A stretch of 64,000 nucleotides of DNA from Gemmatimonadota bacterium (lineage in GTDB: Bacteria > Gemmatimonadota > Gemmatimonadetes > Longimicrobiales > RSA9). The notes beneath the pieces are model-generated. The model was given only the letters and a program-made list of their open reading frames with translations. It made no database searches and was not told the origin of the DNA. The stretch lies in contig JBDLIA010000003.1 in the NCBI GenBank assembly GCA_039715185.1, positions 1 through 64,000 of the forward strand, written 5' to 3'. The translations under genes and the position numbers were made by a program. Shown here piece after piece: positions 1 through 64,000 of this stretch. Positions within the stretch are counted from its first letter, which is position 1, and every line of letters begins with the position of its first letter.

Positions 1-58
1 CTAGTGGGCCGGCGCGGAAGTCCCGAATGCCTACGGGACTTCTGCAACGGTACACTAG
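1..58. repeat. CTAG-bounded hairpin repeat, copy 1
   Basis: The segment begins CTAGTG and ends CACTAG, and contains the inner inverted repeat GAAGTCCCG / CGGGACTTC. A second copy lies at 50880-50946 and differs only at two single bases and by a 9-base insertion in the loop. The last CTAG contains the TAG stop of the M20 peptidase on the minus strand. The element may continue beyond the window edge, but the outer inverted repeat looks complete. It could also act as a terminator for the minus-strand gene. Confidence 0.8.
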
Positions 59-1419
59 CCCCCGTCCCTCATTCTCCCACCCCGTCCCGTCAAGCTCGTC
101 GGCTCGCCGGTCAAGCGCAGTAGCAATACCGCGGCCCTCGTTATCGCGCGCGGAAACGTGCGCACGTCCATCGTCTCTTCGGTCGTGTGTCCGCCCTCTC
201 CGTGCGGGCCCAGGCCGTCGATCGCGTCCACGTAGGGCGCTACGAACGACACGTCCGCCGCGCCCCGTGCTCCCGGGTCGTGGGGGTGGATCGGCCCGTA
301 CCCCAGGTCCTGCGACACCGCGCTGAGCCGCTCCAGGAGGGCCACGTTCCCTTGCGTGGGGGGCATGGAGGGGTAGCCCTCGTCGAACTCGATGGTGGCG
401 CTGGTGTGGGGAAGATGCTGCGCCACGATCGCGTGCATTTTGTCCTTGGCGCGCTCCAGCTGCTCACTGGAAATCGTGCGAATGCCCCCGTGTACGATCA
501 CGTCCTGCGCGACGATGTTCGTCTTGCCCGAGAGCGTGCCCCGAACCTCGTCGCGGTCGTAATCGAGGGCCGTTCCGCCCAGGATCACGCCCGGATTGAA
601 GGTCAGGTACTGCTCGCCGCGCACGTGCGAGTAGAAGCCGTCCAGAATGCGCGCGGCCTCGAAGATCGCGCCCGCGCCCACGTCGTCCTTGAAAATCGTG
701 GACGAGTGGTTGCGCCTTCCGCTGACCCGCAGCAGCCACTTGGTCGAGCTGCGCCGGGCGACCACCGCGACCTCCTGCCCGTCGATCACCGAGCCGCTCT
801 CGAAACCGAGCGCCAGGTCGCTCTCCCGCGCCGCGTCGATCAACGCCGCGCGCGCGTCGGCGAGGGGCCGGCCGGGGTCTTCTTCGTCGCCGGTCATGAC
901 GACCCGTATGGTCGTGCCCTCCAGCGCGCCGACAGCGGCCAGCGCCTTGAGCGCGTATAGGATAGCGATGTTGCCGCCCTTCATGTCCTCCACCCCCGGG
1001 CCGCGTACGGTGCTGTCGTCGACGACCTCGAAGCGCTGGAAGGGACTGTCCTCCTCGAACACCGTGTCCAGGTGGCCGATCAGGAGCACGCGGGCGCCTT
1101 GCGGGTCCTGCGCGACGCGCTCCGCGACCAGGTGGCCCGAGCGTTGGAGCGCGTCCGGCTCGGCCACCCAGCGGGCGTCGAAGCCGAGCTCTTCGAAGGA
1201 GGGGATCAACGCGTCCGCCACCGCGCGCACGCCCGCGGGATTCATCGTGCCGCTGTTGATGTCGATGCTGCGGCGAAGCTCCTCCAGCGCCTCGTCGGCG
1301 TGCGCCGCCACCCAATCCGCGACCTGACGTTCCCGGTCGCTGAGCTGCGCGTGCGCGGGCGTCGCGCCCGCGATCCACAACGCCGACAGCGTCGCGGCCA
1401 GAACCGCACGGGCCATCAT
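55..1419 (-). CDS. M20 family zinc metallopeptidase (CPG2-like), exported
   Basis: This is a co-catalytic zinc peptidase of the M20 (glutamate carboxypeptidase/ArgE) family, predicted to cleave peptides or acylated amino acids in the periplasm. Residues 1-24 form a signal peptide ending AHA-Q. The metal and catalytic motifs are visible in order: GHLDT (His116, Asp118), GVEDMKGG (Asp145), GDEED (Glu179/Glu180), and a late His in GPHGEGGHT. Its length of 454 residues is normal for the family. Its ATG overlaps the stop of the upstream alkaline phosphatase gene (ATGA), so the two are probably translationally coupled. The TAG stop lies inside the CTAG-bounded repeat. The substrate cannot be read from the sequence. 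Confidence 0.9.
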   Translation of the reverse strand: MMARAVLAATLSALWIAGATPAHAQLSDRERQVADWVAAHADEALEELRRSIDINSGTMNPAGVRAVADALIPSFEELGFDARWVAEPDALQRSGHLVAERVAQDPQGARVLLIGHLDTVFEEDSPFQRFEVVDDSTVRGPGVEDMKGGNIAILYALKALAAVGALEGTTIRVVMTGDEEDPGRPLADARAALIDAARESDLALGFESGSVIDGQEVAVVARRSSTKWLLRVSGRRNHSSTIFKDDVGAGAIFEAARILDGFYSHVRGEQYLTFNPGVILGGTALDYDRDEVRGTLSGKTNIVAQDVIVHGGIRTISSEQLERAKDKMHAIVAQHLPHTSATIEFDEGYPSMPPTQGNVALLERLSAVSQDLGYGPIHPHDPGARGAADVSFVAPYVDAIDGLGPHGEGGHTTEETMDVRTFPRAITRAAVLLLRLTGEPTSLTGRGGRMRDGG

Positions 1420-2567
1420 GGCGCCTCTCCCCCGACGGCCCGCATGAGGAGCCGGCCGATCTCGGCGTTGTCGTTGATGCCGGCGAACGCCGCCGCGCCG
1501 GCGCCCGCCGCGAACAGCGGCACCATCTCGTTGCTGTGGCTTCCGGTCGTGTAGTCGGCCACGTCCCTGCCGTCCTCCCGCTCCAGCGCGAGCCCGCCGG
1601 TCTCGTGATCGGCGGTGACCACGATCAGCGTCTGGGGGTTGTCCGCCAGGTAGTCCAGCGCGACCCCGATGGCCGCGTCCAGATCCAGCATCTCCGCCGC
1701 GACCGACTCGAGAGACTCGTTGCCGTGCTGGCGCCAGTCGGGCTGTGATCCCTCGATCACGAGGAGGAAGCCGTCATCGTCCTTGGCCACCACCGCGAGG
1801 GCGGCCGAGGTCATGGCGTCGAGCGTCGGCGCGCGTCCCTCGATGGCTGGGTCCATGCCGTCCTCGGCGAAGAGGCCGAGCAGGCGCTCAGCGTCCGCCG
1901 CGGCGTTCCACAGCACCGCCGCGTTGCGCACTACCGTGTACCGGTCCGACAGCGCGGGCAGCAGGTCGGAGGCGTCGTCGCCGCTGCCGTCGAAGTACTG
2001 GAGTCCTCCGCCGAGCAGCACCTCGATGTCCTGGGCCGCGTACTGACGCGCGATCTCGCCCGCCATGCCGCGGTCGGGTACGTGCGCGGCGAAGGACGCC
2101 GGCGTCGCGTGCGTGATAGAAGAGGTGGCGACCAATCCGGTGGACATGCCGCGGTCTTCGGCCACTTCCAGGATCGTGCGCAGCGGCTGGCGGTCCACGT
2201 CGACGCCGATCGCGCCGTTGTAGGTGCGTACGCCCGTCGCGTAGACCGTAGCGCCGGCCGCGCTGTCGGTGATGTCGAGCGTGGCGTTGCGGCTGTCGAC
2301 CAGCCCCATGACCGGCATGCGCGCGACTGCGAGCCGATCCGCGGCGAACTTGGCCGCGCTCCACGACGCCACCCCGGCGCCGTCGCCGATGAAAACGAAG
2401 ATGGCGCGGGCGGCGCCGTCCGAAGTGGCCGCGCGCTGGGCGGAGGCGGTCGCGGTGGCGCCGCTCGGCGCCTGCGCGGCGGCCGCGGCCGCGGCGGTGG
2501 CGCGCGGTGGCCCGCCGCCGCAGCCCGCGAGGAACGCCGCGGCCAGCAGTAGCGAAGTTCGGGACAT
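1416..2567 (-). CDS. Alkaline phosphatase (PhoA family), lipoprotein
   Basis: This is a phosphomonoesterase of the alkaline phosphatase superfamily. The start at 2567 is chosen because it follows an AAGGA ribosome site and gives a lipoprotein signal with lipobox LAGC (Cys16). An upstream in-frame start would add 47 residues that do not look like an export signal. Family motifs are present: IGDG (Asp62), the nucleophile region TDSAAG (Ser102), TADHETGG, and a late GSHS metal-binding histidine. About 383 residues is a little short but within range. The stop overlaps the start of the M20 peptidase gene, indicating one operon. It diverges from a two-component system 150 bp away, which could control it; this is an inference. 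Confidence 0.9.
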   Translation of the reverse strand: MSRTSLLLAAAFLAGCGGGPPRATAAAAAAAQAPSGATATASAQRAATSDGAARAIFVFIGDGAGVASWSAAKFAADRLAVARMPVMGLVDSRNATLDITDSAAGATVYATGVRTYNGAIGVDVDRQPLRTILEVAEDRGMSTGLVATSSITHATPASFAAHVPDRGMAGEIARQYAAQDIEVLLGGGLQYFDGSGDDASDLLPALSDRYTVVRNAAVLWNAAADAERLLGLFAEDGMDPAIEGRAPTLDAMTSAALAVVAKDDDGFLLVIEGSQPDWRQHGNESLESVAAEMLDLDAAIGVALDYLADNPQTLIVVTADHETGGLALEREDGRDVADYTTGSHSNEMVPLFAAGAGAAAFAGINDNAEIGRLLMRAVGGEAP

Positions 2568-2717
2568 GGGGTCCTTCCCGTTTGAGCGAGCGGGGCGAAC
2601 CCGAAGACTAGGGCGCGCGCCGTCGATGGCAATGCCCCGAGCCGCCGCAAGAGTTTTCCACACATCTCTTACAGGCTCCGCGTTGATCCTGAGGCGCCGC
2701 GTCGGCACGTTTCAGAC
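2568..2717. promoter_or_regulatory. Divergent promoter region, phosphatase versus two-component genes
   Basis: This 150-base gap separates two divergent transcription units and must carry both promoters. It contains a comparatively A/T-rich stretch around 2650-2675. Read on the minus strand, this includes CTGTAAG followed after four bases by GTGTGGA, a weak resemblance to a Pho-box half-site pair. No clear -35/-10 pair was identified, so this is only a located region and not a defined site. Confidence 0.3.
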
Positions 2718-4442
2718 ATGGTGAAACCATCAACCGGGCCGTGGCGCTTCGGTACGCCGGTCCTGCTCCTGCTGCTCGGCATAGGGGTCATGGCGGCGGC
2801 CGCGTTCCAGGCGCACCAGGCCGTGCGGTCCCAGCGCGCGACCGTCGAAGAGGCGCTACGGGATTACGCGGTCGTGACCGCGTGGAGCCTCGGGCATCAC
2901 CTCGAGTCAGAGCTCGGCGACGCTGTGTGGGAGCACCTGCAGGCGGTCAACCACGGCGAGGGAGTCCATTCATCGCCGAGCATCCCGCCCGCGCACGACC
3001 TCGGACACTATCTCGACTGGGACTCGGCGGGGTGCCTGTGCCACCGGCCCGACCATCCGGTGGAGGCCTACTTCGGCTTCACCCTGGGGTCCGACACCAT
3101 TCAGGTCGCCCCCAATCTCTACGCCGGCCCCGGGCTGGGCGTCGTGGTCGATCGCGAATTCCAGCTCTTTCGGGAGGCCGAGGGACACCCCGCGCGTGAG
3201 CCGCGAGCCTATCCGACCTCCGAGCTGCGCTGGCTGCAGGAGGCGCTGACCGAGAGCGCGCGAAACGACTACTCGCAGGACTGGCGCTTCGCGTTCGTGA
3301 CCGGCGAGGTGGCCGGCCGGTCCCTGGTCACCGCCTACACGGTCATGCCGACGTCGTGGGGCGACACCGTGCTGTACGCGCTCGAGCTGGCGCCCGTCGC
3401 GCTCGCCGCGCTCGCCGACGGGGTTCTGGACGACCAGGACATCCTGCCGCCGGCGTTCACGCGCGAGTTGGGCGCCCGCGGGATACTGGACGCCCGGCTC
3501 TCCGACGCGGAGGGGCGGCTCCTCTGGGCGACGGAGGGTAGCGCCCCAGCGGATTCCGCGCGGCTGCACAGGACTACGCGACCGCTGCCGCCGCAGTTCG
3601 GCGAGATGGCGCTGACGGCGTCGATCAGGCCGGAGGCCGTGGGGTCGCTGCTGATCGGCGGCGTGCCCAGATCCCGCCTGCCGATCCTGCTGGCGATGCT
3701 GGCCCTCGCTACCGCGCTCGCGCTGTTCGCGTTCGGGCAGATGCGGCGCGAATCCAGGCTCGCCTCGGAGCGCGCGGCGTTCGTGTCCAGCGTCTCTCAC
3801 GAGCTGCGCACGCCGCTGGCGCAGATGCGGCTCTACCTGGACACGCTCCGGCTGGGCCGGGCCACCTCCGAACAGGCTGTGCACAAATCGCTCGGCCTCA
3901 TCGATCGAGAGACGACGCGGCTCGCCAACCTCGTGGACAACGTGCTGCGATTCTCGCGGCCCGAGTCGGATGTCGCGCGCGCCGCCTCGACGCTCGACCT
4001 GTCCTCCGAGGCGCGCGACGCCGTGCGCGGCTTCGGACCTCTGGCAGAGGCGCGTCGGGTGCGGATCGTCGAAGAAATCGAGCCGGACCTGGCGGTGCGC
4101 GCGGATCGCGACGGCGTACGCCAGATAGCGATCAACTTCCTGGACAACGCGGTGAAATATGGTCCGCCGGAGCAGTCGGTCACGGTGCGGGTGCGCGCGG
4201 CGGGAGCAGGGCGCGCCCGCCTGGAGGTGGAGGACGAGGGGCCGGGCGTTCCCGAGGACGAGCGAGACGCGATCTGGCTGGCCTTCCGGCGCGGCGACGG
4301 GCCATCCGCGGCCGCCGTGGGCGGAAGCGGCATCGGCTTGTCGGTGGTCAGGGACATCGCGGAACGCTGCGGCGGGGCCACCTGGGTGGAGGAGGCGGCC
4401 GGCGGGGGCGCACTGTTCGTGGCGGAGTTCGACCGTGCTTGA
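2718..4442 (+). CDS. Sensor histidine kinase (membrane, HisKA/HATPase)
   Basis: This is a two-component sensor kinase. A transmembrane helix at about residues 12-32 and a second at about 322-341 bracket a large extracytoplasmic sensor region with no recognised fold, which includes a CLCH cluster. The kinase core follows: the H-box SVSHELRTPL with phospho-acceptor His361, the N-box NFLDNAVKYG (Asn477), the G1 box DEGPGVP, and the G2 box GGSGIGLS. At 574 residues it is complete. The response regulator start lies inside its last codons, so the pair is translationally coupled. Upstream and divergent is an alkaline phosphatase gene. The kinase lacks a PAS domain and so is not a typical PhoR. The signal it senses is unknown. 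The ribosome site before the ATG is weak. Confidence 0.92.
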   Translation: MVKPSTGPWRFGTPVLLLLLGIGVMAAAAFQAHQAVRSQRATVEEALRDYAVVTAWSLGHHLESELGDAVWEHLQAVNHGEGVHSSPSIPPAHDLGHYLDWDSAGCLCHRPDHPVEAYFGFTLGSDTIQVAPNLYAGPGLGVVVDREFQLFREAEGHPAREPRAYPTSELRWLQEALTESARNDYSQDWRFAFVTGEVAGRSLVTAYTVMPTSWGDTVLYALELAPVALAALADGVLDDQDILPPAFTRELGARGILDARLSDAEGRLLWATEGSAPADSARLHRTTRPLPPQFGEMALTASIRPEAVGSLLIGGVPRSRLPILLAMLALATALALFAFGQMRRESRLASERAAFVSSVSHELRTPLAQMRLYLDTLRLGRATSEQAVHKSLGLIDRETTRLANLVDNVLRFSRPESDVARAASTLDLSSEARDAVRGFGPLAEARRVRIVEEIEPDLAVRADRDGVRQIAINFLDNAVKYGPPEQSVTVRVRAAGAGRARLEVEDEGPGVPEDERDAIWLAFRRGDGPSAAAVGGSGIGLSVVRDIAERCGGATWVEEAAGGGALFVAEFDRA

Positions 4443-5154
4443 CCAGGCGGGAGTGGCCGCCGACCCAAGCGCCGCGACGATCCTGCTGGTCGAGGACAAC
4501 GAAGACCTCGCGGAGGGGTTGCGCTACAACCTGGAGCTGGAGGGCTACCGCGTCCTGCACGCCGCCGACGGAGGCGAGGGCCTGCGGCTGGCGGGAGAGT
4601 CCGACCCCGACCTCGTGATCCTGGACCTCATGCTGCCCGACCTGGACGGGTTCCAGGTGCTCCGATCGCTGCGCGGCGACGGCAGCAACGCTCCCGTCCT
4701 CATCCTGACCGCGCGCGGCGCCGAAGAGGACCGTGTACGCGGCTTCCGGCTGGACGCCGATCAGTTCGTGACCAAGCCGTTCCATCTGCTCGAGCTGCTG
4801 GAACGCGTGCAGTCGCTGCTGCGGAGGCATTCGGGCCGCGACCGCGACATCGAAGAGACGTTGAGCTTCGGCGACGTGACCATCGACACCGCGTCGCACA
4901 CGGTGCGGAAGGACAGCCGCGCGGTGTCGCTGACCCCGCGCGCCTATCAGCTCATGCTCGCCCTCATCGCCCGAGGGGGGGCGGTGGCGACCCGCCAGGA
5001 CCTGCTGCGCGAGGTGTGGGGTCATCGCGCCGAGGTGCTCACCAGAACCGTCGATTCACACGTCGCGGAGCTGCGGCGCAAGCTCGAGGACGATCCTTCC
5101 AGGCCGGTCCACTTCATGACCGTCTGGAAGGTGGGCTATCGATTCGAAGAATGA
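4435..5154 (+). CDS. OmpR-family response regulator
   Basis: This is the DNA-binding partner of the upstream kinase. The receiver domain (about residues 15-130) has the acidic pair VEDNED, phospho-acceptor Asp64 in VILDLMLPD, Thr92 and Lys114 in TKPF. A winged-helix output domain follows, with the recognition-helix region LLREVWGH and TRTVDSHVAELRRKL. The GTG at 4435 is chosen because GGAG sits 7 bases upstream and the start overlaps the kinase stop. A second GTG at 4453 is possible. The secreted unknown protein begins only 11 bases after its stop and is probably in the same operon. The length of 239 residues is typical. Confidence 0.93.
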   Translation: MLDQAGVAADPSAATILLVEDNEDLAEGLRYNLELEGYRVLHAADGGEGLRLAGESDPDLVILDLMLPDLDGFQVLRSLRGDGSNAPVLILTARGAEEDRVRGFRLDADQFVTKPFHLLELLERVQSLLRRHSGRDRDIEETLSFGDVTIDTASHTVRKDSRAVSLTPRAYQLMLALIARGGAVATRQDLLREVWGHRAEVLTRTVDSHVAELRRKLEDDPSRPVHFMTVWKVGYRFEE

Positions 5155-5165
5155 GGAGATCATCG

Positions 5166-5876
5166 ATGTCGAAGTATCCGACCGGGGCGGCGGTGCTGCT
5201 TGCGGGTCTTGCCATGATCGTGACTACGCCGGCCGTCGCTCAGCAGGATCACGAGGTGGACCACGCGAACGTGCCGGTGGTCCTTGAACGCGGCTGCGAG
5301 GTCGCGATAGCGCTGGCTGCATCGCCGGATCATCTGCGCGAAGAGGCAGGCGTCTGGGCGTACGACGGTGAGGGCTTCGTGCGCCACCGCGAGAGCGGCA
5401 ACGGCTTCGACTGCATAGTCAACCGGGATCACGCGCGCGCGCTGAAGCCGGTGTGCTTCGACGCCGAGGGGGCGCGCACGATAGTGCCCAAGATACGCCG
5501 CTTCGGCGAACTGCTGGCGCAAGGGCAGGACCCCGGCGAAATCAACGCGAGCATCGAAGCGACCTTCGAGCGCGGCGAGTTCGAGTCGCCCGCGCGGCCG
5601 GGGGTCGCGTTCATGCTCTCGAACTACAACCGCCCCGCCGGCGCCAACGGTGTGGGTTGGTTCCCGCCGCACGTGATGTACTACGCGCCCAACCTGACCA
5701 ACGCGGACATCGGTTTCGCGCCCGGAACGGCGCGTGGCGTGCCAGGCCTCCCGTTCGTGGCCTATCAGGGCCCGCAGGGATACCTCGTCGCCCTCGATTC
5801 GCGCGCCGCTGAGCAGCCCAGGACGGCGCTGCCCGAGTGCGAAGGGCAGGTCGACCCCCCGCCGCAGCAGCAGTAG
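5166..5876 (+). CDS. Secreted protein of unknown function, paralogue A
   Basis: No known family is recognised. An AGGAG site precedes the ATG at 5166 and residues 1-25 form a signal peptide ending AVAQ. The mature protein shares a clear pattern with the product of 10990-11667: a Cys after a Gly/Asn-rich turn, then PVCFDAEGARTIVP, then RPGVAFMLS, then PPHVMYYAP. The repeated pattern and spacing indicate homology. The C-terminus ends in a Pro/Gln tail (PPPQQQ). It follows a two-component system directly, so its production is probably controlled by it. Its periplasmic or extracellular role is unknown; conserved cysteines suggest a disulfide or ligand site. Confidence 0.75.
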   Translation: MSKYPTGAAVLLAGLAMIVTTPAVAQQDHEVDHANVPVVLERGCEVAIALAASPDHLREEAGVWAYDGEGFVRHRESGNGFDCIVNRDHARALKPVCFDAEGARTIVPKIRRFGELLAQGQDPGEINASIEATFERGEFESPARPGVAFMLSNYNRPAGANGVGWFPPHVMYYAPNLTNADIGFAPGTARGVPGLPFVAYQGPQGYLVALDSRAAEQPRTALPECEGQVDPPPQQQ

Positions 5877-5975
5877 CCACGAAACCTCCATGGAAGTGGC
5901 GAAATCCTGTTACACAAGTGGCGCCAATCCACAGCCACTCGCGGGGCTTCGGGCACCATCGTTCCAGGACGTGAG

Positions 5976-5998
5976 CGGGCGCGGGAACCGGGCGCCCG
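5976..5998 (+). terminator. Terminator-like hairpin
   Basis: CGGGCGC and GCGCCCG form a perfect 7-bp stem with a 9-base loop about 100 bases after the end of the secreted protein gene and before the P460 gene. No T-tract follows, so termination is only possible. Confidence 0.4.
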
Positions 5999-6032
5999 AC
6001 CAGGCTTTCACCGCGTGAGAGATGAGGCGGGA

Positions 6033-6629
6033 ATGCGCGATGGATCTGCGGGACTCAGGCTGGCTGGCGCGGCGGTGCTCGCCACGGCGGTGTTGACCGT
6101 CGTCGTTGGCGCCGCCGGGTTCGAGGCGGGACCGACCTACGACGGCGAGGGCAACCTCAATCTGCCCCACGATCTCTACGAGTGGATCCTCGTCGGATCG
6201 TCGATCGGGCTCGGCTACAACGAGGACGCGCCCCAGACCGCGGCCGGCGAGGCGCCCGGCTTCTTCCACAACGTGTTGATGGAGCCTTCGTCCTACAGCC
6301 ACTACGCCGAGACCGGTGACTTCAAGGAAGGCACCATGCTCGCGCTCATGATGTACGAGCCTGGCGTGCAGGCCGCGCCGCGCGAGAACGGCTTCTACGA
6401 GGAGCGCTTCGTGGCGATGGAAATAGCGGTGAAGGACGCCGAGCGTTTCGAGGACGGCTGGGGCTACACGAACTTCGTCATCGAGGACGAGGTGCCGTCG
6501 GCGACCGGTGAGGCGATGCCGCCCGGCAACGGCTGCTTCGAGTGCCACGCCGAGCACGCTGGCAACGACAACGTGTTCGTGCAGTTCTACCCTGCCATCC
6601 GGCGCCTGGACCGGGAGCGCGAGCAGTGA
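6033..6629 (+). CDS. Cytochrome P460-like c-type haem protein
   Basis: This is an exported cytochrome of the P460 superfamily. These bind a c-type haem, often crosslinked to lysine or tyrosine, and in studied members oxidise hydroxylamine or bind NO. The N-terminal hydrophobic stretch (about residues 8-30) is an export signal. The C-terminal haem motif CFECH is followed by the family-typical AGNDNVFVQFYP. Whether a crosslinking residue is present cannot be told by eye. The ATG at 6033 has GAGG five bases upstream; an in-frame GTG at 6015 is an alternative. The next gene starts inside the stop codon (GTGA), so the two are coupled. Confidence 0.8.
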   Translation: MRDGSAGLRLAGAAVLATAVLTVVVGAAGFEAGPTYDGEGNLNLPHDLYEWILVGSSIGLGYNEDAPQTAAGEAPGFFHNVLMEPSSYSHYAETGDFKEGTMLALMMYEPGVQAAPRENGFYEERFVAMEIAVKDAERFEDGWGYTNFVIEDEVPSATGEAMPPGNGCFECHAEHAGNDNVFVQFYPAIRRLDREREQ

Positions 6630-7594
6630 GCCGGCCGGGCATCTGCCGGCGCGGCTTCCTGGCCGCCGCGGGGGCGTGCCTGGGGCACCTGTGGCTGGCC
6701 CCGCGCGAGGCGTGGGCGCTGGGGGGCGGCAGCGGCCGGCCCGCTCGACGAGTCGTGGCGCGCGAGGGCTGGGGCGAGCTGGAGGAGGTCGCCGATGGCA
6801 TCTGGGCGCTCATATCCACGCCGCTATCCGGCCATCCCGACGCCGGGCGCACGGTCTCCAACGGCGGCATCATCGCCGGGCGCAGCGCCGTGCTGGTGGT
6901 GGAGGCGTTTTCTCAGCCCGAAGGGGCTTCCTGGCTGGCGGAACGCGCCAAGGAGCTGACCGGGCGGATGCCGGACCGGGTCGTGCTGACGCACCACCAC
7001 GGCGACCACACGAGCGGCGTCCCGGGCTACTTCCCCGGCGGCGAGGACGGCCCCGAGGTCCTGTCGACCGCCCCCGTGAAGGCGCGACTGATGGGGCAGG
7101 GAGGAATCTCGTCCGCGCGCTCGGCGCGCATCCAGGACACGCTTTCGACCGAGAGTCTGGCGATGTTCGACCTGGGCGGGAAGATGGTCCACGTCTTCCC
7201 GCGCGACGGCCACACGGGCAGCGACGTCACGGTCGAGGTCATGGATCCGGCGGTGGTGTTCGGCGGCGACCTGATCTGGAACCGCCTGTTCCCGAACTAC
7301 GTGCACGCGACGCCGTCGCGACTGAATCTGGCCGTGGACGCCATCATGGCCGAGGGTGAGCGCGTGCTGGTGCCAGGCCACGGGCCCATCCCGACCTGGG
7401 ACGAGGCGCGGCAGTACCGCGAGTTGTTGGGGTTGGTCGAGGACGCCGCCCGGCGCGGGCACGAGGCGGGGCATTCCGCGGCCGAGGCGGCGGCAGGGTT
7501 CTCCATCCCGGACTCCCTGGGCGAGTGGACTTTCTTCTCGGATCGGTACGTCGAGGTGGCGGTCGGGGCGTGGTACAAGGAGCTGGAGGGCTAG
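6626..7594 (+). CDS. Metallo-beta-lactamase-fold hydrolase, Tat-exported
   Basis: This is a periplasmic metal-dependent hydrolase. The GTG start at 6626 overlaps the upstream stop and has GGGAG eight bases before it. It opens with CRRGFLAAAG, a twin-arginine signal, implying export of a folded, metal-loaded enzyme. Metal ligands follow in order: THHHGDHT, DGHTGSD, GGDLIWN and VPGHGP. The arrangement resembles the SoxH/quinoprotein-relay type of MBL proteins, which are often found with cytochromes, but the substrate is not predictable. Coupling to the P460 gene suggests a shared periplasmic process. Length is 322 residues. Confidence 0.88.
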   Translation: MSRPGICRRGFLAAAGACLGHLWLAPREAWALGGGSGRPARRVVAREGWGELEEVADGIWALISTPLSGHPDAGRTVSNGGIIAGRSAVLVVEAFSQPEGASWLAERAKELTGRMPDRVVLTHHHGDHTSGVPGYFPGGEDGPEVLSTAPVKARLMGQGGISSARSARIQDTLSTESLAMFDLGGKMVHVFPRDGHTGSDVTVEVMDPAVVFGGDLIWNRLFPNYVHATPSRLNLAVDAIMAEGERVLVPGHGPIPTWDEARQYRELLGLVEDAARRGHEAGHSAAEAAAGFSIPDSLGEWTFFSDRYVEVAVGAWYKELEG

Positions 7595-7606
7595 CCCCTC
7601 CGGCGC

Positions 7607-7623
7607 GCACGCCACTGGCGTGC
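7607..7623 (+). terminator. Terminator-like hairpin
   Basis: GCACGCC, three-base loop ACT and GGCGTGC form a perfect 7-bp stem 12 bases after the stop of the MBL-fold gene. There is no T-tract, as is common in GC-rich genomes. Confidence 0.45.
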
Positions 7624-7675
7624 CCGCGGCGGCTACGGACCACTCAACGGCGCTGGGTGCGCCCCCCGAAGCGCC

Positions 7676-9097
7676 ATGAAACGACTCTCTACTCTTCTCC
7701 CGATTGCCGGCGTCGCAGCGCTCGCCGTCGCCGGCAATTCAGTGGCCCAGTCGGGGTCGCCAACGGCTGAGGAGCTGGAGCTGCTGATCGATCCGATATT
7801 CTCCCACATAATGGCGGATCAGAATATCCCCGGTGCCGTCTTCGTGATGGTGAAAGACGGCCGGATCCTCCTCAAGAAGGGTTACGGGCACAGCGATCTG
7901 GCCGGTGATCGCAGGGTTGACCCGGACCTGACGATATTTCGGATCGGCTCGATCACGAAGACCTTCACTGCAACAGCCGTCATGCAGCTGGTGGATCGAG
8001 GACTGATAGACCTGGAAGCGGACGTCAATCGCTACCTGTCGCACGTCCAGGTGCCTCCGACCTTTTCTGAGCCGGTGACTGTTGCCGACCTACTGAGGCA
8101 CACATCCGGCTTTGATGAAATCGGTCCCGGCCGACAAGCGTTCTCGGAGGCGGAATTGCAGTCGCTGTCGGAGTTCCTGAGAGATCGCCTGATCAGAGTC
8201 CGGCCTCCAGGCGACGTTCCAGCATACTCGACGTACGGAATCGCGCTAGCCGGCCTGCTGGTAGAGGAGATTACCCGCCAACCACTCGACGCCTATCTAC
8301 AGGACAACCTGTGGCAGCCGCTCGGCATGGACCGGACGAGCATCCGGATTCCCACCGCGTTGGAGCAGGATGTCGCCGTCGGATATGAATATGAAGGCGA
8401 GAGGAATCGTGCTCAGCCCTGGGAGTGGTATCAGACCTACCCTGCTTCAGATATCAACAGCACAGCGGCGGACATGGCAAAATACATGATCGCGCATCTG
8501 CGGGACGGGGCATACAGAGATGTTCGTATGTTGAGTGACGCATCCGCCCGGGAGATGAAGACATTGCAGGCGACCGGCCATCCCCGGGTGAGCGGCTTCG
8601 GCTATGGTTTCTACGAGAACCTGTGGGCTGGCCAGCGCACGATCGACCATGGCGGCGACATGCTGGGGTTCAGCGCATACTTGCTGATGATCCCCGAACA
8701 CGACGCTGGTGTCTTCATCGCACATCACCACGAAGGCGAGCGCCTCCGTTACGATGTGGTGTCTGCGATAATGGAGCGGTTTTACCGGCGTGCCCCGGGA
8801 TTTGAGATCCCAGAGCCGAGCGGTGCTTCGAAGACGAACGGGGAGTTTGCAGGTACTTACCGGTGGCTGTCCAGCTGTAAGACATGCTCAGGTGGAGATC
8901 CGGGGGTGACGTGGAACATCACCGCCAACGAAGACGGCTCATTGTCCATGATCGGGCGGCGCTTCATTCAGGTCGAGCCACTATTCTTTGCGAGTGAGGA
9001 CGGTAATCTACGACTGGGTTTCCGTCGCGACGAGGCAGGCGGAATCAGCCATTTGTTTCTCGGCAATCAGGATTCGTTTGAGAAGATAGAAGGCTGA
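7676..9097 (+). CDS. Serine beta-lactamase-like hydrolase (class C / PBP family)
   Basis: This is a penicillin-binding-protein-like serine hydrolase with a signal peptide ending at about residue 25 (SVAQ). The catalytic SxxK is in GSITKT (Ser92, Lys95). The second motif is Tyr-Ser-Thr (PAYSTYG) rather than Tyr-x-Asn, and the third is HGG (DHGGDML). A small C-terminal beta domain (about residues 385-473) includes a CKTC pair. This layout is typical of esterase, peptidase or amidase members of the family as well as AmpC, so antibiotic resistance should not be assumed. The gene uses visibly more A/T-ending codons than its neighbours, suggesting different ancestry, and it lies beside a decayed gene. 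Confidence 0.88.
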   Translation: MKRLSTLLPIAGVAALAVAGNSVAQSGSPTAEELELLIDPIFSHIMADQNIPGAVFVMVKDGRILLKKGYGHSDLAGDRRVDPDLTIFRIGSITKTFTATAVMQLVDRGLIDLEADVNRYLSHVQVPPTFSEPVTVADLLRHTSGFDEIGPGRQAFSEAELQSLSEFLRDRLIRVRPPGDVPAYSTYGIALAGLLVEEITRQPLDAYLQDNLWQPLGMDRTSIRIPTALEQDVAVGYEYEGERNRAQPWEWYQTYPASDINSTAADMAKYMIAHLRDGAYRDVRMLSDASAREMKTLQATGHPRVSGFGYGFYENLWAGQRTIDHGGDMLGFSAYLLMIPEHDAGVFIAHHHEGERLRYDVVSAIMERFYRRAPGFEIPEPSGASKTNGEFAGTYRWLSSCKTCSGGDPGVTWNITANEDGSLSMIGRRFIQVEPLFFASEDGNLRLGFRRDEAGGISHLFLGNQDSFEKIEG

Positions 9098-9117
9098 AAC
9101 TCTGAGGTGTGGGCCTC

Positions 9118-9445
9118 TCAGCCCCCCATCGCCCGGATCAGCTCGTCGTTGCGCGGGTCATCGGCGAACCGCGAGAGAATCGGGTCGTCGGTGAGGTGAC
9201 GCACCGAGAGTTCGGAGGGCACGTGAGCGTGTTGGTCGAGCTCCTCGAAGAACCCGTCGGCCATGCCGAGCACGGCCCAGCCACGAGCCCGCTCCCTCGC
9301 CACGAAATCCCCGTCGGCGTGGACTTCTCCAAACCACCTGCACGAAGAGCCAGGCTACCGCCAGGTAGACGATGGCCACGCGCGCGACCTTGCGGCGCTT
9401 GAGCTCCTCCAGGAACGACCCTCGCGTGGAAGGCGGTTCGGTCAT
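9118..9445 (-). pseudogene. Remnant of a membrane-anchored TPR/regulatory protein
   Basis: The minus strand starts at 9445 with a short leader followed by FLEELKRRKVARVAI and a hydrophobic helix YLAVAWLFVQVV. This N-terminus is common to large TPR or adenylate-cyclase-like proteins of several phyla. After about 50 codons the frame turns into low-complexity Arg/Gly sequence. A different frame (9118-9303) then carries a sensible C-terminus with LTDDPILSRFADDPRNDELI, resembling the tail of the same family. The whole middle is missing, so this is best read as an internally deleted, frameshifted remnant. Confidence 0.65.
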
Positions 9446-9577
9446 GGGACCGGTCACGTGATCCGGGTCAGTCTTGTCAGCGAGAAATCGGGGCACGGCG
9501 GGAGTATCGTCCCTGATCGACCGCGATTCAACGATGGAGCACGTTCTGCCAGTGCAGGTTCCGGCCCGCTGGAAGAG

Positions 9578-10273
9578 TCAGCGCAGAGGCCACAGCTCCA
9601 CGGACCCGCCGGCGACGAGGTGCGGGGCCTCCGAAGCGACCGCCCTCGCGTCCGCGAAATCACGGGCGGTGATGATCATGTAGCCGTCCAGCGCTACGCT
9701 GCCGGTTAGACCGAAATCAGCCGGGGTGGGCCCTACCCAAGCCCCGGGTTCTCGCCCCATGGCCGCTCCGTCCACCATTCGCTGCTGGCTCTGCAGCCCG
9801 CCGGCCCAGGTGCCCACGGCGCCGGTCAGCGACGAGTCGGCCTCGACCGCCGAATCGACGCCACGCATGAGCAGCAGGAAGCGCGAGCCCTCGAGCTCGG
9901 CCACCGCGGCGGGAGCCGCTCGAGATCGCTCGACAGCCACGCCCGCGGCCGCACCCGCGGCAACGAACACCAGCGCCGCGGCTGCCCGCGACCACGCCCG
10001 CCGCGGCCGTCCCGCGAACGGCCGCGTTCTCACGGACGCGGTCTCTGCCGCCGCCTGCTGCCGCAGCGCCGCCGCCATCTCCCGCAGCCGATGCGCATCG
10101 GGCTCCGGCACGTCGGCGTCGGCGAGGTCGGCCCACAGCGACTCGAACTCGCTCAGGCCGTCGGCGCACGCCGCGCAGCCCGCCAGATGCCTGTCCAGCT
10201 CCTCACGCTGCGGTGAGTCGAGTCCGTTCAGGACGGCTTCGACGATCAGGTCCGTCGCCAGTTCACACTTCAT
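9578..10273 (-). CDS. Zinc-finger anti-sigma factor fused to a YCII/DGPF-like domain
   Basis: This is the partner of the ECF sigma gene that overlaps its start by 11 bases. Residues 1-50 hold an anti-sigma zinc finger with His29, Cys33 and Cys36 (HxxxCxxC). A transmembrane helix lies at about 93-115. Residues 131-231 then resemble a YCII (DGPF) domain: a first strand SRFLLLMRG, a helix with WAGGLQ, then LDGYMIITARDFADAR and a final strand GGSVELWPL. The usual DGPF tetrapeptide is not conserved (PADFG at the place). The topology puts this domain outside the cytoplasm if the zinc finger is inside. The YCII assignment is by pattern and is moderate. Membership of the sigma/anti-sigma pair is strong. 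Confidence 0.8.
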   Translation of the reverse strand: MKCELATDLIVEAVLNGLDSPQREELDRHLAGCAACADGLSEFESLWADLADADVPEPDAHRLREMAAALRQQAAAETASVRTRPFAGRPRRAWSRAAAALVFVAAGAAAGVAVERSRAAPAAVAELEGSRFLLLMRGVDSAVEADSSLTGAVGTWAGGLQSQQRMVDGAAMGREPGAWVGPTPADFGLTGSVALDGYMIITARDFADARAVASEAPHLVAGGSVELWPLR

Positions 10274-10823
10274 TGGCCGCTGCCTCGAAAGTCTGGATGA
10301 TGGTGCGTAGACGCCGGAGGGCCCTGTGGGCCCGCACGCGCTCGGCGCCCTCGGTCGTGCCGAGGCGTTCGGCGATCTCCGCGTAGGAGAGTCCGTCCAC
10401 CCTCTTCAGCAGGAGGACGCTTCGCTGTTCCGGAGAGAGTCGCCCCAGCGCACGGCGGACGAGATCGACCCGTTCCGGGTCGGGCCCGGGCGGGGCGAAG
10501 CGTCGGTCGTTCGATTGCTCGGTGGCCGCCCGCTCGTGGGCCGCGTCCTCCTTCTGCCGGGAGCCGATGTGGTCCAGGCATACGTTCCGGACGATGCGAA
10601 AGAGCCACGGCGCGAACGACGATCCGTCTCGGTAGCTGGCTCGGTATCGCAGCACCCGAAGAAACGACTCCTGCACCAGGTCATCGGCCGAGGCCGGGTC
10701 CCCGACCATGCGGCGGCAGAGGCCGAACGCCTTCTTCTGGTAGCGCTCGAAGAGCACGCCCAGGAAGTCCGTCTGTCCCGCCCGTACGGCCGACATGACC
10801 GACTCGTCCGAAGGAAAGCTCAC
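10263..10823 (-). CDS. ECF-type RNA polymerase sigma factor
   Basis: This is an extracytoplasmic-function sigma factor. Region 2 includes FERYQKKAFGLCRRMVGDP, DLVQESFLRVLR and APWLFRIVRNVCLD. A linker with many charged residues follows, then region 4 with LSPEQRSVLLLKRVDGLSYAEIAERLG. The GTG at 10823 gives 186 residues and a natural N-terminus; GAGAGG lies just upstream, though close. An earlier in-frame start at 10877 adds 18 unsupported residues. The gene overlaps the start of the anti-sigma factor gene. It diverges from the second copy of the secreted unknown family at 10990, a plausible target; that link is an inference. Confidence 0.9.
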   Translation of the reverse strand: MSFPSDESVMSAVRAGQTDFLGVLFERYQKKAFGLCRRMVGDPASADDLVQESFLRVLRYRASYRDGSSFAPWLFRIVRNVCLDHIGSRQKEDAAHERAATEQSNDRRFAPPGPDPERVDLVRRALGRLSPEQRSVLLLKRVDGLSYAEIAERLGTTEGAERVRAHRALRRLRTIIQTFEAAANEV

Positions 10824-10949
10824 GATCCTCTCATTCCTCGAGGAAACGGCGAACGCGTCGACGACGCAATACCCCAAAACTTACCGGCGGACGGTCTCCT
10901 TCGTTACGCCCCGGGCTGCTCCGTAACGTCAGGTCCGGGGATCCGGTAC

Positions 10950-10970
10950 CGGGGGTGGACGAAACCCCCG
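10950..10970 (+). other. Hairpin in the leader of the secreted protein gene
   Basis: CGGGGGT, a seven-base loop and ACCCCCG form a perfect 7-bp stem. It lies 19 bases before the start codon at 10990, in the divergent region between sigma factor and secreted protein. It could be an operator or a leader structure; nothing decides between these. Confidence 0.35.
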
Positions 10971-10989
10971 AGACCACGGAGAGCGAAAC

Positions 10990-11667
10990 GTGCGGAACGC
11001 CCCCGGAACGGACACGCCAAACCGATGCCTTTCCGCCTCCGCGCCCGCGCTGGCGCTGACGATCTTCGCGGCGACCCTGACCGCCACCGAGGCGGCCGGA
11101 CAGGAGGACGCCTGGTTCTATCGACAAATGCCCGAAGCCGAGGAGGTCGCGCTGGCCCGCAGCGCGGCGCCGCCGAGCGTGTCCGACCGCGCGGAGATCT
11201 GGGTCATTCGTCGGGATCGCTACGAGGTGGCCGTTCCGGGCGCCAACGGGAACGCGTGCCTGGTGATCAGGGGAGGTTTCCCGGGATCGTTGGCACCGAC
11301 GTGCTACGACGCCGAGGCTACCCGGACGATCCTGCCGATGGAGTTTCGGAAGCTAGAGCTCCAACTGGAGGGCAATACGCGGCCGGAAATCTTCGCGATC
11401 CTGGCGCAAGAGATGAAGGACGGCGCGCTGCCAATGCCTATCCGACCTGCCATGGCCTATATGATGTCGCCCGGCCAGCGGCTCCGGCAGGAGGACGGCG
11501 GCCTGGGCCCATGGCAACCGCACATCATGCTCTACACTCCGTTTCTCAGGCCCGAGGACATGGGCCTGGCCGAGAACTCCGAGCATGTGATGGTGATCAA
11601 CGGCGGGAGCCCGCGGGCGTTCCTCATGGTGCTCGTGCCGTCCTTTACCGGCCCGATGCCTTCCTGA
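10990..11667 (+). CDS. Secreted protein of unknown function, paralogue B
   Basis: This protein is unrecognised but homologous to the product of 5166-5876. Shared landmarks are a Cys in NACLV, then PTCYDAEATRTILP, then RPAMAYMMS, then PHIMLYTP, in the same order with similar spacing. The GTG at 10990 follows a GGAGAG site. Residues 1-36 look like a long signal peptide ending in EAAGQ. The length of 225 residues is close to that of paralogue A. It lies divergent from an ECF sigma/anti-sigma pair, whereas paralogue A follows a two-component system, so both copies sit next to envelope-type regulators. Confidence 0.75.
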   Translation: MRNAPGTDTPNRCLSASAPALALTIFAATLTATEAAGQEDAWFYRQMPEAEEVALARSAAPPSVSDRAEIWVIRRDRYEVAVPGANGNACLVIRGGFPGSLAPTCYDAEATRTILPMEFRKLELQLEGNTRPEIFAILAQEMKDGALPMPIRPAMAYMMSPGQRLRQEDGGLGPWQPHIMLYTPFLRPEDMGLAENSEHVMVINGGSPRAFLMVLVPSFTGPMPS

Positions 11668-11870
11668 GCCACCGGCGCGGCGACGGATGCCGTGCCGAGC
11701 GCGCCGCGCTTGCGACGCGCCCCGGGCGCCTCGCACCTTGCCGGGGCGGAGGCGCGACAGACCCGCGACTCGAATCCCGCCCAACGGGATCCGGGTGCTC
11801 ACACCACGCGCGACCCCCTGGTCGCGGGGGCCGCGGAGGCGCCTCCCACCCCAGGGACGCGGGAGATCTG

Positions 11871-14027
11871 ATGGACCGGATCGCCACGGCGCGCGCGCCC
11901 AGCGCGTGCGCAACGGGTGTTGTCTTCGTACCCACGGCGGCCGCGTTGGCGGCCATTCTCACCCTCGCCGTAGGGACACCCGAGCGAGCGGTAGCGCAGA
12001 GTACCGCCGACGAACTGCTCACCGTCGACAAGTTCCTGGGCTTCGAGTCGGTGGCCGATCCCGTCATTTCTCCAGACGGCCGGCGTGTCGTCTACACGCG
12101 CCGCTGGGTGGACCCCGCCAAGGATCGCTGGGCCTCCACGCTGTGGCTGGTCGACGCCGACGGGCGCCGAAACCGGCAGCTCCGGGACGGCTCCTCGGCG
12201 CGCTGGTCGCCCGACGGCACGCGCATCCTCTTCGTGGACGAGGACGAAGACGGCAAGTCGCAGGTCTTCGTCCGCTGGATGGACGCGGAAGGTGCGGTCA
12301 CCCAGGTGACGCGCATCGCGGAGACTCCGCGCAACCCGCAGTGGTCGCCCGATGGGCGCTCGATCGCCTTCGCGGCGCTGGTCCCGACGTCCACGTCCTG
12401 GCCCATCGACCTGCCGAGCCCGCCCGAGGGCGCGACCTGGACGAAGGCGCCGCGCATCATAGAGCGTACGCACTTCCGCGCCGATCGGCGCGGCTTCCTG
12501 GAGGAGGGCAACACGCACCTGTTCGTGGTGCCCGCCGACGGAGGCACGCCGCGGCAGGTGACCGAAGGCGAGTGGAGCGTCGGGGGCACGGGCATCGGCC
12601 TGCCCGGCGGAACGCTGTTCTGCTGGGCGCCGGACGGCGGCGAGATCGTGTTCAGCGGCCTGACCGAGGACGCCGACACGCTCTACCGGCAGACGCACGT
12701 GTACGCCGTCGATGTCGGCTCGGGGAACGTGCGCCAGATTACCGACCGCAAGGGCCTCTGGTCCGGGCCGCGCATGGCGCCGGACGGACGCACCGTGGCC
12801 TTCACGGGCTTCGAGTACACCACCCAGACCTACCGCGCGAGCGAGCTGTGGCTCGCCGACATGAAGGGCGGGGGCATGCGGTCGCTCACCGCGTCCCTCG
12901 ACAGGGATCCGCAGAGCGTGAGTTGGGCGTCCGATGGGCGCGCTCTCTACTTCACCGCTCAGTCCGAGGGTAGCCAGCACCTATACCGCGTGTCCCCGGG
13001 CGGGGGCGACGCGGAGCGGCTGACCGACGGTCGGCAACTCCTGGGCCTATCCTCACTCTCCGGCAACGGCACCGCGACGGCGCTCATCCGTGGCCCCCAC
13101 GAGCCCGGGGACGCCTACGTCATCCGGCTCCGCGACCCGAGCCGCCCCGTACGTGTCACTCAGGTCAACGCCGAGGTGCTCGAGCGCGTCGCGCTCGGCG
13201 AAGTGGAGGAGATTTGGTACGATGCGCCCGACGGCACGCGCGTGCAGGGGTGGATCGTCAAGCCTCCGAACTTCGATCCGGCCGAGACGTACCCGCTGAT
13301 CCTGCACATCCACGGCGGGCCGCACGCCATGTACAACACCGCGTTCTCCTACTCTTTCCAGAACTACGCCGCGCGGGGTTACGTGGTGCTCTACACGAAC
13401 CCGCGCGGCAGCACCGGCTACGGGACCGACTTCGGCAACGCCATCGATAACGGCTACCCGTCCGTCGACTACGACGACCTGATGGCCGGGGTCGACGAGG
13501 TCGTGGGCCGCGGCTACGTGGATTCTTCGCGCATGTATGTCACGGGGTGCAGCGGCGGCGGCGTGCTGTCGAGCTGGGTGATCGGGCAGACCGACCGCTT
13601 CGCGGCGTCCGGGGTGCGCTGCCCCGTCGTGAACTGGATGAGCTTCGCCGGCACCGCGGACATCGTCACCTGGGGCTACCATCGTTTCGACGGCTTCCCC
13701 TGGACCAACCCCGACAAGTACCTGGAGCACTCGCCGCTGATGTACGTGGGCAACGTGACCACCCCGACGGCGGTGATGACGGGGGAGTTGGACCTGCGCA
13801 CGCCCATGTCGCAGAGCGAGGAGTACTTTCAGGCTCTGCGCGCGGAGGGCGTGCCGTCGGTCCTCTTCCGCTTCCAGGACGAGTACCACGGCACCGGCTC
13901 CAAGCCGTCCAACTTCATGCGCACGCAGCTCTACCTGATGAGCTGGTTCGAGCGCTGGCAGAGGGACGGGGCCGGGAACGCCGTGGAGGCGGACGGTGTC
14001 GACGAGGTGGATACGACGGAAGACTGA
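11871..14027 (+). CDS. S9 family serine peptidase (prolyl oligopeptidase/DPP-like), exported
   Basis: This is an exported peptidase with an N-terminal beta-propeller and a C-terminal alpha/beta-hydrolase domain. The ATG at 11871 follows GGGAG and starts a signal peptide that ends at about residue 44 (AVAQ). Propeller blades show repeated SPDG or APDG strands (for example ISPDGRRVVYTR). The catalytic triad is Ser561 in GCSGGG, Asp641 in GELDLRTP and His673 in EYHG. The oxyanion region LHIHGGPHAMY is also present. At 718 residues it is full length. A paralogue of the same layout is at 48739-50835. It probably degrades peptides in the periplasm. Confidence 0.93.
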   Translation: MDRIATARAPSACATGVVFVPTAAALAAILTLAVGTPERAVAQSTADELLTVDKFLGFESVADPVISPDGRRVVYTRRWVDPAKDRWASTLWLVDADGRRNRQLRDGSSARWSPDGTRILFVDEDEDGKSQVFVRWMDAEGAVTQVTRIAETPRNPQWSPDGRSIAFAALVPTSTSWPIDLPSPPEGATWTKAPRIIERTHFRADRRGFLEEGNTHLFVVPADGGTPRQVTEGEWSVGGTGIGLPGGTLFCWAPDGGEIVFSGLTEDADTLYRQTHVYAVDVGSGNVRQITDRKGLWSGPRMAPDGRTVAFTGFEYTTQTYRASELWLADMKGGGMRSLTASLDRDPQSVSWASDGRALYFTAQSEGSQHLYRVSPGGGDAERLTDGRQLLGLSSLSGNGTATALIRGPHEPGDAYVIRLRDPSRPVRVTQVNAEVLERVALGEVEEIWYDAPDGTRVQGWIVKPPNFDPAETYPLILHIHGGPHAMYNTAFSYSFQNYAARGYVVLYTNPRGSTGYGTDFGNAIDNGYPSVDYDDLMAGVDEVVGRGYVDSSRMYVTGCSGGGVLSSWVIGQTDRFAASGVRCPVVNWMSFAGTADIVTWGYHRFDGFPWTNPDKYLEHSPLMYVGNVTTPTAVMTGELDLRTPMSQSEEYFQALRAEGVPSVLFRFQDEYHGTGSKPSNFMRTQLYLMSWFERWQRDGAGNAVEADGVDEVDTTED

Positions 14028-14164
14028 CCGGGGGCCCCGCGAAGGGGCATCGACGGCCTGATGGACGAGTCGATGGATAGGTTCACCGCCGACCTGGAGG
14101 CCGGGCCGTTCAGGATGACCCTGCGGGCGACGAGAGCCGAAGGAATCAACACGGAGGACGTGAC

Positions 14165-15577
14165 GTGAGCGAGTCATACAACTCTCCGGCGAACGACGGA
14201 GTCGACCGGCGCGAGGCGCTCAAGCTGGGCGCAGCCGGAATGGGGTTCGCGATGCTGGCGGGCACGGGTGCGTGCGCCCCCGTCGCGGCGGGCGCGGCCG
14301 CTCGGGGGCCCGGCTTGCGCGGCCCGAGCCCGGGCGTCGCTCCCGAGGCGCTCCTCGCGGCGCCACCGATCGACCACGTCCGCATCGGCTTCGTGGGCGT
14401 GGGCGGCATGGGCAGCGCGCACGTCGAGAACCTGCTGCGCATCGAGGGCTGCCAGATCACCGCGGTGTGCGACATCGTGCCCGAGAAGGTCACGCGCATC
14501 CAGGACCGCGTGGTGGAGGAGGGCTTCCCGAGGCCCGCGCGCTACGACCGCGGCGAGCGCGATTTCGAGCGCATGTGCGCAGAGGAAGAGCTGGACCTGG
14601 TCTACAACGCCACGCCCTGGGAGTGGCACGTGCCGATCTGCGTGTCGGCCATGGAAAACGGCAAGCACACCGCCACCGAGGTGCCCGCAGCCTATACGCT
14701 GGAGGACTGCTGGAAGCTGGTCGAGTACGCCGAACGATACGAGCGGCACTGCCTAATGATGGAGAACGTCAACTACGGCCGCATGGAAATGCTCGTCTTC
14801 CATATGGTCCGGCTGGGACTGTTCGGTGAGATACTGCACGGCGAGGGCGGCTACCTGCACGACCTGCGCGAGATCAAGTTCTCCGAGGAGGGCGAGGGCC
14901 TGTGGCGACGCGCGCACTCGATGCAGCGCGACGGCAACCTGTACCCGACGCACGGCCTGGGCCCCATCGCCAACTGCATGGACATCAACCGCGGCGACCG
15001 CTTCGCCACCCTGGTGTCCATGAGCGGTCCGTCACGGGGCCTCCAGAACTACGCGCGCGACAACTATCCGGAGGGCCACGAGAAGCGTCAGGAGACGTAC
15101 GTGCTAGGCGACGTCAACGTGAGCCTGATCAAGACCGCCAACGGGCGCACGATCTACGTCGGCCACGACACCAACCTGCCGCGCCCTTACAGCCGGATAC
15201 ACATGGTGCAGGGGACCAAGGGCCTGTTCCAGGGCTATCCGAACCGCGTCTACGTGGAGGGCGCGAGCGAGCCGCACCGCTGGGACGAGGTCGATTCCTG
15301 GCTGGAGCAGTACGAGCACCCCCTGTGGCGGGCGATGGAGGAGCGCTCCCGCGGAGCGGGTCACGGCGGCATGGACTTCATGGAGGACTACCGGCTGATC
15401 AAGTGCCTGCACGAGGGCGAGCCCACCGACATGAACGTCTACGACGCGGCCGCGCTGAGCGCAGTCACGCCCCTGTCGGAGTGGTCGGTCGCGAACGGCA
15501 GCCAGCCGATCGAGTTCCCGGACTTCACGCGCGGACGCTGGGAAAGCTGGCCCGAGCTGGGATTGGTTGAGGCATAG
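14165..15577 (+). CDS. GH109-type alpha-N-acetylgalactosaminidase, Tat-exported (Gfo/Idh/MocA fold)
   Basis: This is a NAD-dependent glycosidase of the GH109 family, which cleaves alpha-linked GalNAc by a redox-assisted mechanism. The GTG start has GGAGG seven bases upstream. The N-terminus carries a Tat-like signal (DRREALKLGAAGMG) ending near CAP, which may also be lipidated. The Rossmann motif GVGGMG follows. Family-typical stretches NATPWEWH, EVPAAYTLEDCW, ENVNYGR and NLYPTHGLGP point to GH109 rather than a generic oxidoreductase. Length is 470 residues. The following kinase gene starts 6 bases later, which suggests that the released sugar is phosphorylated. The exact glycoside is not proven. 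Confidence 0.85.
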   Translation: MSESYNSPANDGVDRREALKLGAAGMGFAMLAGTGACAPVAAGAAARGPGLRGPSPGVAPEALLAAPPIDHVRIGFVGVGGMGSAHVENLLRIEGCQITAVCDIVPEKVTRIQDRVVEEGFPRPARYDRGERDFERMCAEEELDLVYNATPWEWHVPICVSAMENGKHTATEVPAAYTLEDCWKLVEYAERYERHCLMMENVNYGRMEMLVFHMVRLGLFGEILHGEGGYLHDLREIKFSEEGEGLWRRAHSMQRDGNLYPTHGLGPIANCMDINRGDRFATLVSMSGPSRGLQNYARDNYPEGHEKRQETYVLGDVNVSLIKTANGRTIYVGHDTNLPRPYSRIHMVQGTKGLFQGYPNRVYVEGASEPHRWDEVDSWLEQYEHPLWRAMEERSRGAGHGGMDFMEDYRLIKCLHEGEPTDMNVYDAAALSAVTPLSEWSVANGSQPIEFPDFTRGRWESWPELGLVEA

Positions 15578-15583
15578 GCGGGT

Positions 15584-16813
15584 TTGGCCTTGGCGGCCGC
15601 TGAGGGTTGGACCGAGGCATTCCGCATGCGCTACGGACGGTCTCCCACGCACGCCGTCCGCGCCCCGGGCCGGGTCAACCTGATTGGGGAGCACATCGAC
15701 TATCACGGGTTGCCGGTGATGCCGTTCGCAATCGATCGGGCGGTCACGGTGCTGCTGGCACCTTCGCTCGCTGGCTCCGGTGCCGGGCGCGTCAGGATCG
15801 CCAACTCGGCCAGCGACCTGGTGGGGGACGACTTTCGTCTGTTCGAGCCGATCGTGCCGCTCGGAGGCGGCGACTGGCGCAACTATCCTCGCGCCGCGGC
15901 CAAGGCCCTGGCCGAGCACGAGTCCTCCGAGATGATCTGCACCCGCGGAGTCGATGCCCTCGTCGCTTCGGACTTGCCCACGGGAGCAGGCCTGAGTTCC
16001 TCTTCGGCGCTCGTTGTCGGGGTCGGGCTCGCGCTGGCGCACGTGAATGGCCTGGAGACGGACAGGATGGCGTTTGCCGCGCGGATGGCCCGCGCCGAGC
16101 GCTTCGTCGGCACGGAAGGCGGCGGCATGGACCAGGCCGCGTGCATGCTCTCCCGCGACCGCCACGTTTCGCTCCTCAGCTTCGAGCCGCTGTCCGTCGA
16201 GTACCTGAGGTTCCCCGAAGAGCTCTCGGTCTTGGTCGCCGACTCCGGTGACGTGGCGGAGAAGTCGGGCAGCGTGCGGGTCGCCTACAACGAGCGCCGC
16301 GCGAGCGGCGCGTCCGCCTTGGTCGCGGTGGCAGCGGCGGTTGGATACGCCGGCGCTTCCTTCGCGGAGCTATTGACGGCGTTCGATGCGCGCGAGCTCC
16401 TGGAGGCCGCGGCGGGAGTGCTGGCCGGGAACTTCGGTGACGATGTGGGCGAGGGTCGGGGCCTGCGGCGCTTCCGCCACGTCGTAACCGAGGCGCGCCG
16501 AGTGGCCAACGCCCGGGAGGCACTCGTGAATGGCGATGCAGAGCGGCTAGGAGCGCTCCTGACCGCGTCGCACGCGAGCCTGCGAGACGACTACGAGGTA
16601 AGCACGCCCTCCCTGGATGAGCTCGTCGAAGTGGCCTTGCATGCGGGTGCGTTGGGTGCACGGCTGACGGGCGCCGGGTTCGGCGGAGCGGCTATCGCGC
16701 TCGTGAACGCCGCGGACGAAGAGGCGGTCCGAGCTGCGTTGGAGGTTGTCGCGGGTGCGGACGCCGTCATGTCGGCGCGGCCCTCGGGCGGCGCAACGGT
16801 CAGGGCGCTGTGA
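15584..16813 (+). CDS. GHMP sugar kinase, galactokinase-like
   Basis: This enzyme phosphorylates a free sugar at the anomeric carbon with ATP. The galactokinase signature APGRVNLIGEHIDYHG is near residue 26. The ATP loop LPTGAGLSSSSAL and the catalytic GGMDQAACML follow, and the C-terminal motif is ARLTGAGFGGAA. At 409 residues the length fits galactokinase. The TTG start at 15584 has GGCGGG upstream; an ATG at 15626 would cut into the fold and is less likely. Placement directly after a GH109 gene suggests that GalNAc could be the substrate instead of galactose, as in GalNAc-kinase relatives. It is convergent with the symporter gene, only 6 bases apart. Confidence 0.88.
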   Translation: MALAAAEGWTEAFRMRYGRSPTHAVRAPGRVNLIGEHIDYHGLPVMPFAIDRAVTVLLAPSLAGSGAGRVRIANSASDLVGDDFRLFEPIVPLGGGDWRNYPRAAAKALAEHESSEMICTRGVDALVASDLPTGAGLSSSSALVVGVGLALAHVNGLETDRMAFAARMARAERFVGTEGGGMDQAACMLSRDRHVSLLSFEPLSVEYLRFPEELSVLVADSGDVAEKSGSVRVAYNERRASGASALVAVAAAVGYAGASFAELLTAFDARELLEAAAGVLAGNFGDDVGEGRGLRRFRHVVTEARRVANAREALVNGDAERLGALLTASHASLRDDYEVSTPSLDELVEVALHAGALGARLTGAGFGGAAIALVNAADEEAVRAALEVVAGADAVMSARPSGGATVRAL

Positions 16814-16819
16814 GGCTCC

Positions 16820-18574
16820 TCAGTCCACCAGTCGGATGCTCGGCAGCAGTCGGAAGACACCCACCGTCGCGGCCGCGGCGATGGTGAGAGCGACCAGCCC
16901 ACGCCCTACCTGGCCGTAAAGCAGCAACCCCGTCCCGAATAGCGCCGCGTACACCAGCACGCACCCCAGGAACCACGCCAACAACGGCGTCGCGAAGCTG
17001 CCTTCGCCGTCCGTCGTCGCCGCGCTTCTTCCCACAACAGCCCTCCACCCCGGCCCGATCGGCCTGATCTTCTTATGGAACGCGCGCAGCGTGGCCTCGT
17101 CATCCGGCTGGGTCAGGAAAGTCACGGCGAGCCACCCTACCGACGTCACCGCAACCCCGATCACGAGCTCCAGCGAGGGGTTCAGATCCACGTACTGCAT
17201 GATCACCGCGACGACGAACGAGACGACCATCGCGCTGATCTCGCTCCACGCGTTGATGCGCCACCAGAACCAGCGGAGCAGGAAGACGAGGCCCGTTCCC
17301 GCGCCGATCTGCAGCATGAGCTGGAACGCCTGCAGGGCGTTCTCAAGCCACAGCGCCACGATCGACGCGAGCACGATCAGCCCCACCGTCGCGAGCCGCC
17401 CGGCCCGCACGTACGCGGCCTCCGTGCGCTCCCTGGCCACGAAACGGCGGTAGAAGTCGTCCACTACGTACGACGCGCCCCAGTTCAGGTGCGTGCTGAT
17501 GGTGGACATGTAGGCGGCTGCCAGCGAGGCGGCCACCAGTCCCAGCAGCCCGTGGGGGACGAACACGAGCATGGCTGGATACGCCATGTCGTTGCCGACG
17601 AGGGTGGGGTCGACGTCCGGGAAGGCCGCCAGAATCGACGCCAGGTCCGGGTACACGATCAGAGACGCGAGCCCCACCAGGATCCATGGCCACGGCCGCA
17701 CCGCGTAGTGCGCGACGTTGAACCAGAGCGTGGCCTTGAGCGCGTGGCTCTCGTCCCGGGCGGCGAGCATGCGCTGCGCCGCGTAGCCTCCGCCGCCCGG
17801 CTCTGAGCCGGGGTACCAAGTGCTCCACCACTGCACGGCGATCGGCACGATGAACACCGCGGCCGCGGTGCTCCAGTCGGTGAAGTCGGGGAGGAACGAT
17901 AGCCGGGGGGCCACGTCCGGGTGGGAGACGAGCCCGGCCAGGCCGCCCACGTCGGGGTGGCCGAGGGCGTAGTAGGCGGCGGCCACGGCTCCGATCATCG
18001 CGATCACGAACAGGAGCAGATCCGTCACCACCACTCCCCACAAGCCCGAGGTGGCTGAGTAGAGCACCGTCAGGGCGCCGGCGACGAGCACCACCTCGTA
18101 CTTGTCTGCGCCCAGAAGCACGCCCCCGATCTTGATTGCGGCGAGCGTGACCGTGGCCATGATGACCACGTTGAAGAAGACCCCCAGGTAAAGCGCGCGG
18201 AAACCCCGCAGGAAGGCCGCCGGACGGCCCGAGTAGCGGAGCTCGTAGAAGCCGACGTCGGTGAAGACATCCGAGCGTCGCCACAGCCGGGCGTAGAAGA
18301 ACACCGTGGCCATGCCCGTGAGCAGGAACGCCCACCAGGCCCAGTTCTGGCTCACTCCGCCCGAGCGCACGAGGTCGGCGACCAGGTTGGGAGTGTCCGT
18401 GGAGAACGTCGTGGCGACCATCGACGTACCCAGCAGCCACCACGGCATCGTCCGGCCCGCCAGGAAGAACTCGCTCGTGTCCGAGCCCGCGCGGCGCGCG
18501 AAGTAGAGACCCACCGACACGGCGATCACCAGGTACGCTGCCAGGACGGTCCAGTCCAGCGTGTTCAGCTGCAT
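16820..18574 (-). CDS. Sodium:solute symporter (SSS family), sugar-type
   Basis: This is an inner-membrane secondary transporter. The 584-residue protein is a series of about 14 hydrophobic helices, starting WTVLAAYLVIAVSVGLYFA. It has SSS landmarks: the early FFLAGRTMPWW, the sodium-site region GTSMVATTFSTDTPN, and later LVAASLAAAYMSTISTHLNWG. Members with this layout carry sugars such as glucose, galactose or N-acetylated sugars with sodium. Its start overlaps the end of the nucleotidyltransferase gene by 10 bases, so the two are co-expressed. Position beside the GH109 and kinase genes supports uptake of the released sugar, although the substrate is not directly readable. Confidence 0.9.
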   Translation of the reverse strand: MQLNTLDWTVLAAYLVIAVSVGLYFARRAGSDTSEFFLAGRTMPWWLLGTSMVATTFSTDTPNLVADLVRSGGVSQNWAWWAFLLTGMATVFFYARLWRRSDVFTDVGFYELRYSGRPAAFLRGFRALYLGVFFNVVIMATVTLAAIKIGGVLLGADKYEVVLVAGALTVLYSATSGLWGVVVTDLLLFVIAMIGAVAAAYYALGHPDVGGLAGLVSHPDVAPRLSFLPDFTDWSTAAAVFIVPIAVQWWSTWYPGSEPGGGGYAAQRMLAARDESHALKATLWFNVAHYAVRPWPWILVGLASLIVYPDLASILAAFPDVDPTLVGNDMAYPAMLVFVPHGLLGLVAASLAAAYMSTISTHLNWGASYVVDDFYRRFVARERTEAAYVRAGRLATVGLIVLASIVALWLENALQAFQLMLQIGAGTGLVFLLRWFWWRINAWSEISAMVVSFVVAVIMQYVDLNPSLELVIGVAVTSVGWLAVTFLTQPDDEATLRAFHKKIRPIGPGWRAVVGRSAATTDGEGSFATPLLAWFLGCVLVYAALFGTGLLLYGQVGRGLVALTIAAAATVGVFRLLPSIRLVD

Positions 18575-19476
18575 GCGCCAAGGTCCGCCGGATAGACGCC
18601 GTCGGCAACGAGTCGAGCGATCCGGGCTCGCGCGACGGGCAGGTCGGCCCGCGAGGTGAGCCCGAACGGGACCTCGTCGGTCTCCAGGAGCCGCACCTGC
18701 GCCTCGCCATTTCGAAGCAGCCGGTCGACCGCCGCGGGGAGCATGAACTCGTCGTCAGGCCCCGGGACGGACGCGATGAACTCGCGCCAGAGGGTCTCGA
18801 GCGGAGGCAGGATCGCCGGGCACAAACCCCAGAGGTTCATTGAGACGAGGGCCTCCGGACCGAGCTTCGCGACGCGGCCATCCCCGGTCCTGCCCACGAA
18901 GCCTGCACCACCCCCCTCGCTCGCTGCGCGCACCTCGAAGAGTTCCTCGATCCCGGTGAGCCATCCGCCCCGGGATCGGCACAGCGCGCGCGACACCCCC
19001 TGCGAGAATCGCAGGGTCCGCTCGAGCCGGTATGCGATCACTGCCGTCCGCTCGTCGCCCGTCTCATCCGAGCACAGGAACTCGCCGAGCGCCATGATGG
19101 CGCGGCGACCGTAGAAGTCGTCCGCGTTGGCGACCGCGAAGCTGGCCTCGCCTACGACGTTCCCGGCGGAGAGCACCGCGTGCGCGGTCCCCCACGGCCT
19201 GGTCCTGCCCGCGGCGGGTGGCTGCTCGGTCGCCTCGACCGTCAGACCCGCCGGCGCGAACCTGGTGACCAGGGCGGCCAGGGGGTCGGCCATCCCGGGC
19301 GGTGAGACGATCACGGCGCGCCGGAAGCCAGCTAGCGCCGCGTCGTAGAGCGCATAGGCCGCCAGAGGCTCGCCCATTGGGCCCACGGGTTCGAGTTGCT
19401 TCGGCCCCCCGAACCTGGCGCCGCGCCCGCCCGCCAGGATGAGGATCGCGATGTCGTCGTCGTCGGCTCGTATCAC
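18565..19476 (-). CDS. Sugar-phosphate nucleotidyltransferase
   Basis: This is a GT-A-fold NTP transferase that would activate a sugar 1-phosphate. The N-terminal signature ILAGGRGARFGGPKQL binds the nucleotide, and NADDFYGRRA is the metal and sugar region. MNLWGLCP is found near residue 215 as in related transferases. A GTG at 19476 gives 303 residues. Together with the GHMP kinase, which makes a sugar 1-phosphate, this completes a two-step salvage route from free sugar to nucleotide sugar. The acceptor sugar (GalNAc, galactose or other) is an inference from the neighbours. Confidence 0.85.
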   Translation of the reverse strand: MIRADDDDIAILILAGGRGARFGGPKQLEPVGPMGEPLAAYALYDAALAGFRRAVIVSPPGMADPLAALVTRFAPAGLTVEATEQPPAAGRTRPWGTAHAVLSAGNVVGEASFAVANADDFYGRRAIMALGEFLCSDETGDERTAVIAYRLERTLRFSQGVSRALCRSRGGWLTGIEELFEVRAASEGGGAGFVGRTGDGRVAKLGPEALVSMNLWGLCPAILPPLETLWREFIASVPGPDDEFMLPAAVDRLLRNGEAQVRLLETDEVPFGLTSRADLPVARARIARLVADGVYPADLGACS

Positions 19477-19560
19477 CCGCCCAACAGACGCGGCGCGGTG
19501 CCTGGAGGAAAGCCCGGGACGCCGGCCGGCGATTCGCCAGACCGGTAAACGGAGCGCACC

Positions 19561-20214
19561 GTGCTTGCGTCACATGCCCGAGAACCGGAAGGAGGACGAC
19601 TCCTGGGAGCGCCTGGACAGCCGTTGAATCCCACGTCGAGTGAAGTCGATGTCGACGGCCTGGCCAGCGCTGCGGCGGCGGGCGAGCCGGACGCGTTCGA
19701 GGCCCTCGTTCGGATCGTGTACGTGCGCATTTACCGCTGGGCGCTGGCGGGAGTCGGCGATGCCGATGATGCCGAGGACGTGACTCAACGCGTGCTCGTC
19801 GCGCTCCACGCGAAGCTGCGCGGCTGGGAGGGGCGGGGCCGCTTCACCACCTGGCTGTACCGGATCACGGCGAACGAGGCGTCGTCCTGGCGGAGGCGGG
19901 CGCAGAGCCTCCTGAGGCGAGCTCGGCAGGCGCAGGAGGCCACCGTTGGCGTCGTCCGTGAGGCATCCGCGGAGCCGACGGTGGACCGACAGAGGCTCAT
20001 GGAGCGGGTGGAGGCGCACTTCCTCCGGCTCCCGAGGAGACAGCGCGAGGTGATGGACCTGGTGGACTTGCAGGGCTTCTCGCCCAAGGAGACCGCTGAA
20101 ATGCTGGGACTCAACGACTCGACGGTACGGGCGAACCTCTTCAAGGCCAGGCGGGCGCTGCGGTCTCGCCTCCTGGTAGAGGACCCGCACGCGCACGAGA
20201 GGCTCGAAGGATGA
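19561..20214 (+). CDS. ECF-type RNA polymerase sigma factor
   Basis: Region 2 is visible as DAFEALVRIVYVRIYRWAL, DAEDVTQRVLVALHAKL and FTTWLYRITANEASSWRR. Region 4 is LPRRQREVMDLVDLQGFSPKETAEMLG. At 217 residues from the GTG at 19561 the N-terminus is longer than usual; a TTG at 19624 would give a more typical length, and the sequence does not settle which is used. The anti-sigma gene begins inside its stop (ATGA). The gene is divergent from the nucleotidyltransferase with an 84-base gap that must hold its promoter. It forms a three-gene operon with the anti-sigma factor and a secretin-like lipoprotein. Confidence 0.88.
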   Translation: MLASHAREPEGGRLLGAPGQPLNPTSSEVDVDGLASAAAAGEPDAFEALVRIVYVRIYRWALAGVGDADDAEDVTQRVLVALHAKLRGWEGRGRFTTWLYRITANEASSWRRRAQSLLRRARQAQEATVGVVREASAEPTVDRQRLMERVEAHFLRLPRRQREVMDLVDLQGFSPKETAEMLGLNDSTVRANLFKARRALRSRLLVEDPHAHERLEG

Positions 20215-20735
20215 GCTGCCTGCGAGCGGAGCGGTGGGTGCTCGAGGCTCGCCCGGCGGAGTTGGCCGAGGCGCCTGAATGGGTCACCCGGCACGTAGCT
20301 GAATGTCGAGCGTGCTCGGCCGCGCTGAGTGCGGCTCGGCAGGCGCATGGCCTGCTCGCCGCGAGCCTGGAGCGGGCGACTCCCCGGCTTTCGGCCGACG
20401 ACGCGGTGCGGATGGCGCTCAAGGGCTACTCGCGGAGTTCGCGAAGGGAGGCTGTGGAGGAGCGCGGAGCGACCCGCGCGCCCGCGACTCGTTGGTGGCG
20501 GGTGGCTCCGGCGTCGCTCGCCGCGCTGGCCCTGGCGGTGCTCCTGTGGCCCTCCGGGTCCGTCGCTCCGCCGACCGGTGCGAACCTCTTCGGTCCTCCA
20601 GGTCAAAGCGCTGACAGGCCCGAGGCCTTCGCGGTCGAGGTCGCAGGAGGCGCTCGGGTGGCCGTGTTCCAGACTCACAATCCGAAGATTCGCGTGGTCT
20701 GGCTGTACGATGGACTACGCCCAACCGAGAGGTAG
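20211..20735 (+). CDS. Zinc-finger anti-sigma factor, membrane-anchored
   Basis: The N-terminal domain contains HVAECRAC (HxxxCxxC), the zinc-binding anti-sigma motif. A transmembrane helix lies at about residues 100-118 (VAPASLAALALAVLLWP). The short extracytoplasmic tail ends with FAVEVAGGARVAVFQTHNPKIRVVWLYD, a strand-rich tail. The start overlaps the sigma stop and the next gene starts 4 bases after the stop, so all three are one operon. It is predicted to hold the sigma factor at the membrane until an envelope signal arrives. Length is 174 residues. Confidence 0.82.
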   Translation: MSCLRAERWVLEARPAELAEAPEWVTRHVAECRACSAALSAARQAHGLLAASLERATPRLSADDAVRMALKGYSRSSRREAVEERGATRAPATRWWRVAPASLAALALAVLLWPSGSVAPPTGANLFGPPGQSADRPEAFAVEVAGGARVAVFQTHNPKIRVVWLYDGLRPTER

Positions 20736-20739
20736 ACCC

Positions 20740-21456
20740 ATGCACGATGAAGCTGTCAGCAGAGCGAGCCGCACCCGGGCGCGAGTGGGTCGTTCACTGT
20801 TGCTGGGAATCGCCGCGCTCGCCCTGGCCTGCCAGTCCGAGGGGCGCCTGGAGACCCGCACGTTCGACCTCCAGTTCCTGGAGCCGAGCGAGGCTGCGGA
20901 CATCGTGATGCCGTACGTATACGCCGAGCGCGCCGCCGCGCCGGGCATGATCACCACCTTCCAGTCCGGGATCACGGTCAGGGAAACGCCTGAGGCGCTG
21001 GACAGGATCGCCGTCGTGCTGGAACGTTACGATCGGGAGAGGCCCGGCGTCCGGCTGCATTTTCGGGTGATCGAGGCGGACGGCTTCGAGGAGACCGATG
21101 AGCGCATCGCCGACGTGCGCGAGGCGCTGGATGCCCTGTTTCGATTCGAGGGCTACCGGCTCGCTACCGAGGCCGAGATGGCGCTTTCGGAGGGGGCACG
21201 CTCGTCCCAGCCGGTCGCCACGGCCGAGCGCGCATACGAGCTCGCCGCGTGGGTCGGCAACGTCCGCGTCGCCACCGAAGGCGATGGCGGGTCGGTGACC
21301 GTCGGAGTGCGCCTTTCGGCCGGCGTCGTGGGCCATACCATCGAGACCACCCTGACCGTGCCACTGGGGGAGACCGTAGTGCTCGGCAGCGGCAGGCGCT
21401 CCGCCTCCGAGCCGACCACGATCCTGACAGTTCGGCCGGAACTGGTGGAGTATTGA
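20740..21456 (+). CDS. Lipoprotein with secretin-like domains
   Basis: The ATG at 20740 follows GAGAGG and gives a lipoprotein signal with lipobox ALAC (LALACQS). The mature part resembles pieces of a secretin. FDLQFLEPSEAADIVMPYV followed by ITVRETPEALDRIAVVLERYD looks like an N1/NolW-type ring subdomain. VRLHFRVIEAD and the late ETTLTVPLGETVVLGSG look like the start of a secretin beta domain. At 238 residues it is far too short to be a complete secretin, and no type II, III or IV secretion genes are nearby. It shares an operon with a sigma/anti-sigma pair, so an envelope-sensing or pilotin-like role is possible. The assignment rests on pattern only. Confidence 0.6.
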   Translation: MHDEAVSRASRTRARVGRSLLLGIAALALACQSEGRLETRTFDLQFLEPSEAADIVMPYVYAERAAAPGMITTFQSGITVRETPEALDRIAVVLERYDRERPGVRLHFRVIEADGFEETDERIADVREALDALFRFEGYRLATEAEMALSEGARSSQPVATAERAYELAAWVGNVRVATEGDGGSVTVGVRLSAGVVGHTIETTLTVPLGETVVLGSGRRSASEPTTILTVRPELVEY

Positions 21457-21466
21457 GCGGGCCGGG

Positions 21467-21482
21467 GCGCGCGACCGCGCGC
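21467..21482 (+). terminator. Terminator-like hairpin
   Basis: GCGCGC, loop GACC and GCGCGC form a 6-bp stem 10 bases after the stop of the lipoprotein gene. There is no T-tract. It probably closes the sigma/anti-sigma/lipoprotein operon. Confidence 0.4.
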
Positions 21483-21711
21483 TGCGGGAGGCTACGGATG
21501 GTGATCTCGAACCAAGCGCGAAAGCACCCCGCTAATTACCCAAGATCATGCCATAAAAGCACTTGAGGGCTACGGGAGGGCTTGCGTCGCCGGCCCTCTC
21601 TCCACATATTCGAAATGCGACGTCCACGACTGTCGCCCGCGGGCTATCCGAAAGGCCCCCGGCACTCCAGCCCGGCCCCACGCCGGTTTCATTCACAGCC
21701 CGGAGGACGTT

Positions 21712-22230
21712 ATGCGCCGCCCGAACGAGCGACGCCGGCCGAAGGCGCATCAGCCGGCGGGTCGACCCCCAGAGTCTGCGAGTGAGTCGTGTTACCGCTG
21801 CCGCCACGGGCGCGGAGTGATCGCGTGCGCTTGCCGATACGCGCGGCGCGCGAGCCGCGAGCGCCCAGCGGCTGGCCGGCTGGCCTACGCCAGCAAGTTG
21901 GCGAGCGGCCTCATCCTCCTCATCTGCCGTCGCTTCGGTCCGGGAGTCGCGCTCGTCGCGGTGCGCGGCGTCGTGCCCAAGATGGCGCCCGCGCTGGCGG
22001 CGCTGCCTGCGCTGGTGAAGTCGGCCTGGGTCTGGCTGGGAGGGCTGTCGATCGCCACGGCAACGGCGGTTTCCATCGGCGCCGCACCGGCGCCCGTGCC
22101 GGTGGATTCCGTCCCACCAGCGCAGGTTGAGTGCGCGGTGCGAGTAGACGCCAGGCATGAGACGTGCGCCGTCGCCGGAGACGGCATCGCGGGGCGCGCC
22201 GTCGACGAGGCAGGGGCCTCGGTCCGGTAG
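21712..22230 (+). CDS. Hypothetical protein, weakly supported
   Basis: This frame is kept mainly because its ATG has a good GGAGGA site 6 bases upstream and because it holds two hydrophobic stretches (LASGLILLI and WVWLGGLSIATATAVSIGAA) that could be membrane segments. An N-terminal cysteine cluster (CYRCRHGRG, CAC) precedes them. It matches no family I recognise. The region from 21457 to 22269 otherwise holds no recognised gene; its stretch around 21525-21570 is unusually A/T-rich and may contain a promoter. A longer minus-strand frame covers the same area but looks like composition noise. Confidence 0.35.
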   Translation: MRRPNERRRPKAHQPAGRPPESASESCYRCRHGRGVIACACRYARRASRERPAAGRLAYASKLASGLILLICRRFGPGVALVAVRGVVPKMAPALAALPALVKSAWVWLGGLSIATATAVSIGAAPAPVPVDSVPPAQVECAVRVDARHETCAVAGDGIAGRAVDEAGASVR

Positions 22231-22269
22231 CCGTCTCGCCCCGCGTTTGCCCGCGAAAGGAGAGGGATC

Positions 22270-22854
22270 TTGGCAGGTGCGTGGTCCAGCGCGTATCCTG
22301 CCGCGGACGCAGGGGCTCAAACGGAAGAAGCAATGAAGACGAACGGATTTCGCGGGTGCCAGTGGGGCGCGGACAGGGATGAAATCGTCGCCCATGAGGG
22401 GAAGTCTCCCATGGGCGAGGAGCGCAATGTCCTGGTCTACTCCACCATGCTCGTAGGCTCGGAGTGCCGAGTGTTCTACGGGCTCACCGAGGGACGGCTC
22501 GCGTACGGCGGATACACCATCGATCACCAGGATGATCGCAGGGACGTGGCCGACTACATGGCGCTGAAGTCGCGGCTGGAGGAGAAGTACGGCGAGCCGA
22601 GCTCGTCGGGAACGGACTGGCACCCGAGTCTAGAGGTCATTCCGGATGTGGCGACGGAAAGCGCGGCCGCCGCGGCCGTCGCGAGCGGTGCGGTCAAGTT
22701 CCGGGCGGCCTGGACGCTGGAAGACTCCAGCATCGTCACCGTCCTGACCGCGGATGACCAGCGCAACGCGTACGTCGGAGTCTTCTATTACGACAACGGC
22801 TACGCCGCGGGCCAGGCGGCATCCACGCGGGAGTCCGATCTGGCCCAGTTGTGA
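22270..22854 (+). CDS. Hypothetical protein with FRGCQWG-type domain
   Basis: The core begins FRGCQWGADRDEIVAHEG and continues through VYSTMLVGSECRVFYGLTEGRLAYGGY, with KSRLEEKYGEP later. This recalls a widespread family of small periplasmic or lipoprotein domains that start F-x-G-x-x-W-G. The TTG at 22270 has a strong AAGGAGAGG site and yields a short leader ending AGAQ that could be a weak export signal. The ATG at 22333, preceded by GGAAGAAG, is the alternative and would leave a cytoplasmic protein. No function is assigned. It stands alone, 22 bases before the AddB-like gene. Confidence 0.65.
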   Translation: MAGAWSSAYPAADAGAQTEEAMKTNGFRGCQWGADRDEIVAHEGKSPMGEERNVLVYSTMLVGSECRVFYGLTEGRLAYGGYTIDHQDDRRDVADYMALKSRLEEKYGEPSSSGTDWHPSLEVIPDVATESAAAAAVASGAVKFRAAWTLEDSSIVTVLTADDQRNAYVGVFYYDNGYAAGQAASTRESDLAQL

Positions 22855-22876
22855 CCCTCCCCGCCCTCATGCGGGC

Positions 22877-25800
22877 GTGATTTCACCAAGCGATCCTCGG
22901 CCGGACACCCTGTTCCTGCTTCGGCAGGGGGGCTTGCGCGATGACCTCGTCGCGCGCGCTGCCCGGGAGGGCCACCCGGGTTGGTGGGACCCGGGCGTTG
23001 CGCTCTTCCACGAAGTCGGTGACCGGCTGGGCCAGTCCGATCGCCGGCCGTGCGGCTCGTTCGAGCGGCTCGTGCTCGTCGAGCGGGCGCTCGCCGAGGC
23101 CGGCGCCTTCTTCGCCGCGTTGCGCCGGCCTGACGCCTTCGTGGACGCCGCCGATCGTCTTTTCGGAGAGCTGGCGGCCGAGGGCGTCACGCCGTCGGAG
23201 CTGGAAGCGGGGCTAGGACCGGGCGCGGCGCGGGACGGGTTTCAGCGCGAGCGAGATCGCGCGCTGACGAGCGCCTACCGGTTCTACACGGAGGCGCTGG
23301 AGGCCGAGGGCCGTCGCGACGGCCGCGACACGGTCGCCGACGCGGCCCGCCAGATGGTGTCCGATCCCGCCGCCTGCGCCGCCGCCCTGAACGGGCGTAC
23401 CCGCGTCCGCCTGGTGGGCTTGCAGGACCTGGCGGGTGGCTGGCCGCGGCTTCTCTCCGCGTTGCCGATGGTGCCCCGAGTGGAGCGCGTGGAGGTACAA
23501 AGCGCGGTCCGGCTGGACCTACCGCGAGAGGATATCCATGTGGTTTCGGCGCCGCTCGCGAACGCCCTGTGCGCCAGGCTGCTGGGGCCCGACGCCGCGC
23601 CCACGGACGCTCCCGCCCGCGAGACGTTTCCGCGCCTCGTGGCCTTCTCCGCGCACGGCGCCGACCGCGAAACCGAAGAGGTCGCCGCGCGCGTGCGCGC
23701 CCTCCTGGACGCGGGGGTGCCGCCCGCCGAGGTATGCGTGGTAGCTCGCAGCGGCCGCCCCTATACCGACCTGGCACTGCGCGCGCTGGACAGCGTCGGC
23801 GTGCCGGCCACCGCCCGGCGACGCCGTCGACTGGAGCAGATTCCGGTGGTGCGCGCGGTGCTGTCGTTGTTCTCGGCTGCCGCCCAGGGCTGGACCCGAC
23901 ACGGCCTGGCCGAACTCGCCGAGCAGCCCTACGTCGGCTCCGGGCTGGACGCCGTGGTCATCAACCACATCGGCTTTCACCGGCGCGTGGCCGGCCTGTC
24001 CGCCTGGAGTTCGGCGATTCGCCGGCTGCTGGAGCAGGCGGAGCTGAGCGAGCGGGAGTCCACCGAAGAGGGCGACGGTACCCGGCGTCCCTCGCGACTG
24101 CCGCCCGCGGAGTGGGTGCGCCGGACGCTGCACGGGTTCGAGTCGTTCGCGGAGAGCGCTCGCCTACTCGACCGTCCACGCACGCGCGGCGAGTGGCTCG
24201 AATGGCTGGGCGCAGCGCTCGACGCTGACACCTGGGGGGTGTCGCGGCTGCTGTATCGGCTTCCCGGTGGACGCGAGGAACTGGCGCGGTGGGACGTCGC
24301 CGGCTGGGAAGGGATGCGCCGCATCGTCGACGAGCTCCGAGCGGGCGAGGACTCCTGGGGCAGCGACGACGCTCTCCTGGACGTGACCTCGTTCGCTCGC
24401 TTTCTCAGATCCATGCTCAAGGGCGACGCGGCGATCTGGACCACGGTCCGCACCGGCGTCCGCGTGCTCGAGGCGCCCGCGGCGGCCTACCGGCGCTTCG
24501 CCCACGTCTTCGTCGTCGGCATGGAGAGCGGTCGCTGGCCGCTTTTGGCACCCGCGTCGCCACTGCTGGAGGAAGGGGACCGCGAGCGGCTGCGCGCGGC
24601 GGGCCTGCCGCTGCGCACGCGGACCCATTGGGAGCGCCGCGAGCGCGACCTGTTCGGCGTCGTGGTGGGGGCCGCGGCCCAGTCGCTGACGCTCTCGTGG
24701 TCGCGCGTCGACGACCGCGGCGAAGGTACTATCGCGTCCGGCTTCCTGGAGGATCTGGAGTCCGTCGCCGGGTCGTTTCCGGTGGAGGCGATCCCCACCC
24801 GCCGCGTGCTCACACCCGGAGTCCCGCTGTTTGAAGGGGCCGCCGGCGCGCGCCAGGCCGAGTACGCCGCGCGCATGGAGGAAGAGCGAGCCGCGGGACG
24901 GCCGGGGCCGTGGAACGGGCTCGTCGAGGATCCCGAGCTCGTCGCCTGGCTGACGAGCCAGTACGGGGACTCCTACGTGTGGAGTCCCACGTCCCTGGAG
25001 GGGATGGCCAAGTGTCCATGGGCCTGGTACAGCGCCCGCCTCCTGCGGCTGGAGAAGCGCGAGGATCCCGATGCGGACCTGGAGCCGATCGCGCGCGGAA
25101 ACCTGTTTCACGACGCGCTCCACCGCTTCTACGATCGCGCCCGAGAGAGGGTCGACGCGCCCTTCCGTCTGATGCCAGCCGACCTGGACTGGGCGCGGCC
25201 GGCGGTGGGCGAGGCGCTGCGACGGGCCATCGAGGAGGCCACGCCCCGGGACGCCGCCGCGCTGCGCGCCGTTCCACCCGCCCTGAGGGACGCGAAGACC
25301 ACCGAGCTGGAGCGCGCGCTCGTGCGCTACCTGGAGTGGGAGGCGGAGTTGGCCGCCCAGGGGGAAAACAAGCGCGCGTACACCAAGTATCCCCAACTCC
25401 GGACCGGTGTCGTGGAGCACGAGCTGGCCTTCGAGGACCTGGAGGTCGCCGCCGGATCCGGCTCCCTGCGGATTCGCGGCAAGATCGACCGCGTGGAGGT
25501 GGGCACCGATCCGCGCGTGCGGGACGTCCACACGTTCCTGGCCGCGGTCGACTACAAGTCCAGCGACTGGTCCGTGCCCGCGCGCGGCAAGCGCCAAGGC
25601 TGGGACGACGGCGTCGTGCTGCAGATCCCCCTGTACGCGGCTGCGCTGGAGCAGCTTCGACCGGGACAAGAGATCGCGCGCTTGGAGTACCGCACCATCA
25701 GCAACCGCAACGTGAAGCACCAATTGCCGCTCGTGACCGTCGCCAAAGGCGACGAAGAGCTGGTTCGAGACCCGGCTCAGGCGAGCCGGCGGGAGCGGGC

Positions 25801-25936
25801 GTTGGAGGCCGCCGCGCGGCAGGCCGCCGAGGTGCGGGCGGGGCGCTTCCCGGCGCGCCCGGCCCCCTCCTGCGGGTGCCCTCCCTATTGCCAGGGCTGG
25901 GACATCTGCCGCGTGCCGGGAGGCCCGAAGCGATGA
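22877..25936 (+). CDS. AddB-like helicase-nuclease subunit (PD-(D/E)XK, Fe-S)
   Basis: This is predicted to be one subunit of an AddAB-type double-strand-break resection enzyme. The N-terminal two thirds resemble the inactivated helicase half of AddB, including VGMESGRWPLLAPASPLLEE. The C-terminal nuclease has GNLFHDALHRFYD, the metal motif AAVDYKSSDW with catalytic Asp and Lys, and QIPLYAAALEQL. A Cys in GMAKCPWAWY and the late cluster CGCPPYCQGWDIC are placed like the 4Fe-4S ligands of AddB and Cas4, with slightly altered spacing. The GTG at 22877 gives 1019 residues; its ribosome site is poor. The stop overlaps the next ATG (ATGA), so it is coupled to the helicase. Confidence 0.85.
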   Translation: MISPSDPRPDTLFLLRQGGLRDDLVARAAREGHPGWWDPGVALFHEVGDRLGQSDRRPCGSFERLVLVERALAEAGAFFAALRRPDAFVDAADRLFGELAAEGVTPSELEAGLGPGAARDGFQRERDRALTSAYRFYTEALEAEGRRDGRDTVADAARQMVSDPAACAAALNGRTRVRLVGLQDLAGGWPRLLSALPMVPRVERVEVQSAVRLDLPREDIHVVSAPLANALCARLLGPDAAPTDAPARETFPRLVAFSAHGADRETEEVAARVRALLDAGVPPAEVCVVARSGRPYTDLALRALDSVGVPATARRRRRLEQIPVVRAVLSLFSAAAQGWTRHGLAELAEQPYVGSGLDAVVINHIGFHRRVAGLSAWSSAIRRLLEQAELSERESTEEGDGTRRPSRLPPAEWVRRTLHGFESFAESARLLDRPRTRGEWLEWLGAALDADTWGVSRLLYRLPGGREELARWDVAGWEGMRRIVDELRAGEDSWGSDDALLDVTSFARFLRSMLKGDAAIWTTVRTGVRVLEAPAAAYRRFAHVFVVGMESGRWPLLAPASPLLEEGDRERLRAAGLPLRTRTHWERRERDLFGVVVGAAAQSLTLSWSRVDDRGEGTIASGFLEDLESVAGSFPVEAIPTRRVLTPGVPLFEGAAGARQAEYAARMEEERAAGRPGPWNGLVEDPELVAWLTSQYGDSYVWSPTSLEGMAKCPWAWYSARLLRLEKREDPDADLEPIARGNLFHDALHRFYDRARERVDAPFRLMPADLDWARPAVGEALRRAIEEATPRDAAALRAVPPALRDAKTTELERALVRYLEWEAELAAQGENKRAYTKYPQLRTGVVEHELAFEDLEVAAGSGSLRIRGKIDRVEVGTDPRVRDVHTFLAAVDYKSSDWSVPARGKRQGWDDGVVLQIPLYAAALEQLRPGQEIARLEYRTISNRNVKHQLPLVTVAKGDEELVRDPAQASRRERALEAAARQAAEVRAGRFPARPAPSCGCPPYCQGWDICRVPGGPKR

Positions 25937-28900
25937 GCGCCGGCGGATCCGGGCCCAGGCAGCCGGCGCGGCGCGCGCAGTGGAACGCCGTGCGTGCGCT
26001 GGACGGCCACGTGCTCGTGACCGCGGGCGCGGGCACCGGAAAGACCTACACCGTGGTGACGGCGCTGCTGTACCTGCTGGGCGTGGAGGTCCAGACACCG
26101 GACGGCCCGGCGCGCACCGACCGGCCCCTGGACCTGCACGAGATCGCCGCGATCACGTTCACCAACCAGGCGGCCGCGGATCTGAAGAGTGGCCTGCGCG
26201 AGGCCCTGCGGGCGCACGGCCGGGCGGATCTGGCGCGCCGAGTGGACGGGGCTCGCGTGGGCACCATCCACCGCTTCTGCGGCGACGTACTGCGCGAGTT
26301 CGCGCTGCGTACGGGACGCGACCCGTCGCTTCGGGTCCTGGATGAGGGCGAGGCCGCGGCGCTCATCAGGAGCACCGCGCGCGAAGCCCTGGTCGACGCG
26401 GCCGGCTCGGCCGCTCCGGACGTCGCCGACCTCCTGGCCCGCAGATCGGTGCGCGAGGTGGAGCGCTGGATCGCAGAGCTGCTGAGCGATTCGGACGTGC
26501 TGGCAAGGTTGCGACGGGCCCGGGACCTGGACCCGGACGCGCGCGCGCTGGTGGGCCTCGCCGCGACCGCAGGCGAGACGCTGGAGCGGGAGCTGGACGA
26601 GGCCGGCACGGTCGACTTCGACCGCATGATAGCCTGGACCCGCAACCTGCTCCGGGACGATCCGCGTGCCCTGCGCACCCTCAGGCGCCGCATCCGCGTG
26701 CTCATCATCGACGAGTTCCAGGACGTGGACCCCGTGCAGAAGGACATCGCCTACCGGCTGGGCGGGCTGGACCTGGCCGCCATCGAGACGGTGGGTCAGG
26801 GCGGATTCGACTCGAGTGGGGTGGGGTTGCCGGTCCCTTTGCCGCCTTCCGCCGTACCGTCCCGAGCGCCGGACAACGTCACGCGGCTGTTCCTCGTCGG
26901 AGACCCCAAGCAGAGCATCTACCGGTTCCGTGGAGCGGACGTGAGCGTGTGGACCCGCGTCGAGCGCGATTTCCGCTCCGGGCGGGGCACCGTCGTGCCG
27001 CTGGACGAAAGCTTTCGCAGCACGCCGGAGATTCTGGGGTGGGTGGACGCGACCTCGGGGGAGCAGCTCGACGAGCCGGTCGACGGTGAGGCGCACGCCG
27101 ACTTCGAGATTCGCTACCTGCCGCTCTCCGCGACCAGGGCGATCGCCGGCGAGCCCGCCGTGGAAGTGCTGCTGCTGCCCGCGGGGGAGGATGGGAAGCC
27201 CCTTCCGGGCGCTACCGCTCGCCGGGCCGAGGCCAGGTGGATCGCGCGCCGAGCCCGAGCCGAGCACGACGCGGGCACAAGGTGGCGCGACATGGCGATC
27301 CTGCTGTCGACCTGGACCGATCTCGCGGCATACGAAGAGGCGCTCAAGGAGGCCGGCGTACCCGTCTACTCGGTGCGCGGCGAGGGCCTGCTGGAGCGGC
27401 GCGAAGTGGTCGACATGATCCTGGCGCTCCAGGCCGTGCGCACTCCACGCGATGACCGCGCGCTGTTCGGATTTTTGCGCAGCCCGTTCGTCGGCGTGCG
27501 CGACGACACCCTGCTGCGCATCGCCCGCCACGCGGGCCGGCCGTACTGGAGGGCGCTCGCCCCGCTCACCGAGTCGGTCGCCTCGTCCGTCGACGAGTCG
27601 GGTGGGCTGGGTACGCTGGCCGCACTGGCCCCCACGGCCGAGGAAGCAACTCGGCTCGCGTCCGGCGTGCGTCTGCTCAAGGACCTGGACGAGCTGCGCG
27701 ACCGGGTGCCGACGACCGACTTGCTCGAGGACCTGCTGGATCGAACGGGTTACCTGGCGCACCTGGCCCTGGCGGGCTCGGCGGGCATGCAGGCGGTTGC
27801 CAACGTGCGACGGTTCCTGGCGCTCGCGCGCGCCGCGTCGGACCGGAGCGTGGGCGACTTCCTGGCCGACGTGGCCGAGCGGAGGCAGCGCGACCGCGAC
27901 GGCGTGGCTCGCCAGCCCCCGGCCCGCCTGTACGCCGCAGACGACGATGTCCTCACGATCAGCACCGTCCACGGCGCCAAGGGCCTCGAGTGGAGCGTTG
28001 TGTTCTGGGCGGACATCGCGCGCCCTCCCCCGTCGGACCGGGATCAGTTTCTGCGAGTTGGGGACGGCCTCTTCATCGGCGATCCCGACGTGCCTTCCGA
28101 CGAGCGTCCGCAGCCGTTCCAGGACGCCGCCCACCGCCTGCACGCGGAGGCGCGGGCGGAGGCCAAGCGCCAGTGGTACGTGGCGCAGACGCGCGCCCGG
28201 GATCGCCTGATACTGACCGGCATCCCGCTCGGCCAGCGCCCCCGCAGCGGCACCTTCGCCCGAGAGCTCACAGAGGCCTTCGAGCCGCTCGGCGATGCGC
28301 TGAAGGGAGGCCCCGGCGCGGCGGGCGAGACGCTGGCGTACCGGGACAGAGCCGGCGCGGAATGGTCCGCGCGGGTGGCCGTTGTGGCGGACGCCGACGT
28401 CGAAGCGGAGGCTGGAGCGACGACCGCCACCGCCGAGCTGCCGCCGCCCGACCCACTCGTTCCTTCCCCCGCGGAGGTGCTCGCGGAGCCGCCGCCCGCG
28501 CTGAGGACGCCGGCCGGCCCGCTGCGCTTCTCGGCGACCCAACTGCTCGCGCGGGAGCGGTGCCAGAAGCGGCACTGGTTCAAGTACGTGCTGCAGGTGC
28601 CCGAGCCCGACATCGAGCTGCACGCCGGCGACGACGCGCTGATCCGCGGCGTCGTGCGCGGTCGCATCGTCCACGAAGTGCTGGAGCGCTACCGTGACCC
28701 CGAGGAGCTCGCGGACGTGATCGAGGCGGCGATCGGCCGCTGGGACGAGCACGCGCCGCCGCCCGAAACGGACCGCGGGGCGGTCTACCGCGCCGAGTTG
28801 CGGGGAGAGGTGGACCGCGTCCTGAGCGAGCCGGGGTACGCGGAACTGCGGGAGGCGCCGGGGGCGCGCCGCGAGTTGCCGTTCCTGCGGGTGCACGCGG

Positions 28901-29475
28901 ACGGCCGCTCGACCCAGGGTGCCATCGACCTCGCCGCGCCACCCGGCGGAGACGCAGCCGGCTGGCGGCTCCTCGACGTCAAGACCAATCGCCTCACCGC
29001 GCCCGAGGCGGGAGCGGCGGTGGCGCACTACAGGCCCCAGAGGGACGTCTACGTGGACGCCACCGCGGCGCTTTCGGGCGAGCCCGTGGACGCCTTCACG
29101 TTCGTTTTCAGCGCACCGGGCGTGGCGGTGCGAGAAGAGGCCCTGGACGCCACCGAGGCGGCCGAAAGGTGTACGGCAACCCGCGCGGCGATAGCATCGG
29201 GCGGCGAGCCGCGGCTGGCCGACGATCCGGCCGAGTGCGTGTTTTGCGGGTATCGACTGGTGGGGATGTGCCCGGGCGTGGGGCGCGGGCCCGGAGCGGA
29301 CACGCCGTTCGGGGTCGCGCCGGCCGCGCTCGCGCCCGCGTTCGCGCCGGCGCGGGAGGCCGGATCGGACATCCGGCCTACACCGCCGCAGGCGGAGAGG
29401 GCCGCCCCGGCGCGGGAGGTCTCGGGCGAGGACGTGCCGCCGCGGGACTCCGACGGACAGTTGTCGCTCTTCTAG
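25933..29475 (+). CDS. AddA-like UvrD-family helicase-nuclease
   Basis: This is the motor subunit of the pair. Superfamily 1 helicase motifs run in order: Walker A TAGAGTGKTYT (Lys37), motif Ia ITFTNQAAADL, Walker B LIIDEFQDVDP, motif III LVGDPKQSIYRFRGAD, motif V TVHGAKGLEW and motif VI YVAQTRARDRL. The C-terminal nuclease has GRIVHEVLERY, the catalytic LLDVKTNRLT and YRPQRDVYVDA. It also carries cysteines in RCQKRHWFKY and CVFCGYRLVGMC, positioned like Fe-S ligands, which AddA proteins usually lack. Length is 1180 residues. ATGA coupling with the AddB-like gene supports a heterodimer repairing DNA ends and degrading linear DNA. The stop lies at a CTAG cluster. Confidence 0.9.
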   Translation: MSAGGSGPRQPARRAQWNAVRALDGHVLVTAGAGTGKTYTVVTALLYLLGVEVQTPDGPARTDRPLDLHEIAAITFTNQAAADLKSGLREALRAHGRADLARRVDGARVGTIHRFCGDVLREFALRTGRDPSLRVLDEGEAAALIRSTAREALVDAAGSAAPDVADLLARRSVREVERWIAELLSDSDVLARLRRARDLDPDARALVGLAATAGETLERELDEAGTVDFDRMIAWTRNLLRDDPRALRTLRRRIRVLIIDEFQDVDPVQKDIAYRLGGLDLAAIETVGQGGFDSSGVGLPVPLPPSAVPSRAPDNVTRLFLVGDPKQSIYRFRGADVSVWTRVERDFRSGRGTVVPLDESFRSTPEILGWVDATSGEQLDEPVDGEAHADFEIRYLPLSATRAIAGEPAVEVLLLPAGEDGKPLPGATARRAEARWIARRARAEHDAGTRWRDMAILLSTWTDLAAYEEALKEAGVPVYSVRGEGLLERREVVDMILALQAVRTPRDDRALFGFLRSPFVGVRDDTLLRIARHAGRPYWRALAPLTESVASSVDESGGLGTLAALAPTAEEATRLASGVRLLKDLDELRDRVPTTDLLEDLLDRTGYLAHLALAGSAGMQAVANVRRFLALARAASDRSVGDFLADVAERRQRDRDGVARQPPARLYAADDDVLTISTVHGAKGLEWSVVFWADIARPPPSDRDQFLRVGDGLFIGDPDVPSDERPQPFQDAAHRLHAEARAEAKRQWYVAQTRARDRLILTGIPLGQRPRSGTFARELTEAFEPLGDALKGGPGAAGETLAYRDRAGAEWSARVAVVADADVEAEAGATTATAELPPPDPLVPSPAEVLAEPPPALRTPAGPLRFSATQLLARERCQKRHWFKYVLQVPEPDIELHAGDDALIRGVVRGRIVHEVLERYRDPEELADVIEAAIGRWDEHAPPPETDRGAVYRAELRGEVDRVLSEPGYAELREAPGARRELPFLRVHADGRSTQGAIDLAAPPGGDAAGWRLLDVKTNRLTAPEAGAAVAHYRPQRDVYVDATAALSGEPVDAFTFVFSAPGVAVREEALDATEAAERCTATRAAIASGGEPRLADDPAECVFCGYRLVGMCPGVGRGPGADTPFGVAPAALAPAFAPAREAGSDIRPTPPQAERAAPAREVSGEDVPPRDSDGQLSLF

Positions 29476-29489
29476 TCCCCTAGTGGGCC

Positions 29490-30128
29490 ATGGCGCGCGA
29501 AATCGAGGTCAAATTACGCTTGCCCGACGAACGGGCCGCCGAGGAGTTGATCGCCTCCGCCGGGGGCGAGGTTCTGGGCGTCGTGTGGCAGACGAACTAC
29601 CTGTTCGACACACCGGAGCTGAGCCTGCGCGGCGCCGGCCTGGCGCTGCGCCTGCGCGATGAGGACGGCCGCTGGTCGGTGACGCTGAAGGGACCTACCG
29701 TGCGCGCGGGGGCGGCCAGGAGTCGTGAGGAAATCGAGGCGCGGGTGGACGCGCAGGCCGCCGCCGCGATGCTGGCGGGCGAGACGTCGCCGCTCGCGGC
29801 GCTGACCGGCGACGCGCCTCTGGTCGCCAGCGCGGCTGGTCTCGCGCCCGGTGGCATCGAACCGCTCGGCAGCTTCCGCAACCGCCGGACGCGGGTGCGA
29901 GCGTTGTTGCCCGGTCTGGGCACGGCGTGCCTGGAGCTCGACCGGACCGAGCTGCCCGGCGACAGGACCGATCTCGAGGTTGAGCTCGAGTTGCCCGCGG
30001 AGTCCACGCCCGAGGAAGCGGCGGCGGCCGAGGCTGCGCTGGCGCGACTCCTGGCCGAGATCGGCGTGGACGCCGTGCCGAGCTCGGGCAAGACGAGCCG
30101 CTTTCTGGCCGCAGCGGGCGCCGCATGA
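29490..30128 (+). CDS. CYTH-domain phosphatase (class IV adenylate cyclase/ThTPase-like)
   Basis: The CYTH signature ExExK is at the very N-terminus (REIEVKLRL). The tunnel-fold strands follow, with TNYLFDTPELSLRGAGLALRLR, SVTLKGP and a late LELDRTELPGDRTDLEVELE. Family members bind triphosphates with a divalent metal and hydrolyse inorganic or thiamine triphosphate; some act as adenylate cyclases. Which activity applies here is not readable. Length is 212 residues. It follows the AddA-like gene by 14 bases and the next gene starts in its stop (ATGA), so it could be read as part of that operon. Confidence 0.88.
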   Translation: MAREIEVKLRLPDERAAEELIASAGGEVLGVVWQTNYLFDTPELSLRGAGLALRLRDEDGRWSVTLKGPTVRAGAARSREEIEARVDAQAAAAMLAGETSPLAALTGDAPLVASAAGLAPGGIEPLGSFRNRRTRVRALLPGLGTACLELDRTELPGDRTDLEVELELPAESTPEEAAAAEAALARLLAEIGVDAVPSSGKTSRFLAAAGAA

Positions 30129-30952
30129 TCGCGTTCATCCGCACCGCCGCCTTCGTGCTCGTAGCCGCCTACGGCGTGGCGCTGGTGGTGGCCTTCTTCT
30201 TCTCGGACCGCATGATCCTGCCGGCGCCTTCGTCGACCTACGAGCGGCGCGACCCCGACATGGTCACGCTGCGGGCCATCGACGGCTCGGCTCTGGTTGG
30301 CCTGCACCTCCCGCTCGAAGGGGCGCGCTACGCCATCCTTTACAGCCACGGCAACTTCGAGGACATCGGCCTGATACGGCCGCGCATGGAAATGCTGCGC
30401 GAGCTGGGATTCGAGGTGTTCGGCTACGACTATCGGGGCTACGGGCTGAGCGAGGGGACGGCCAGCGTACGCGCCGCCAGCGAGGACGCGCGCGTGGCGT
30501 ACACCTATCTGCGCGACGAGCTGGGGGTGCCTCCCACCCGCGTGGTGCTGTACGGGCGTTCGGTGGGCGGCGGCCCCACGCTGCAGTTGGCCGCGGCCGA
30601 GCCCGTGGCGGGGGTGATCCTCGAGGGAGCGTTCACCACCGCGTTCAGGGTGGTGACGCAGGTGCCCGTGCTGCCGTTCGATCGCTTCCCCAACGAGACG
30701 CTGATCGATCGCGTCGACGCTCCCGTGCTCATCGTCCACGGCCGGCGCGACCGCGTGGTGCCCTTCCGACACGGCCCCGCCCTCTTCCAGGCAGCCCGCG
30801 AGCCCAAGCGCCATTCCTGGTTCGACCGGGCGGGCCACAACGACATTCCGGAGACGGCGTGGGAGCAGTATGCTGCTGCTGTGCGCGCGTTTGCCGTTGA
30901 CCTGCAGGCGGCCGAGCCAGGTGGACCCGACCCGGGCGCGGAAGAGCCGTGA
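30125..30952 (+). CDS. Membrane-anchored alpha/beta hydrolase
   Basis: An N-terminal hydrophobic helix (AAFVLVAAYGVALVVAFFF) anchors or exports the protein. The hydrolase fold shows the oxyanion strand LYSHGNFEDI, FGYDYRGYGLSEG, the nucleophile elbow GRSVGG, the acid in VHGRRDRVVPF and the histidine in AGHND. This set is typical of the BEM46/FrsA-like branch, whose substrates are largely unknown. Length is 275 residues. The start overlaps the CYTH gene stop, so it is translationally coupled. Confidence 0.88.
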   Translation: MIAFIRTAAFVLVAAYGVALVVAFFFSDRMILPAPSSTYERRDPDMVTLRAIDGSALVGLHLPLEGARYAILYSHGNFEDIGLIRPRMEMLRELGFEVFGYDYRGYGLSEGTASVRAASEDARVAYTYLRDELGVPPTRVVLYGRSVGGGPTLQLAAAEPVAGVILEGAFTTAFRVVTQVPVLPFDRFPNETLIDRVDAPVLIVHGRRDRVVPFRHGPALFQAAREPKRHSWFDRAGHNDIPETAWEQYAAAVRAFAVDLQAAEPGGPDPGAEEP

Positions 30953-31092
30953 GTTTACCCCCGAGGGTGGACGGTTCCGCGTGCGGCGGCGGACGGCGCC
31001 GGCGCTTGTGCGTGCGCGGCCCATTCTGGCTTCGTCCTTGCGGACCCGCTCCGGGGAACCGAGAATAGCGCCCGACTGCGATTAGCCGCGAC

Positions 31093-34000
31093 ATGACCAC
31101 GGATTCCGGGGGCACCGAAGCCCCCACGGAGCGCGCGTCGACGTCGGACGTGGCCGAACCAGCCCGATCGACCGACAGCGGACCGTCGGCTCGGGCGGGC
31201 GTGTCCACGGGTCCGAACCATTCCCCTCGCAAATCCAAGAAGGTCGACGTGCCTCCAATGGACGAGGTGTGCGCGCTCGTAAGCGAACTGGCGGGCCCAG
31301 ACGAGGCCGGGTTTGCGGCGACCTTCTGTGGCCTCTTCCTGGCCAAGGCGCCGGACAAGTTCTACCTGGATCGGACGCCGGAAACGGTGGCGCATCTGGT
31401 GTTCGGGAGCTGGCGACATCTGAAGCGCTCGCGGCCGGACAGGGTCGACGTGGAGGCGGTCAACCCGGCCGTCGACGATGAGGGGTGGAGCGCTCCGGTG
31501 ACGGTGCTGCGGACCCACCTGTCGGAGCGCCCCTTCGTGGTGGACACGATCCGGGAGTTCCTGCACGCCGAAGACTTCGCCATCGAGCGCTTCCTGCACC
31601 CGGTGCTCAGGGTCGTGCGGGATGAAGCCGGCACCATCACCGAGTTGGGACCCGCGGGCGATGGAGAGCCGCTCGAGTCACTGGTCTATAGCGAAATCCC
31701 GCGCATCGACGACGTGGAGCGCCTCGCGTCCATCCGCGCGGCCGTCGAGGACAACCTGCAGGACGTGGTACGCGCCACCGCGGACTTCGCAGCGATGCTG
31801 GAGGCGCTCGACGGCACCGTCGCCTACCTGAGCGGACACGCCGCCGTACGGCCCGAACGCAAGTACGAGATCGACGAGATCCTCGCCTTTCTGGGGTGGC
31901 TGCGCGACGGAGCGTTCGTCTTCCTCGGTTACCGGGGCTACGACATCACCGATCTGCCCGACGGCGATCGCGAGATACACGCCCACCTGGGGTCGGGCCT
32001 CGGTATCCTGCGCGATGAGGCCGGATCGAGCTTCGCCAGTCCGGTCCGTCTGTCTACGCTGAGCCCGGAGTTCAGGGAACGGGTCTCCGGCGGGCCGCTG
32101 CTGATCACGAGCAAGACGAACGCCGAGTCCCCGGTCCATCGCCGCGCCCGCATGGACTACATCGGCATCAAGAAGCTCGACGACGCGGGGCGCGTCTGCG
32201 GCGAACACAGGTTCATCGGCCTGTTCACGTCGCAGGCTTTCTCGGAGGACGCCGAGCGCATCCCGATCCTGCGTGAGAAGCTGCACGATCTGCTTGAGGA
32301 GTCGGGCGTGGTGGCGGGGTCGCACGACTGGAAAGAGATCATCACGATCTTCAACTCGCTGCCGAAGGAGGAGCTCTTCCTAACCTCGGCCGCGGAGATC
32401 GGCGAAGAGATCCAGGCCGTGCTGGCGCTCTATCACACGCACGAGGTCCGGGTAACGGTCCGACCCGACGCGCTGCGCAGGGGCGCCACCGTGATGGTCA
32501 TCCTGCCCAAGGAGAAATTCAGCGGAGAGGTCCGCAAGGAGGTCGAGCGGGCGTTCGTCGAGCGCTTCGGTGGCGAGGTGCTGAACTACCACCTGGCGCT
32601 CGGCGGAGGCGATCAGGCGCGGCTGCATTTCTATATCTCGGCCTCCCCCGAGGCCATCGACAGCGCGGACGCGGTGGCGCTGGAAGGGGTGGTCCGTGGG
32701 CTGATTCGGAGCTGGAAGGATCGCCTGTACGAGGGCCTCACCGCCGTGTGCTCCAAATCCGAGGCCAAGGAGCTCACCGACCGCTACGCGGACGCCTTCA
32801 GCCCCGAGTACAGGGCCTCGGCCACCCCGGCGACGGCCGAGCAGGACATCCTGCTGTTGGAGGAGATGCGGGCGCGCGGGGATTCGGTGGGCATCCACCT
32901 GCGCAACCTGGCCGAGGAAGTCGGTCTGGATGGGGAGGCGCCGGAGGCCGAAGAGGACGTCACGCGGCTGAAGCTGGTTCTGCGCGAGCGGAGCCTGATC
33001 CTTTCCGACTTCATGCCCATCCTCGAGAACACGGGCCTGCGCGTGATCGCGATGAGCCCCTTCGAGGTGGCGGATCCCGAGGGTGGCAAGGCCAACATCT
33101 ACGAGTTCTCCGTAACCGATCGCAGCGGTAGGCCCCTCGACCTCGTGGAGAGGGGCGGCCTCCTCTCGGAGACGGTGCTGGCGGCCTGGGGGGGCGCCGC
33201 CGCGAACGACGCCCTCAACGGGCTGGTCCTGGACGCGGGCCTCCACTGGCGGCTGGTGGACGTGCTCCGGGCCTACGCCGAGTACGCTTTCCAGATCGGC
33301 GCCGTGCCGAGCCGCATCTCGCTGATCAACGCGCTGCTGGCGCAGAGGAAGGTCGCAGCGCTGCTGGTCGATGTGTTCCGGGCGCGCTTCGACCCCGACG
33401 CCCACGATGACTTCGAAAGCCGCCGCGCCGAAACGGCGCGACTGACGCGCCGGCTCACGGCGGCGCTGGACGGCGTGTCCTCGCTTGCGGACGACCGCGC
33501 CCTCCGACGCCTCGCCGTCCTGATCGGCGCGACCTCGAGAACCAACTTCTTCCGGCACGGAGGCACCGCGCCGACCGCCACGTCGGGGGGGGCGCCCTAC
33601 GTCTCTTTGAAGTTCGACGGCAAGTCCCTCGGGGGCATCGCCAAGCGCACCATGGCGTTCGAAATGTGGGTCCACTCAGCGCGCATGTCGGGCGTGCACC
33701 TACGTGGGGCACCCGTGGCGCGCGGCGGCATCCGCTGGAGCGACCGTCCCCATGACTTCCGCACCGAGGTAATGGGGCTAGTGCGCACCCAGCAGGTGAA
33801 GAACGCGGTCATCGTGCCGGCGGGCTCGAAGGGCGGCTTCGTGCCGCGCAAGCTCCCCGCCGACCCGGCCGCCGCGCTGGAGGAGGGGCGCGAGCAGTAC
33901 AAGACGCTCGTCCGTGGGCTCCTGGACGTCACCGACAACCTGGTGGACGGCGCGGTCGTGTCGCCCGAGGGCGTCGTCTGCTGGGACGACCCGGATCCCT

Positions 34001-36132
34001 ACCTGGTCGTGGCCGCCGACAAGGGCACCGCGAGGTTTTCAGACATCGCCAACGCCGTCGCCGCGGAATACGGCTACTGGCTCGGCGACGCCTTCGCGTC
34101 GGGAGGCTCCAACGGCTACGACCACAAGGTGGTGGGGATCACCGCCCGCGGTGCCTGGGAGAGCGTACGCCGCCACTTCCGAGAGATGGGCGTAGACATC
34201 CAGTCGGAGCCGTTTACGGTCGTAGGCATCGGCGACATGAGCGGCGACGTCTTCGGCAACGGCATGCTGCTGTCCCCTCATATCCGGCTCGTGGCGGCGT
34301 TCGACCACCGGCACGTCTTCATCGACCCCGACCCGGATACGTCGGCGTCGTACGCCGAGCGCGAGCGGATCGGGCGGCTCGGGAGGTCGTCCTGGGACGA
34401 CTACGATCGGGACCTGATCAGCGCCGGCGGGTTCATCGTTCCGCGAGCGGCCAAGGAGGTCGACCTGACCCCGGAGGCCCGAAGGGTCCTCGGGCTGCAG
34501 GACGACGTCGAGACGCTGGACGGCGAGGCGCTCGTCCGCGCGGTGCTCTCTGCGCCGGCGGACCTGCTCTGGAACGGGGGCATCGGCACCTACGTCAAGG
34601 CGAGCACCGAGACCCACCCCGAGGTGGGGGATCCCAGCAACGACCCGGTTCGGATCGACGCCCACGACCTGAGGGCGTTGGTGGTCGGTGAGGGGGGCAA
34701 TCTGGGGCTAACGCAACGAGCCCGCGTCGAGGCGGCGCTGGCGGGGGCGAGGCTCAACACCGACGCCCTGGACAACTCCGGTGGCGTAGAAATGTCGGAT
34801 CGCGAGGTCAATCTCAAGATCCTGCTGGGTGAAGCCGTGCGCGCCGGCCGCCTGGCTACGCCCGAGCGCAACGCCCTGCTCGAGCGCCTCACCCCCGACG
34901 TCACCGCCCTCGTGCTCGCCGACAACCGCTCGCAGAGCCTGGCGGTGTCGCTGGATCAGCGACGTGTAAGGGCGAGCCTGGACGACTTCGCGTCGCTGAT
35001 GACGGGACTGGGCCGAGCCGGCATCCTGGACCGGGCGGCCGAGCGGCTGCCCGGCCCCGAGTCGCTCGAGGAGCGTCGGGCCGAGGGCGGCACGCTCACC
35101 CGCCCCGAGCTGGCGGTGCTTCTTTCCTATGCCAAGCTCGCGCTCAAACGCCACATCCTGGCGTCAGGCCTGCCCGACGACCGCATCGCCGCTCGCTACC
35201 TGGAGGACTACTTCCCGGCGGAGGCGGTCGAGGTGGCGGGCAACGAGGCCCTGGCGAGCCATCGCCTGCGCAGAGAGATCGTGGCCTGCCAGATGGCGAA
35301 CGACCTCGTCGACTTGATGGGTGCCACGTTCATCCACCGCACCTCGCGCGACACCGGGGTGCGCCCCATCCAAGCCGCGCGCGCCTGGATCATCGCCTCG
35401 CAGTTGTGCGGCGCGCTTACCCTGCGTGGGACGCTGGCCGACCTGGAGGGCGAGATCCCGACGGATGTCCTGTACAGGTGGCTCGCGGGCCTCGGCCGGG
35501 TGCTGGACCGGACCACGCGCTGGGTGTTGGCCAACGTCGCGGAGGACGCTCCCCCATCGATGGTCGTGGACGAGCACCAGGATGGCCTCGCCCTGCTGCG
35601 CGAGCACTTCACCGACATCGTGGCCGGCGAGGAGCGCAGGATATACGAGCAGCGGGTGCGGGAGCTGCAGGCGCTCACCGAACGGCACGATCTCGCTCGG
35701 CGACTCATTACGCTGCGCTTCCTGGATCAGCTGCTGGAGATCCTGCGGGTCGCAAGGGAGCGGGATTCCGATACCCTGCGGGCCGCGCGTGCCTACTACC
35801 TGACGTCGGAGATGCTCGAGGTGCCCTGGCTGCGCGAGCGCCTGCGTGACAGCGCCGGCGAGAATCGTTGGGATCAGCGCATCGCGCACGGGCTGGCCGA
35901 TGATCTGAGCCGGGCGCACAGGGCGCTGACCGGTGAGGTCGTGGCGGGAGCTTCGCCCGAGCCGGGCAAAGGCACTACGGAGGCGTCGCTCGCTCGTGTG
36001 CGCGAGAAGCACAGCCGCGAGTTGGATACGTTCCGGGAGGTTCTGGCCGAGATACGTGAGGAGGGAGAGGTGGGGCTATCCTCCCTCGGGGTGCTCATTC
36101 GAGGCGTCGCCAGCCTGGCCGAAAGGCGCTGA
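31093..36132 (+). CDS. gdhB: NAD-specific glutamate dehydrogenase, large (180-kDa) type
   Basis: This enzyme deaminates glutamate to 2-oxoglutarate with NAD. The 1679-residue length and layout match the large bacterial class, with long N- and C-terminal regulatory regions around a central catalytic core. The N-terminal part shows RTHLSERPFVVDTIREFL, typical of the class. The core has the substrate and lysine region RGGIRWSDRPHDFRTEVMGL, followed by VKNAVIVPAGSKGGFVPRKL and later GGNLGLTQRARVE. It is monocistronic with a 140-base gap upstream, and its stop lies 3 bases from the stop of the convergent helicase gene. The first 50 residues are low-complexity, so a later ATG at 31258 is a possible start. 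The activity is usually allosterically controlled. Confidence 0.93.
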   Translation: MTTDSGGTEAPTERASTSDVAEPARSTDSGPSARAGVSTGPNHSPRKSKKVDVPPMDEVCALVSELAGPDEAGFAATFCGLFLAKAPDKFYLDRTPETVAHLVFGSWRHLKRSRPDRVDVEAVNPAVDDEGWSAPVTVLRTHLSERPFVVDTIREFLHAEDFAIERFLHPVLRVVRDEAGTITELGPAGDGEPLESLVYSEIPRIDDVERLASIRAAVEDNLQDVVRATADFAAMLEALDGTVAYLSGHAAVRPERKYEIDEILAFLGWLRDGAFVFLGYRGYDITDLPDGDREIHAHLGSGLGILRDEAGSSFASPVRLSTLSPEFRERVSGGPLLITSKTNAESPVHRRARMDYIGIKKLDDAGRVCGEHRFIGLFTSQAFSEDAERIPILREKLHDLLEESGVVAGSHDWKEIITIFNSLPKEELFLTSAAEIGEEIQAVLALYHTHEVRVTVRPDALRRGATVMVILPKEKFSGEVRKEVERAFVERFGGEVLNYHLALGGGDQARLHFYISASPEAIDSADAVALEGVVRGLIRSWKDRLYEGLTAVCSKSEAKELTDRYADAFSPEYRASATPATAEQDILLLEEMRARGDSVGIHLRNLAEEVGLDGEAPEAEEDVTRLKLVLRERSLILSDFMPILENTGLRVIAMSPFEVADPEGGKANIYEFSVTDRSGRPLDLVERGGLLSETVLAAWGGAAANDALNGLVLDAGLHWRLVDVLRAYAEYAFQIGAVPSRISLINALLAQRKVAALLVDVFRARFDPDAHDDFESRRAETARLTRRLTAALDGVSSLADDRALRRLAVLIGATSRTNFFRHGGTAPTATSGGAPYVSLKFDGKSLGGIAKRTMAFEMWVHSARMSGVHLRGAPVARGGIRWSDRPHDFRTEVMGLVRTQQVKNAVIVPAGSKGGFVPRKLPADPAAALEEGREQYKTLVRGLLDVTDNLVDGAVVSPEGVVCWDDPDPYLVVAADKGTARFSDIANAVAAEYGYWLGDAFASGGSNGYDHKVVGITARGAWESVRRHFREMGVDIQSEPFTVVGIGDMSGDVFGNGMLLSPHIRLVAAFDHRHVFIDPDPDTSASYAERERIGRLGRSSWDDYDRDLISAGGFIVPRAAKEVDLTPEARRVLGLQDDVETLDGEALVRAVLSAPADLLWNGGIGTYVKASTETHPEVGDPSNDPVRIDAHDLRALVVGEGGNLGLTQRARVEAALAGARLNTDALDNSGGVEMSDREVNLKILLGEAVRAGRLATPERNALLERLTPDVTALVLADNRSQSLAVSLDQRRVRASLDDFASLMTGLGRAGILDRAAERLPGPESLEERRAEGGTLTRPELAVLLSYAKLALKRHILASGLPDDRIAARYLEDYFPAEAVEVAGNEALASHRLRREIVACQMANDLVDLMGATFIHRTSRDTGVRPIQAARAWIIASQLCGALTLRGTLADLEGEIPTDVLYRWLAGLGRVLDRTTRWVLANVAEDAPPSMVVDEHQDGLALLREHFTDIVAGEERRIYEQRVRELQALTERHDLARRLITLRFLDQLLEILRVARERDSDTLRAARAYYLTSEMLEVPWLRERLRDSAGENRWDQRIAHGLADDLSRAHRALTGEVVAGASPEPGKGTTEASLARVREKHSRELDTFREVLAEIREEGEVGLSSLGVLIRGVASLAERR

Positions 36133-36135
36133 AGA

Positions 36136-37443
36136 TTATCCCGTAGGGAACAGCTTGGCGCGCTCTTCGGGCGTGAGCTCGCTGATGTCACGGGAGCCGA
36201 AGCCACGGCCGGAGCGGCTGCGCGCTACGGGCGCCGGCTTCTCCACCGGGGCGCCGGCGTAATCGAAGCCCTCCAGCGACACGAGCGGCAGGCCGTATCC
36301 GAGCAGGCGCTCGATGCTCTTCAGTTGGCCCAGATCGGTGGCGGTCACGAAGGTGATGGCATCCCCCTCCGCACCCGCGCGGCCGGTCCTGCCGATGCGG
36401 TGCACGTAGTCTTCGGGGTCCTGCGGAACGTCGTAGTTGACGACGTGGCTGATGCCGTCGATGTCGAGCCCACGTTGCGCCACGTCGGTGGCCACGAGAA
36501 CCCGCACCCGCCCGCCCGCGAAGGACTCCAGCGCCCGCGTCCGGTGCTTCATGTCGCGGTCGCCGTGCGTGACGGTGACGCCGATCCCAGCGCTCTTGAG
36601 GCGGTGGTGGAGGAGGTCCGCGCCGCGCTTGGTGCGGGTGAACACCAATACCTGGTCCATGCCTTCCTGACCCAACAGCTCCAGCAGTAGCTCGACCTTG
36701 CGGTCGGGCCGGACCGAGTAGACGGTCTGCTCCACTGTCTCGGCGGCGGTCGTGTCGGGCGTGGCCCGGATCCACTCGGGATCCTTGCACAGCCTCAGCG
36801 CCAACGCGTGCACTCCGTTCGGCATGGTGGCCGAGAAGAGCAGCGTCTGACGCTCCTTTGGCACCGCGCGCAGAATGGTCTCGATCTGCGGCCGGAAGCC
36901 CATGTCGAGCATGCGGTCCGCCTCGTCCAGGATGAGCGTCTGAATCTCGTCGAGCCGCACGGAGCGCCGCTCCAGGTGATCGATCAGCCTGCCTGGAGTC
37001 GCGACCAGCACCTCGAAGCCGGCCCGCAGGTCCCTGAGCTGCGGCCTGATCGGGACCCCGCCGTACACCTGTCCGGCCCACAGGTCGGTGTGCTCGAGGA
37101 GGGCCTTGGCCTCGTCGGCCACCTGCTGGGCGAGCTCCCGAGTGGGGCACAAAACCAGCGTGCGCAGACCTTCCGACTCGAGTTGTCGCTCGAGCACGGG
37201 AAGCAGGAACGCGGCGGTCTTGCCCGTACCTGTCTGCGCGACACCTACGACATCCTTCCCGCTCGCGACCGCGGCGTAGGTGGATCGCTGGATGGGCGTA
37301 GGCTCCGTCCACCCCTGATCGTCGATCGCGCGCAGGAGCAGCTCTTCTTCGAGCAGGTCTCTAAAACTCAATAGATCTTCCGGTCCAACGAAACGGCCGC
37401 GCTGCCCCCGTGTCTGATACGGGACGACGCGGCCCAGGCGCAT
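36136..37443 (-). CDS. DEAD-box RNA helicase (RhlE type)
   Basis: This is an ATP-dependent RNA helicase. The Q motif is FRDLLEEELLLRAIDDQGW with PTPIQ, motif I is AQTGTGKT, motif Ia is PTRELAQQV, motif II is DEAD, and motif III is SAT. The second RecA lobe has VLVATDVAQRGLDID and HRIGRTGRAG. The C-terminal tail is short and basic. The ATG at 37443 is preferred because an AAGGG site is 9 bases upstream; the GTG at 37449 is too close to it. A well-formed sigma-70 promoter lies just upstream (37466-37494), giving a short leader. The length of 435 residues is normal. Likely roles are ribosome assembly or mRNA decay. Confidence 0.93.
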   Translation of the reverse strand: MRLGRVVPYQTRGQRGRFVGPEDLLSFRDLLEEELLLRAIDDQGWTEPTPIQRSTYAAVASGKDVVGVAQTGTGKTAAFLLPVLERQLESEGLRTLVLCPTRELAQQVADEAKALLEHTDLWAGQVYGGVPIRPQLRDLRAGFEVLVATPGRLIDHLERRSVRLDEIQTLILDEADRMLDMGFRPQIETILRAVPKERQTLLFSATMPNGVHALALRLCKDPEWIRATPDTTAAETVEQTVYSVRPDRKVELLLELLGQEGMDQVLVFTRTKRGADLLHHRLKSAGIGVTVTHGDRDMKHRTRALESFAGGRVRVLVATDVAQRGLDIDGISHVVNYDVPQDPEDYVHRIGRTGRAGAEGDAITFVTATDLGQLKSIERLLGYGLPLVSLEGFDYAGAPVEKPAPVARSRSGRGFGSRDISELTPEERAKLFPTG

Positions 37444-37465
37444 TCGCACATTCCCTTACGGGCAA

Positions 37466-37494
37466 AGTATAACGCAGGCTGTGTGGTGGCTCAA
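37466..37494 (-). promoter_or_regulatory. Sigma-70 promoter of the DEAD-box helicase gene
   Basis: On the minus strand TTGAGC (37494-37489) is followed after exactly 17 bases by TATACT (37471-37466). These match the -35 and -10 consensus at 4/6 and 5/6 positions. It sits 22 bases upstream of the chosen ATG, leaving a very short leader that contains the AAGGG ribosome site. Confidence 0.7.
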
Positions 37495-37501
37495 TGAAAG
37501 G

Positions 37502-37533
37502 GGGCGCGCCGGCCCGGCTCGGCCGGCACGCCC
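37502..37533 (-). terminator. Terminator-like hairpin after the 37560 gene
   Basis: GGGCG-C-GCCGGCC and GGCCGGC-A-CGCCC form a 12-bp stem with one mismatch around a six-base loop. It lies 27 bases beyond the stop of the minus-strand gene at 37560 and just before the helicase promoter, separating the two units. Confidence 0.6.
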
Positions 37534-37559
37534 GCTGTCCCTACTTTTAGACGCGCGGA

Positions 37560-37934
37560 TCAGACCGCGGTCGCCTGGCGGGTGGCCTTCCGGGACCGCG
37601 GCGCGTCCCCGCCGCGCACCGCCATCTCCAACTGTCCGAGTAGCGAATCCGCGCCCGCCGCGCTCGCGCCGAAGAATCCGTCGGCGGTGTCCTCGGCGTG
37701 CTCGGCGGCCTCGTTCAGGTTCAGCCACAGGTCCCACTTCTCGCTCATGCGAACTACCTGGTAGAAAAGCCGCGGCTCCGACCGGCGGCCGCGCATCAGG
37801 TCGATGGCCGCCGCGACCGTAGCGAGCGTCACCAACGCCATGTCCTTGAGGCCGTCCAGCACCAGCTTGACCTGGAAGATGATGAAATCCCGCATGAGGA
37901 CCTTGCGCGGGTCGGACGTGTTCTCGGAGGCCAT
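37560..37934 (-). CDS. Conserved hypothetical small protein
   Basis: No function is recognised. The core LMRDFIIFQVKLVLDGLKDMALVTLATVAAAIDL holds an amphipathic or membrane-associated helix, followed by FYQVVRMSEKWDLWLNLN. This looks like a conserved small family rather than noise, because hydrophobic and charged residues alternate regularly. The ATG at 37934 gives 124 residues; a GTG at 37991 would add 19 unremarkable residues. Neither has a good ribosome site. It is bounded downstream by a hairpin and the helicase promoter. Confidence 0.6.
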   Translation of the reverse strand: MASENTSDPRKVLMRDFIIFQVKLVLDGLKDMALVTLATVAAAIDLMRGRRSEPRLFYQVVRMSEKWDLWLNLNEAAEHAEDTADGFFGASAAGADSLLGQLEMAVRGGDAPRSRKATRQATAV

Positions 37935-38043
37935 GTTGGTGCTCGCTGTATCGGTGCATGGCGCCCCCGTCCGGGGACGCTCTTTCTGCACCTACCATAC
38001 GAGCGGGCGCGCCTCGGGTTTCAGTTGGTCGCTTCCGCGCGCG

Positions 38044-38778
38044 TCAGCCGCCGATCGCCACGCCCAGCCTGAACACCACCAGGTCCGTATCGCTGCGCAC
38101 CGGGTTCAGCTCGATGTCGCCGTTCGGCAGGTCGACGATGTCGCCCTCCCGTAGGTACAGCGCCCTACCGTTGTCGAGCCAGGTGACGCCCAGGTCCAGC
38201 GCGATCGGCCTCCGGCCGGCCGAAAGCTGGATCGCGAGGCCGCCGCCGGCGCCCCAAGAGAAGACGAAATCGTCCAGGTTGGTCGTGCTGGCGAAGTCCA
38301 CGTCTGAGCGCGTGCCCTGGACCGAAGAGGTCGTCGCGATGTAGGCGAACCCGGCTCGTCCGTTCACGTAAGGCCGGATCGGGCCCGCCGGAAGCGACAG
38401 CTCGGGCCCGAGCCCCGCCAGAGCGATACTGTTGGTCGTGTTGACGTCCACTGTGATCCGGCAGCCGATGGTAACGCTGATGCAGTCGCGCTGGCGCTCG
38501 TGCCCGTAGATCAGGAAGCCGCCGTCCGCCCGCAGGCCAATGATCCCGGCGGGATCCAGCGGCAGAACGCCGTACAAGCCCAACCCGTAGCCCCGCTCGA
38601 CGAAGTCCCCGAACTCCCCCACGGGCGCTCCGTACAGCGCTCCTATTCCCCCTCGAAAGGCGGAGCCGCGCTGGGCGGTGAGCGCCTCCGGTGCGGTTAG
38701 GCTCAGGGCGAGCGCGACGGCGGTTGCCGTCGCTCCAATGAGTGCGCCAAAGCGAAGGCGCGAGCGGGCGGCCGACAT
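38044..38778 (-). CDS. Outer-membrane beta-barrel protein
   Basis: The ATG at 38778 follows GGAGAGG and begins a signal peptide (LRFGALIGATATAVALALSL) ending near LTAQ. The mature 200-odd residues are alternating strand-like segments with Gly and aromatics, such as GYGLGLYGVLPL, PYVNGRAGFAYI and SWGAGGGLAIQL, and end in LVVFRLGVAIGG. This is the pattern of small OmpW/OprF-like 8-strand barrels. No final Phe is seen at the C-terminus. The specific role is unknown. It is 100 bases downstream of the next gene on the same strand. Confidence 0.75.
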   Translation of the reverse strand: MSAARSRLRFGALIGATATAVALALSLTAPEALTAQRGSAFRGGIGALYGAPVGEFGDFVERGYGLGLYGVLPLDPAGIIGLRADGGFLIYGHERQRDCISVTIGCRITVDVNTTNSIALAGLGPELSLPAGPIRPYVNGRAGFAYIATTSSVQGTRSDVDFASTTNLDDFVFSWGAGGGLAIQLSAGRRPIALDLGVTWLDNGRALYLREGDIVDLPNGDIELNPVRSDTDLVVFRLGVAIGG

Positions 38779-38878
38779 GGGCCTCTCCTTCCGGTACTCG
38801 GGGTCCGGGTCCGTGAGAACCCATATATTCATACCGCGGGTCGGACCACCGAGGTCCCCCGATTTCCGAGCGTCGTCG

Positions 38879-39409
38879 CTACCGCCGCACCTCCAGTCGG
38901 CCAGGCAGCTCCACTTGGGCGTCGTACAGGCCACCGCCGATGAAATCGAAGAGCACGCAATCCGGCTCGGTCGCGGATTGCTGGGCGGTCCCGCTGACCT
39001 CGAACTCAACCAGGCGCCCGGTGGCGCCGTCTCGCAGCCGGCCCTTCCCAACGAACTCGATGATGGGAACGGGATCGATCGAAACGAGGTCCAGCGCCAC
39101 CAACTCGATCTCGACCGTATTCGATTTGGGTGCGCCCGAGTCCCACTCGGTGACGACGACGCCGGTCTGCACGCCGGGGCGGGCGATCAACCTGGCGGAA
39201 AAGGACCCGAGGACGGTGGTGCCGTTGACCTGCATTTCGATGGGATCGACCCCACTGCTGGCTCTCAAATCGACTAGGGGCGCGTCCCCGTGGCTTGCGA
39301 ACGAAGGGTCCTCGGGGGCCAAGGCTTCCGGGGCAAGCGGACCGTCGGCGCAAGAGCCGAACGCAAGCGCCGGGAGGATGAGGGCGGCGGCGCGGGAAGG
39401 CTTGATCAT
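38879..39409 (-). CDS. Secreted/lipoprotein hypothetical protein
   Basis: The ATG at 39409 has an ideal AGGAGG site 6 bases upstream. The N-terminus IKPSRAAALILPALAFGSC is an export signal, with a Cys at a lipobox-like place, although the residue three before it is Phe, which is unusual. The rest is strand-rich with no recognised motif (VNGTTVLGSFSARLIARPG, NTVEIELVALDLVSID). Length is 176 residues. It is followed on the same strand by the beta-barrel gene, so a shared envelope role is possible. Confidence 0.65.
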   Translation of the reverse strand: MIKPSRAAALILPALAFGSCADGPLAPEALAPEDPSFASHGDAPLVDLRASSGVDPIEMQVNGTTVLGSFSARLIARPGVQTGVVVTEWDSGAPKSNTVEIELVALDLVSIDPVPIIEFVGKGRLRDGATGRLVEFEVSGTAQQSATEPDCVLFDFIGGGLYDAQVELPGRLEVRR

Positions 39410-39637
39410 GCCGGACCTCCTGCGAGGAGAGGGACGCCAGGCCGAGTAACAATATCGGCGTGGCACACCCGACGCCGAAAGTCCGCTACCCGGGCGCTGT
39501 TGCGAAGCGGCCTGCTGGCCCGCGGGCGTGCGGCTGGTTTGGCACACCGCGGAGGCAATGGGTAGACTCGCGCGTGGGTGCCGAGCCACCGGGCCGGGTC
39601 ATCGCCGACGTTACTGACGCCGGGCGAGAGGAGAGCC

Positions 39638-39997
39638 GTGGACGTTCAGATCTTCGGGCGGAAGAAGGGCGCCGACTCGCGCAAGGTTCTCCGCTTCTTC
39701 TCGGAGCGGAGGATCCGGACGCACTTCGTGGACATCGACCGCAAGCCGCCTTCGCGCAGGGAACTGAGACGCTTCGCCGAGCGCTACGGTGCCGAGGCGG
39801 TCATCGACCGGGGCTCGGCGCGCTACGAGGAGCTCGGCCTGCGCGCGGCGCATCTCAGCGCCGAGCGGGTGCTGGAACGGGCGGAGGAGGAGCCGCGCCT
39901 GCTGCGCACGCCATTGGTGCGCTGGCGGCAGCGACTCTCGATCGGCCACGACCCGGAGGCCTTCAAGACCTGGGTGGCCGAGGAGGGCGGTTCCTGA
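39638..39997 (+). CDS. ArsC/Spx-family protein lacking the active cysteine
   Basis: The thioredoxin-like ArsC fold is seen in VQIFGRKKGADSRKVLRFF and RRIRTHFVDIDRKPPSRREL. In true arsenate reductases the loop after the first strand has a catalytic Cys; here that position reads GRKKGADS and the protein has no cysteine at all. It therefore belongs to the redox-inactive branch of the family and should not be called an arsenate reductase. The GTG at 39638 follows AGGAGAG. Length is 119 residues. The CoA-transferase gene starts within its stop (TGATG), so they are coupled. Confidence 0.82.
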   Translation: MDVQIFGRKKGADSRKVLRFFSERRIRTHFVDIDRKPPSRRELRRFAERYGAEAVIDRGSARYEELGLRAAHLSAERVLERAEEEPRLLRTPLVRWRQRLSIGHDPEAFKTWVAEEGGS

Positions 39998-41157
39998 TGG
40001 GATTCCTCGACGGGACTCGCGTGCTGGATTTCACGCAGAATCTGGCCGGGCCCACGTGCACCCAGATTCTGGCCGAACTGGGCGCCGAAGTCGTCAAGGT
40101 GGAGCCGACCGATGGCGACTCCGCGCGCGCGTGGGGGCCGCCGTTCAGCGGCGGGGACGCCGCGATCTTCCGGGCGGTGAACCACGGCAAGCGGAGCGTA
40201 ACGCTGGATCTCAAGCGAGCCGACGACCTGACCGTCGCGCGGACCATGCTGGAGGACGCCGACATCCTGGTGGAGTCCTTCAGGCCTGGGGTCATGGACC
40301 GTCTGGGGCTGGGTGCCGAGGTAGTGTGCGCGGCGCACCCGCGGTTGATCTACGCGTCAATCTCCGCCTACGGAGAGAGGGGCCCGCTGGGAAGCGAGCC
40401 GGGATTCGACGCTCTGATGCAGGCGCACGCGGGGCTCGTGTCGGTCACGGGTCACCCGGGAGCGCCCGTGCGCTCCGGGGCGTCCATCGTGGACACCGCG
40501 ACGGCGCTGTGGACTGTCATCGGCATTCTGGCGGCTCTGCGCCAGCGCGAGCGGACGGGCCGGGGTACGCACCTACGCGCCGCCCTGTTCGAGGCAGGGC
40601 TGGCCTACAGCGCCTACTACATCGCCGGCTTTCTCGCCGACGGGAAGGTGCCGGGGCCGCAGGGCAACACGTTCCCGTTGATCGCGCCCTACGGGGAATT
40701 CCCCACCGCCGACGGCCGCATCGTCATCGCCCCGGCCAGCGACCGCCTCTTCGGGCGGCTGTGTACGGCCCTGGGGCTGGAGTCGGTTGCCGCCGACCCG
40801 CGCTTCGCCACGAATCCGGATCGCGTGGCCGCGCGCGAAGAGGTGCGCCGCATAGTATCCAGGAAGACGGCCGCGCTCTCCACGGCTGACCTCATGGGGG
40901 TGTTGCGCGAGGAGGGCATCCCGTGCGCGCCGGTGCTCGACATGAGTGAGGTGTGCGAGGACCCTCAGACCGTGGCGTCGAGGGCGCTGGTCGGGGACCG
41001 CGTGCTGCCGCCGCTCACGTGGAACGGCGACAGGGCGTCCGAGGCCGGCGACGTCCCGGCTCTGGGCGAGCACACGGACGCCGCGCGAGCGGGAGCCGCC
41101 TGGGCGCCGCCCGGCGACGGCGAGCAGAAAGACGAGGGTGCCGATGGAGATCAATGA
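39997..41157 (+). CDS. Family III CoA-transferase (CaiB/BaiF type)
   Basis: This enzyme moves coenzyme A between carboxylic acids. The N-terminal region VLDFTQNLAGPTCTQILAELGAEVVKVEP and FRAVNHGKRSVTLDLK are family hallmarks. The catalytic aspartate is Asp138 in EPGFDALMQ. TGHPGAPVRSGASIVD and FEAGLAYSAYY follow. Length is 386 residues, as expected. The substrate pair is not deducible. It is coupled to the ArsC-like gene before it and overlaps the DinB gene after it by 14 bases, so the three form a tight operon. Confidence 0.9.
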   Translation: MGFLDGTRVLDFTQNLAGPTCTQILAELGAEVVKVEPTDGDSARAWGPPFSGGDAAIFRAVNHGKRSVTLDLKRADDLTVARTMLEDADILVESFRPGVMDRLGLGAEVVCAAHPRLIYASISAYGERGPLGSEPGFDALMQAHAGLVSVTGHPGAPVRSGASIVDTATALWTVIGILAALRQRERTGRGTHLRAALFEAGLAYSAYYIAGFLADGKVPGPQGNTFPLIAPYGEFPTADGRIVIAPASDRLFGRLCTALGLESVAADPRFATNPDRVAAREEVRRIVSRKTAALSTADLMGVLREEGIPCAPVLDMSEVCEDPQTVASRALVGDRVLPPLTWNGDRASEAGDVPALGEHTDAARAGAAWAPPGDGEQKDEGADGDQ

Positions 41158-41641
41158 TCTGGATACGTTCCTGGACTACTGGCGCAAGGTGCGCGGGCGC
41201 ACGGAGCGCGTCCTGGCTCTGGTTCCCGCCGACGAGCTGGAGTGGCGGCTGGCGGACGGACGCTTCTCGTTCGGCGATCTTGCGCGCCACCTCGGCGCGA
41301 TCGAGCGCTGGATGTTCGCCGAAAACGTCAAGGGTCGGCAGAGCCGCTATCCGGGTCACGGCCGGGGACTCGCCGATGGGGTCGACGAGGTGTGGGCATT
41401 CATGGCACGCATGCACGCCGAGGCGCTCGAGATCTTCGCATCGCTCACGCGCGAGGAGCTGGAGGCGCGTTGCGAAACCCCGGGCGGCGTCAGGCTGAGG
41501 ACCTGGAAATGGCTGCGCTCCATGGTGGAGCACGAGGCACACCACCGCGGCCAGATCTATATGATGCTTGGCGTGCTGGGGGTGTCCACGCCGCCCATGT
41601 ACGGGCTCACTTCCGAAGAGGTGAAGGCGCGCAGCCTGTGA
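41144..41641 (+). CDS. DinB-family putative metal-dependent hydrolase/thiol transferase
   Basis: This is a four-helix-bundle protein of the DinB/YfiT superfamily. The three metal-binding histidines can be placed in ARHLGAIERWMF and MVEHEAHHRGQIYMML, the typical C-terminal HxxxH arrangement. Family members include bacillithiol and mycothiol transferases, but many are uncharacterised. The ATG at 41144 lies inside the end of the CoA-transferase gene. Length is 165 residues. Its stop is 13 bases from the stop of the convergent proline dehydrogenase gene. Confidence 0.85.
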   Translation: MEINDLDTFLDYWRKVRGRTERVLALVPADELEWRLADGRFSFGDLARHLGAIERWMFAENVKGRQSRYPGHGRGLADGVDEVWAFMARMHAEALEIFASLTREELEARCETPGGVRLRTWKWLRSMVEHEAHHRGQIYMMLGVLGVSTPPMYGLTSEEVKARSL

Positions 41642-41654
41642 AGCCCCGCGCCGG

Positions 41655-42584
41655 CTACGACACCATAGAACGCAGCATGAACGCCACGTTGGCAGGCCGC
41701 TCGGCCAGGCGACGCATGTACCACGCGAACCAGGCCTCTCCGTAGCTGATCAGCACGCGCACACGTAACCCGCTCCGCGCCAGACGACGCTGCGCATCGG
41801 GGGCGATGCCGTAGAGCATCTGAAACTCGCACGTGTCGATGACCCTTCTCTCGGCGGCGGCATCCCGGATTCTGCGCGCCAGCTGCAGGTCGTGCGTGGC
41901 GATGGCCAGGCGCTGCTCGGCGCCGGTGGCGACCAGGTGCTCCAGCAGACGCGTGGCCAGCACCGCGTAAGCGCCGTCCACCTCCGCCTTGCGCGCGAAC
42001 GCTACGTCGTGCGGTTCCAGGTAGGCGCCCTTCACCAGGCGGATGTGCGGGCGCAGCGGAAGCAGGGCCTCCAGATCCGCCGGAGTCCGGCGCATGTTGG
42101 CCTGCAGGCACAGGCCCACCCAGGGCGTGTCCTCGCGCAGCTCTCGGTAGAGCGCGATCGTCGCGTCCGTGTATTCGCTCCCCTCCATGTCTATCCACAG
42201 CACCTTGCCCGCCGCCGCCGACCTGCGGGCGAGCCTCAGCGCCGCGGCCTCGGCCAGTCCCGGGCGCACGTCCATGCCGAGCTGCGTCGGCTTGATCGAG
42301 ACCTCGGCGTCCAGGGCCGTGGCGCTCAATCGATCGAAAACGGTCACGTAGTGCCGCTCCACCGCCGCCGCTTCTTCCTCGCTCGTGACGTTCTCTCCCA
42401 GCTGGGTCAGCGTCGCCCCCATGGCGCCGGCCGCCAGCTCATGAGCCGCCGAGAGCGCCTCCTCCAGCGATTCTCCGGGCATGAACCGCTGCACCGCGCG
42501 ACGGGTGAATTGCAGTCTGGGAAGGGACTTGCCGAGCCACTGGTTGCGCGAGCCCCACAGTAGGGCCGTCCTCATTGGATTCAT
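41655..42584 (-). CDS. Proline dehydrogenase (monofunctional, FAD-dependent)
   Basis: This enzyme oxidises proline to pyrroline-5-carboxylate and feeds electrons to quinone. The TIM-barrel strands carry family motifs: SIKPTQLGMD, IDMEGSEYTDATI, LCLQANMRRT, RLVKGAYLEP, IATHD, and near the end FQMLYGI followed by RVLISYGEAWFAWYMRRLAERPAN. The Arg-Arg pair close to the C-terminus binds proline. Length is about 309 residues from the ATG at 42584; an ATG at 42575 is also possible. No P5C dehydrogenase is seen here. Together with the glutamate dehydrogenase 5.5 kb away it could channel proline to 2-oxoglutarate, although distance makes that only suggestive. Confidence 0.9.
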   Translation of the reverse strand: MNPMRTALLWGSRNQWLGKSLPRLQFTRRAVQRFMPGESLEEALSAAHELAAGAMGATLTQLGENVTSEEEAAAVERHYVTVFDRLSATALDAEVSIKPTQLGMDVRPGLAEAAALRLARRSAAAGKVLWIDMEGSEYTDATIALYRELREDTPWVGLCLQANMRRTPADLEALLPLRPHIRLVKGAYLEPHDVAFARKAEVDGAYAVLATRLLEHLVATGAEQRLAIATHDLQLARRIRDAAAERRVIDTCEFQMLYGIAPDAQRRLARSGLRVRVLISYGEAWFAWYMRRLAERPANVAFMLRSMVS

Positions 42585-42712
42585 CTCGGGCGAGCTCCAC
42601 GACGGCGGTTCAATGACCGGCACCACGACGGCGCGTGAGCGCCAGAGGCGCTACTCTATCGTACGGGGTCCCAGGCCGCTCACGCCACGACCCAACCCGT
42701 AGCAACGGATAC

Positions 42713-43300
42713 GTGTCCCAAGGTCGAGATCATGATCGGGCCCCGCGCGGAGGCCGTTTGGAGGAAGCGGCGCTCATCGATCGCGTGCTCGCCGGAGATC
42801 CGGCCGCGGAACGCGCGATGTTCGATGCGCACGTAGATCGACTCTACAGACTCGCCTTCCGCATGACCGGGGACGAGGATCTGGCGAGCGACTGCGTGCA
42901 GGAGATTTTCGTGCGGGCGTTCGACCGTCTCCCGGGCTTTCGCCGGGAGGCCGCGCTCAGCACCTGGCTGCACTCCATTGGGGTGTCGGTGGTGCTGAAC
43001 GCGCTGAGGAAGCGAAAGCGCACGAGCGGCAGGGAGGTGTCGCTCGATGCGGTGTCGACACACGGCCAGTCGGGAGCTTCCCGTGCTCCCTTGCTCAGGG
43101 AGCGACTGAAGCAGGCCATCGACGAGTTGCCGGAGGAGCAGCGGCTCGTGTTCGTGATGTACGAAGTCGAAGGGTACTCCCACGCCGAGATCGCGTCGGC
43201 GCTGGACATTCCGCAGGGTACCAGCAAGGCGAGGCTGCACTACGCACGACGCAAGCTGCGTGTGCTGCTGGCGGATGTCGTGGAGGGATCCCGACCATGA
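42713..43300 (+). CDS. ECF-type RNA polymerase sigma factor
   Basis: Region 2 is FDAHVDRLYRLAFRMTGDEDLASDCVQEIFVRAF followed by STWLHSIGVSVVLNALRKRKR. Region 4 is LPEEQRLVFVMYEVEGYSHAEIASALDIPQGTSKARLHYARRKL. The start is uncertain: the GTG at 42713 is chosen as giving a short natural leader, while 42635 (longer) and a TTG near 42758 are possible. The downstream gene begins in its stop codon (ATGA). It diverges from the proline dehydrogenase gene. Length is about 195 residues. Confidence 0.88.
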   Translation: MSQGRDHDRAPRGGRLEEAALIDRVLAGDPAAERAMFDAHVDRLYRLAFRMTGDEDLASDCVQEIFVRAFDRLPGFRREAALSTWLHSIGVSVVLNALRKRKRTSGREVSLDAVSTHGQSGASRAPLLRERLKQAIDELPEEQRLVFVMYEVEGYSHAEIASALDIPQGTSKARLHYARRKLRVLLADVVEGSRP

Positions 43301-44163
43301 AGGAACAAATGTCCGACGAATTCTTCGAGGAGCTCAGCGACGAGCTGCGGGCGGCGTACAACCCGCCGCCCGATACGCCGCGGGAACGGCTGTGGTTGGC
43401 CGTGCAGGCGCGTCGTGCCGCTCGCCCGGCGCTCACCGTGGTAGGCGGCGGTGAGCGCCGGCGCACGGTGGCCTGGCGGCGGCTCGCCTGGGCGCTGCCG
43501 ATAGCGGCCACGCTCATCGTTGGCATCGCCATCGGACGCTTTCTCCCGCAGTCGGAAGCCGGCGGCGTTCCCGAAGAATCGGCTCTCACGCCGGGGGCCA
43601 CCCCCGACGCCGCACCCATGGCCGAGGCCGCTGACGTCTCGGCGGCCTCCGAGGGCGGTACGGACGTGGCCGGACCGGGGGCGCAGGCCGCGGACGTCGG
43701 GCCGGTGACTTCGCCACGGATCGCTTCCGCGGTCCGTGCAGCCGACGCACGGACGCCCGCTCCCACACCGGGCGAGTTGGCGCCGCAACCCGGGGCGGAG
43801 GACGAACAGGGGGCTGGAGCCATCTACCGGGTCGCGGCGTTGGAAACCCTGGGTCGAGCCGAAACCCTGCTGAGCGGCGTGGACACGTCGGCTCGGACGG
43901 GCGAGGCGGCGTCGCTGGCGCTGTGGAGTGAGGACATGCTCAGCCAGGCGCGCCTGCTGATGGATTCACCGGCCGCGGAGGACCCGGCCATAAGAAATCT
44001 GCTGGAGGATCTCGAGCTCGTCCTGGCGCAGCTCGTACGGCTGGGGGACGGGGCGACGTCGGAGGGTGAGATCGCACTAATCGAGGGGGCCGTGGAACAG
44101 AGGCAGCTGCTGCATCGCATCAGGGCAGTGCTGCCGACGGGACCGATTACGAGCGGTACGTGA
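43297..44163 (+). CDS. Membrane-anchored putative anti-sigma factor without zinc finger
   Basis: Position and coupling to the sigma gene (ATGA) suggest an anti-sigma factor. The N-terminal 60 residues are acidic then basic (FFEELSDELRAAYNPPP, RERLWLAVQARRAAR), with no HxxxCxxC zinc motif. A single transmembrane helix follows (LPIAATLIVGIAIGRFL), then a long Ala/Gly/Pro-rich linker. The C-terminal helical domain (about residues 180-288) includes TARTGEAASLALWSEDMLSQARLLMDSPA. This is the layout of zinc-free anti-sigma proteins, but the assignment rests on context. A second ATG at 43309 with an AAGGA site is an alternative start. Confidence 0.65.
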   Translation: MKEQMSDEFFEELSDELRAAYNPPPDTPRERLWLAVQARRAARPALTVVGGGERRRTVAWRRLAWALPIAATLIVGIAIGRFLPQSEAGGVPEESALTPGATPDAAPMAEAADVSAASEGGTDVAGPGAQAADVGPVTSPRIASAVRAADARTPAPTPGELAPQPGAEDEQGAGAIYRVAALETLGRAETLLSGVDTSARTGEAASLALWSEDMLSQARLLMDSPAAEDPAIRNLLEDLELVLAQLVRLGDGATSEGEIALIEGAVEQRQLLHRIRAVLPTGPITSGT

Positions 44164-44171
44164 GGAAGAGC

Positions 44172-45671
44172 ATGAACGAGACGCCATTCAGACGAGCCCG
44201 CACGCATCTGGCGCTGCCGGTTCTACTCGTGTCCATGGTGGCGACGGCGCCGCCGTCGACCGCGGCCGCGGTCGACGGATCCGGATCCGGGCGTCCAGCG
44301 GTCGCCAGCAGTGCCTCGTTGCTGTTTGCGGGCGGTGAACGTCGCGCGCTGCAGCAGACTTCGCCGGAAATCATGGTGCTGTACCGGCAGGCCCGCGAGG
44401 CGTTGAACGTCGGCAACTACCGACGCGCCGCCGCGCTATTCCGCGTCGCCGGAGAGGGCGCGCTGGACGCCCGCCTGGCGGCCGACGCGGCGTACTACGA
44501 GGCCTTCGCGCTGTACCGGCTGGGCGGCGTGGACAACTACCGGCGTGGTCTGGCGGTCTTGGAGCAGCAGCGGGTCGGCGCGGCGGCGCCCGGGCGGGAC
44601 ACCGAAGAGCTGTACGTGCGCATCCGGTCGGCGCTCGCCATGGCCGGGGACCCCGGCGCGGTAGCCGCGATCAACCGAGCTGCAGCCGCCGGAGAGACCA
44701 CCGGGGCCGGGCCCGCGACGATCACCATCGCCGGACGCCCCGTCGCCCTGAGCGACGCTCTCGGCGGCTTCCCGGGGGGCGCCCCGCTGTGTTCGCCTGC
44801 CGAGCACCCGGTTCGCATCGCCGAGCTCAACGCGCTGAGGAGACTGCACGACGAGTTGGCCCTGCCCGTGTTGCGGGGCGTCCTGACCATGCGCGATGAG
44901 TGCTCCGCGCCCCTCCGCAGGCAGGCGGTGTTCCTCACCGCCCAGACGGAGGCTGCCGGGGTTGGGCCGCTGCTGGTGGACGTCGCGCGCTACGACCCGG
45001 ACCCGACCGTACGCGCCGAAGCCGTCTTCTGGCTTTCCTCGGTGGACGACCCGGCGGTGGCTACGGCGCTGGCGGAGCTGCTGAGGGACGCGATCGAGCC
45101 CAGCGTGCGCGAGCGCGCGGCCTTCGCGCTCGCTCGGCATGATTCGCCGGTGGCGCGTAGCGCCCTGCGGGGCGTCGTGTTGGACGCGTCCGCCGATGAG
45201 TCCATCCGCCTGCGGGCGGTGGGCTGGCTGGCGGCCGACGTTCCCGCCAGGGACCCAGCCTTCCTCGCCGAAGCGTACCCCGACATCGACAATCCGCGTC
45301 TGCGCGGCCGGGTCATCGACGCTATCGGCCTCGCGGGCGACCCGTGGGCCGCTGGGTGGCTGCGGGAGCGGGCGCTCGACGTCAGCGAGCACGCAGACCT
45401 ACGCAAATCGGCGCTCTTCAGGTACGGCCGGGTGGGCACCGACACGCGGGATCTGGTGGAGGTTTTCGGCGCTCTCGAGACCAGTGAGCTTCGCGAGCAC
45501 GGGGTATTCGTCATCGGCCAGCGGCCCGGCTGGGAGGCTTCCCGTGCGCTTCTGGACATCGCGCGTGAGGCCCGCACGCCGGAGTTGAGGGATATGGCGA
45601 TTTTCTGGCTGAACCAGCGCCAGGATCCCACGGCGCGTGAGGCCCTGGCCGAGCTGCTGGGCCGGCGCTGA
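44172..45671 (+). CDS. HEAT-repeat protein, exported
   Basis: The start at 44172 follows GAGGAAG; a GTG at 44160 overlapping the previous stop is possible. A signal peptide spans about residues 1-35. A tetratricopeptide-like helical pair follows (YRQAREALNVGNYRRAAALFRVAG). From about residue 220 to the end there are repeated two-helix HEAT units, for example VRAEAVFWLSSVDDPAVATALAELL, VRERAAFALARHDSPVARSAL and LRDMAIFWLNQRQDPTAREALAELL. Such solenoids act as scaffolds for binding partners. It is in one operon with a sigma factor and its putative anti-sigma, so it may present the envelope signal. Length is 499 residues. A strong hairpin follows. Confidence 0.85.
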   Translation: MNETPFRRARTHLALPVLLVSMVATAPPSTAAAVDGSGSGRPAVASSASLLFAGGERRALQQTSPEIMVLYRQAREALNVGNYRRAAALFRVAGEGALDARLAADAAYYEAFALYRLGGVDNYRRGLAVLEQQRVGAAAPGRDTEELYVRIRSALAMAGDPGAVAAINRAAAAGETTGAGPATITIAGRPVALSDALGGFPGGAPLCSPAEHPVRIAELNALRRLHDELALPVLRGVLTMRDECSAPLRRQAVFLTAQTEAAGVGPLLVDVARYDPDPTVRAEAVFWLSSVDDPAVATALAELLRDAIEPSVRERAAFALARHDSPVARSALRGVVLDASADESIRLRAVGWLAADVPARDPAFLAEAYPDIDNPRLRGRVIDAIGLAGDPWAAGWLRERALDVSEHADLRKSALFRYGRVGTDTRDLVEVFGALETSELREHGVFVIGQRPGWEASRALLDIAREARTPELRDMAIFWLNQRQDPTAREALAELLGRR

Positions 45672-45682
45672 TCCATCGAAGA

Positions 45683-45712
45683 ACGGCCCGGCGAGTCTCC
45701 TCGCCGGGCCGT
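45683..45712. terminator. Strong terminator-like hairpin
   Basis: ACGGCCCGGCGAG, loop TCTC and CTCGCCGGGCCGT form a perfect 13-bp stem 11 bases after the HEAT-repeat gene stop. There is no T-tract. It lies between convergent genes and can serve both. Confidence 0.75.
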
Positions 45713-45872
45713 GGCGTCCCCCCTTCGGGCCGCTGACGGCGTGGCCACTCGACCGCGCCATGTACGTTTCCGTCCTTGCCGTCAATCCTACAGGTCCTTC
45801 ACCTGCTTGCACTGCTGGGGAGTTGGCCGGCACCCCTAGGCGCCGAGCCTTGCTGTTTTCCGAAGCGAGCGG

Positions 45873-46619
45873 TCAGCCGGACCGTTGCAGCCCGAGGCTT
45901 CCGCACGCCGGGCTGCCGCCGCGTGTCATCGCCTGCAGATAGAACGCCGCGGTCTCGAAGCTGAAGTCGCCGTTGCGGCGCATCTGCTCCAGGTCGAAGC
46001 GCGCTACCAGGTCGCGGTAGCCGTCCGCCCCGCCCGCCCCGCCGATGTCCGCGAGCCGAGTGGTGAACGCCGGCGTGCCGCCCTGCCCGCCGTCTCCAAG
46101 ACGGAAGGTGCGCGGGTCGAACGACGCCACGTCAGTTCTGGCAGAGCCGAACACGACGACCTCGAGGGCGCCCGGTACGGCTTCGACCTGCCAGTCCAGG
46201 TTGCACACGAACGACGCCACCGGTGCGCAGTCGGTGAACGGGCTGGCGAGATCCTCCTGGCCGGGCCCCGGTATCGAGCGCACCTGCACGCAATACGGAC
46301 CCGCCCGGAAGTTCACGTCGCCGACGTCGAATGTCGCGGCGCTGGCTCCGTGAACGATCTGTGAGGGAATGGTCGTGCCGCCGGCGGGGTGCCGTACGAC
46401 GACCTCGAACGAACTGACCTCCCCGGCGCTCTCCCAGGCGACGAGAAGACTCGTCCCCGAAACGATGGGCTGAACGGCCGCGGGTTGCGGAAGGCGCGGT
46501 GGCGCCGACTCCGCGTACAACGCCGTGATCGCCGGAGGGGCGAATGGGGCGGCGAACGTCCAGAGGGCCGCCACCAGGCCGAGCGCGCAAACCGCGCCCA
46601 ATACGCGATTGAATCGCAT
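45873..46619 (-). CDS. Secreted protein with fibronectin/Ig-like domain
   Basis: The ATG at 46619 has a GGGAG site 8 bases upstream. Residues 1-22 are a signal peptide (VLGAVCALGLVAALWTFAAP). A strand-rich domain at about residues 45-115 (PIVSGTSLLVAWESAGEVSSFEVVVRHP ... YCVQVRSIPG) has the look of a fibronectin type III fold. The second half, with four cysteines, is not recognised. Its leader contains a GEMM-type aptamer and an intrinsic terminator, so its expression is probably set by a cyclic dinucleotide. A surface or biofilm-matrix role would fit, but is an inference. Length is 248 residues. Confidence 0.75.
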   Translation of the reverse strand: MRFNRVLGAVCALGLVAALWTFAAPFAPPAITALYAESAPPRLPQPAAVQPIVSGTSLLVAWESAGEVSSFEVVVRHPAGGTTIPSQIVHGASAATFDVGDVNFRAGPYCVQVRSIPGPGQEDLASPFTDCAPVASFVCNLDWQVEAVPGALEVVVFGSARTDVASFDPRTFRLGDGGQGGTPAFTTRLADIGGAGGADGYRDLVARFDLEQMRRNGDFSFETAAFYLQAMTRGGSPACGSLGLQRSG

Positions 46620-46637
46620 GCAACTGCTCCCTTCGAG

Positions 46638-46660
46638 AAAAAGGATCCGGAAAACCGGAT
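46638..46660 (-). terminator. Intrinsic terminator in the leader of the 46619 gene
   Basis: On the minus strand ATCCGG, loop TTTT and CCGGAT form a perfect 6-bp stem followed by CC and five T residues. It begins 5 bases after the aptamer's closing stem and ends 18 bases before the start codon. This is the classical form of a riboswitch expression platform, and one of very few T-tract terminators in this GC-rich window. Confidence 0.8.
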
Positions 46661-46665
46661 TTTCC

Positions 46666-46749
46666 TCCTTCGGTAGCCCGGCCGTCTCCCGCGGAGACCC
46701 GTTGGCTTTGCGGACCGGCCTCGCGGCCGGGGTGCCCTGAACGAAAGGA
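46666..46749 (-). promoter_or_regulatory. GEMM-type riboswitch aptamer (c-di-GMP-I class)
   Basis: Read on the minus strand, the closing stem TCCTTTCG pairs with CGAAGGA. Inside it are AGGGCA, a perfect hairpin CCGGCC-GCGA-GGCCGG with a GNRA tetraloop, the conserved junction CGCAAAGCC, a second hairpin GTCTCC-GCG-GGAGAC, and the 3' conserved part GGCCGGGCTACCGA. Order, tetraloop and the CGCAAAGCC and CCGGGCTACCG blocks match the GEMM family. GEMM aptamers bind c-di-GMP (class I) or, in one variant, cGAMP. Which ligand applies here cannot be told by eye. It precedes an intrinsic terminator and a secreted protein gene. Confidence 0.8.
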
Positions 46750-47366
46750 CTCGTCTGTCAACGAAGCGACGCGCGTCTTTGGATGCCTGGCCGCTGGGAA
46801 CGATGGCCACTGGCACGTGCCAGAAAACGCTTGAGTGCGCGGCGCGGGAGAAAAAGAAGGGAGCTGCGCGCTACCGACTGCCGTTCTGCTTCGATCGGCC
46901 GCTTATCACCTCAAGGGCCATGCCCTCCTGGCAGGAGGCCTGTAATACATATTCCTCAAATGACTTAAGGGGGTTTTCCACCAACCTTCACCGGGCATCG
47001 ACGGCGGGGCAAAGTGCAAGTTCGTCGCAACATCCGATGCACGGGCGAGACGCGTGGCACGTCACCCCCGGATCGCGCAAAAAGTGCGCGCACGGCGGCA
47101 AAAAGCGTCCTCGATGATCTCCCCACCTGCCCCCGTGTAGCACCTCCACAACGCCCTTAAGCGCTTAGTACAAAACCACTTAGGGTCGCTAGACCCAGCG
47201 CGGGCTTCCCGGCGCCGCTTCTTGCCCCTCTCCTCGCACGCGTGGCAATCCGCCACGGACTCGGCAGCGGAGGCCTGGCTCAGTAGAACGACGCGGTAGC
47301 CGCCAGCCGCGCTTCGACGCTCGAAGCCGCGGGGAAGCGGACACCGGACGTCCGTCCGGAGGCAAG
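46750..47366. other. Divergent intergenic region with structured, A/T-rich DNA
   Basis: No gene is seen in these 617 bases. They must carry the promoters of the riboswitch-controlled gene and of the TadG-like gene. Features visible are: the 14-bp palindrome at 46810-46823; an inverted repeat CCTCCTG/CAGGAGG at about 46925-46939; an A/T-rich stretch around 46943-46968; CTTAAGGG at 46964-46971 with its reverse complement at 47154-47161; a foldable block at 46991-47043 (GCATCG ... CGATGC with inner GACG/CGTC); and a CGCGCA/TGCGCG hairpin at 47074-47090. It may include an uncharacterised leader RNA for the TadG-like gene. Confidence 0.5.
46810..46823. promoter_or_regulatory. Perfect 14-bp palindrome, possible operator
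   Basis: CTGGCACGTGCCAG is a perfect palindrome about 60 bases upstream of the aptamer on the minus strand. It is in the right place to be a regulator site for the riboswitch-bearing transcript. No protein can be assigned. Confidence 0.45.
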
Positions 47367-48578
47367 ATGTCGCAAATGATCCACCGCTTCATAAGAGACC
47401 GCAAAGGTTCCGTGCTGGTCATCGTGGCGCTCGGCATGCCGGTGCTGATCGGCATGGCGGGCCTCGCCATCGACGTCGGAGCCCTGTTCGTCGTGCGCAG
47501 CGAACTCCAGCGCGCAGCCGACGCCGGCTCGCTGGCCGGCGCGAGCGCCTTCCTCGATTTCCCGAAGGACCGCGCCGCTCCGGTCGCTACGCAGCGCGCC
47601 CGGGATTTCACGCTGAACCAGGTTTCGCGCGAGGTGAGCCTCCGCCCCGAGGAGATCAACATCCAGGTGGATCCGGCCAACGAACTCGTGCGGGTCACGA
47701 TCTCGCGGGCGAACAACGAGACGTTCTTCGCCAAGATCTTCGGCGTTCACACGGTCCCGATTCAGTCGGCGGCCGCGGCGCAGACTGCGCCCGGCGGGAC
47801 GAACATCGCCTGCGTGAAGCCGTTCGCCCTGCCGGACCGCTGGATGGAGTCCATCAGCGACGACGGCAACAGGATCTGGGACCCGTGGGAGAGCTGGCAG
47901 TACGACCCCGAAGGCGGCGACCAGTATGAGTCGTACGACTGGGAGGACCCCACCAGCACCACCGCCACGGGCTACGGCAGCGACTGGGCGTACGACGTCA
48001 ACAGCGACCACAAGGGCGACTACGGAAGGCTGCTGACGATCAAGGCTTCGCAGGACAACGTGGACCCGGCGGACGCGCCGGTGGACTCGTTCTTCTTCCC
48101 CTGGATCATCCCCGACGAGGAGGGCCGGGTCGGCGATGAGTCGTGCGCCGAGGCGAACGGGGAATCGGGGGCGAGGCCGTACCGCGCCAACATCTGTCAG
48201 TGCAACCTGACGCCGGTATTCATCGGCGAGGAGTACGAGACCGAGAACGGCGACATGGAGGGTCCCACGATCAAGGGCGTGAACGACCTCTACGATCAGG
48301 ACCCGACGGCGTTCTGGGACGGCCACGTCGTGCGCAGCGACTACGGCCTGAACGCCGGCCCGCGCGTGATCACCATCGGCGTGTTCGACCCGTCCGAGTA
48401 CCTGAAGCCCGGGAAGAGCACCATCGCGTTCAACAACTTCGTGCGCGTGTTCATCGACGAGCGCATGGCCGGCGAGGCGGAGCCGGTGCGCGCCCGCATC
48501 ATCGGTCCGGGCATTGGCAACAGCTTCTCCGACGTTGGTGGCGGTAGCCTGGTGAAGGTGCTGCGGCTGGTCGAATAG
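47367..48578 (+). CDS. TadG-like pilus-assembly/pseudopilin-related protein
   Basis: The N-terminus FIRDRKGSVLVIVALGMPVLIGMAGLAIDVGALF is the TadE/TadG-type signal: a short basic leader, then one hydrophobic helix. It is followed by RSELQRAADAGSLAGASAF, the typical start of the TadG repeat region. The remaining 300 residues are acidic and aromatic with no recognised domain, and include a Cys-rich stretch (ANICQCNLTPVFI). GGAGG lies 6 bases before the ATG. No other tad genes are in the window. It is probably anchored in the inner membrane with a large periplasmic part. Length is 403 residues. Confidence 0.8.
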   Translation: MSQMIHRFIRDRKGSVLVIVALGMPVLIGMAGLAIDVGALFVVRSELQRAADAGSLAGASAFLDFPKDRAAPVATQRARDFTLNQVSREVSLRPEEINIQVDPANELVRVTISRANNETFFAKIFGVHTVPIQSAAAAQTAPGGTNIACVKPFALPDRWMESISDDGNRIWDPWESWQYDPEGGDQYESYDWEDPTSTTATGYGSDWAYDVNSDHKGDYGRLLTIKASQDNVDPADAPVDSFFFPWIIPDEEGRVGDESCAEANGESGARPYRANICQCNLTPVFIGEEYETENGDMEGPTIKGVNDLYDQDPTAFWDGHVVRSDYGLNAGPRVITIGVFDPSEYLKPGKSTIAFNNFVRVFIDERMAGEAEPVRARIIGPGIGNSFSDVGGGSLVKVLRLVE

Positions 48579-48687
48579 CGAACGGACCGGTCGATCGCCT
48601 GCGCACCCCGATCACGCGGCCGCGGGCGGACAGCAACGTCCGGAGGATGCCAGCAGTACGGCTGCCTCCAAACCTCCGGGCGCTCGG

Positions 48688-48711
48688 CCCCCGGACCTTC
48701 GGGTTCGGGGG
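48688..48711. terminator. Bidirectional terminator-like hairpin with TTCG loop
   Basis: CCCCCGGACC, tetraloop TTCG and GGTTCGGGGG form a 10-bp stem with one G-T pair. It lies between the convergent TadG-like and S9 peptidase genes. C(TTCG)G loops are exceptionally stable in RNA. Confidence 0.65.
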
Positions 48712-48738
48712 TCGATTCGTTCCCGGTGGCGGCGACCG

Positions 48739-50835
48739 TCAGGTCGTGGGCCGCTCGGGCGCGTCGTCCCAGCGGCCGAACCACTCCAGCACGTTGGCCA
48801 CCTTGCCGATCAGGTTGCTGGGCCGGGCCGCGATGCCGTGATAGGCTCCGGGGATGCGGACCATGGCCGTGGGCACCTCGCGCAACCGCAACGCCGTGTA
48901 GAACTGCTCGCTCTCGGAGATCGGCGTGCGCAGGTCTTCTTCCCCGGTGAGCAGCATCGTGGGCGTGGACACGTTGCCGACGTAGCTGATGGGCGATCGC
49001 GCCAGGTAATGCTCGGCCGCCTCCCAGGGCGGCGCCGGGAACCAGTACCGATAGAAGAACGCCGGCACATCCGACGTCAGCACGAAGCTGTACCAGTTGA
49101 TCACGGGCTTGGCCACCACCGCGGCCCGGAAGCGATCCGTGCGCCCCACGATCCATGCGGTGAGCACGCCGCCGCCGCTGCCACCGGTCACGAACAAGCG
49201 GTCCGGGTCCACGTAGCCTTGCTCGATCACCGCGTCCACGCCGCTGATGAGGTCGAAGTAGTCGTCCCCGGGGTAGGCGTGGTGGATGAGGTTGCCGAAC
49301 TCCTCGCCGTAGCTGGTGCTGCCGCGCGGATTGGCATAGAGCACGACGAATCCCGCCGCTGCGTACAGCTGCACCTCGGCCGAAAAGCGCACGCCGTAGT
49401 TGGCGAACGGCCCGCCGTGGATCTCGAGCACCAGGGGATAGCGCCGGTCGGGATCGAAGCCCGGCGGCTTCGCGATCCAACCCTGTACGGGCCGCCCGTC
49501 GTGACTGCTCTCGTACCATATCTCCTCCACCTCCGCGAGCGCGCGGTGCTGCAGGACATCAGCGTTGAGCCGCGTTACCCGATCGGCCCGTCCTCCCCGC
49601 GCAACGGCCACGTCGGACGGGTGATCCGCCGCGGTGTGCGTGTACGCGACGGTGCCGTCGTCGGCCACCGAGAACGCCGAGCCCGCGTACGGTCTGCCGA
49701 TGGAGAGCCCACCCGCGCCGTCGACCACATCCGTGACCCGCCCCTGCAGATCGACCCGCGCGACCCGCGTGTCGCCCCGATCGTCGTAGCTGAAGTAGAC
49801 CGATCGACCATCGGCGGCCCACAGCGGGTCGGCCACGCTTCGGTCCAGGGACGCGGTCAGACTTCGGGGCTCGGAGCCGTCCGCGTTCATCACGTAGAGC
49901 TGAGTGACCCTGTAGCCCTGGTAGGTGTCGTCGAACCCGAGATAGGCTATGCGTCGGCCGTCCGGAGAAACGACCGGATCTGCGTCCGGGCCGAAGCGGC
50001 TGGTCAGCGTCTCGAGCGATCCATCGGCGACCCGAAGCCGCTGGATTTCCGAGTCCAGGGGCGACAGCTGCCAGTCCGCGCGCCGGTTCGCCGACAACAC
50101 GATCGCCTCTCCGTCCGGCGTCCAGGAGAGCGATCCGCCGTGATCGAAGTCGCCGCTCGTGAGCTGGCGCGGCGTGCCTCCGTCGGCTGGCACCACGAAT
50201 ACGTGCGTGAAGCCCTCCTCCAGAAAGCCGTCGCCATCGGAGCGGTACTGCACCCTCTCGATCACGCGCGCCGGCTCGGCCCACTCCGCGCCCTCGGGAC
50301 GCGGCGGCAGCTGGGCCACCTGAGGTCCATCGCCCGGCACCAGCATGGTGAACGCCAGCCAGCGGCCGTCGGGCGACCACGCGAGCGCCGCGGGCGCGTG
50401 CTCGACCTGGGTCACGCGCGCGGTCTGACCGCTCGACATCCAGCGCACGAAGATCTGCGAGCGGCCGTCGTCGCTGGCCACGTAGGCGAGTCGGCCGCCG
50501 TCGGGCGACCAGCGCGGAGACGAGGCGCGCCCCGGCTCGTCCAGCAGCGGGCGATGGTCGGAGCCGTCGGCCGAGACCAACCAGAGGGACCCCACCGCGC
50601 GGTCCGTCATCACGTCCATGGCCATGCGCACGTACGCGACCCGCCGCCCATCGGGCGATATGCGCGGGTCAGCGGCCCACTCCAGCTGGAAGACGTCTTC
50701 AGGCTGGAACGCCCGGGCGCCCGCCTCGGAGCGCGCACCCTGCGCGAGAACCAGGCCCGGAGACAGGCCAACGAGGACCAAGGCGATCGCGATCCGTGGG
50801 CAATGGCCTGGGCGCTGCGTGGCTACAGGTTGCAT
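48739..50835 (-). CDS. S9 family serine peptidase (paralogue of the 11871 gene), exported
   Basis: This has the same architecture as the first S9 peptidase: a signal peptide (IALVLVGLSPGLVLAQG), WD40-like propeller strands (ISPDGRRVAYVR, WSPDGGRLAYVA), then a hydrolase domain with LEIHGGPFANYG, the nucleophile TGGSGGGVLTAW, the acid in GEEDLRTPISES and the histidine in GAYHGIAARPSN. The catalytic triad is complete. The ATG at 50835 is chosen because it leads straight into the signal peptide; the ribosome site is weak. Length is 698 residues. Just upstream (50880-50946) is the second CTAG-bounded repeat. Confidence 0.92.
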   Translation of the reverse strand: MQPVATQRPGHCPRIAIALVLVGLSPGLVLAQGARSEAGARAFQPEDVFQLEWAADPRISPDGRRVAYVRMAMDVMTDRAVGSLWLVSADGSDHRPLLDEPGRASSPRWSPDGGRLAYVASDDGRSQIFVRWMSSGQTARVTQVEHAPAALAWSPDGRWLAFTMLVPGDGPQVAQLPPRPEGAEWAEPARVIERVQYRSDGDGFLEEGFTHVFVVPADGGTPRQLTSGDFDHGGSLSWTPDGEAIVLSANRRADWQLSPLDSEIQRLRVADGSLETLTSRFGPDADPVVSPDGRRIAYLGFDDTYQGYRVTQLYVMNADGSEPRSLTASLDRSVADPLWAADGRSVYFSYDDRGDTRVARVDLQGRVTDVVDGAGGLSIGRPYAGSAFSVADDGTVAYTHTAADHPSDVAVARGGRADRVTRLNADVLQHRALAEVEEIWYESSHDGRPVQGWIAKPPGFDPDRRYPLVLEIHGGPFANYGVRFSAEVQLYAAAGFVVLYANPRGSTSYGEEFGNLIHHAYPGDDYFDLISGVDAVIEQGYVDPDRLFVTGGSGGGVLTAWIVGRTDRFRAAVVAKPVINWYSFVLTSDVPAFFYRYWFPAPPWEAAEHYLARSPISYVGNVSTPTMLLTGEEDLRTPISESEQFYTALRLREVPTAMVRIPGAYHGIAARPSNLIGKVANVLEWFGRWDDAPERPTT

Positions 50836-50879
50836 GGCGTGTCCGTTTCGTGCTCGGTGTGGTGTGCTCCGGCGCCCCG

Positions 50880-50946
50880 CTAGTGTGCCGGCGCGGAAGT
50901 CCCGTGTGCTCCGAATGCCTACGGGACTTCTGCAACGATACACTAG
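50880..50946. repeat. CTAG-bounded hairpin repeat, copy 2
   Basis: This 67-base copy matches copy 1 (1-58) base for base except G/T at its seventh base, one G/A near the end, and a 9-base insertion TGTGCTCCG in the loop. The outer inverted ends are CTAGTG and CACTAG; the inner stem is GAAGTCCCG / CGGGACTTC. The CTAG at 50943-50946 supplies the TAG stop of the minus-strand gene at 50943, the same arrangement as in copy 1. Confidence 0.85.
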
Positions 50947-51620
50947 GTGTCCTCAACGCTGGGCGGGACGGTTTCCGTCGCCGGCGTGCCGGTCTGGTCC
51001 CCGAGGTCGGGAACGCAGCGGTCGCGCGCGTCTTCGGCGGTGGAGTCGAAATCCAGCAGCGCGCAGGCGTAGAGTCCCGACAGCGTGCGCCTCAACGCCA
51101 GCGCGAGCGCGTACCGGGACCGGATCTCCAGCAGCGCCGCGACGGGTTGTGTCTCCAGACGCGCCTCTACTGTCGATATCCCCGCCACGAGCGCTTCCTG
51201 AGTCCCGGCGAAGAATCGCTGAAATTCGTAGATCTGGGCGATCTCGATGACCCGCTCCAGCTCCATGAACTGGGTCGAACGGGTCAGTTGGGCCGTCTCC
51301 CAGGCCGCCGAAGAGAGCAGCGCGATGTCCCATTCCACGCCCACGCTTTCGGGCTGGTCGCCCTCGCGGTACACGGCGATCGCGGCCTGGAGACCCTCGA
51401 GCACCTGGTCCGGGTCGTCGGAGGTGCCGTAGTCATCCACGGCGCGCCGATTGTCCTCCATCTCCGCGGCAACTGCATCCAGCGCGCGCGCGGCAAGCTG
51501 GGCGTTCTCCCGGTCCTCCCACCACTCATCCACCGCGAGGGCGACCAGGACCGCGAACACGACCGACGCGGCTTCCAGCAACAGGCCGCCGATGCGGTGC
51601 GAGCGAAGCGATTTCGACAT
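50943..51620 (-). CDS. Membrane-anchored protein of unknown function
   Basis: The N-terminus has a single transmembrane helix (IGGLLLEAASVVFAVLVALAVDEWWED), typical of a recurrent unnamed family with the signature LLEAxSVVFAVLxALxVDEW. The rest is helical and acidic, without recognised motifs, and ends with two cysteines and a Thr/Pro tail. The ATG at 51620 is chosen as the last start before the helix; its ribosome site is weak. Length is 225 residues. The stop codon is provided by the CTAG-bounded repeat. It is 52 bases downstream of the VIT-type gene on the same strand. Confidence 0.7.
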   Translation of the reverse strand: MSKSLRSHRIGGLLLEAASVVFAVLVALAVDEWWEDRENAQLAARALDAVAAEMEDNRRAVDDYGTSDDPDQVLEGLQAAIAVYREGDQPESVGVEWDIALLSSAAWETAQLTRSTQFMELERVIEIAQIYEFQRFFAGTQEALVAGISTVEARLETQPVAALLEIRSRYALALALRRTLSGLYACALLDFDSTAEDARDRCVPDLGDQTGTPATETVPPSVEDT

Positions 51621-51672
51621 GATCCGCGAAAGTACCCCTAGGAGCGGAGTTGGTCGAGTCGCGTAGCCGCGC

Positions 51673-52233
51673 TCACGGTACGATACCGGCGAGCAGCGCT
51701 CCGACGCCGTAGGCGACCGCGGCCGCGGTCGCGCCAACGGCGAACATCTCGGCGCCCTCTATCCACCATCGGCCCCGGGTGACGAACGTGCGGGCCGCCC
51801 CGACCACGAAGAGCGTGGCCAGCGTCAGCACGACCGTTACGGAGAACGGATCCAGGCCGCCGAGCGGGAACGCGAACGCCAGTAGCGGCACCGAGCCCGC
51901 CACCACGAACGCCAGGAAGGTGGCGAACCCGTGCTTGAGCGCGAAGGGCTCGCTGATGCTGTCCGCCTCCAGTCTCTCGACGGCCGCCGCGGAGCGGACG
52001 GAGAGGAAGTTGCTCGCGCCCATGCTGAAGCCGTCGGCGAGCAGGTTGGCGCCTCCCAGGATGAGTACCACCGCCGGCGACAGGTTCGCGCCGGCCACGC
52101 CGGCGGCGACCGCGAACGTCGTGATGATGCCGTCGTTGGCCCCGTAGACGACATCGCCCAGGTAGTGTCGCGCGACATCTCGCGGCGTAACGAGGGTCGG
52201 GTGATTGCTTGGCGTCGATTTGGACATGTTCAT
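51673..52233 (-). CDS. VIT1/CCC1-family iron/manganese transporter
   Basis: This is a membrane protein of the vacuolar iron transporter family, which exports or sequesters Fe(II) or Mn(II). The first helices show LGDVVYGANDGIITTFAVAAG, the family hallmark, followed by LADGFSMGASNFLSVRS. About five hydrophobic helices are present. The protein is short at 186 residues because the long cytoplasmic metal-binding domain of plant and yeast members is missing, as in many bacterial forms. ATGs at 52233 and 52227 are both possible. It diverges from the DUF5335 gene. Confidence 0.87.
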   Translation of the reverse strand: MNMSKSTPSNHPTLVTPRDVARHYLGDVVYGANDGIITTFAVAAGVAGANLSPAVVLILGGANLLADGFSMGASNFLSVRSAAAVERLEADSISEPFALKHGFATFLAFVVAGSVPLLAFAFPLGGLDPFSVTVVLTLATLFVVGAARTFVTRGRWWIEGAEMFAVGATAAAVAYGVGALLAGIVP

Positions 52234-52373
52234 TAGTTTGCAGAGGTTCCCCCACACGGCATCGGAGCCCGCCCGACTTCGTCCGCTTGCGCGGCGCGCG
52301 ATCTTGGGCTTGTCGGAGCTGCGCCACGCCCGGCGGAGCGCGGCCGCGGAATCCCCTGAGACCGGAGGGACTC

Positions 52374-52712
52374 ATGCCTGCGATCGCGAAACCCGATTGG
52401 ATCACCACGCTCGCCGATTTTACGAACCGCAACGTCAACTACCCGGTGCGCCTGGAGGTGGACATGGTCGACCTGGGCGCACAGACGGAAGCGAGCGATA
52501 CGCTGTTGCGCGGCGTCTCATATGATCCAAGGTCGGGAGACGTTGAAGTAATGCTCGTGCCCGCGGACGGCGCCCACCTCACGCACGCGATCCACGACCC
52601 GAGCGAGATCGACCTGCTGGGCCCCAGCGGTCAACGTCGCGAAGTACTGCGCATCGCGCACGTGGGCGGGCAGACCCTTCTGCACGTACTCTCACCCGAC
52701 ATGCCCATCTAG
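52374..52712 (+). CDS. DUF5335-type small protein
   Basis: This 112-residue protein follows the pattern of DUF5335: an early Trp (KPDWITTLADFTNRN), then VRLEVDMVDLGAQTEASDTLLRGVSYDPRSGDVEVMLV, then LTHAIHDPSEIDLLG and a final strand GGQTLLHVL. Function is unknown; the family is often seen with universal stress proteins, as it is here (the next gene). GGAGG lies 7 bases before the ATG. It is followed immediately by a strong hairpin. Confidence 0.75.
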   Translation: MPAIAKPDWITTLADFTNRNVNYPVRLEVDMVDLGAQTEASDTLLRGVSYDPRSGDVEVMLVPADGAHLTHAIHDPSEIDLLGPSGQRREVLRIAHVGGQTLLHVLSPDMPI

Positions 52713-52714
52713 AT

Positions 52715-52747
52715 GAAAGGCCTGGACCGCCATGGTCCAGGCCTTTC
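52715..52747. terminator. Strong bidirectional terminator hairpin
   Basis: GAAAGGCCTGGACC, loop GCCAT and GGTCCAGGCCTTTC form a perfect 14-bp stem two bases after the DUF5335 stop. It lies between convergent genes; the A- and T-runs within the stem suit both directions. Confidence 0.85.
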
Positions 52748-52773
52748 CAGGGCCGCGCGATGCCGCGGTCGCG

Positions 52774-53742
52774 TCACATGACCGGTCCGGGCGGCGCGAC
52801 CTCGAGCGTGGCCTCTTCGGCCGGCGTGCTCTCCAACTCCTGCCGTTCGGGTCGCACCAGCAGCACCGGTACCGGCGAGGTTCGCATGACCTTGTCCGCC
52901 ACGCTGCCGACGATGGTCCGGAGCAGTGCTCCGCGGCCGTGAGTGGCCATCACCACCAGGTCCGCGCCCTCCTCCTCGGCGACCGCGGGGATGGCGTGGG
53001 CCGCTTCGGTCTCCGCTACGATCGAGCGGACCGCGCCAGGAGCCTCGATCCGGGTTTCGATGTTCTGCAGGTAGTCGTTCGCGGTAGCAAGTCGACGTTC
53101 GCGCTCCTCCGCGTACATGCGCGTGCCTTGCGGCATGTATGGCGAGCCGACGATGTAGGGAGTCGCCACGGCTCGCATGAGAACGATGCCGGCCTCGAAC
53201 GCCTGGGCCAGTTCCGCGGCGTGCGGCGTCGCTGCCTCGGCGAACCTGGAGCCGTCCACCGGCATGAGGATCGTATCGACTAGCGGCAGGGCCCGGAGAT
53301 CCGGCTGCGTGCCGTCGTCGACTGGGTGGACGATGAGGACGAGGGCGTCGGCGTGTCGGACCACGTAGCTGGCAACGCTGCCCAGCCAAGCGCGGCTCAC
53401 TCCACCACGCCCGTGCGTGGCCATGACGATCACGTCCGCGTCGGTCTCTGCCGCGCGGCCCACGATCGCCGGTCCCGGCGCCCGCTCCAGCAGTAGCGTG
53501 GACGGACGCGGGTGCCCTGCCTCTTCTATCCTTGTGGCCTCCGCTGCGAGCGTGGCCTCTTCTGCCTTCCGCACCTCGACGTTCCAAACGCCCTCGGCCG
53601 CCGGCCCCCAATCGATGTCCAGCGGCGAGTGCACGGCGACCAGTTCTACCTCGCCGCGGAGCGCGGCCCGGAGCGCGAGCGCCCATGGCAGCGCCCACCT
53701 GGCGAGGGGCGAGCCGTCCAATGGAACCAGGATTCGGCGCAT
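52774..53742 (-). CDS. Universal stress protein, two Usp domains
   Basis: This is a tandem UspA-type protein. The first domain (about residues 1-150) starts MRRILVPLDGSPLARWAL and has VIVMATHGRGGVSRAWLGSVA. The second (about 155-305) starts VDTILMPVDGSRFAEAA and has LVVMATHGRGALLRTIVGSVAD. Both keep the ATP-loop GRG ... GS pattern, so both could bind ATP. GGAGG precedes the ATG by 7 bases. Length is 322 residues. A related double Usp protein is at 59701-60648. Tandem Usp proteins generally act in starvation, hypoxia or redox stress. Confidence 0.92.
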   Translation of the reverse strand: MRRILVPLDGSPLARWALPWALALRAALRGEVELVAVHSPLDIDWGPAAEGVWNVEVRKAEEATLAAEATRIEEAGHPRPSTLLLERAPGPAIVGRAAETDADVIVMATHGRGGVSRAWLGSVASYVVRHADALVLIVHPVDDGTQPDLRALPLVDTILMPVDGSRFAEAATPHAAELAQAFEAGIVLMRAVATPYIVGSPYMPQGTRMYAEERERRLATANDYLQNIETRIEAPGAVRSIVAETEAAHAIPAVAEEEGADLVVMATHGRGALLRTIVGSVADKVMRTSPVPVLLVRPERQELESTPAEEATLEVAPPGPVM

Positions 53743-53888
53743 GGTTCACCTCCGGTTTCAAGGTCGGGAGCGCCGCCCCCAATGGCGCTCGCAGGCCGGT
53801 CTGGCCTGGCCGGGATCGGAAGCGCTCCACTAATCCAATCGTGGCTGTAAGCGCGATTGGTGTCTGTCGGGAAGATCCCTTTGCCGTG

Positions 53889-53900
53889 GGGAGATCTCCC
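53889..53900. promoter_or_regulatory. 12-bp palindrome next to a -10-like box
   Basis: GGGAGATCTCCC is a perfect palindrome immediately followed by TACAAT, which resembles a -10 box for the gene at 53996. No fitting -35 is present, so the promoter is not certain. The palindrome could be an operator. A further inverted repeat CCAATCG/CGATTGG lies at about 53833-53860. Confidence 0.45.
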
Positions 53901-53995
53901 TACAATAATGGTGAGCTTCTACTCTCTGCGGCAGGGTCGCGCCTTTCTAGACTACAGTGCAGCGGGCCTAACGGGCGCCCGCGGGAGGTGATCTC

Positions 53996-54547
53996 ATGCG
54001 TTATCGACCAAGCCAACCGAAAGTGGCCGGGGCGCGTTCTCCGGTCGGCCTTCGAGGGCTGGCCTGGGCGCCGGCCTACGCGCTGGCGTTGGCTACGTGT
54101 ACCACGCTGCCGGACACGATTCCGGTGGCCGGCGCGCCGGGTGAGTTGGAGCAACTCGTCGGCATATGGACCGGCGACTACGAAGGCGAATCGGGTCGCG
54201 CGGGCTCGCTCATCTTCCAACTGGAGGCGTCAGCCGATACGGCCCGCGGGCACGTGATGATGCACCGGGAGGGAGAAAGACTGCCGTACGCGCGGGATGG
54301 CGCGGGCCCGGAGACAGCCCCGCCGTCGGCCGCCCCGGAAGCGCTGCGCATCGCGTTCGTTCGGGTCGAGAACCAGTACCTGAAGGGCGTGCTCGAGCCG
54401 TATCGGGACCCGGTTTGCGGCTGTCGGCTGACGACCATCTTCAAGGGCCGCATCGAGGGCAACACCATCAGCGGAACGTTCCTCACGACCCACGATCACG
54501 ACGGTAGGGAAGAGACCGGCACATGGCGGGCCCGCAGGGGGCGCTGA
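53996..54547 (+). CDS. Hypothetical exported lipoprotein-like protein
   Basis: The ATG follows a GGGAGG site. The N-terminus is basic, then hydrophobic, ending LALATCTTL, with a Cys that could be lipidated although the lipobox is imperfect. The mature part reads as a small beta-barrel: LVGIWTGDYEGESGRAGSLIFQL, ARGHVMMH, then a CGC pair and FKGRIEGNTISGTFLTTHDHDG. The strand pattern G-x-W-x-G-x-Y and I-x-G-T-F is typical of lipocalin-like stress proteins, but the family is not certain. Length is 183 residues. It begins the plus-strand run with the ZIP transporter. Confidence 0.6.
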   Translation: MRYRPSQPKVAGARSPVGLRGLAWAPAYALALATCTTLPDTIPVAGAPGELEQLVGIWTGDYEGESGRAGSLIFQLEASADTARGHVMMHREGERLPYARDGAGPETAPPSAAPEALRIAFVRVENQYLKGVLEPYRDPVCGCRLTTIFKGRIEGNTISGTFLTTHDHDGREETGTWRARRGR

Positions 54548-54550
54548 CCC

Positions 54551-55366
54551 GTGGAGTTCATGTCCGCTACACCCGCGCCCGTCCTCGCCCTGATAGCCGG
54601 CGTGTTCACCTGGACGCTGACGGCGTTGGGCGCGGCGGTCGTGCTGGCGCGTCGCGATTTTCCACGGCCGGTGCTCGACGCGATGCTCGGCTTCGCGGCC
54701 GGCGTGATGATCGCCGCCGCCTTCTGGTCCCTGCTGGCGCCGGCCACGGAGGTCGCCCGCGCGCAGGGGGCGCGGCCGTGGCTGGTCGTCACCGCGGGCT
54801 TCCTTCTGGGCGGCTTTGTGCTGCTGGTGGCGGATCAGATCGTGCCGCACCTGCATCCGTTCATGAAGCCCCCGCGAGCCGAAGGAATCTCAACGCAGTG
54901 GGAGCGGAGCACCCTCCTGGTTCTGGCCATCACGCTGCACAACGTGCCGGAGGGTCTGGCGGTGGGAGTGGCCTTCGGCGCGGCCGCCCACCCGCTCTTG
55001 GGAGCGGGTACGGAGTACGCTCCCGCGGTGGCCCTGGCGGTCGGCATAGGCCTGCAGAACCTGCCGGAAGGAGCCGCCGTGGCGTTTCCGCTGCGTCAGG
55101 CGGGCGTGTCGCGGGCCAAAGCGTTCTGGTACGGCCAGCTTTCCGGCGTGGTCGAGCCCGTCGCCGCGGTGCTGGGCGCGCTGGCGGTCGCCTCGATCAG
55201 CATATTGCTCCCCTATGCCCTCGCTTTCGCGGCTGGGGCGATGCTCTACGTGGTCGTGGAGGAGCTGATTCCCGAGGCGCAGCAGAGCGGGCGGGCCGAC
55301 CTGGCCACGGTGGCGACGCTGTGCGGCTTCGCGCTGATGACCATGCTCGACCTGGCCCTGGGCTGA
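54551..55366 (+). CDS. ZIP-family divalent metal transporter (ZupT-like)
   Basis: This is an inner-membrane metal importer for zinc or related ions. Eight hydrophobic helices can be followed. The metal path motifs are HNVPEGLAVGV in helix 4 and LQNLPEGAAVAFPL in helix 5, with a further VVEPVAAVLGAL and VEELIPEAQ. Between helices 3 and 4 the loop has histidines (VPHLHPFMK). A GTG at 54551 or an ATG at 54560 may start it. Length is 271 residues. The L,D-transpeptidase gene follows after 13 bases. Confidence 0.9.
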   Translation: MEFMSATPAPVLALIAGVFTWTLTALGAAVVLARRDFPRPVLDAMLGFAAGVMIAAAFWSLLAPATEVARAQGARPWLVVTAGFLLGGFVLLVADQIVPHLHPFMKPPRAEGISTQWERSTLLVLAITLHNVPEGLAVGVAFGAAAHPLLGAGTEYAPAVALAVGIGLQNLPEGAAVAFPLRQAGVSRAKAFWYGQLSGVVEPVAAVLGALAVASISILLPYALAFAAGAMLYVVVEELIPEAQQSGRADLATVATLCGFALMTMLDLALG

Positions 55367-55379
55367 AGGAGGACTCGAC

Positions 55380-56267
55380 GTGTCGCGCGCGCGCCTGACA
55401 GCCGCCGTCGCCCTGGGCGGGCTGGTTCTGGCCATGTCCGTGGGGCGTCGGTGGGAGCCGCCGGCCTCGGCGGGCGCGGACCCCGCTGACCGCCTCGGAA
55501 CTCGGTCGCTGAGCTCCGCCGTAGCCGGCCCGGCGGCAGTCGGCTGCGCTTTGGCCGATGCGTCGACCGCACCCGACGGCCCCACGCGCGCCGACATGGA
55601 GCTGCGTCTGAACGTGCCCGCGTTCCGGCTCGACGTGCTCCAGGAGGGCGTGGTGGACGCGAGCTTCCCGGTGGCGGTGGGCGCGCCGCGCTACCCGACC
55701 CCCGCGGGCGAGTACGAGGTTACCGAGATCACGTGGAACCCGGGCTGGCACCCTCCGGACAGCGAGTGGGCCCTGGGCCGCGACCCCGAGCCTCCCGGGC
55801 CGGAGAACCCCATGGGTCGCGTGAAGCTGCGCTTCGACAGCCTGCTGTTCATCCACGGGACGCCCGACACCGTGTCGATCGGAAGCCCGTCTTCGCACGG
55901 CTGCGTACGGCTGAGCAACGACGATGTCCTGCGCCTGGCGGACCTGGTACTCGCCTCTACGGCCACGGCGGCCCCCGTCGAGGCCACCGCGAGCGACGAC
56001 ACGGTTCCGCAGACGGTATCACTCGAGCGGCCCGTGAGGCTTTCGGTCGTCTACCGGATCGCCGAGGTTCGCGACGGACGCCTTGAACTGCACCCCGATG
56101 TCTATGGGCTCGCGTCGTCACCGGTTCAGGAGGTCTTGCGGCTGCTGGAGGACGCCGGATTGGACATCACCGAACGCGTCAGCCGCAGCGTGCGCGAAGC
56201 GCTGCCCGGGCCGGACGAGGCGTCGACCGCAATCCCCATCGACTCACTGAGGACGGGCTCGCCATGA
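55380..56267 (+). CDS. L,D-transpeptidase (YkuD family), exported
   Basis: This enzyme crosslinks peptidoglycan stems or attaches proteins to them. A signal peptide covers about residues 1-30. The YkuD domain has PTPAGEYEVTEI, FIHGTPD (His159) and the catalytic SPSSHGCVRLSN (His173, Cys175). A C-terminal extension of about 100 residues (VVYRIAEVRDGRLELHPDVYG) follows, similar to that of ErfK/YbiS relatives. The GTG start has an AAGGAGG site. Length is 295 residues. It is coupled to the next gene (ATGA). Confidence 0.92.
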   Translation: MSRARLTAAVALGGLVLAMSVGRRWEPPASAGADPADRLGTRSLSSAVAGPAAVGCALADASTAPDGPTRADMELRLNVPAFRLDVLQEGVVDASFPVAVGAPRYPTPAGEYEVTEITWNPGWHPPDSEWALGRDPEPPGPENPMGRVKLRFDSLLFIHGTPDTVSIGSPSSHGCVRLSNDDVLRLADLVLASTATAAPVEATASDDTVPQTVSLERPVRLSVVYRIAEVRDGRLELHPDVYGLASSPVQEVLRLLEDAGLDITERVSRSVREALPGPDEASTAIPIDSLRTGSP

Positions 56268-56761
56268 ACCTGCTGAGCGCCCCCAATCTGATCAGCCTGC
56301 TGCGCATTCCCCTGGCTGCGGCGTTCCTGCTGTTCGAGGCCATGCCGACGCGGCTCGCGGTGCTCGCGCTGGCGGCGGTCAGCGACTTCGCGGACGGCAA
56401 GATCGCCCGCGCGCGATCGCAGACCTCGCGCCTGGGGGAGCTTCTGGACCCCGTCGCCGACAAGACGTTCATGCTGGTGGCGTTCGTCACCCTGGCGCTG
56501 CAGCGGGATCTGCCCGTGTGGACCATCCCGGCGTTCCTGACCCGCGACATCGGCGTGGCCCTGGGCGTAGGAGTGCTTCTGCTGCGCGGCCGCGCCGGGC
56601 GGTGGCCGTCCCGACTGCCGGGCAAGGCGGTCACCTGGATGCAGTTCGGCGGCGTGGGCGTGGCGCTGGTGTGGCCCGGCGGGGCGCCGTGGTTCGCGAT
56701 CTTCGTGGCCGCCGCGGGCCTGGTCGCGTTGCGCGACTATGCGCGCTCGGCGCGCACGTAG
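56264..56761 (+). CDS. CDP-alcohol phosphatidyltransferase
   Basis: This membrane enzyme makes a phospholipid from CDP-diacylglycerol and an alcohol. The full active-site motif D-x2-D-G-x2-A-R-x8-G-x3-D-x3-D is present as DFADGKIARARSQTSRLGEL followed by LDPVAD. The N-terminus NLLSAPNLISLLRIPLAAAFLLF is typical of PgsA-like members. About five hydrophobic helices follow. Length is 165 residues. The acceptor alcohol (for example glycerol phosphate) is not deducible. Its start overlaps the L,D-transpeptidase stop, so cell-wall and lipid genes are co-expressed. Confidence 0.9.
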   Translation: MNLLSAPNLISLLRIPLAAAFLLFEAMPTRLAVLALAAVSDFADGKIARARSQTSRLGELLDPVADKTFMLVAFVTLALQRDLPVWTIPAFLTRDIGVALGVGVLLLRGRAGRWPSRLPGKAVTWMQFGGVGVALVWPGGAPWFAIFVAAAGLVALRDYARSART

Positions 56762-56784
56762 GTGCTACCAAGGAGGAATCCGCA

Positions 56785-57228
56785 ATGAAGAAACCCAGCG
56801 GGCGGTCCCTGGCCTATCTTGCGGCCGGCCTGGTCGTCGCTCTGATCCTGGCGCAACTGATCCCGGTGAATCGGAGCAACCCCCCGATCGGCGCCGAGCT
56901 GGAGGCTCCGGCCGCGGTCCTGGAAGTGCTTCGGCGATCCTGCTACGACTGTCATTCCAACGAGACCACGTGGCCGTGGTACAGCCGCGTGGCGCCCGTG
57001 TCCTGGCTCGTGGCCCGCGACGTGAGCGAGGGCCGTGAAGCCGTCAACTACTCGGTTTGGGGCTCCTATCCCGCGGGAGAGCTCGCGGAGTTGCTCGAGG
57101 AGACCTGGGAGGAAGTCGCAGAAGGCGAGATGCCGCCGGCGATGTATGTATGGCTCCACTCGGAAGCCCGCCTGACAACAGCGGATCGTGAGATCCTGAG
57201 GAGTTGGGCGGCCGACGGGGATCGGTAA
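56785..57228 (+). CDS. Haem-binding domain protein (c-type, single CxxCH)
   Basis: A strong AAGGAGG site precedes the ATG at 56785. A single N-terminal helix (LAYLAAGLVVALILAQLIPV) anchors the protein. The haem motif CYDCHSNETTWPWYSRVAP with following WLVARDV matches the haem-binding domain family often fused to or found near di-haem peroxidases. VWGSYPAGELAELLEETWEEV and GEMPPAMYVWLH complete the domain. Length is 147 residues. It may take part in periplasmic electron transfer or peroxide handling. Confidence 0.85.
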   Translation: MKKPSGRSLAYLAAGLVVALILAQLIPVNRSNPPIGAELEAPAAVLEVLRRSCYDCHSNETTWPWYSRVAPVSWLVARDVSEGREAVNYSVWGSYPAGELAELLEETWEEVAEGEMPPAMYVWLHSEARLTTADREILRSWAADGDR

Positions 57229-57239
57229 GGGACGAAGCG

Positions 57240-58613
57240 ATGGCCATGGATCCCGCCTACTGCATCCAGTTTCTGGGCGCCGCGAACACGGTGACCGGCT
57301 CCCGCTTTCTGATGGAGCGTGGGGGCGCGCGGTTGCTCGTCGACTGCGGCCTGTTCCAGGGCCTGAAGGTCCTGCGCGCCCGCAACTGGGCGCCGTTTCC
57401 CGTCGCCCCGGAATCGATCGACGCGGTGCTGCTGACGCACGCCCACCTGGATCACGCGGGGTATCTGCCCAGGCTGGTCCGAGAGGGCTTCCGCGGGCGC
57501 ATTCATTGCACCGCCCCCACGGCCGACCTCGTGCGGGTGCTGCTGTTCGACAGCGCTCGCATCCAGGAGGAGGACGCCCGGCGGGCGAACCGAAGGGGCT
57601 ACTCCAGGCATCATCCCGCCGAGCCGCTGTACACGACCGACGATGTCACGGCCACGCTGGGGCGCCTGACGGTGGAACCCCTCGATGAGACTACGCCGGT
57701 CGCCGGCCTCGACGTCCGCTACCGATCGGTTGGGCATATCCTGGGCGCCTCTCGAGTCGAAGTGGACACCGGCGCCGGCAGGGTCACCTTCTCCGGCGAC
57801 GTGGGGCGGCCCGACGATCCCGTCATCCCGCCGCCCGAGCCCCTCGACGCAACCGACGTTCTGGTGCTGGAGGGCACCTATGGGGCACGCGAGCACCCGG
57901 CCGTCGACCCGCGCGCCGAGCTCGCGACCCTGGTCACCAGGACCGTGGCCCGCGGAGGCGTCGTTCTGGTGCCCGCGTTCGCCGTCGGCCGGGCGCAGGC
58001 GGTCCTATGGCTTCTGCACGAGGCCATGGAGGCGGGCGAGGTACCCGACGTACCGGTCTACCTCGACAGCCCCATGGCCGCGCGGGTCGTCTCGCTCTAC
58101 CTGGACCACGTCGCGCACCACCGACTCAGCCCGCGGCAGTGCGAGGCCGCCTTCGGGAGGGCCCGGGTCGCCATGAGCGTGGATGACTCCAAGCGCATAG
58201 ACCAGCGGGCGGGGCCCATGGTGATCGTCGCTGGCGCCGGCATGCTGACGGGGGGTCGCATACTCCACCATCTCAAGGTGTTCGGCGGCGACCACAGGAA
58301 CACGCTCATCTTGGCGGGACACCAGGCGGCCGGAACGCGCGGCGACGCGCTGATCAGGGGCGAGAAGGAGTTGCGCATACACGGTCGGGACTGGCCCGTG
58401 CGGTGTGAGGTCGCGCGGCTGGATGGGCTGTCCGCGCACGCCGACGGACGGGAGCTGCGGGCGTGGCTGGAAACGGCCCCGAGCCGGCCCCGCGTCATAC
58501 ACCTGGTGCACGGCGAGCCAGGGGAATTGGACGAGTTCAGACGTCGCCTACGGGGAGCGGCCCCGTCGGTACGGGTCGCCGACCATCTCGAGAGATGGTG
58601 CCCAGTCCCCTAG
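57240..58613 (+). CDS. Beta-CASP metallo-beta-lactamase-fold RNase-like protein
   Basis: This is a predicted cytoplasmic nuclease of the MBL/beta-CASP group (CPSF73/Ysh1-like). Metal ligands: LTHAHLDHAGYLPRL, the VGHILGASRVEV histidine, and FSGDVG. The beta-CASP insertion runs from about residues 205 to 330, with VLVPAFAVGRAQAVLWLL and PVYLDSPMAARV. The RNA-specificity motif at the C-terminus contains GLSAHADGRELRAWL and IHLVHGEPGEL. Length is 457 residues from the ATG at 57240 (AAGGGACG site). Such genes are common in stress gene blocks beside Usp proteins. Its TAG stop is at a CTAGTGG sequence with a short inverted repeat. Confidence 0.9.
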   Translation: MAMDPAYCIQFLGAANTVTGSRFLMERGGARLLVDCGLFQGLKVLRARNWAPFPVAPESIDAVLLTHAHLDHAGYLPRLVREGFRGRIHCTAPTADLVRVLLFDSARIQEEDARRANRRGYSRHHPAEPLYTTDDVTATLGRLTVEPLDETTPVAGLDVRYRSVGHILGASRVEVDTGAGRVTFSGDVGRPDDPVIPPPEPLDATDVLVLEGTYGAREHPAVDPRAELATLVTRTVARGGVVLVPAFAVGRAQAVLWLLHEAMEAGEVPDVPVYLDSPMAARVVSLYLDHVAHHRLSPRQCEAAFGRARVAMSVDDSKRIDQRAGPMVIVAGAGMLTGGRILHHLKVFGGDHRNTLILAGHQAAGTRGDALIRGEKELRIHGRDWPVRCEVARLDGLSAHADGRELRAWLETAPSRPRVIHLVHGEPGELDEFRRRLRGAAPSVRVADHLERWCPVP

Positions 58614-58633
58614 TGGACTGCTACAATCCACTA
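58611..58633. repeat. Short inverted repeat at a CTAG, possibly related to the CTAG-bounded element
   Basis: TAGTGGA, nine bases and TCCACTA form a perfect 7-bp inverted repeat that starts at the TAG stop of the beta-CASP gene. The 13 bases AGTCCCCTAGTGG at its left edge also occur at the end of the AddA-like gene (about 29474-29486), again at a TAG stop. Confidence 0.5.
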
Positions 58634-58639
58634 CGCGAT

Positions 58640-58667
58640 CGCCCGGATGGACGGCGACATCCGGGCG
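58640..58667. terminator. Bidirectional terminator-like hairpin, first of two
   Basis: CGCCCGGATG, an eight-base loop and CATCCGGGCG form a perfect 10-bp stem between the convergent beta-CASP and BON genes. Confidence 0.65.
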
Positions 58668-58671
58668 GACT

Positions 58672-58701
58672 CGTCCCGCAGCCTCGGCCGGCGGCGGGAC
58701 G
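58672..58701. terminator. Bidirectional terminator-like hairpin, second of two
   Basis: CGTCCCGC and GCGGGACG form a perfect 8-bp stem around a 14-base loop, five bases after the first hairpin and 15 bases from the BON gene stop. Confidence 0.5.
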
Positions 58702-58716
58702 GTCTTCGTCGCTTCG

Positions 58717-59385
58717 TCAGATAGTGACGGCCGCCAGCCTCCGGACCATCAGTTCGTTGGTCACGGACGTCACGCCGGGCGCGGCCCAGGCCGCGTTCTC
58801 CGCGTCATCCCGCTCGGCCCAGGACCGCACGTTGCCGCTCAACGTGATCCGTGTCCCGGTCACGTTGACCTGGATCCTGTCGGCGTCGAGAGCGGCGCTG
58901 CGGGTCAGCGCGGACCGAATCTTCTGCCGCACCTCGGTGGGCTGCGCCGCGGGCACCACACGAATCTGGTTCGAAACGCCTTTGACCCCGAGCAGGTACC
59001 GCACGGCTGTCTCCGCGGCGGACCGCTGATACCTCCACTCGACCTCTCCTTCGAGGGTCACACGGCCATCTGTCACGATCACCGTCACGGCGTCCTCGGG
59101 AACCGACACGTTCCATTCGAGGGCCCGTTTGGCGGCTTTCGCGATGTCTGTGTCGTCTCGCGTCTGGATCGTCATGGGGTGCACGATCAGGTCATTGGCC
59201 ACCGCCATGACGCCGACCCGCTTCGCGGCGGCCTCGGCGCGCAGCTTGTCGTGATAGGTGGGCACGTGACCGGTCATGGTGATCACCTCGTCTTCGCACG
59301 CGACGCCGATGGCGGCCGCGTCGAGTCCGGGTTCCCACTGCAACTCATCCATGACGTCCTGCCGCAGTTCTCTGTCTTCGTCCAT
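58717..59385 (-). CDS. BON-domain protein with three BON repeats
   Basis: The ATG at 59385 has an AGGAGG site. Three BON domains of about 65-70 residues run in series, each with an LRQDVMDEL-type helix, a strand pair (VITMTGHVPTYHDKLRAEAAAKRV, VTLEGEVEWRYQRSAAETAVRYLLGVKGVSNQI, ITLSGNVRSWAERDDAENAAWAAPGVTSVTNEL) and a conserved Gly. No signal peptide is present, so it is probably cytoplasmic, unlike OsmY. BON domains bind phospholipids or larger proteins and are induced by osmotic stress in known cases. Length is 222 residues. It diverges from the second double Usp gene. Confidence 0.9.
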   Translation of the reverse strand: MDEDRELRQDVMDELQWEPGLDAAAIGVACEDEVITMTGHVPTYHDKLRAEAAAKRVGVMAVANDLIVHPMTIQTRDDTDIAKAAKRALEWNVSVPEDAVTVIVTDGRVTLEGEVEWRYQRSAAETAVRYLLGVKGVSNQIRVVPAAQPTEVRQKIRSALTRSAALDADRIQVNVTGTRITLSGNVRSWAERDDAENAAWAAPGVTSVTNELMVRRLAAVTI

Positions 59386-59700
59386 TGGACACCTCCTGGC
59401 GCTCTGAGCGAAGGCCGACGGAGGCCGAACAGTCCCGTTCCCCCCGCTCCACACTTCTCCATCACTCCAAATCTGGGCGCGGGCGCACTCCTTTAGTGTC
59501 GGGCAAAACCCGCGTTCTCGTCGGGAGGCTCTGAACACCTGCGCGGAAATCGACGGGTATCGCCCCTTGTCGGGAGTTCTCCGACGCGAATCAAGGGGTT
59601 GCCCTGCTGTCTGGACAGCGGTTGCCAGCACTATCTTATTCAACAAGCCGGCACCTCGGTGTGTCGCGTCTTCCACCTCCCGCGATCCCCGGTGGAACAC
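59386..59700. other. Divergent intergenic region with inverted repeats
   Basis: No gene is seen in these 315 bases between the BON and Usp genes. CCCCTTG (59563-59569) and CAAGGGG (59592-59598) enclose an inner TCGGGAG/CTCCGA pair. GCTGTC and GACAGC form a 14-base inverted repeat at 59606-59619. A/T-richer DNA with TATCTTATTC lies at about 59632-59641 and may be promoter sequence for the Usp gene. The repeats are candidate operators for a shared stress regulator. Confidence 0.45.
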
Positions 59701-60648
59701 ATGAAGAAGATTCTGCTCCCTCTCGACGGCTCACCCCTCGCTGACCAGGCCATCCCTCACGCGGCGGCGCTCGCTCGCGCCTTCAACGCCGAAATTCTGT
59801 GTTTGCGCGTAGTGGGAGGAGGAGAGGCCGAGGGAAGCCTGGAATGGCGGCTGGAAAGAGCTGAGGCGGCGAGCTATCTGGCCGATGTGGCGGCCGTGCT
59901 TTCCGGCGCTGGTTGCAGGGCGTCCGTCGAGCTCTCGGTGGGGCGCGCCTCCGAGCAGATACTCCATTGCGCGCGTGCCGCGGGCGCAGATGTAATCGCG
60001 TTGACGAGTCACGGTCGCGGTGGCATGACCGACTTCAGCCTGAGCGGAACGGCGTTCAAGGTCCTGTCCAGAGCGCCCTGCTCGATCATGGTCGTGCCTT
60101 CGAAGGAGGGCGCGACGGTGGCCAGGCGCCCGGCTATCTACGAGTCGGTCCTGGTGGGGCTGGGGCAGACGCCTCGATCCGACTGGGCCGCCCGGCTCGC
60201 CGCGACCATCGCCAGGACGCACGACGCGGAACTGATCCTGGCCCATGCGCTGCCCGTCGCCGCCACGATCGACGGCGGGGACATCCCGGAAACGTCCGCC
60301 CAGGACCTGCAGCGCTCGACGGCCTCGGCCGCCAAGCGGCACCTGAAGTCGCTGACCGGAGAGCTCAAGGACGGATCACTGCGGATGGCTACCGTCGTGC
60401 TCACCGGACCGGACCCGGCCCGCGCCATTCGGCGGGCCGCCTCGGCGGCCGGCGCCTCGCTCATCGTGACCGCCGTGGGGGCGCCCCAGGAAGGCGGGCG
60501 GCCTTCGTACGGCGAGGTGTCCAACGCGTTGCTCGGAGGCACCGACGTGCCGATTCTGGTGCTTCACGACTCGACCATCGAGCCCCGCTATCGGCTGGCG
60601 CCGCAATCGAATCGATGGAGTAGGAAGGCGCTGCCGGCGGCGCCATGA
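59701..60648 (+). CDS. Universal stress protein, two Usp domains (second degenerate)
   Basis: The first domain starts MKKILLPLDGSPLADQAI and has VIALTSHGRGGMTDFSLSGTAFKVL, which keeps the ATP loop with Gly-Thr in place of Gly-Ser. The second domain starts YESVLVGLGQTPRSDWAAR and has LIVTAVGAPQEGGRPSYGEV, in which the GRG part of the loop is lost, so it may not bind ATP. Length is 315 residues from the ATG at 59701. The next gene starts in its stop (ATGA), coupling it to the cyclic glucan synthase. Confidence 0.88.
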   Translation: MKKILLPLDGSPLADQAIPHAAALARAFNAEILCLRVVGGGEAEGSLEWRLERAEAASYLADVAAVLSGAGCRASVELSVGRASEQILHCARAAGADVIALTSHGRGGMTDFSLSGTAFKVLSRAPCSIMVVPSKEGATVARRPAIYESVLVGLGQTPRSDWAARLAATIARTHDAELILAHALPVAATIDGGDIPETSAQDLQRSTASAAKRHLKSLTGELKDGSLRMATVVLTGPDPARAIRRAASAAGASLIVTAVGAPQEGGRPSYGEVSNALLGGTDVPILVLHDSTIEPRYRLAPQSNRWSRKALPAAP

Positions 60649-63600
60649 GTGCAGCCGCTGGACCGACTCCGCTGGAAGCCGCAGAGATCGGCAAGGCCGC
60701 CCGCCTGGCCTCGGGCCAGGACGTCACCGACCGGTCCGGCTCGTATCGTAGGTTCGATCGCAGGGTCCAGGCGCTGGCCTCCGGTCTGGCGCGCGCCCGC
60801 GATCATCTTCTCACCGCGGCCACCCCCGTGCTGGAAACGCGCGGGAGCGAGTGGCTGCTCGACAACTTCTACCTCGTCAGGGAAGCGACCACGCTGGTGC
60901 GCCGTCAGCTTCCGCGGCCGTTTTACAACCGATTGCCGACTCTGAGGGAAGGCGCTTTGCGCGGAGAGCCGAGGGTCCAAGCGATCGCCGCCCACATGAT
61001 CGACGGGCTCGGCGAACCCTTTTCGCCCGAGTCCGCAGCCGACTGGCTCGCTGACTACCAGACCGTCAAGCCGCTTCGGCTGGCCGAGCTCTGGGCGCTG
61101 CCGACGATGTTGCGTTTTTCGGCGTTGGAGAGGCTTCTGGCTGCGACCCACCGGCTATTCGGTGGTGCCCATGTCCCGGCGATCGACTCGCGGCCGAGCT
61201 CCGAACTCGAAAGCCTGTCCGACGCGGTTGGGCGCTACGTCGAGAGCCTGCGTGTCCTCTCCGTCGTCGACTGGCGCTCGTTCGTGGAGAGTTCGAGCCT
61301 GGTGCACGGCACTTTGGACGCCGAGCCGGCCGGAGTCTATGGACGCTCGGACTTCGCTACCCGGGACCGTTACCGCCACGCGATCGAAGAGATGTCGGTA
61401 TGGGGCGCACGCGAGGAGACGGAACTAGCCGGCGCGGCCGTCGACCGCTCCCGTCGGGCATCCAGAGAAGAGGAGCGCCACGTCGGTGCCTGGCTCATGG
61501 ATCCCGACCTTCGCCTCGGCCTCGAGGCCGACCTGGGAATTCGGGCGCCTGCGCGCGTACGCCTGGGTCGTTTCCTCGCCAACCACGCCTTCGCGCTCTA
61601 CATGGTCGGCGTCGCGGCGGTCACGCTGGCCGTGCTCCTCGCGCTCGTTCCCACGTCCCTCGGCCGCGGCTGGGTACCGACCGCGTTGGCGACGGTGCTC
61701 GCCGCCATCCCCGCGAGCGCGGTGGCGGTCGCGGTGGCCAACGCGGTGACCGCGCGGATCGCCGCCCCTCGGCGCCTGTGCAAATTGCACCCGGCTCGAC
61801 TGCCCGATCACGCGCGCACGCTCGTCGTCACGCCCGTCCTGATAGCCAGCCCGGACGACGTGCACGCGGCGCTTCACCAACTGGAGATCAACTATCAGGG
61901 CAACTCCGGCGCGCTGTTCTCGTTCGCCCTGCTGACCGATTTCGCGGACGCCGACGCGCAGCACCTCGAGGGCGAAGCCGAGACCCTGGACGTTCTTCGC
62001 GAGGGAGTCGCCCGCCTGAACCGGATCTACGAAGCCGGCACCGAGGGACCATTCTTCGCACTGCACCGCGCTCGCACCTGGAACGGCGTCGAGGACCGCT
62101 GGATGGGGTGGGAGCGCAAACGCGGCAAGCTCGTCGAGCTGAACGACCGAATCCTCGGTCGCCCCTCGTCGCTGGAAATTCTCGAGGGGTCGCCGGGTCG
62201 CCTGGACGCGATCCGATACGTCCTCACCTTGGACGCCGACACGCTTCTGCCGAAGGGGACCGCCGCGCGCTTGGTCGGCGCCCTGGCTCACCCGCTCAAT
62301 CGCGCTCGTTTCGACGAGGACGGCGCCGTTATCAGCGGCTACACGGTGCTTCAGCCTCGCGTGGAAACCGCGCCCCCCAGTGCACGACGCACCCAGTTCG
62401 CCCGTCTCATGCAGAGGGGGTTTGGGCTCGACCTTTACACGCACGCCGCATCAGACGTGTATCAGGATCTGTTCGGCGAGGGGATTTTCGCCGGCAAGGG
62501 GCTGTACGACGTGGCGGCCTTCCAGCGCAGCACCGAAGGTCGCGTTCCGGAAAACGCCATCCTCAGCCACGACTTGCTGGAGGGGCTGTTCGGCCGCGCC
62601 GGTCTGATCTCCGATGTCGTCGTGCTGGAGAACTATCCCGGTCGCGTCAGCGAGTATCTCGATCGGCTTCACCGCTGGGTTCGTGGCGACTGGCAGTTGG
62701 TGCCATGGCTTGGCCGCCGGGTGCCGTCGCGGAGCGGTCAGCGGGTGCGCTCCGGCTTCTCCGGGCTGGATCGCTGGAAGATCGCGGATAATCTCCGACG
62801 CAGCCTCACCGGCTCCAGCCTGCTTCTGCTGCTGGTGGCGGGTTGGACGGTTCTGCCCGGTTCCGTCGAGCGCTGGACGATCGTCTTCTTCGCGCTGTTC
62901 GTGGCTCCGGCGATCCTGTCCTCCCTCGGATCCAGGACCTGGGGCGCGCTTCTGCGGCGCGGCTCGTTTCGGCGGCCGATCTGGCGGTCAGGGTTCACCG
63001 GTGCCCTTCGCTGGGGTCTGAATCTCGCTCTCCTGCCCGCACAGACCGTCACCGAGGCAGACGCCGTCGCCCGCGCCACCACCCGCGTATACATCACGAA
63101 TCGGCGACGGCTGGAATGGGTGACATCCGCCCGGATGCGGCATAGCACGGTTCGAAGAGGCCGTAAGTGGGCGGCGCTGGCGCCGGGACCGGCGCTGGCG
63201 GTGGTCGGGGCGCTGGCGAGCGCGGGCTACGGCGGGGCGGGGCTCGCCACCCTCGCCCTGCTGCTCCTGTGGACTCTCTCGCCAGCGATCCTGAAGGCGG
63301 CCAGCAAGGAAGGAAGGCTCCCGGCTCGTGACCTGGACGCGCACGCGCAGCTCCAGCTGCGTCTGCTCTCGAGACGAACCTGGCGGTATTTTTCGCGCTA
63401 TCTGACGCCGCAGGACAACTGGCTTCCACCCGACAATGTCCAGGAGGAGCCGGCGCTCGTCGCGCACCGGACCTCGCCCACGAATATCGGCTTCGGCGCG
63501 CTCTCCGTGCTGTGCGGTCTGGATCTGGGGTATACCACCCCGGCGCGAGCCGCCGCGACGCTGTCGAACCTGTTCGACTCGCTGGCCGGGCTCGAGCGGT

Positions 63601-64000
63601 ATCGGGGGCACTTCCTGAACTGGTACAGCACCCAGGATCTCGCGCCGCTGGAGCCCCGGTACGTCTCGACGGTCGACAGCGGCAATCTCGCCGCCTCGCT
63701 GCTTACGCTATCGCGTGGGCTAGGGGACATCCCGGATAGCGTCGTCCCCCGGGACGCTGAGCGTCGGGGGCTCGCGGACTCGGTGCGTGTCCTGGCCGAG
63801 GAGCTCACCGACGCCGCAGAAGAGGGATCGCTGGCCGTTCTCGAGGCCTGGGTGCGGCGACTCGAGGTGTTCGCCGACGGCGTGGAGACTTGGGATCAGT
63901 CGGCTCCGTGGAGCGCCACCTTCGCGGAGGTGGCGGATGAGCTCGTGCCGGCGATCGAGACCGACCTGGTCGAGGCGGCGGAGGCCGACCCCACTGCGCT
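60645..64000 (+). CDS. Cyclic beta-glucan synthase-like protein (NdvB/Cgs), 3' end outside window
   Basis: An open frame runs from the ATG at 60645 to the window edge, at least 1118 codons. After an N-terminal helical region come two transmembrane helices (about residues 310-360: FALYMVGVAAVTLAVLLALV and ALATVLAAIPASAVAVAVAN). A glucosyltransferase-84-type domain follows with LTLDADTLLPKGTA, ILSHDLLEG and LHRWVRGDWQLVPWLGRR. More helices follow, then the start of the GH94/glucoamylase-like part with DNWLPPDNVQEEP and HRTSPTNIGFGALSVL. Known Cgs proteins are near 2800 residues and make and cyclise periplasmic beta-glucans. It overlaps the Usp gene stop (ATGA). The end is cut by the window. Confidence 0.9.
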   Translation, partial: MSAAAGPTPLEAAEIGKAARLASGQDVTDRSGSYRRFDRRVQALASGLARARDHLLTAATPVLETRGSEWLLDNFYLVREATTLVRRQLPRPFYNRLPTLREGALRGEPRVQAIAAHMIDGLGEPFSPESAADWLADYQTVKPLRLAELWALPTMLRFSALERLLAATHRLFGGAHVPAIDSRPSSELESLSDAVGRYVESLRVLSVVDWRSFVESSSLVHGTLDAEPAGVYGRSDFATRDRYRHAIEEMSVWGAREETELAGAAVDRSRRASREEERHVGAWLMDPDLRLGLEADLGIRAPARVRLGRFLANHAFALYMVGVAAVTLAVLLALVPTSLGRGWVPTALATVLAAIPASAVAVAVANAVTARIAAPRRLCKLHPARLPDHARTLVVTPVLIASPDDVHAALHQLEINYQGNSGALFSFALLTDFADADAQHLEGEAETLDVLREGVARLNRIYEAGTEGPFFALHRARTWNGVEDRWMGWERKRGKLVELNDRILGRPSSLEILEGSPGRLDAIRYVLTLDADTLLPKGTAARLVGALAHPLNRARFDEDGAVISGYTVLQPRVETAPPSARRTQFARLMQRGFGLDLYTHAASDVYQDLFGEGIFAGKGLYDVAAFQRSTEGRVPENAILSHDLLEGLFGRAGLISDVVVLENYPGRVSEYLDRLHRWVRGDWQLVPWLGRRVPSRSGQRVRSGFSGLDRWKIADNLRRSLTGSSLLLLLVAGWTVLPGSVERWTIVFFALFVAPAILSSLGSRTWGALLRRGSFRRPIWRSGFTGALRWGLNLALLPAQTVTEADAVARATTRVYITNRRRLEWVTSARMRHSTVRRGRKWAALAPGPALAVVGALASAGYGGAGLATLALLLLWTLSPAILKAASKEGRLPARDLDAHAQLQLRLLSRRTWRYFSRYLTPQDNWLPPDNVQEEPALVAHRTSPTNIGFGALSVLCGLDLGYTTPARAAATLSNLFDSLAGLERYRGHFLNWYSTQDLAPLEPRYVSTVDSGNLAASLLTLSRGLGDIPDSVVPRDAERRGLADSVRVLAEELTDAAEEGSLAVLEAWVRRLEVFADGVETWDQSAPWSATFAEVADELVPAIETDLVEAAEADPTA

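Follow-up and report, generated by a model that had tools for sequence, protein, structure and literature searches.

The window, i.e., the whole stretch of 64,000 nucleotides under analysis, belongs to a Gemmatimonadota genome (assembly GCA_039715185.1, contig JBDLIA010000003.1) and encodes on its minus strand a 248-residue protein starting at 46619, behind a leader that comprises a c-di-GMP-I (GEMM-I) aptamer, a terminator-like hairpin and a Shine-Dalgarno region. The stem closing the aptamer, P1, is formed by UCCUUUCG (46749-46742) and CGAAGGA (46672-46666), with 7 pairs and one bulged U; 3' of it follow, in this order, five bases, the hairpin ATCCGG-TTTT-CCGGAT (46660-46645), CC, TTTTT (46642-46638), CGAAGGGAG and the ATG at 46619. 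The features considered below are:

46742-46749, minus strand: P1 5' strand, UCCUUUCG, predicted alternative partner of the Shine-Dalgarno copy (sequence, constrained folding and duplex energies)
46669-46746, minus strand: c-di-GMP-I (GEMM-I) aptamer of the G20/A47/C92 type (cmscan and covariation in P2 and P3)
46666-46672, minus strand: P1 3' strand, CGAAGGA, predicted to serve alternatively as outer terminator arm (whole-leader and truncated-transcript folding)
46638-46660, minus strand: terminator-like hairpin ATCCGG-TTTT-CCGGAT, CC, TTTTT (sequence; not above chance by pattern scan alone)
46627-46635, minus strand: Shine-Dalgarno region CGAAGGGAG, which nearly repeats the P1 3' strand (sequence; in the minimum free energy fold, MFE, of the full leader its partner is the P1 5' strand)
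45873-46619, minus strand: target gene, 248-residue protein with an N-terminal signal peptide and an Fn3-like first domain (open reading frame; heuristic signal-peptide call)

A sequence scan of the element's region found no promoter-like sequence. A TadE/TadG-like Flp pilus protein (PF13400, E 2.2e-11) is the product of the divergent neighbour (47367-48578, plus strand), whose upstream region is turned towards the riboswitch.

The target gene and its conservation

The target protein has no match in Pfam or NCBIfam. Its first domain is related by Foldseek to fibronectin type III domains and monobodies (probability 1.0, E ~2e-3), on an AF2 single-sequence model of low confidence (pLDDT 53.5) that can serve only as a hint; of the secreted fibronectin-like protein announced in the preliminary description, the secretion is right, with a hydrophobic N-terminus that a simple heuristic calls a signal peptide, and the fibronectin part stands at the level of that model. 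Searches of 61 relatives, 295 genomes of the class and further genome and viral contigs gave no full-length orthologue. The C-terminal part is common to three other proteins (28-35% identity), and the stretches around them contain no GEMM element. In the family, the listed GEMM elements and the homologues of the neighbouring HEAT-repeat gene are on different contigs, so that the element is not seen conserved at this locus.

Identity and structure of the aptamer

The preliminary description had assigned the element to the GEMM family, on the minus strand, and had proposed a covariance-model search among the ways to check it. That search gave a significant result: at gathering thresholds, Rfam cmscan returned a single match in the whole window, RF01051 at 46746-46669 (minus), covering the model at full length (1-87) with 50.0 bits (gathering score 35; E 8.8e-7 in the 64 kb). 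The genome-wide search found the same site (E 1.2e-8), in a genome with five elements above the cut-off. Family and strand are thereby confirmed, and the conserved blocks are all in place, since after the P1 5' strand come AGGGCA, a GCGA-capped P2, CGCAAAGCC, P3 and the CCGGGCTACCGA block.

Covariation was evaluated in an alignment of 19 compact-form aptamers (that of the window plus 18 more, of which one belongs to this genome too), in which pairs were counted after correcting for one inserted A in the window's row; the P3 of this element has one extra A. Two-sided changes occur in P2 at pairs 24-35 (GC to CG), 25-34 (GC to AT) and 26-33 (CG to TA), and in P3 at pairs 50-90, 52-88, 53-85 and 54-84. 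These seven covarying pairs remain paired in 18 or 19 of the 19 rows, the core of P1 is paired in 14-17 of them, and at the junction GGCA and CGCAAAGCC do not vary in any row. The secondary structure is real because P2 and P3 change on both sides and yet stay paired. Support for the fold comes from the covariance model and the covariation, and not from the MFE z-score, since the plain MFE of the 112 nt lies within what their composition would give (z -0.64) and is uninformative. By these two lines of evidence, 46669-46746 (minus) is a genuine c-di-GMP-I aptamer beyond reasonable doubt, and a normal representative of an established family of riboswitches.

Ligand class

The specificity position (model position 11, equivalent to Vc2 position 20) is a G in this element, whose J2/3 segment, GCAAAG, keeps A47 and whose 3' block, CUACCGA, holds C92 (G20, A47 and C92 in Vc2 numbers). 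The numbering was anchored on the crystal structure of a cGAMP riboswitch, with A14 at the position equivalent to Vc2 20, and on the G20A mutant of GEMM-I solved with cGAMP (PMC6274999). The contact residues G20, A47 and C92 point to c-di-GMP as the very likely ligand. Of the two ligands initially offered for the element, c-di-GMP or cGAMP, the first is favoured by the presence of G20 and the second lacks its A20. The cGAMP type (GEMM-Ib) was rejected, as position 20 is G and not A.

Binding of another dinucleotide, be it cGAMP or the ligand of c-di-GMP-I-GGC, is very unlikely: the top raw score in the clan does belong to the latter model (RF03167, 52.6 against 50.0 bits for RF01051), but it falls short of that model's own cut-off of 59, G20 speaks against cGAMP, and GCAAAG stands where the model consensus has GCGAAG, so that the defining G47 is absent. 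RF03167 was rejected on these grounds.

GEMM elements and c-di-GMP enzymes in the genome and lineage

The statement that the window encodes no cyclase or phosphodiesterase holds, in that no GGDEF or EAL domain is encoded there, but both are present elsewhere in the genome, with 7 GGDEF matches over the cut-off (at least six domains), 4 EAL domains and, as receptor domain, one PilZ, none of them on the contig of the window. GEMM elements were found in 31 of the 61 related genomes searched, with up to 19 per genome, and of 200 genomes of the phylum, 99 have matches to the RF03167 model. Sibling elements mostly precede lipoproteins or secreted proteins: a signal peptide or lipobox was called in 69 of 91 distinct predicted GEMM targets, against 10 of 43 genes of the window (Fisher p 1.5e-8; calls by a simple heuristic, and targets picked heuristically as open reading frames, not from annotations). 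Pfam domains in sampled targets comprise GH26, bacterial Ig-like (in a Big-domain lipoprotein), curlin repeats, subtilase and a CEMIP beta-helix. The element of the window fits this lineage pattern of c-di-GMP riboswitches placed on surface or secreted proteins, and the reuse of the same RNA before lipoproteins and Ig-like, curlin-repeat and hydrolase proteins in related genomes makes a surface or matrix regulon probable. The new c-di-GMP output foreseen for this lineage is therefore new in a narrow sense, that of a protein with no orthologue found, but GEMM elements here usually have a secreted or surface protein as their target. A search within a limited set of papers found none joining riboswitch, c-di-GMP and Gemmatimonadetes, and the predicted control by c-di-GMP is here placed on a secreted protein of the Gemmatimonadota.

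Several observations concern other elements and enzymes of the lineage. Two of this genome's five elements (L002:1501-1587, i.e., G000:C20:4235-4321, plus strand, and L005:1501-1592, i.e., G000:C21:40563-40654, minus strand) belong to a coherent A20/G48 subtype, more surprising than the element of the window, that combines A20 with a G at the next J2/3 residue (GCAGAG, the A48 position) and a CGCUG/CAGCG P1. This subtype counts dozens of members in the Gemmatimonadota and is matched too in Nitrospirota and other phyla. Its A20 suggests cGAMP as a possible ligand, but in G031, whose nine listed elements all belong to the subtype, and in G010, every GGDEF domain with a readable motif is of the canonical Asp kind. 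Hypr-type GGDEF domains (GHxxGS, for instance of the GHLAGS type, with an intact GGDEF), which are candidate cGAMP synthases, occur in 8 of 61 genomes (loci L223-L228, L230 and L231, in G021, G039, G027, G025, G029, G049, G004 and G009). The Hypr-like GGDEF of the window's own genome (L042/L229, G000:C82:1332-1805, plus strand) is degenerate, with GHEVGS, GGAEF and Ser for Asn, and is probably not an active cyclase. Tandem GEMM elements are found at L049, L068, L091, L077, L100 and G051:C431; an A20-type and a G20 element lie before the same gene in G005 (C64), G035 (C607) and G051 (C231), a possible two-input arrangement; and one compact element (L052, G007:C146:6753-6839, plus strand) has a C at position 20, where G or A is the rule.

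Leader folding and the proposed switch

The preliminary description took the hairpin for an intrinsic terminator. A perfect hairpin with a stem of 6 bp does lie five bases after P1, with five T residues behind it, but the T run begins two bases past the stem, and terminator-like sites in the region occur at chance density, not more rarely. Because a simple pattern scan expects 1.5 such sites by chance per 1.7 kb, the case for a terminator rests on position and not on score; the mechanism is plausible by position, but is not established.

In folding, pairing of CGAAGGA with the U-tract region lengthens the hairpin (-18.1 against -10.1 kcal/mol for the short form). The short core does not overlap P1, and the extended form is exclusive with it. 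For the full leader, the MFE structure (-61.8) joins the P1 5' strand, UCCUUUCG, to CGAAGGGA, the copy at the Shine-Dalgarno site; forcing P1 gives -51.6. This complementarity between the P1 5' strand and the Shine-Dalgarno sequence recurs in five other compact-type elements (duplex energies of -10.8 to -16.4 kcal/mol, z <= -2.4); 10 of the 16 tested elements are without strong pairing of this kind, and no covariation was found in it beyond what partner swapping between loci gives (permutation p 0.36).

It is probable that the c-di-GMP-I riboswitch controls the 248-residue secreted Fn3-like protein starting at 46619; as to direction, folding would make it an ON switch, with chances that we regard as about even. 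Without c-di-GMP, the P1 3' strand would pair at the U tract and extend the terminator hairpin, the P1 5' strand would pair with the Shine-Dalgarno copy, and both transcription and translation would be damped; with c-di-GMP, P1 would close the aptamer and withdraw both strands, leaving only the short hairpin and a free Shine-Dalgarno sequence, so that at high c-di-GMP a surface or matrix protein would be made in larger amounts, in keeping with a sessile state. The full two-layer form of this model, with the P1 3' strand as outer terminator arm and the P1 5' strand as anti-Shine-Dalgarno, is unlikely to hold in its entirety. If it were true, one binding event of c-di-GMP would free the transcription and the translation of a lineage-restricted surface protein; unless it holds, the element itself brings no new principle. 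The two leader states are predicted to differ by 6 to 10 kcal/mol, a wide gap for a ligand to bridge at equilibrium, and the switch would therefore have to be kinetic. Moreover, the short terminator, with its core outside P1, could persist when ligand is bound, and the ON model is not forced.

Is the hairpin then a terminator at all? That it is not, and that the element acts purely on translation, is the best placed of the alternatives, a real if minority possibility. Most related elements look translational: only 5 of 99 have a hairpin and a T run, and many G20 elements have the Shine-Dalgarno sequence inside or beside the P1 3' strand and the ATG 10-17 nt past the aptamer. The chance density of terminator-like sites is in line with this reading, against which stands the position of the hairpin, exactly between aptamer and start codon and with its five T residues.

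Rather unlikely is an OFF switch of the Clostridioides Cd1 kind, where the aptamer with c-di-GMP bound and P1 closed exists alongside the short terminator, and the antiterminator is a structure of the ligand-free state only. P1 lies next to the short core and both can form together, inspection by eye shows 4 potential pairs between UACCG in the aptamer and CGGU in the terminator arm, and Cd1 acts in this way with a homologous aptamer (PMC9262584). However, folding yielded no competing antiterminator, the best terminator-free fold (-38.3) being far from the energies of folds with the hairpin complete (about -47 or lower), which argues against this type of switch. Finally, a decayed or cryptic copy with no regulatory effect, to which the extra A in P3 and the lack of conservation of target gene and locus in relatives might point, is highly improbable with all contact residues intact, P1, P2 and P3 complete, and Shine-Dalgarno sequence and open reading frame undamaged.

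Comparison with known systems

The C. difficile Cd1 c-di-GMP-I riboswitch, an OFF switch, is alike in placing a c-di-GMP-type aptamer before an intrinsic terminator (in the window, the terminator-like hairpin), and differs in that no competing antiterminator is predicted in the leader described here. The c-di-GMP-I-GGC class (RF03167) has a similar architecture and scores slightly higher in raw bits than RF01051, but the element lies below its cut-off and is without its consensus G47. The proposed logic resembles that of the Geobacter pilM cGAMP riboswitch (GEMM-Ib, an ON switch), in which the P1 3' strand is common to aptamer and terminator and the two are mutually exclusive; in the window, unlike pilM, G20 replaces A20 and P1 can coexist with part of the terminator core. 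As to the c-di-GMP-I riboswitch proper (GEMM-Ia, RF01051, as in Vibrio cholerae Vc2), the element differs from the Vc2 type in its GCGA loop and CACCCC/GGUCC P2 base, typical of the compact Gemmatimonadota form, and in the one extra A of P3, and shares with it the full-length model match, the residues G20, A47 and C92, the GNRA-capped P2 and the three-way junction.
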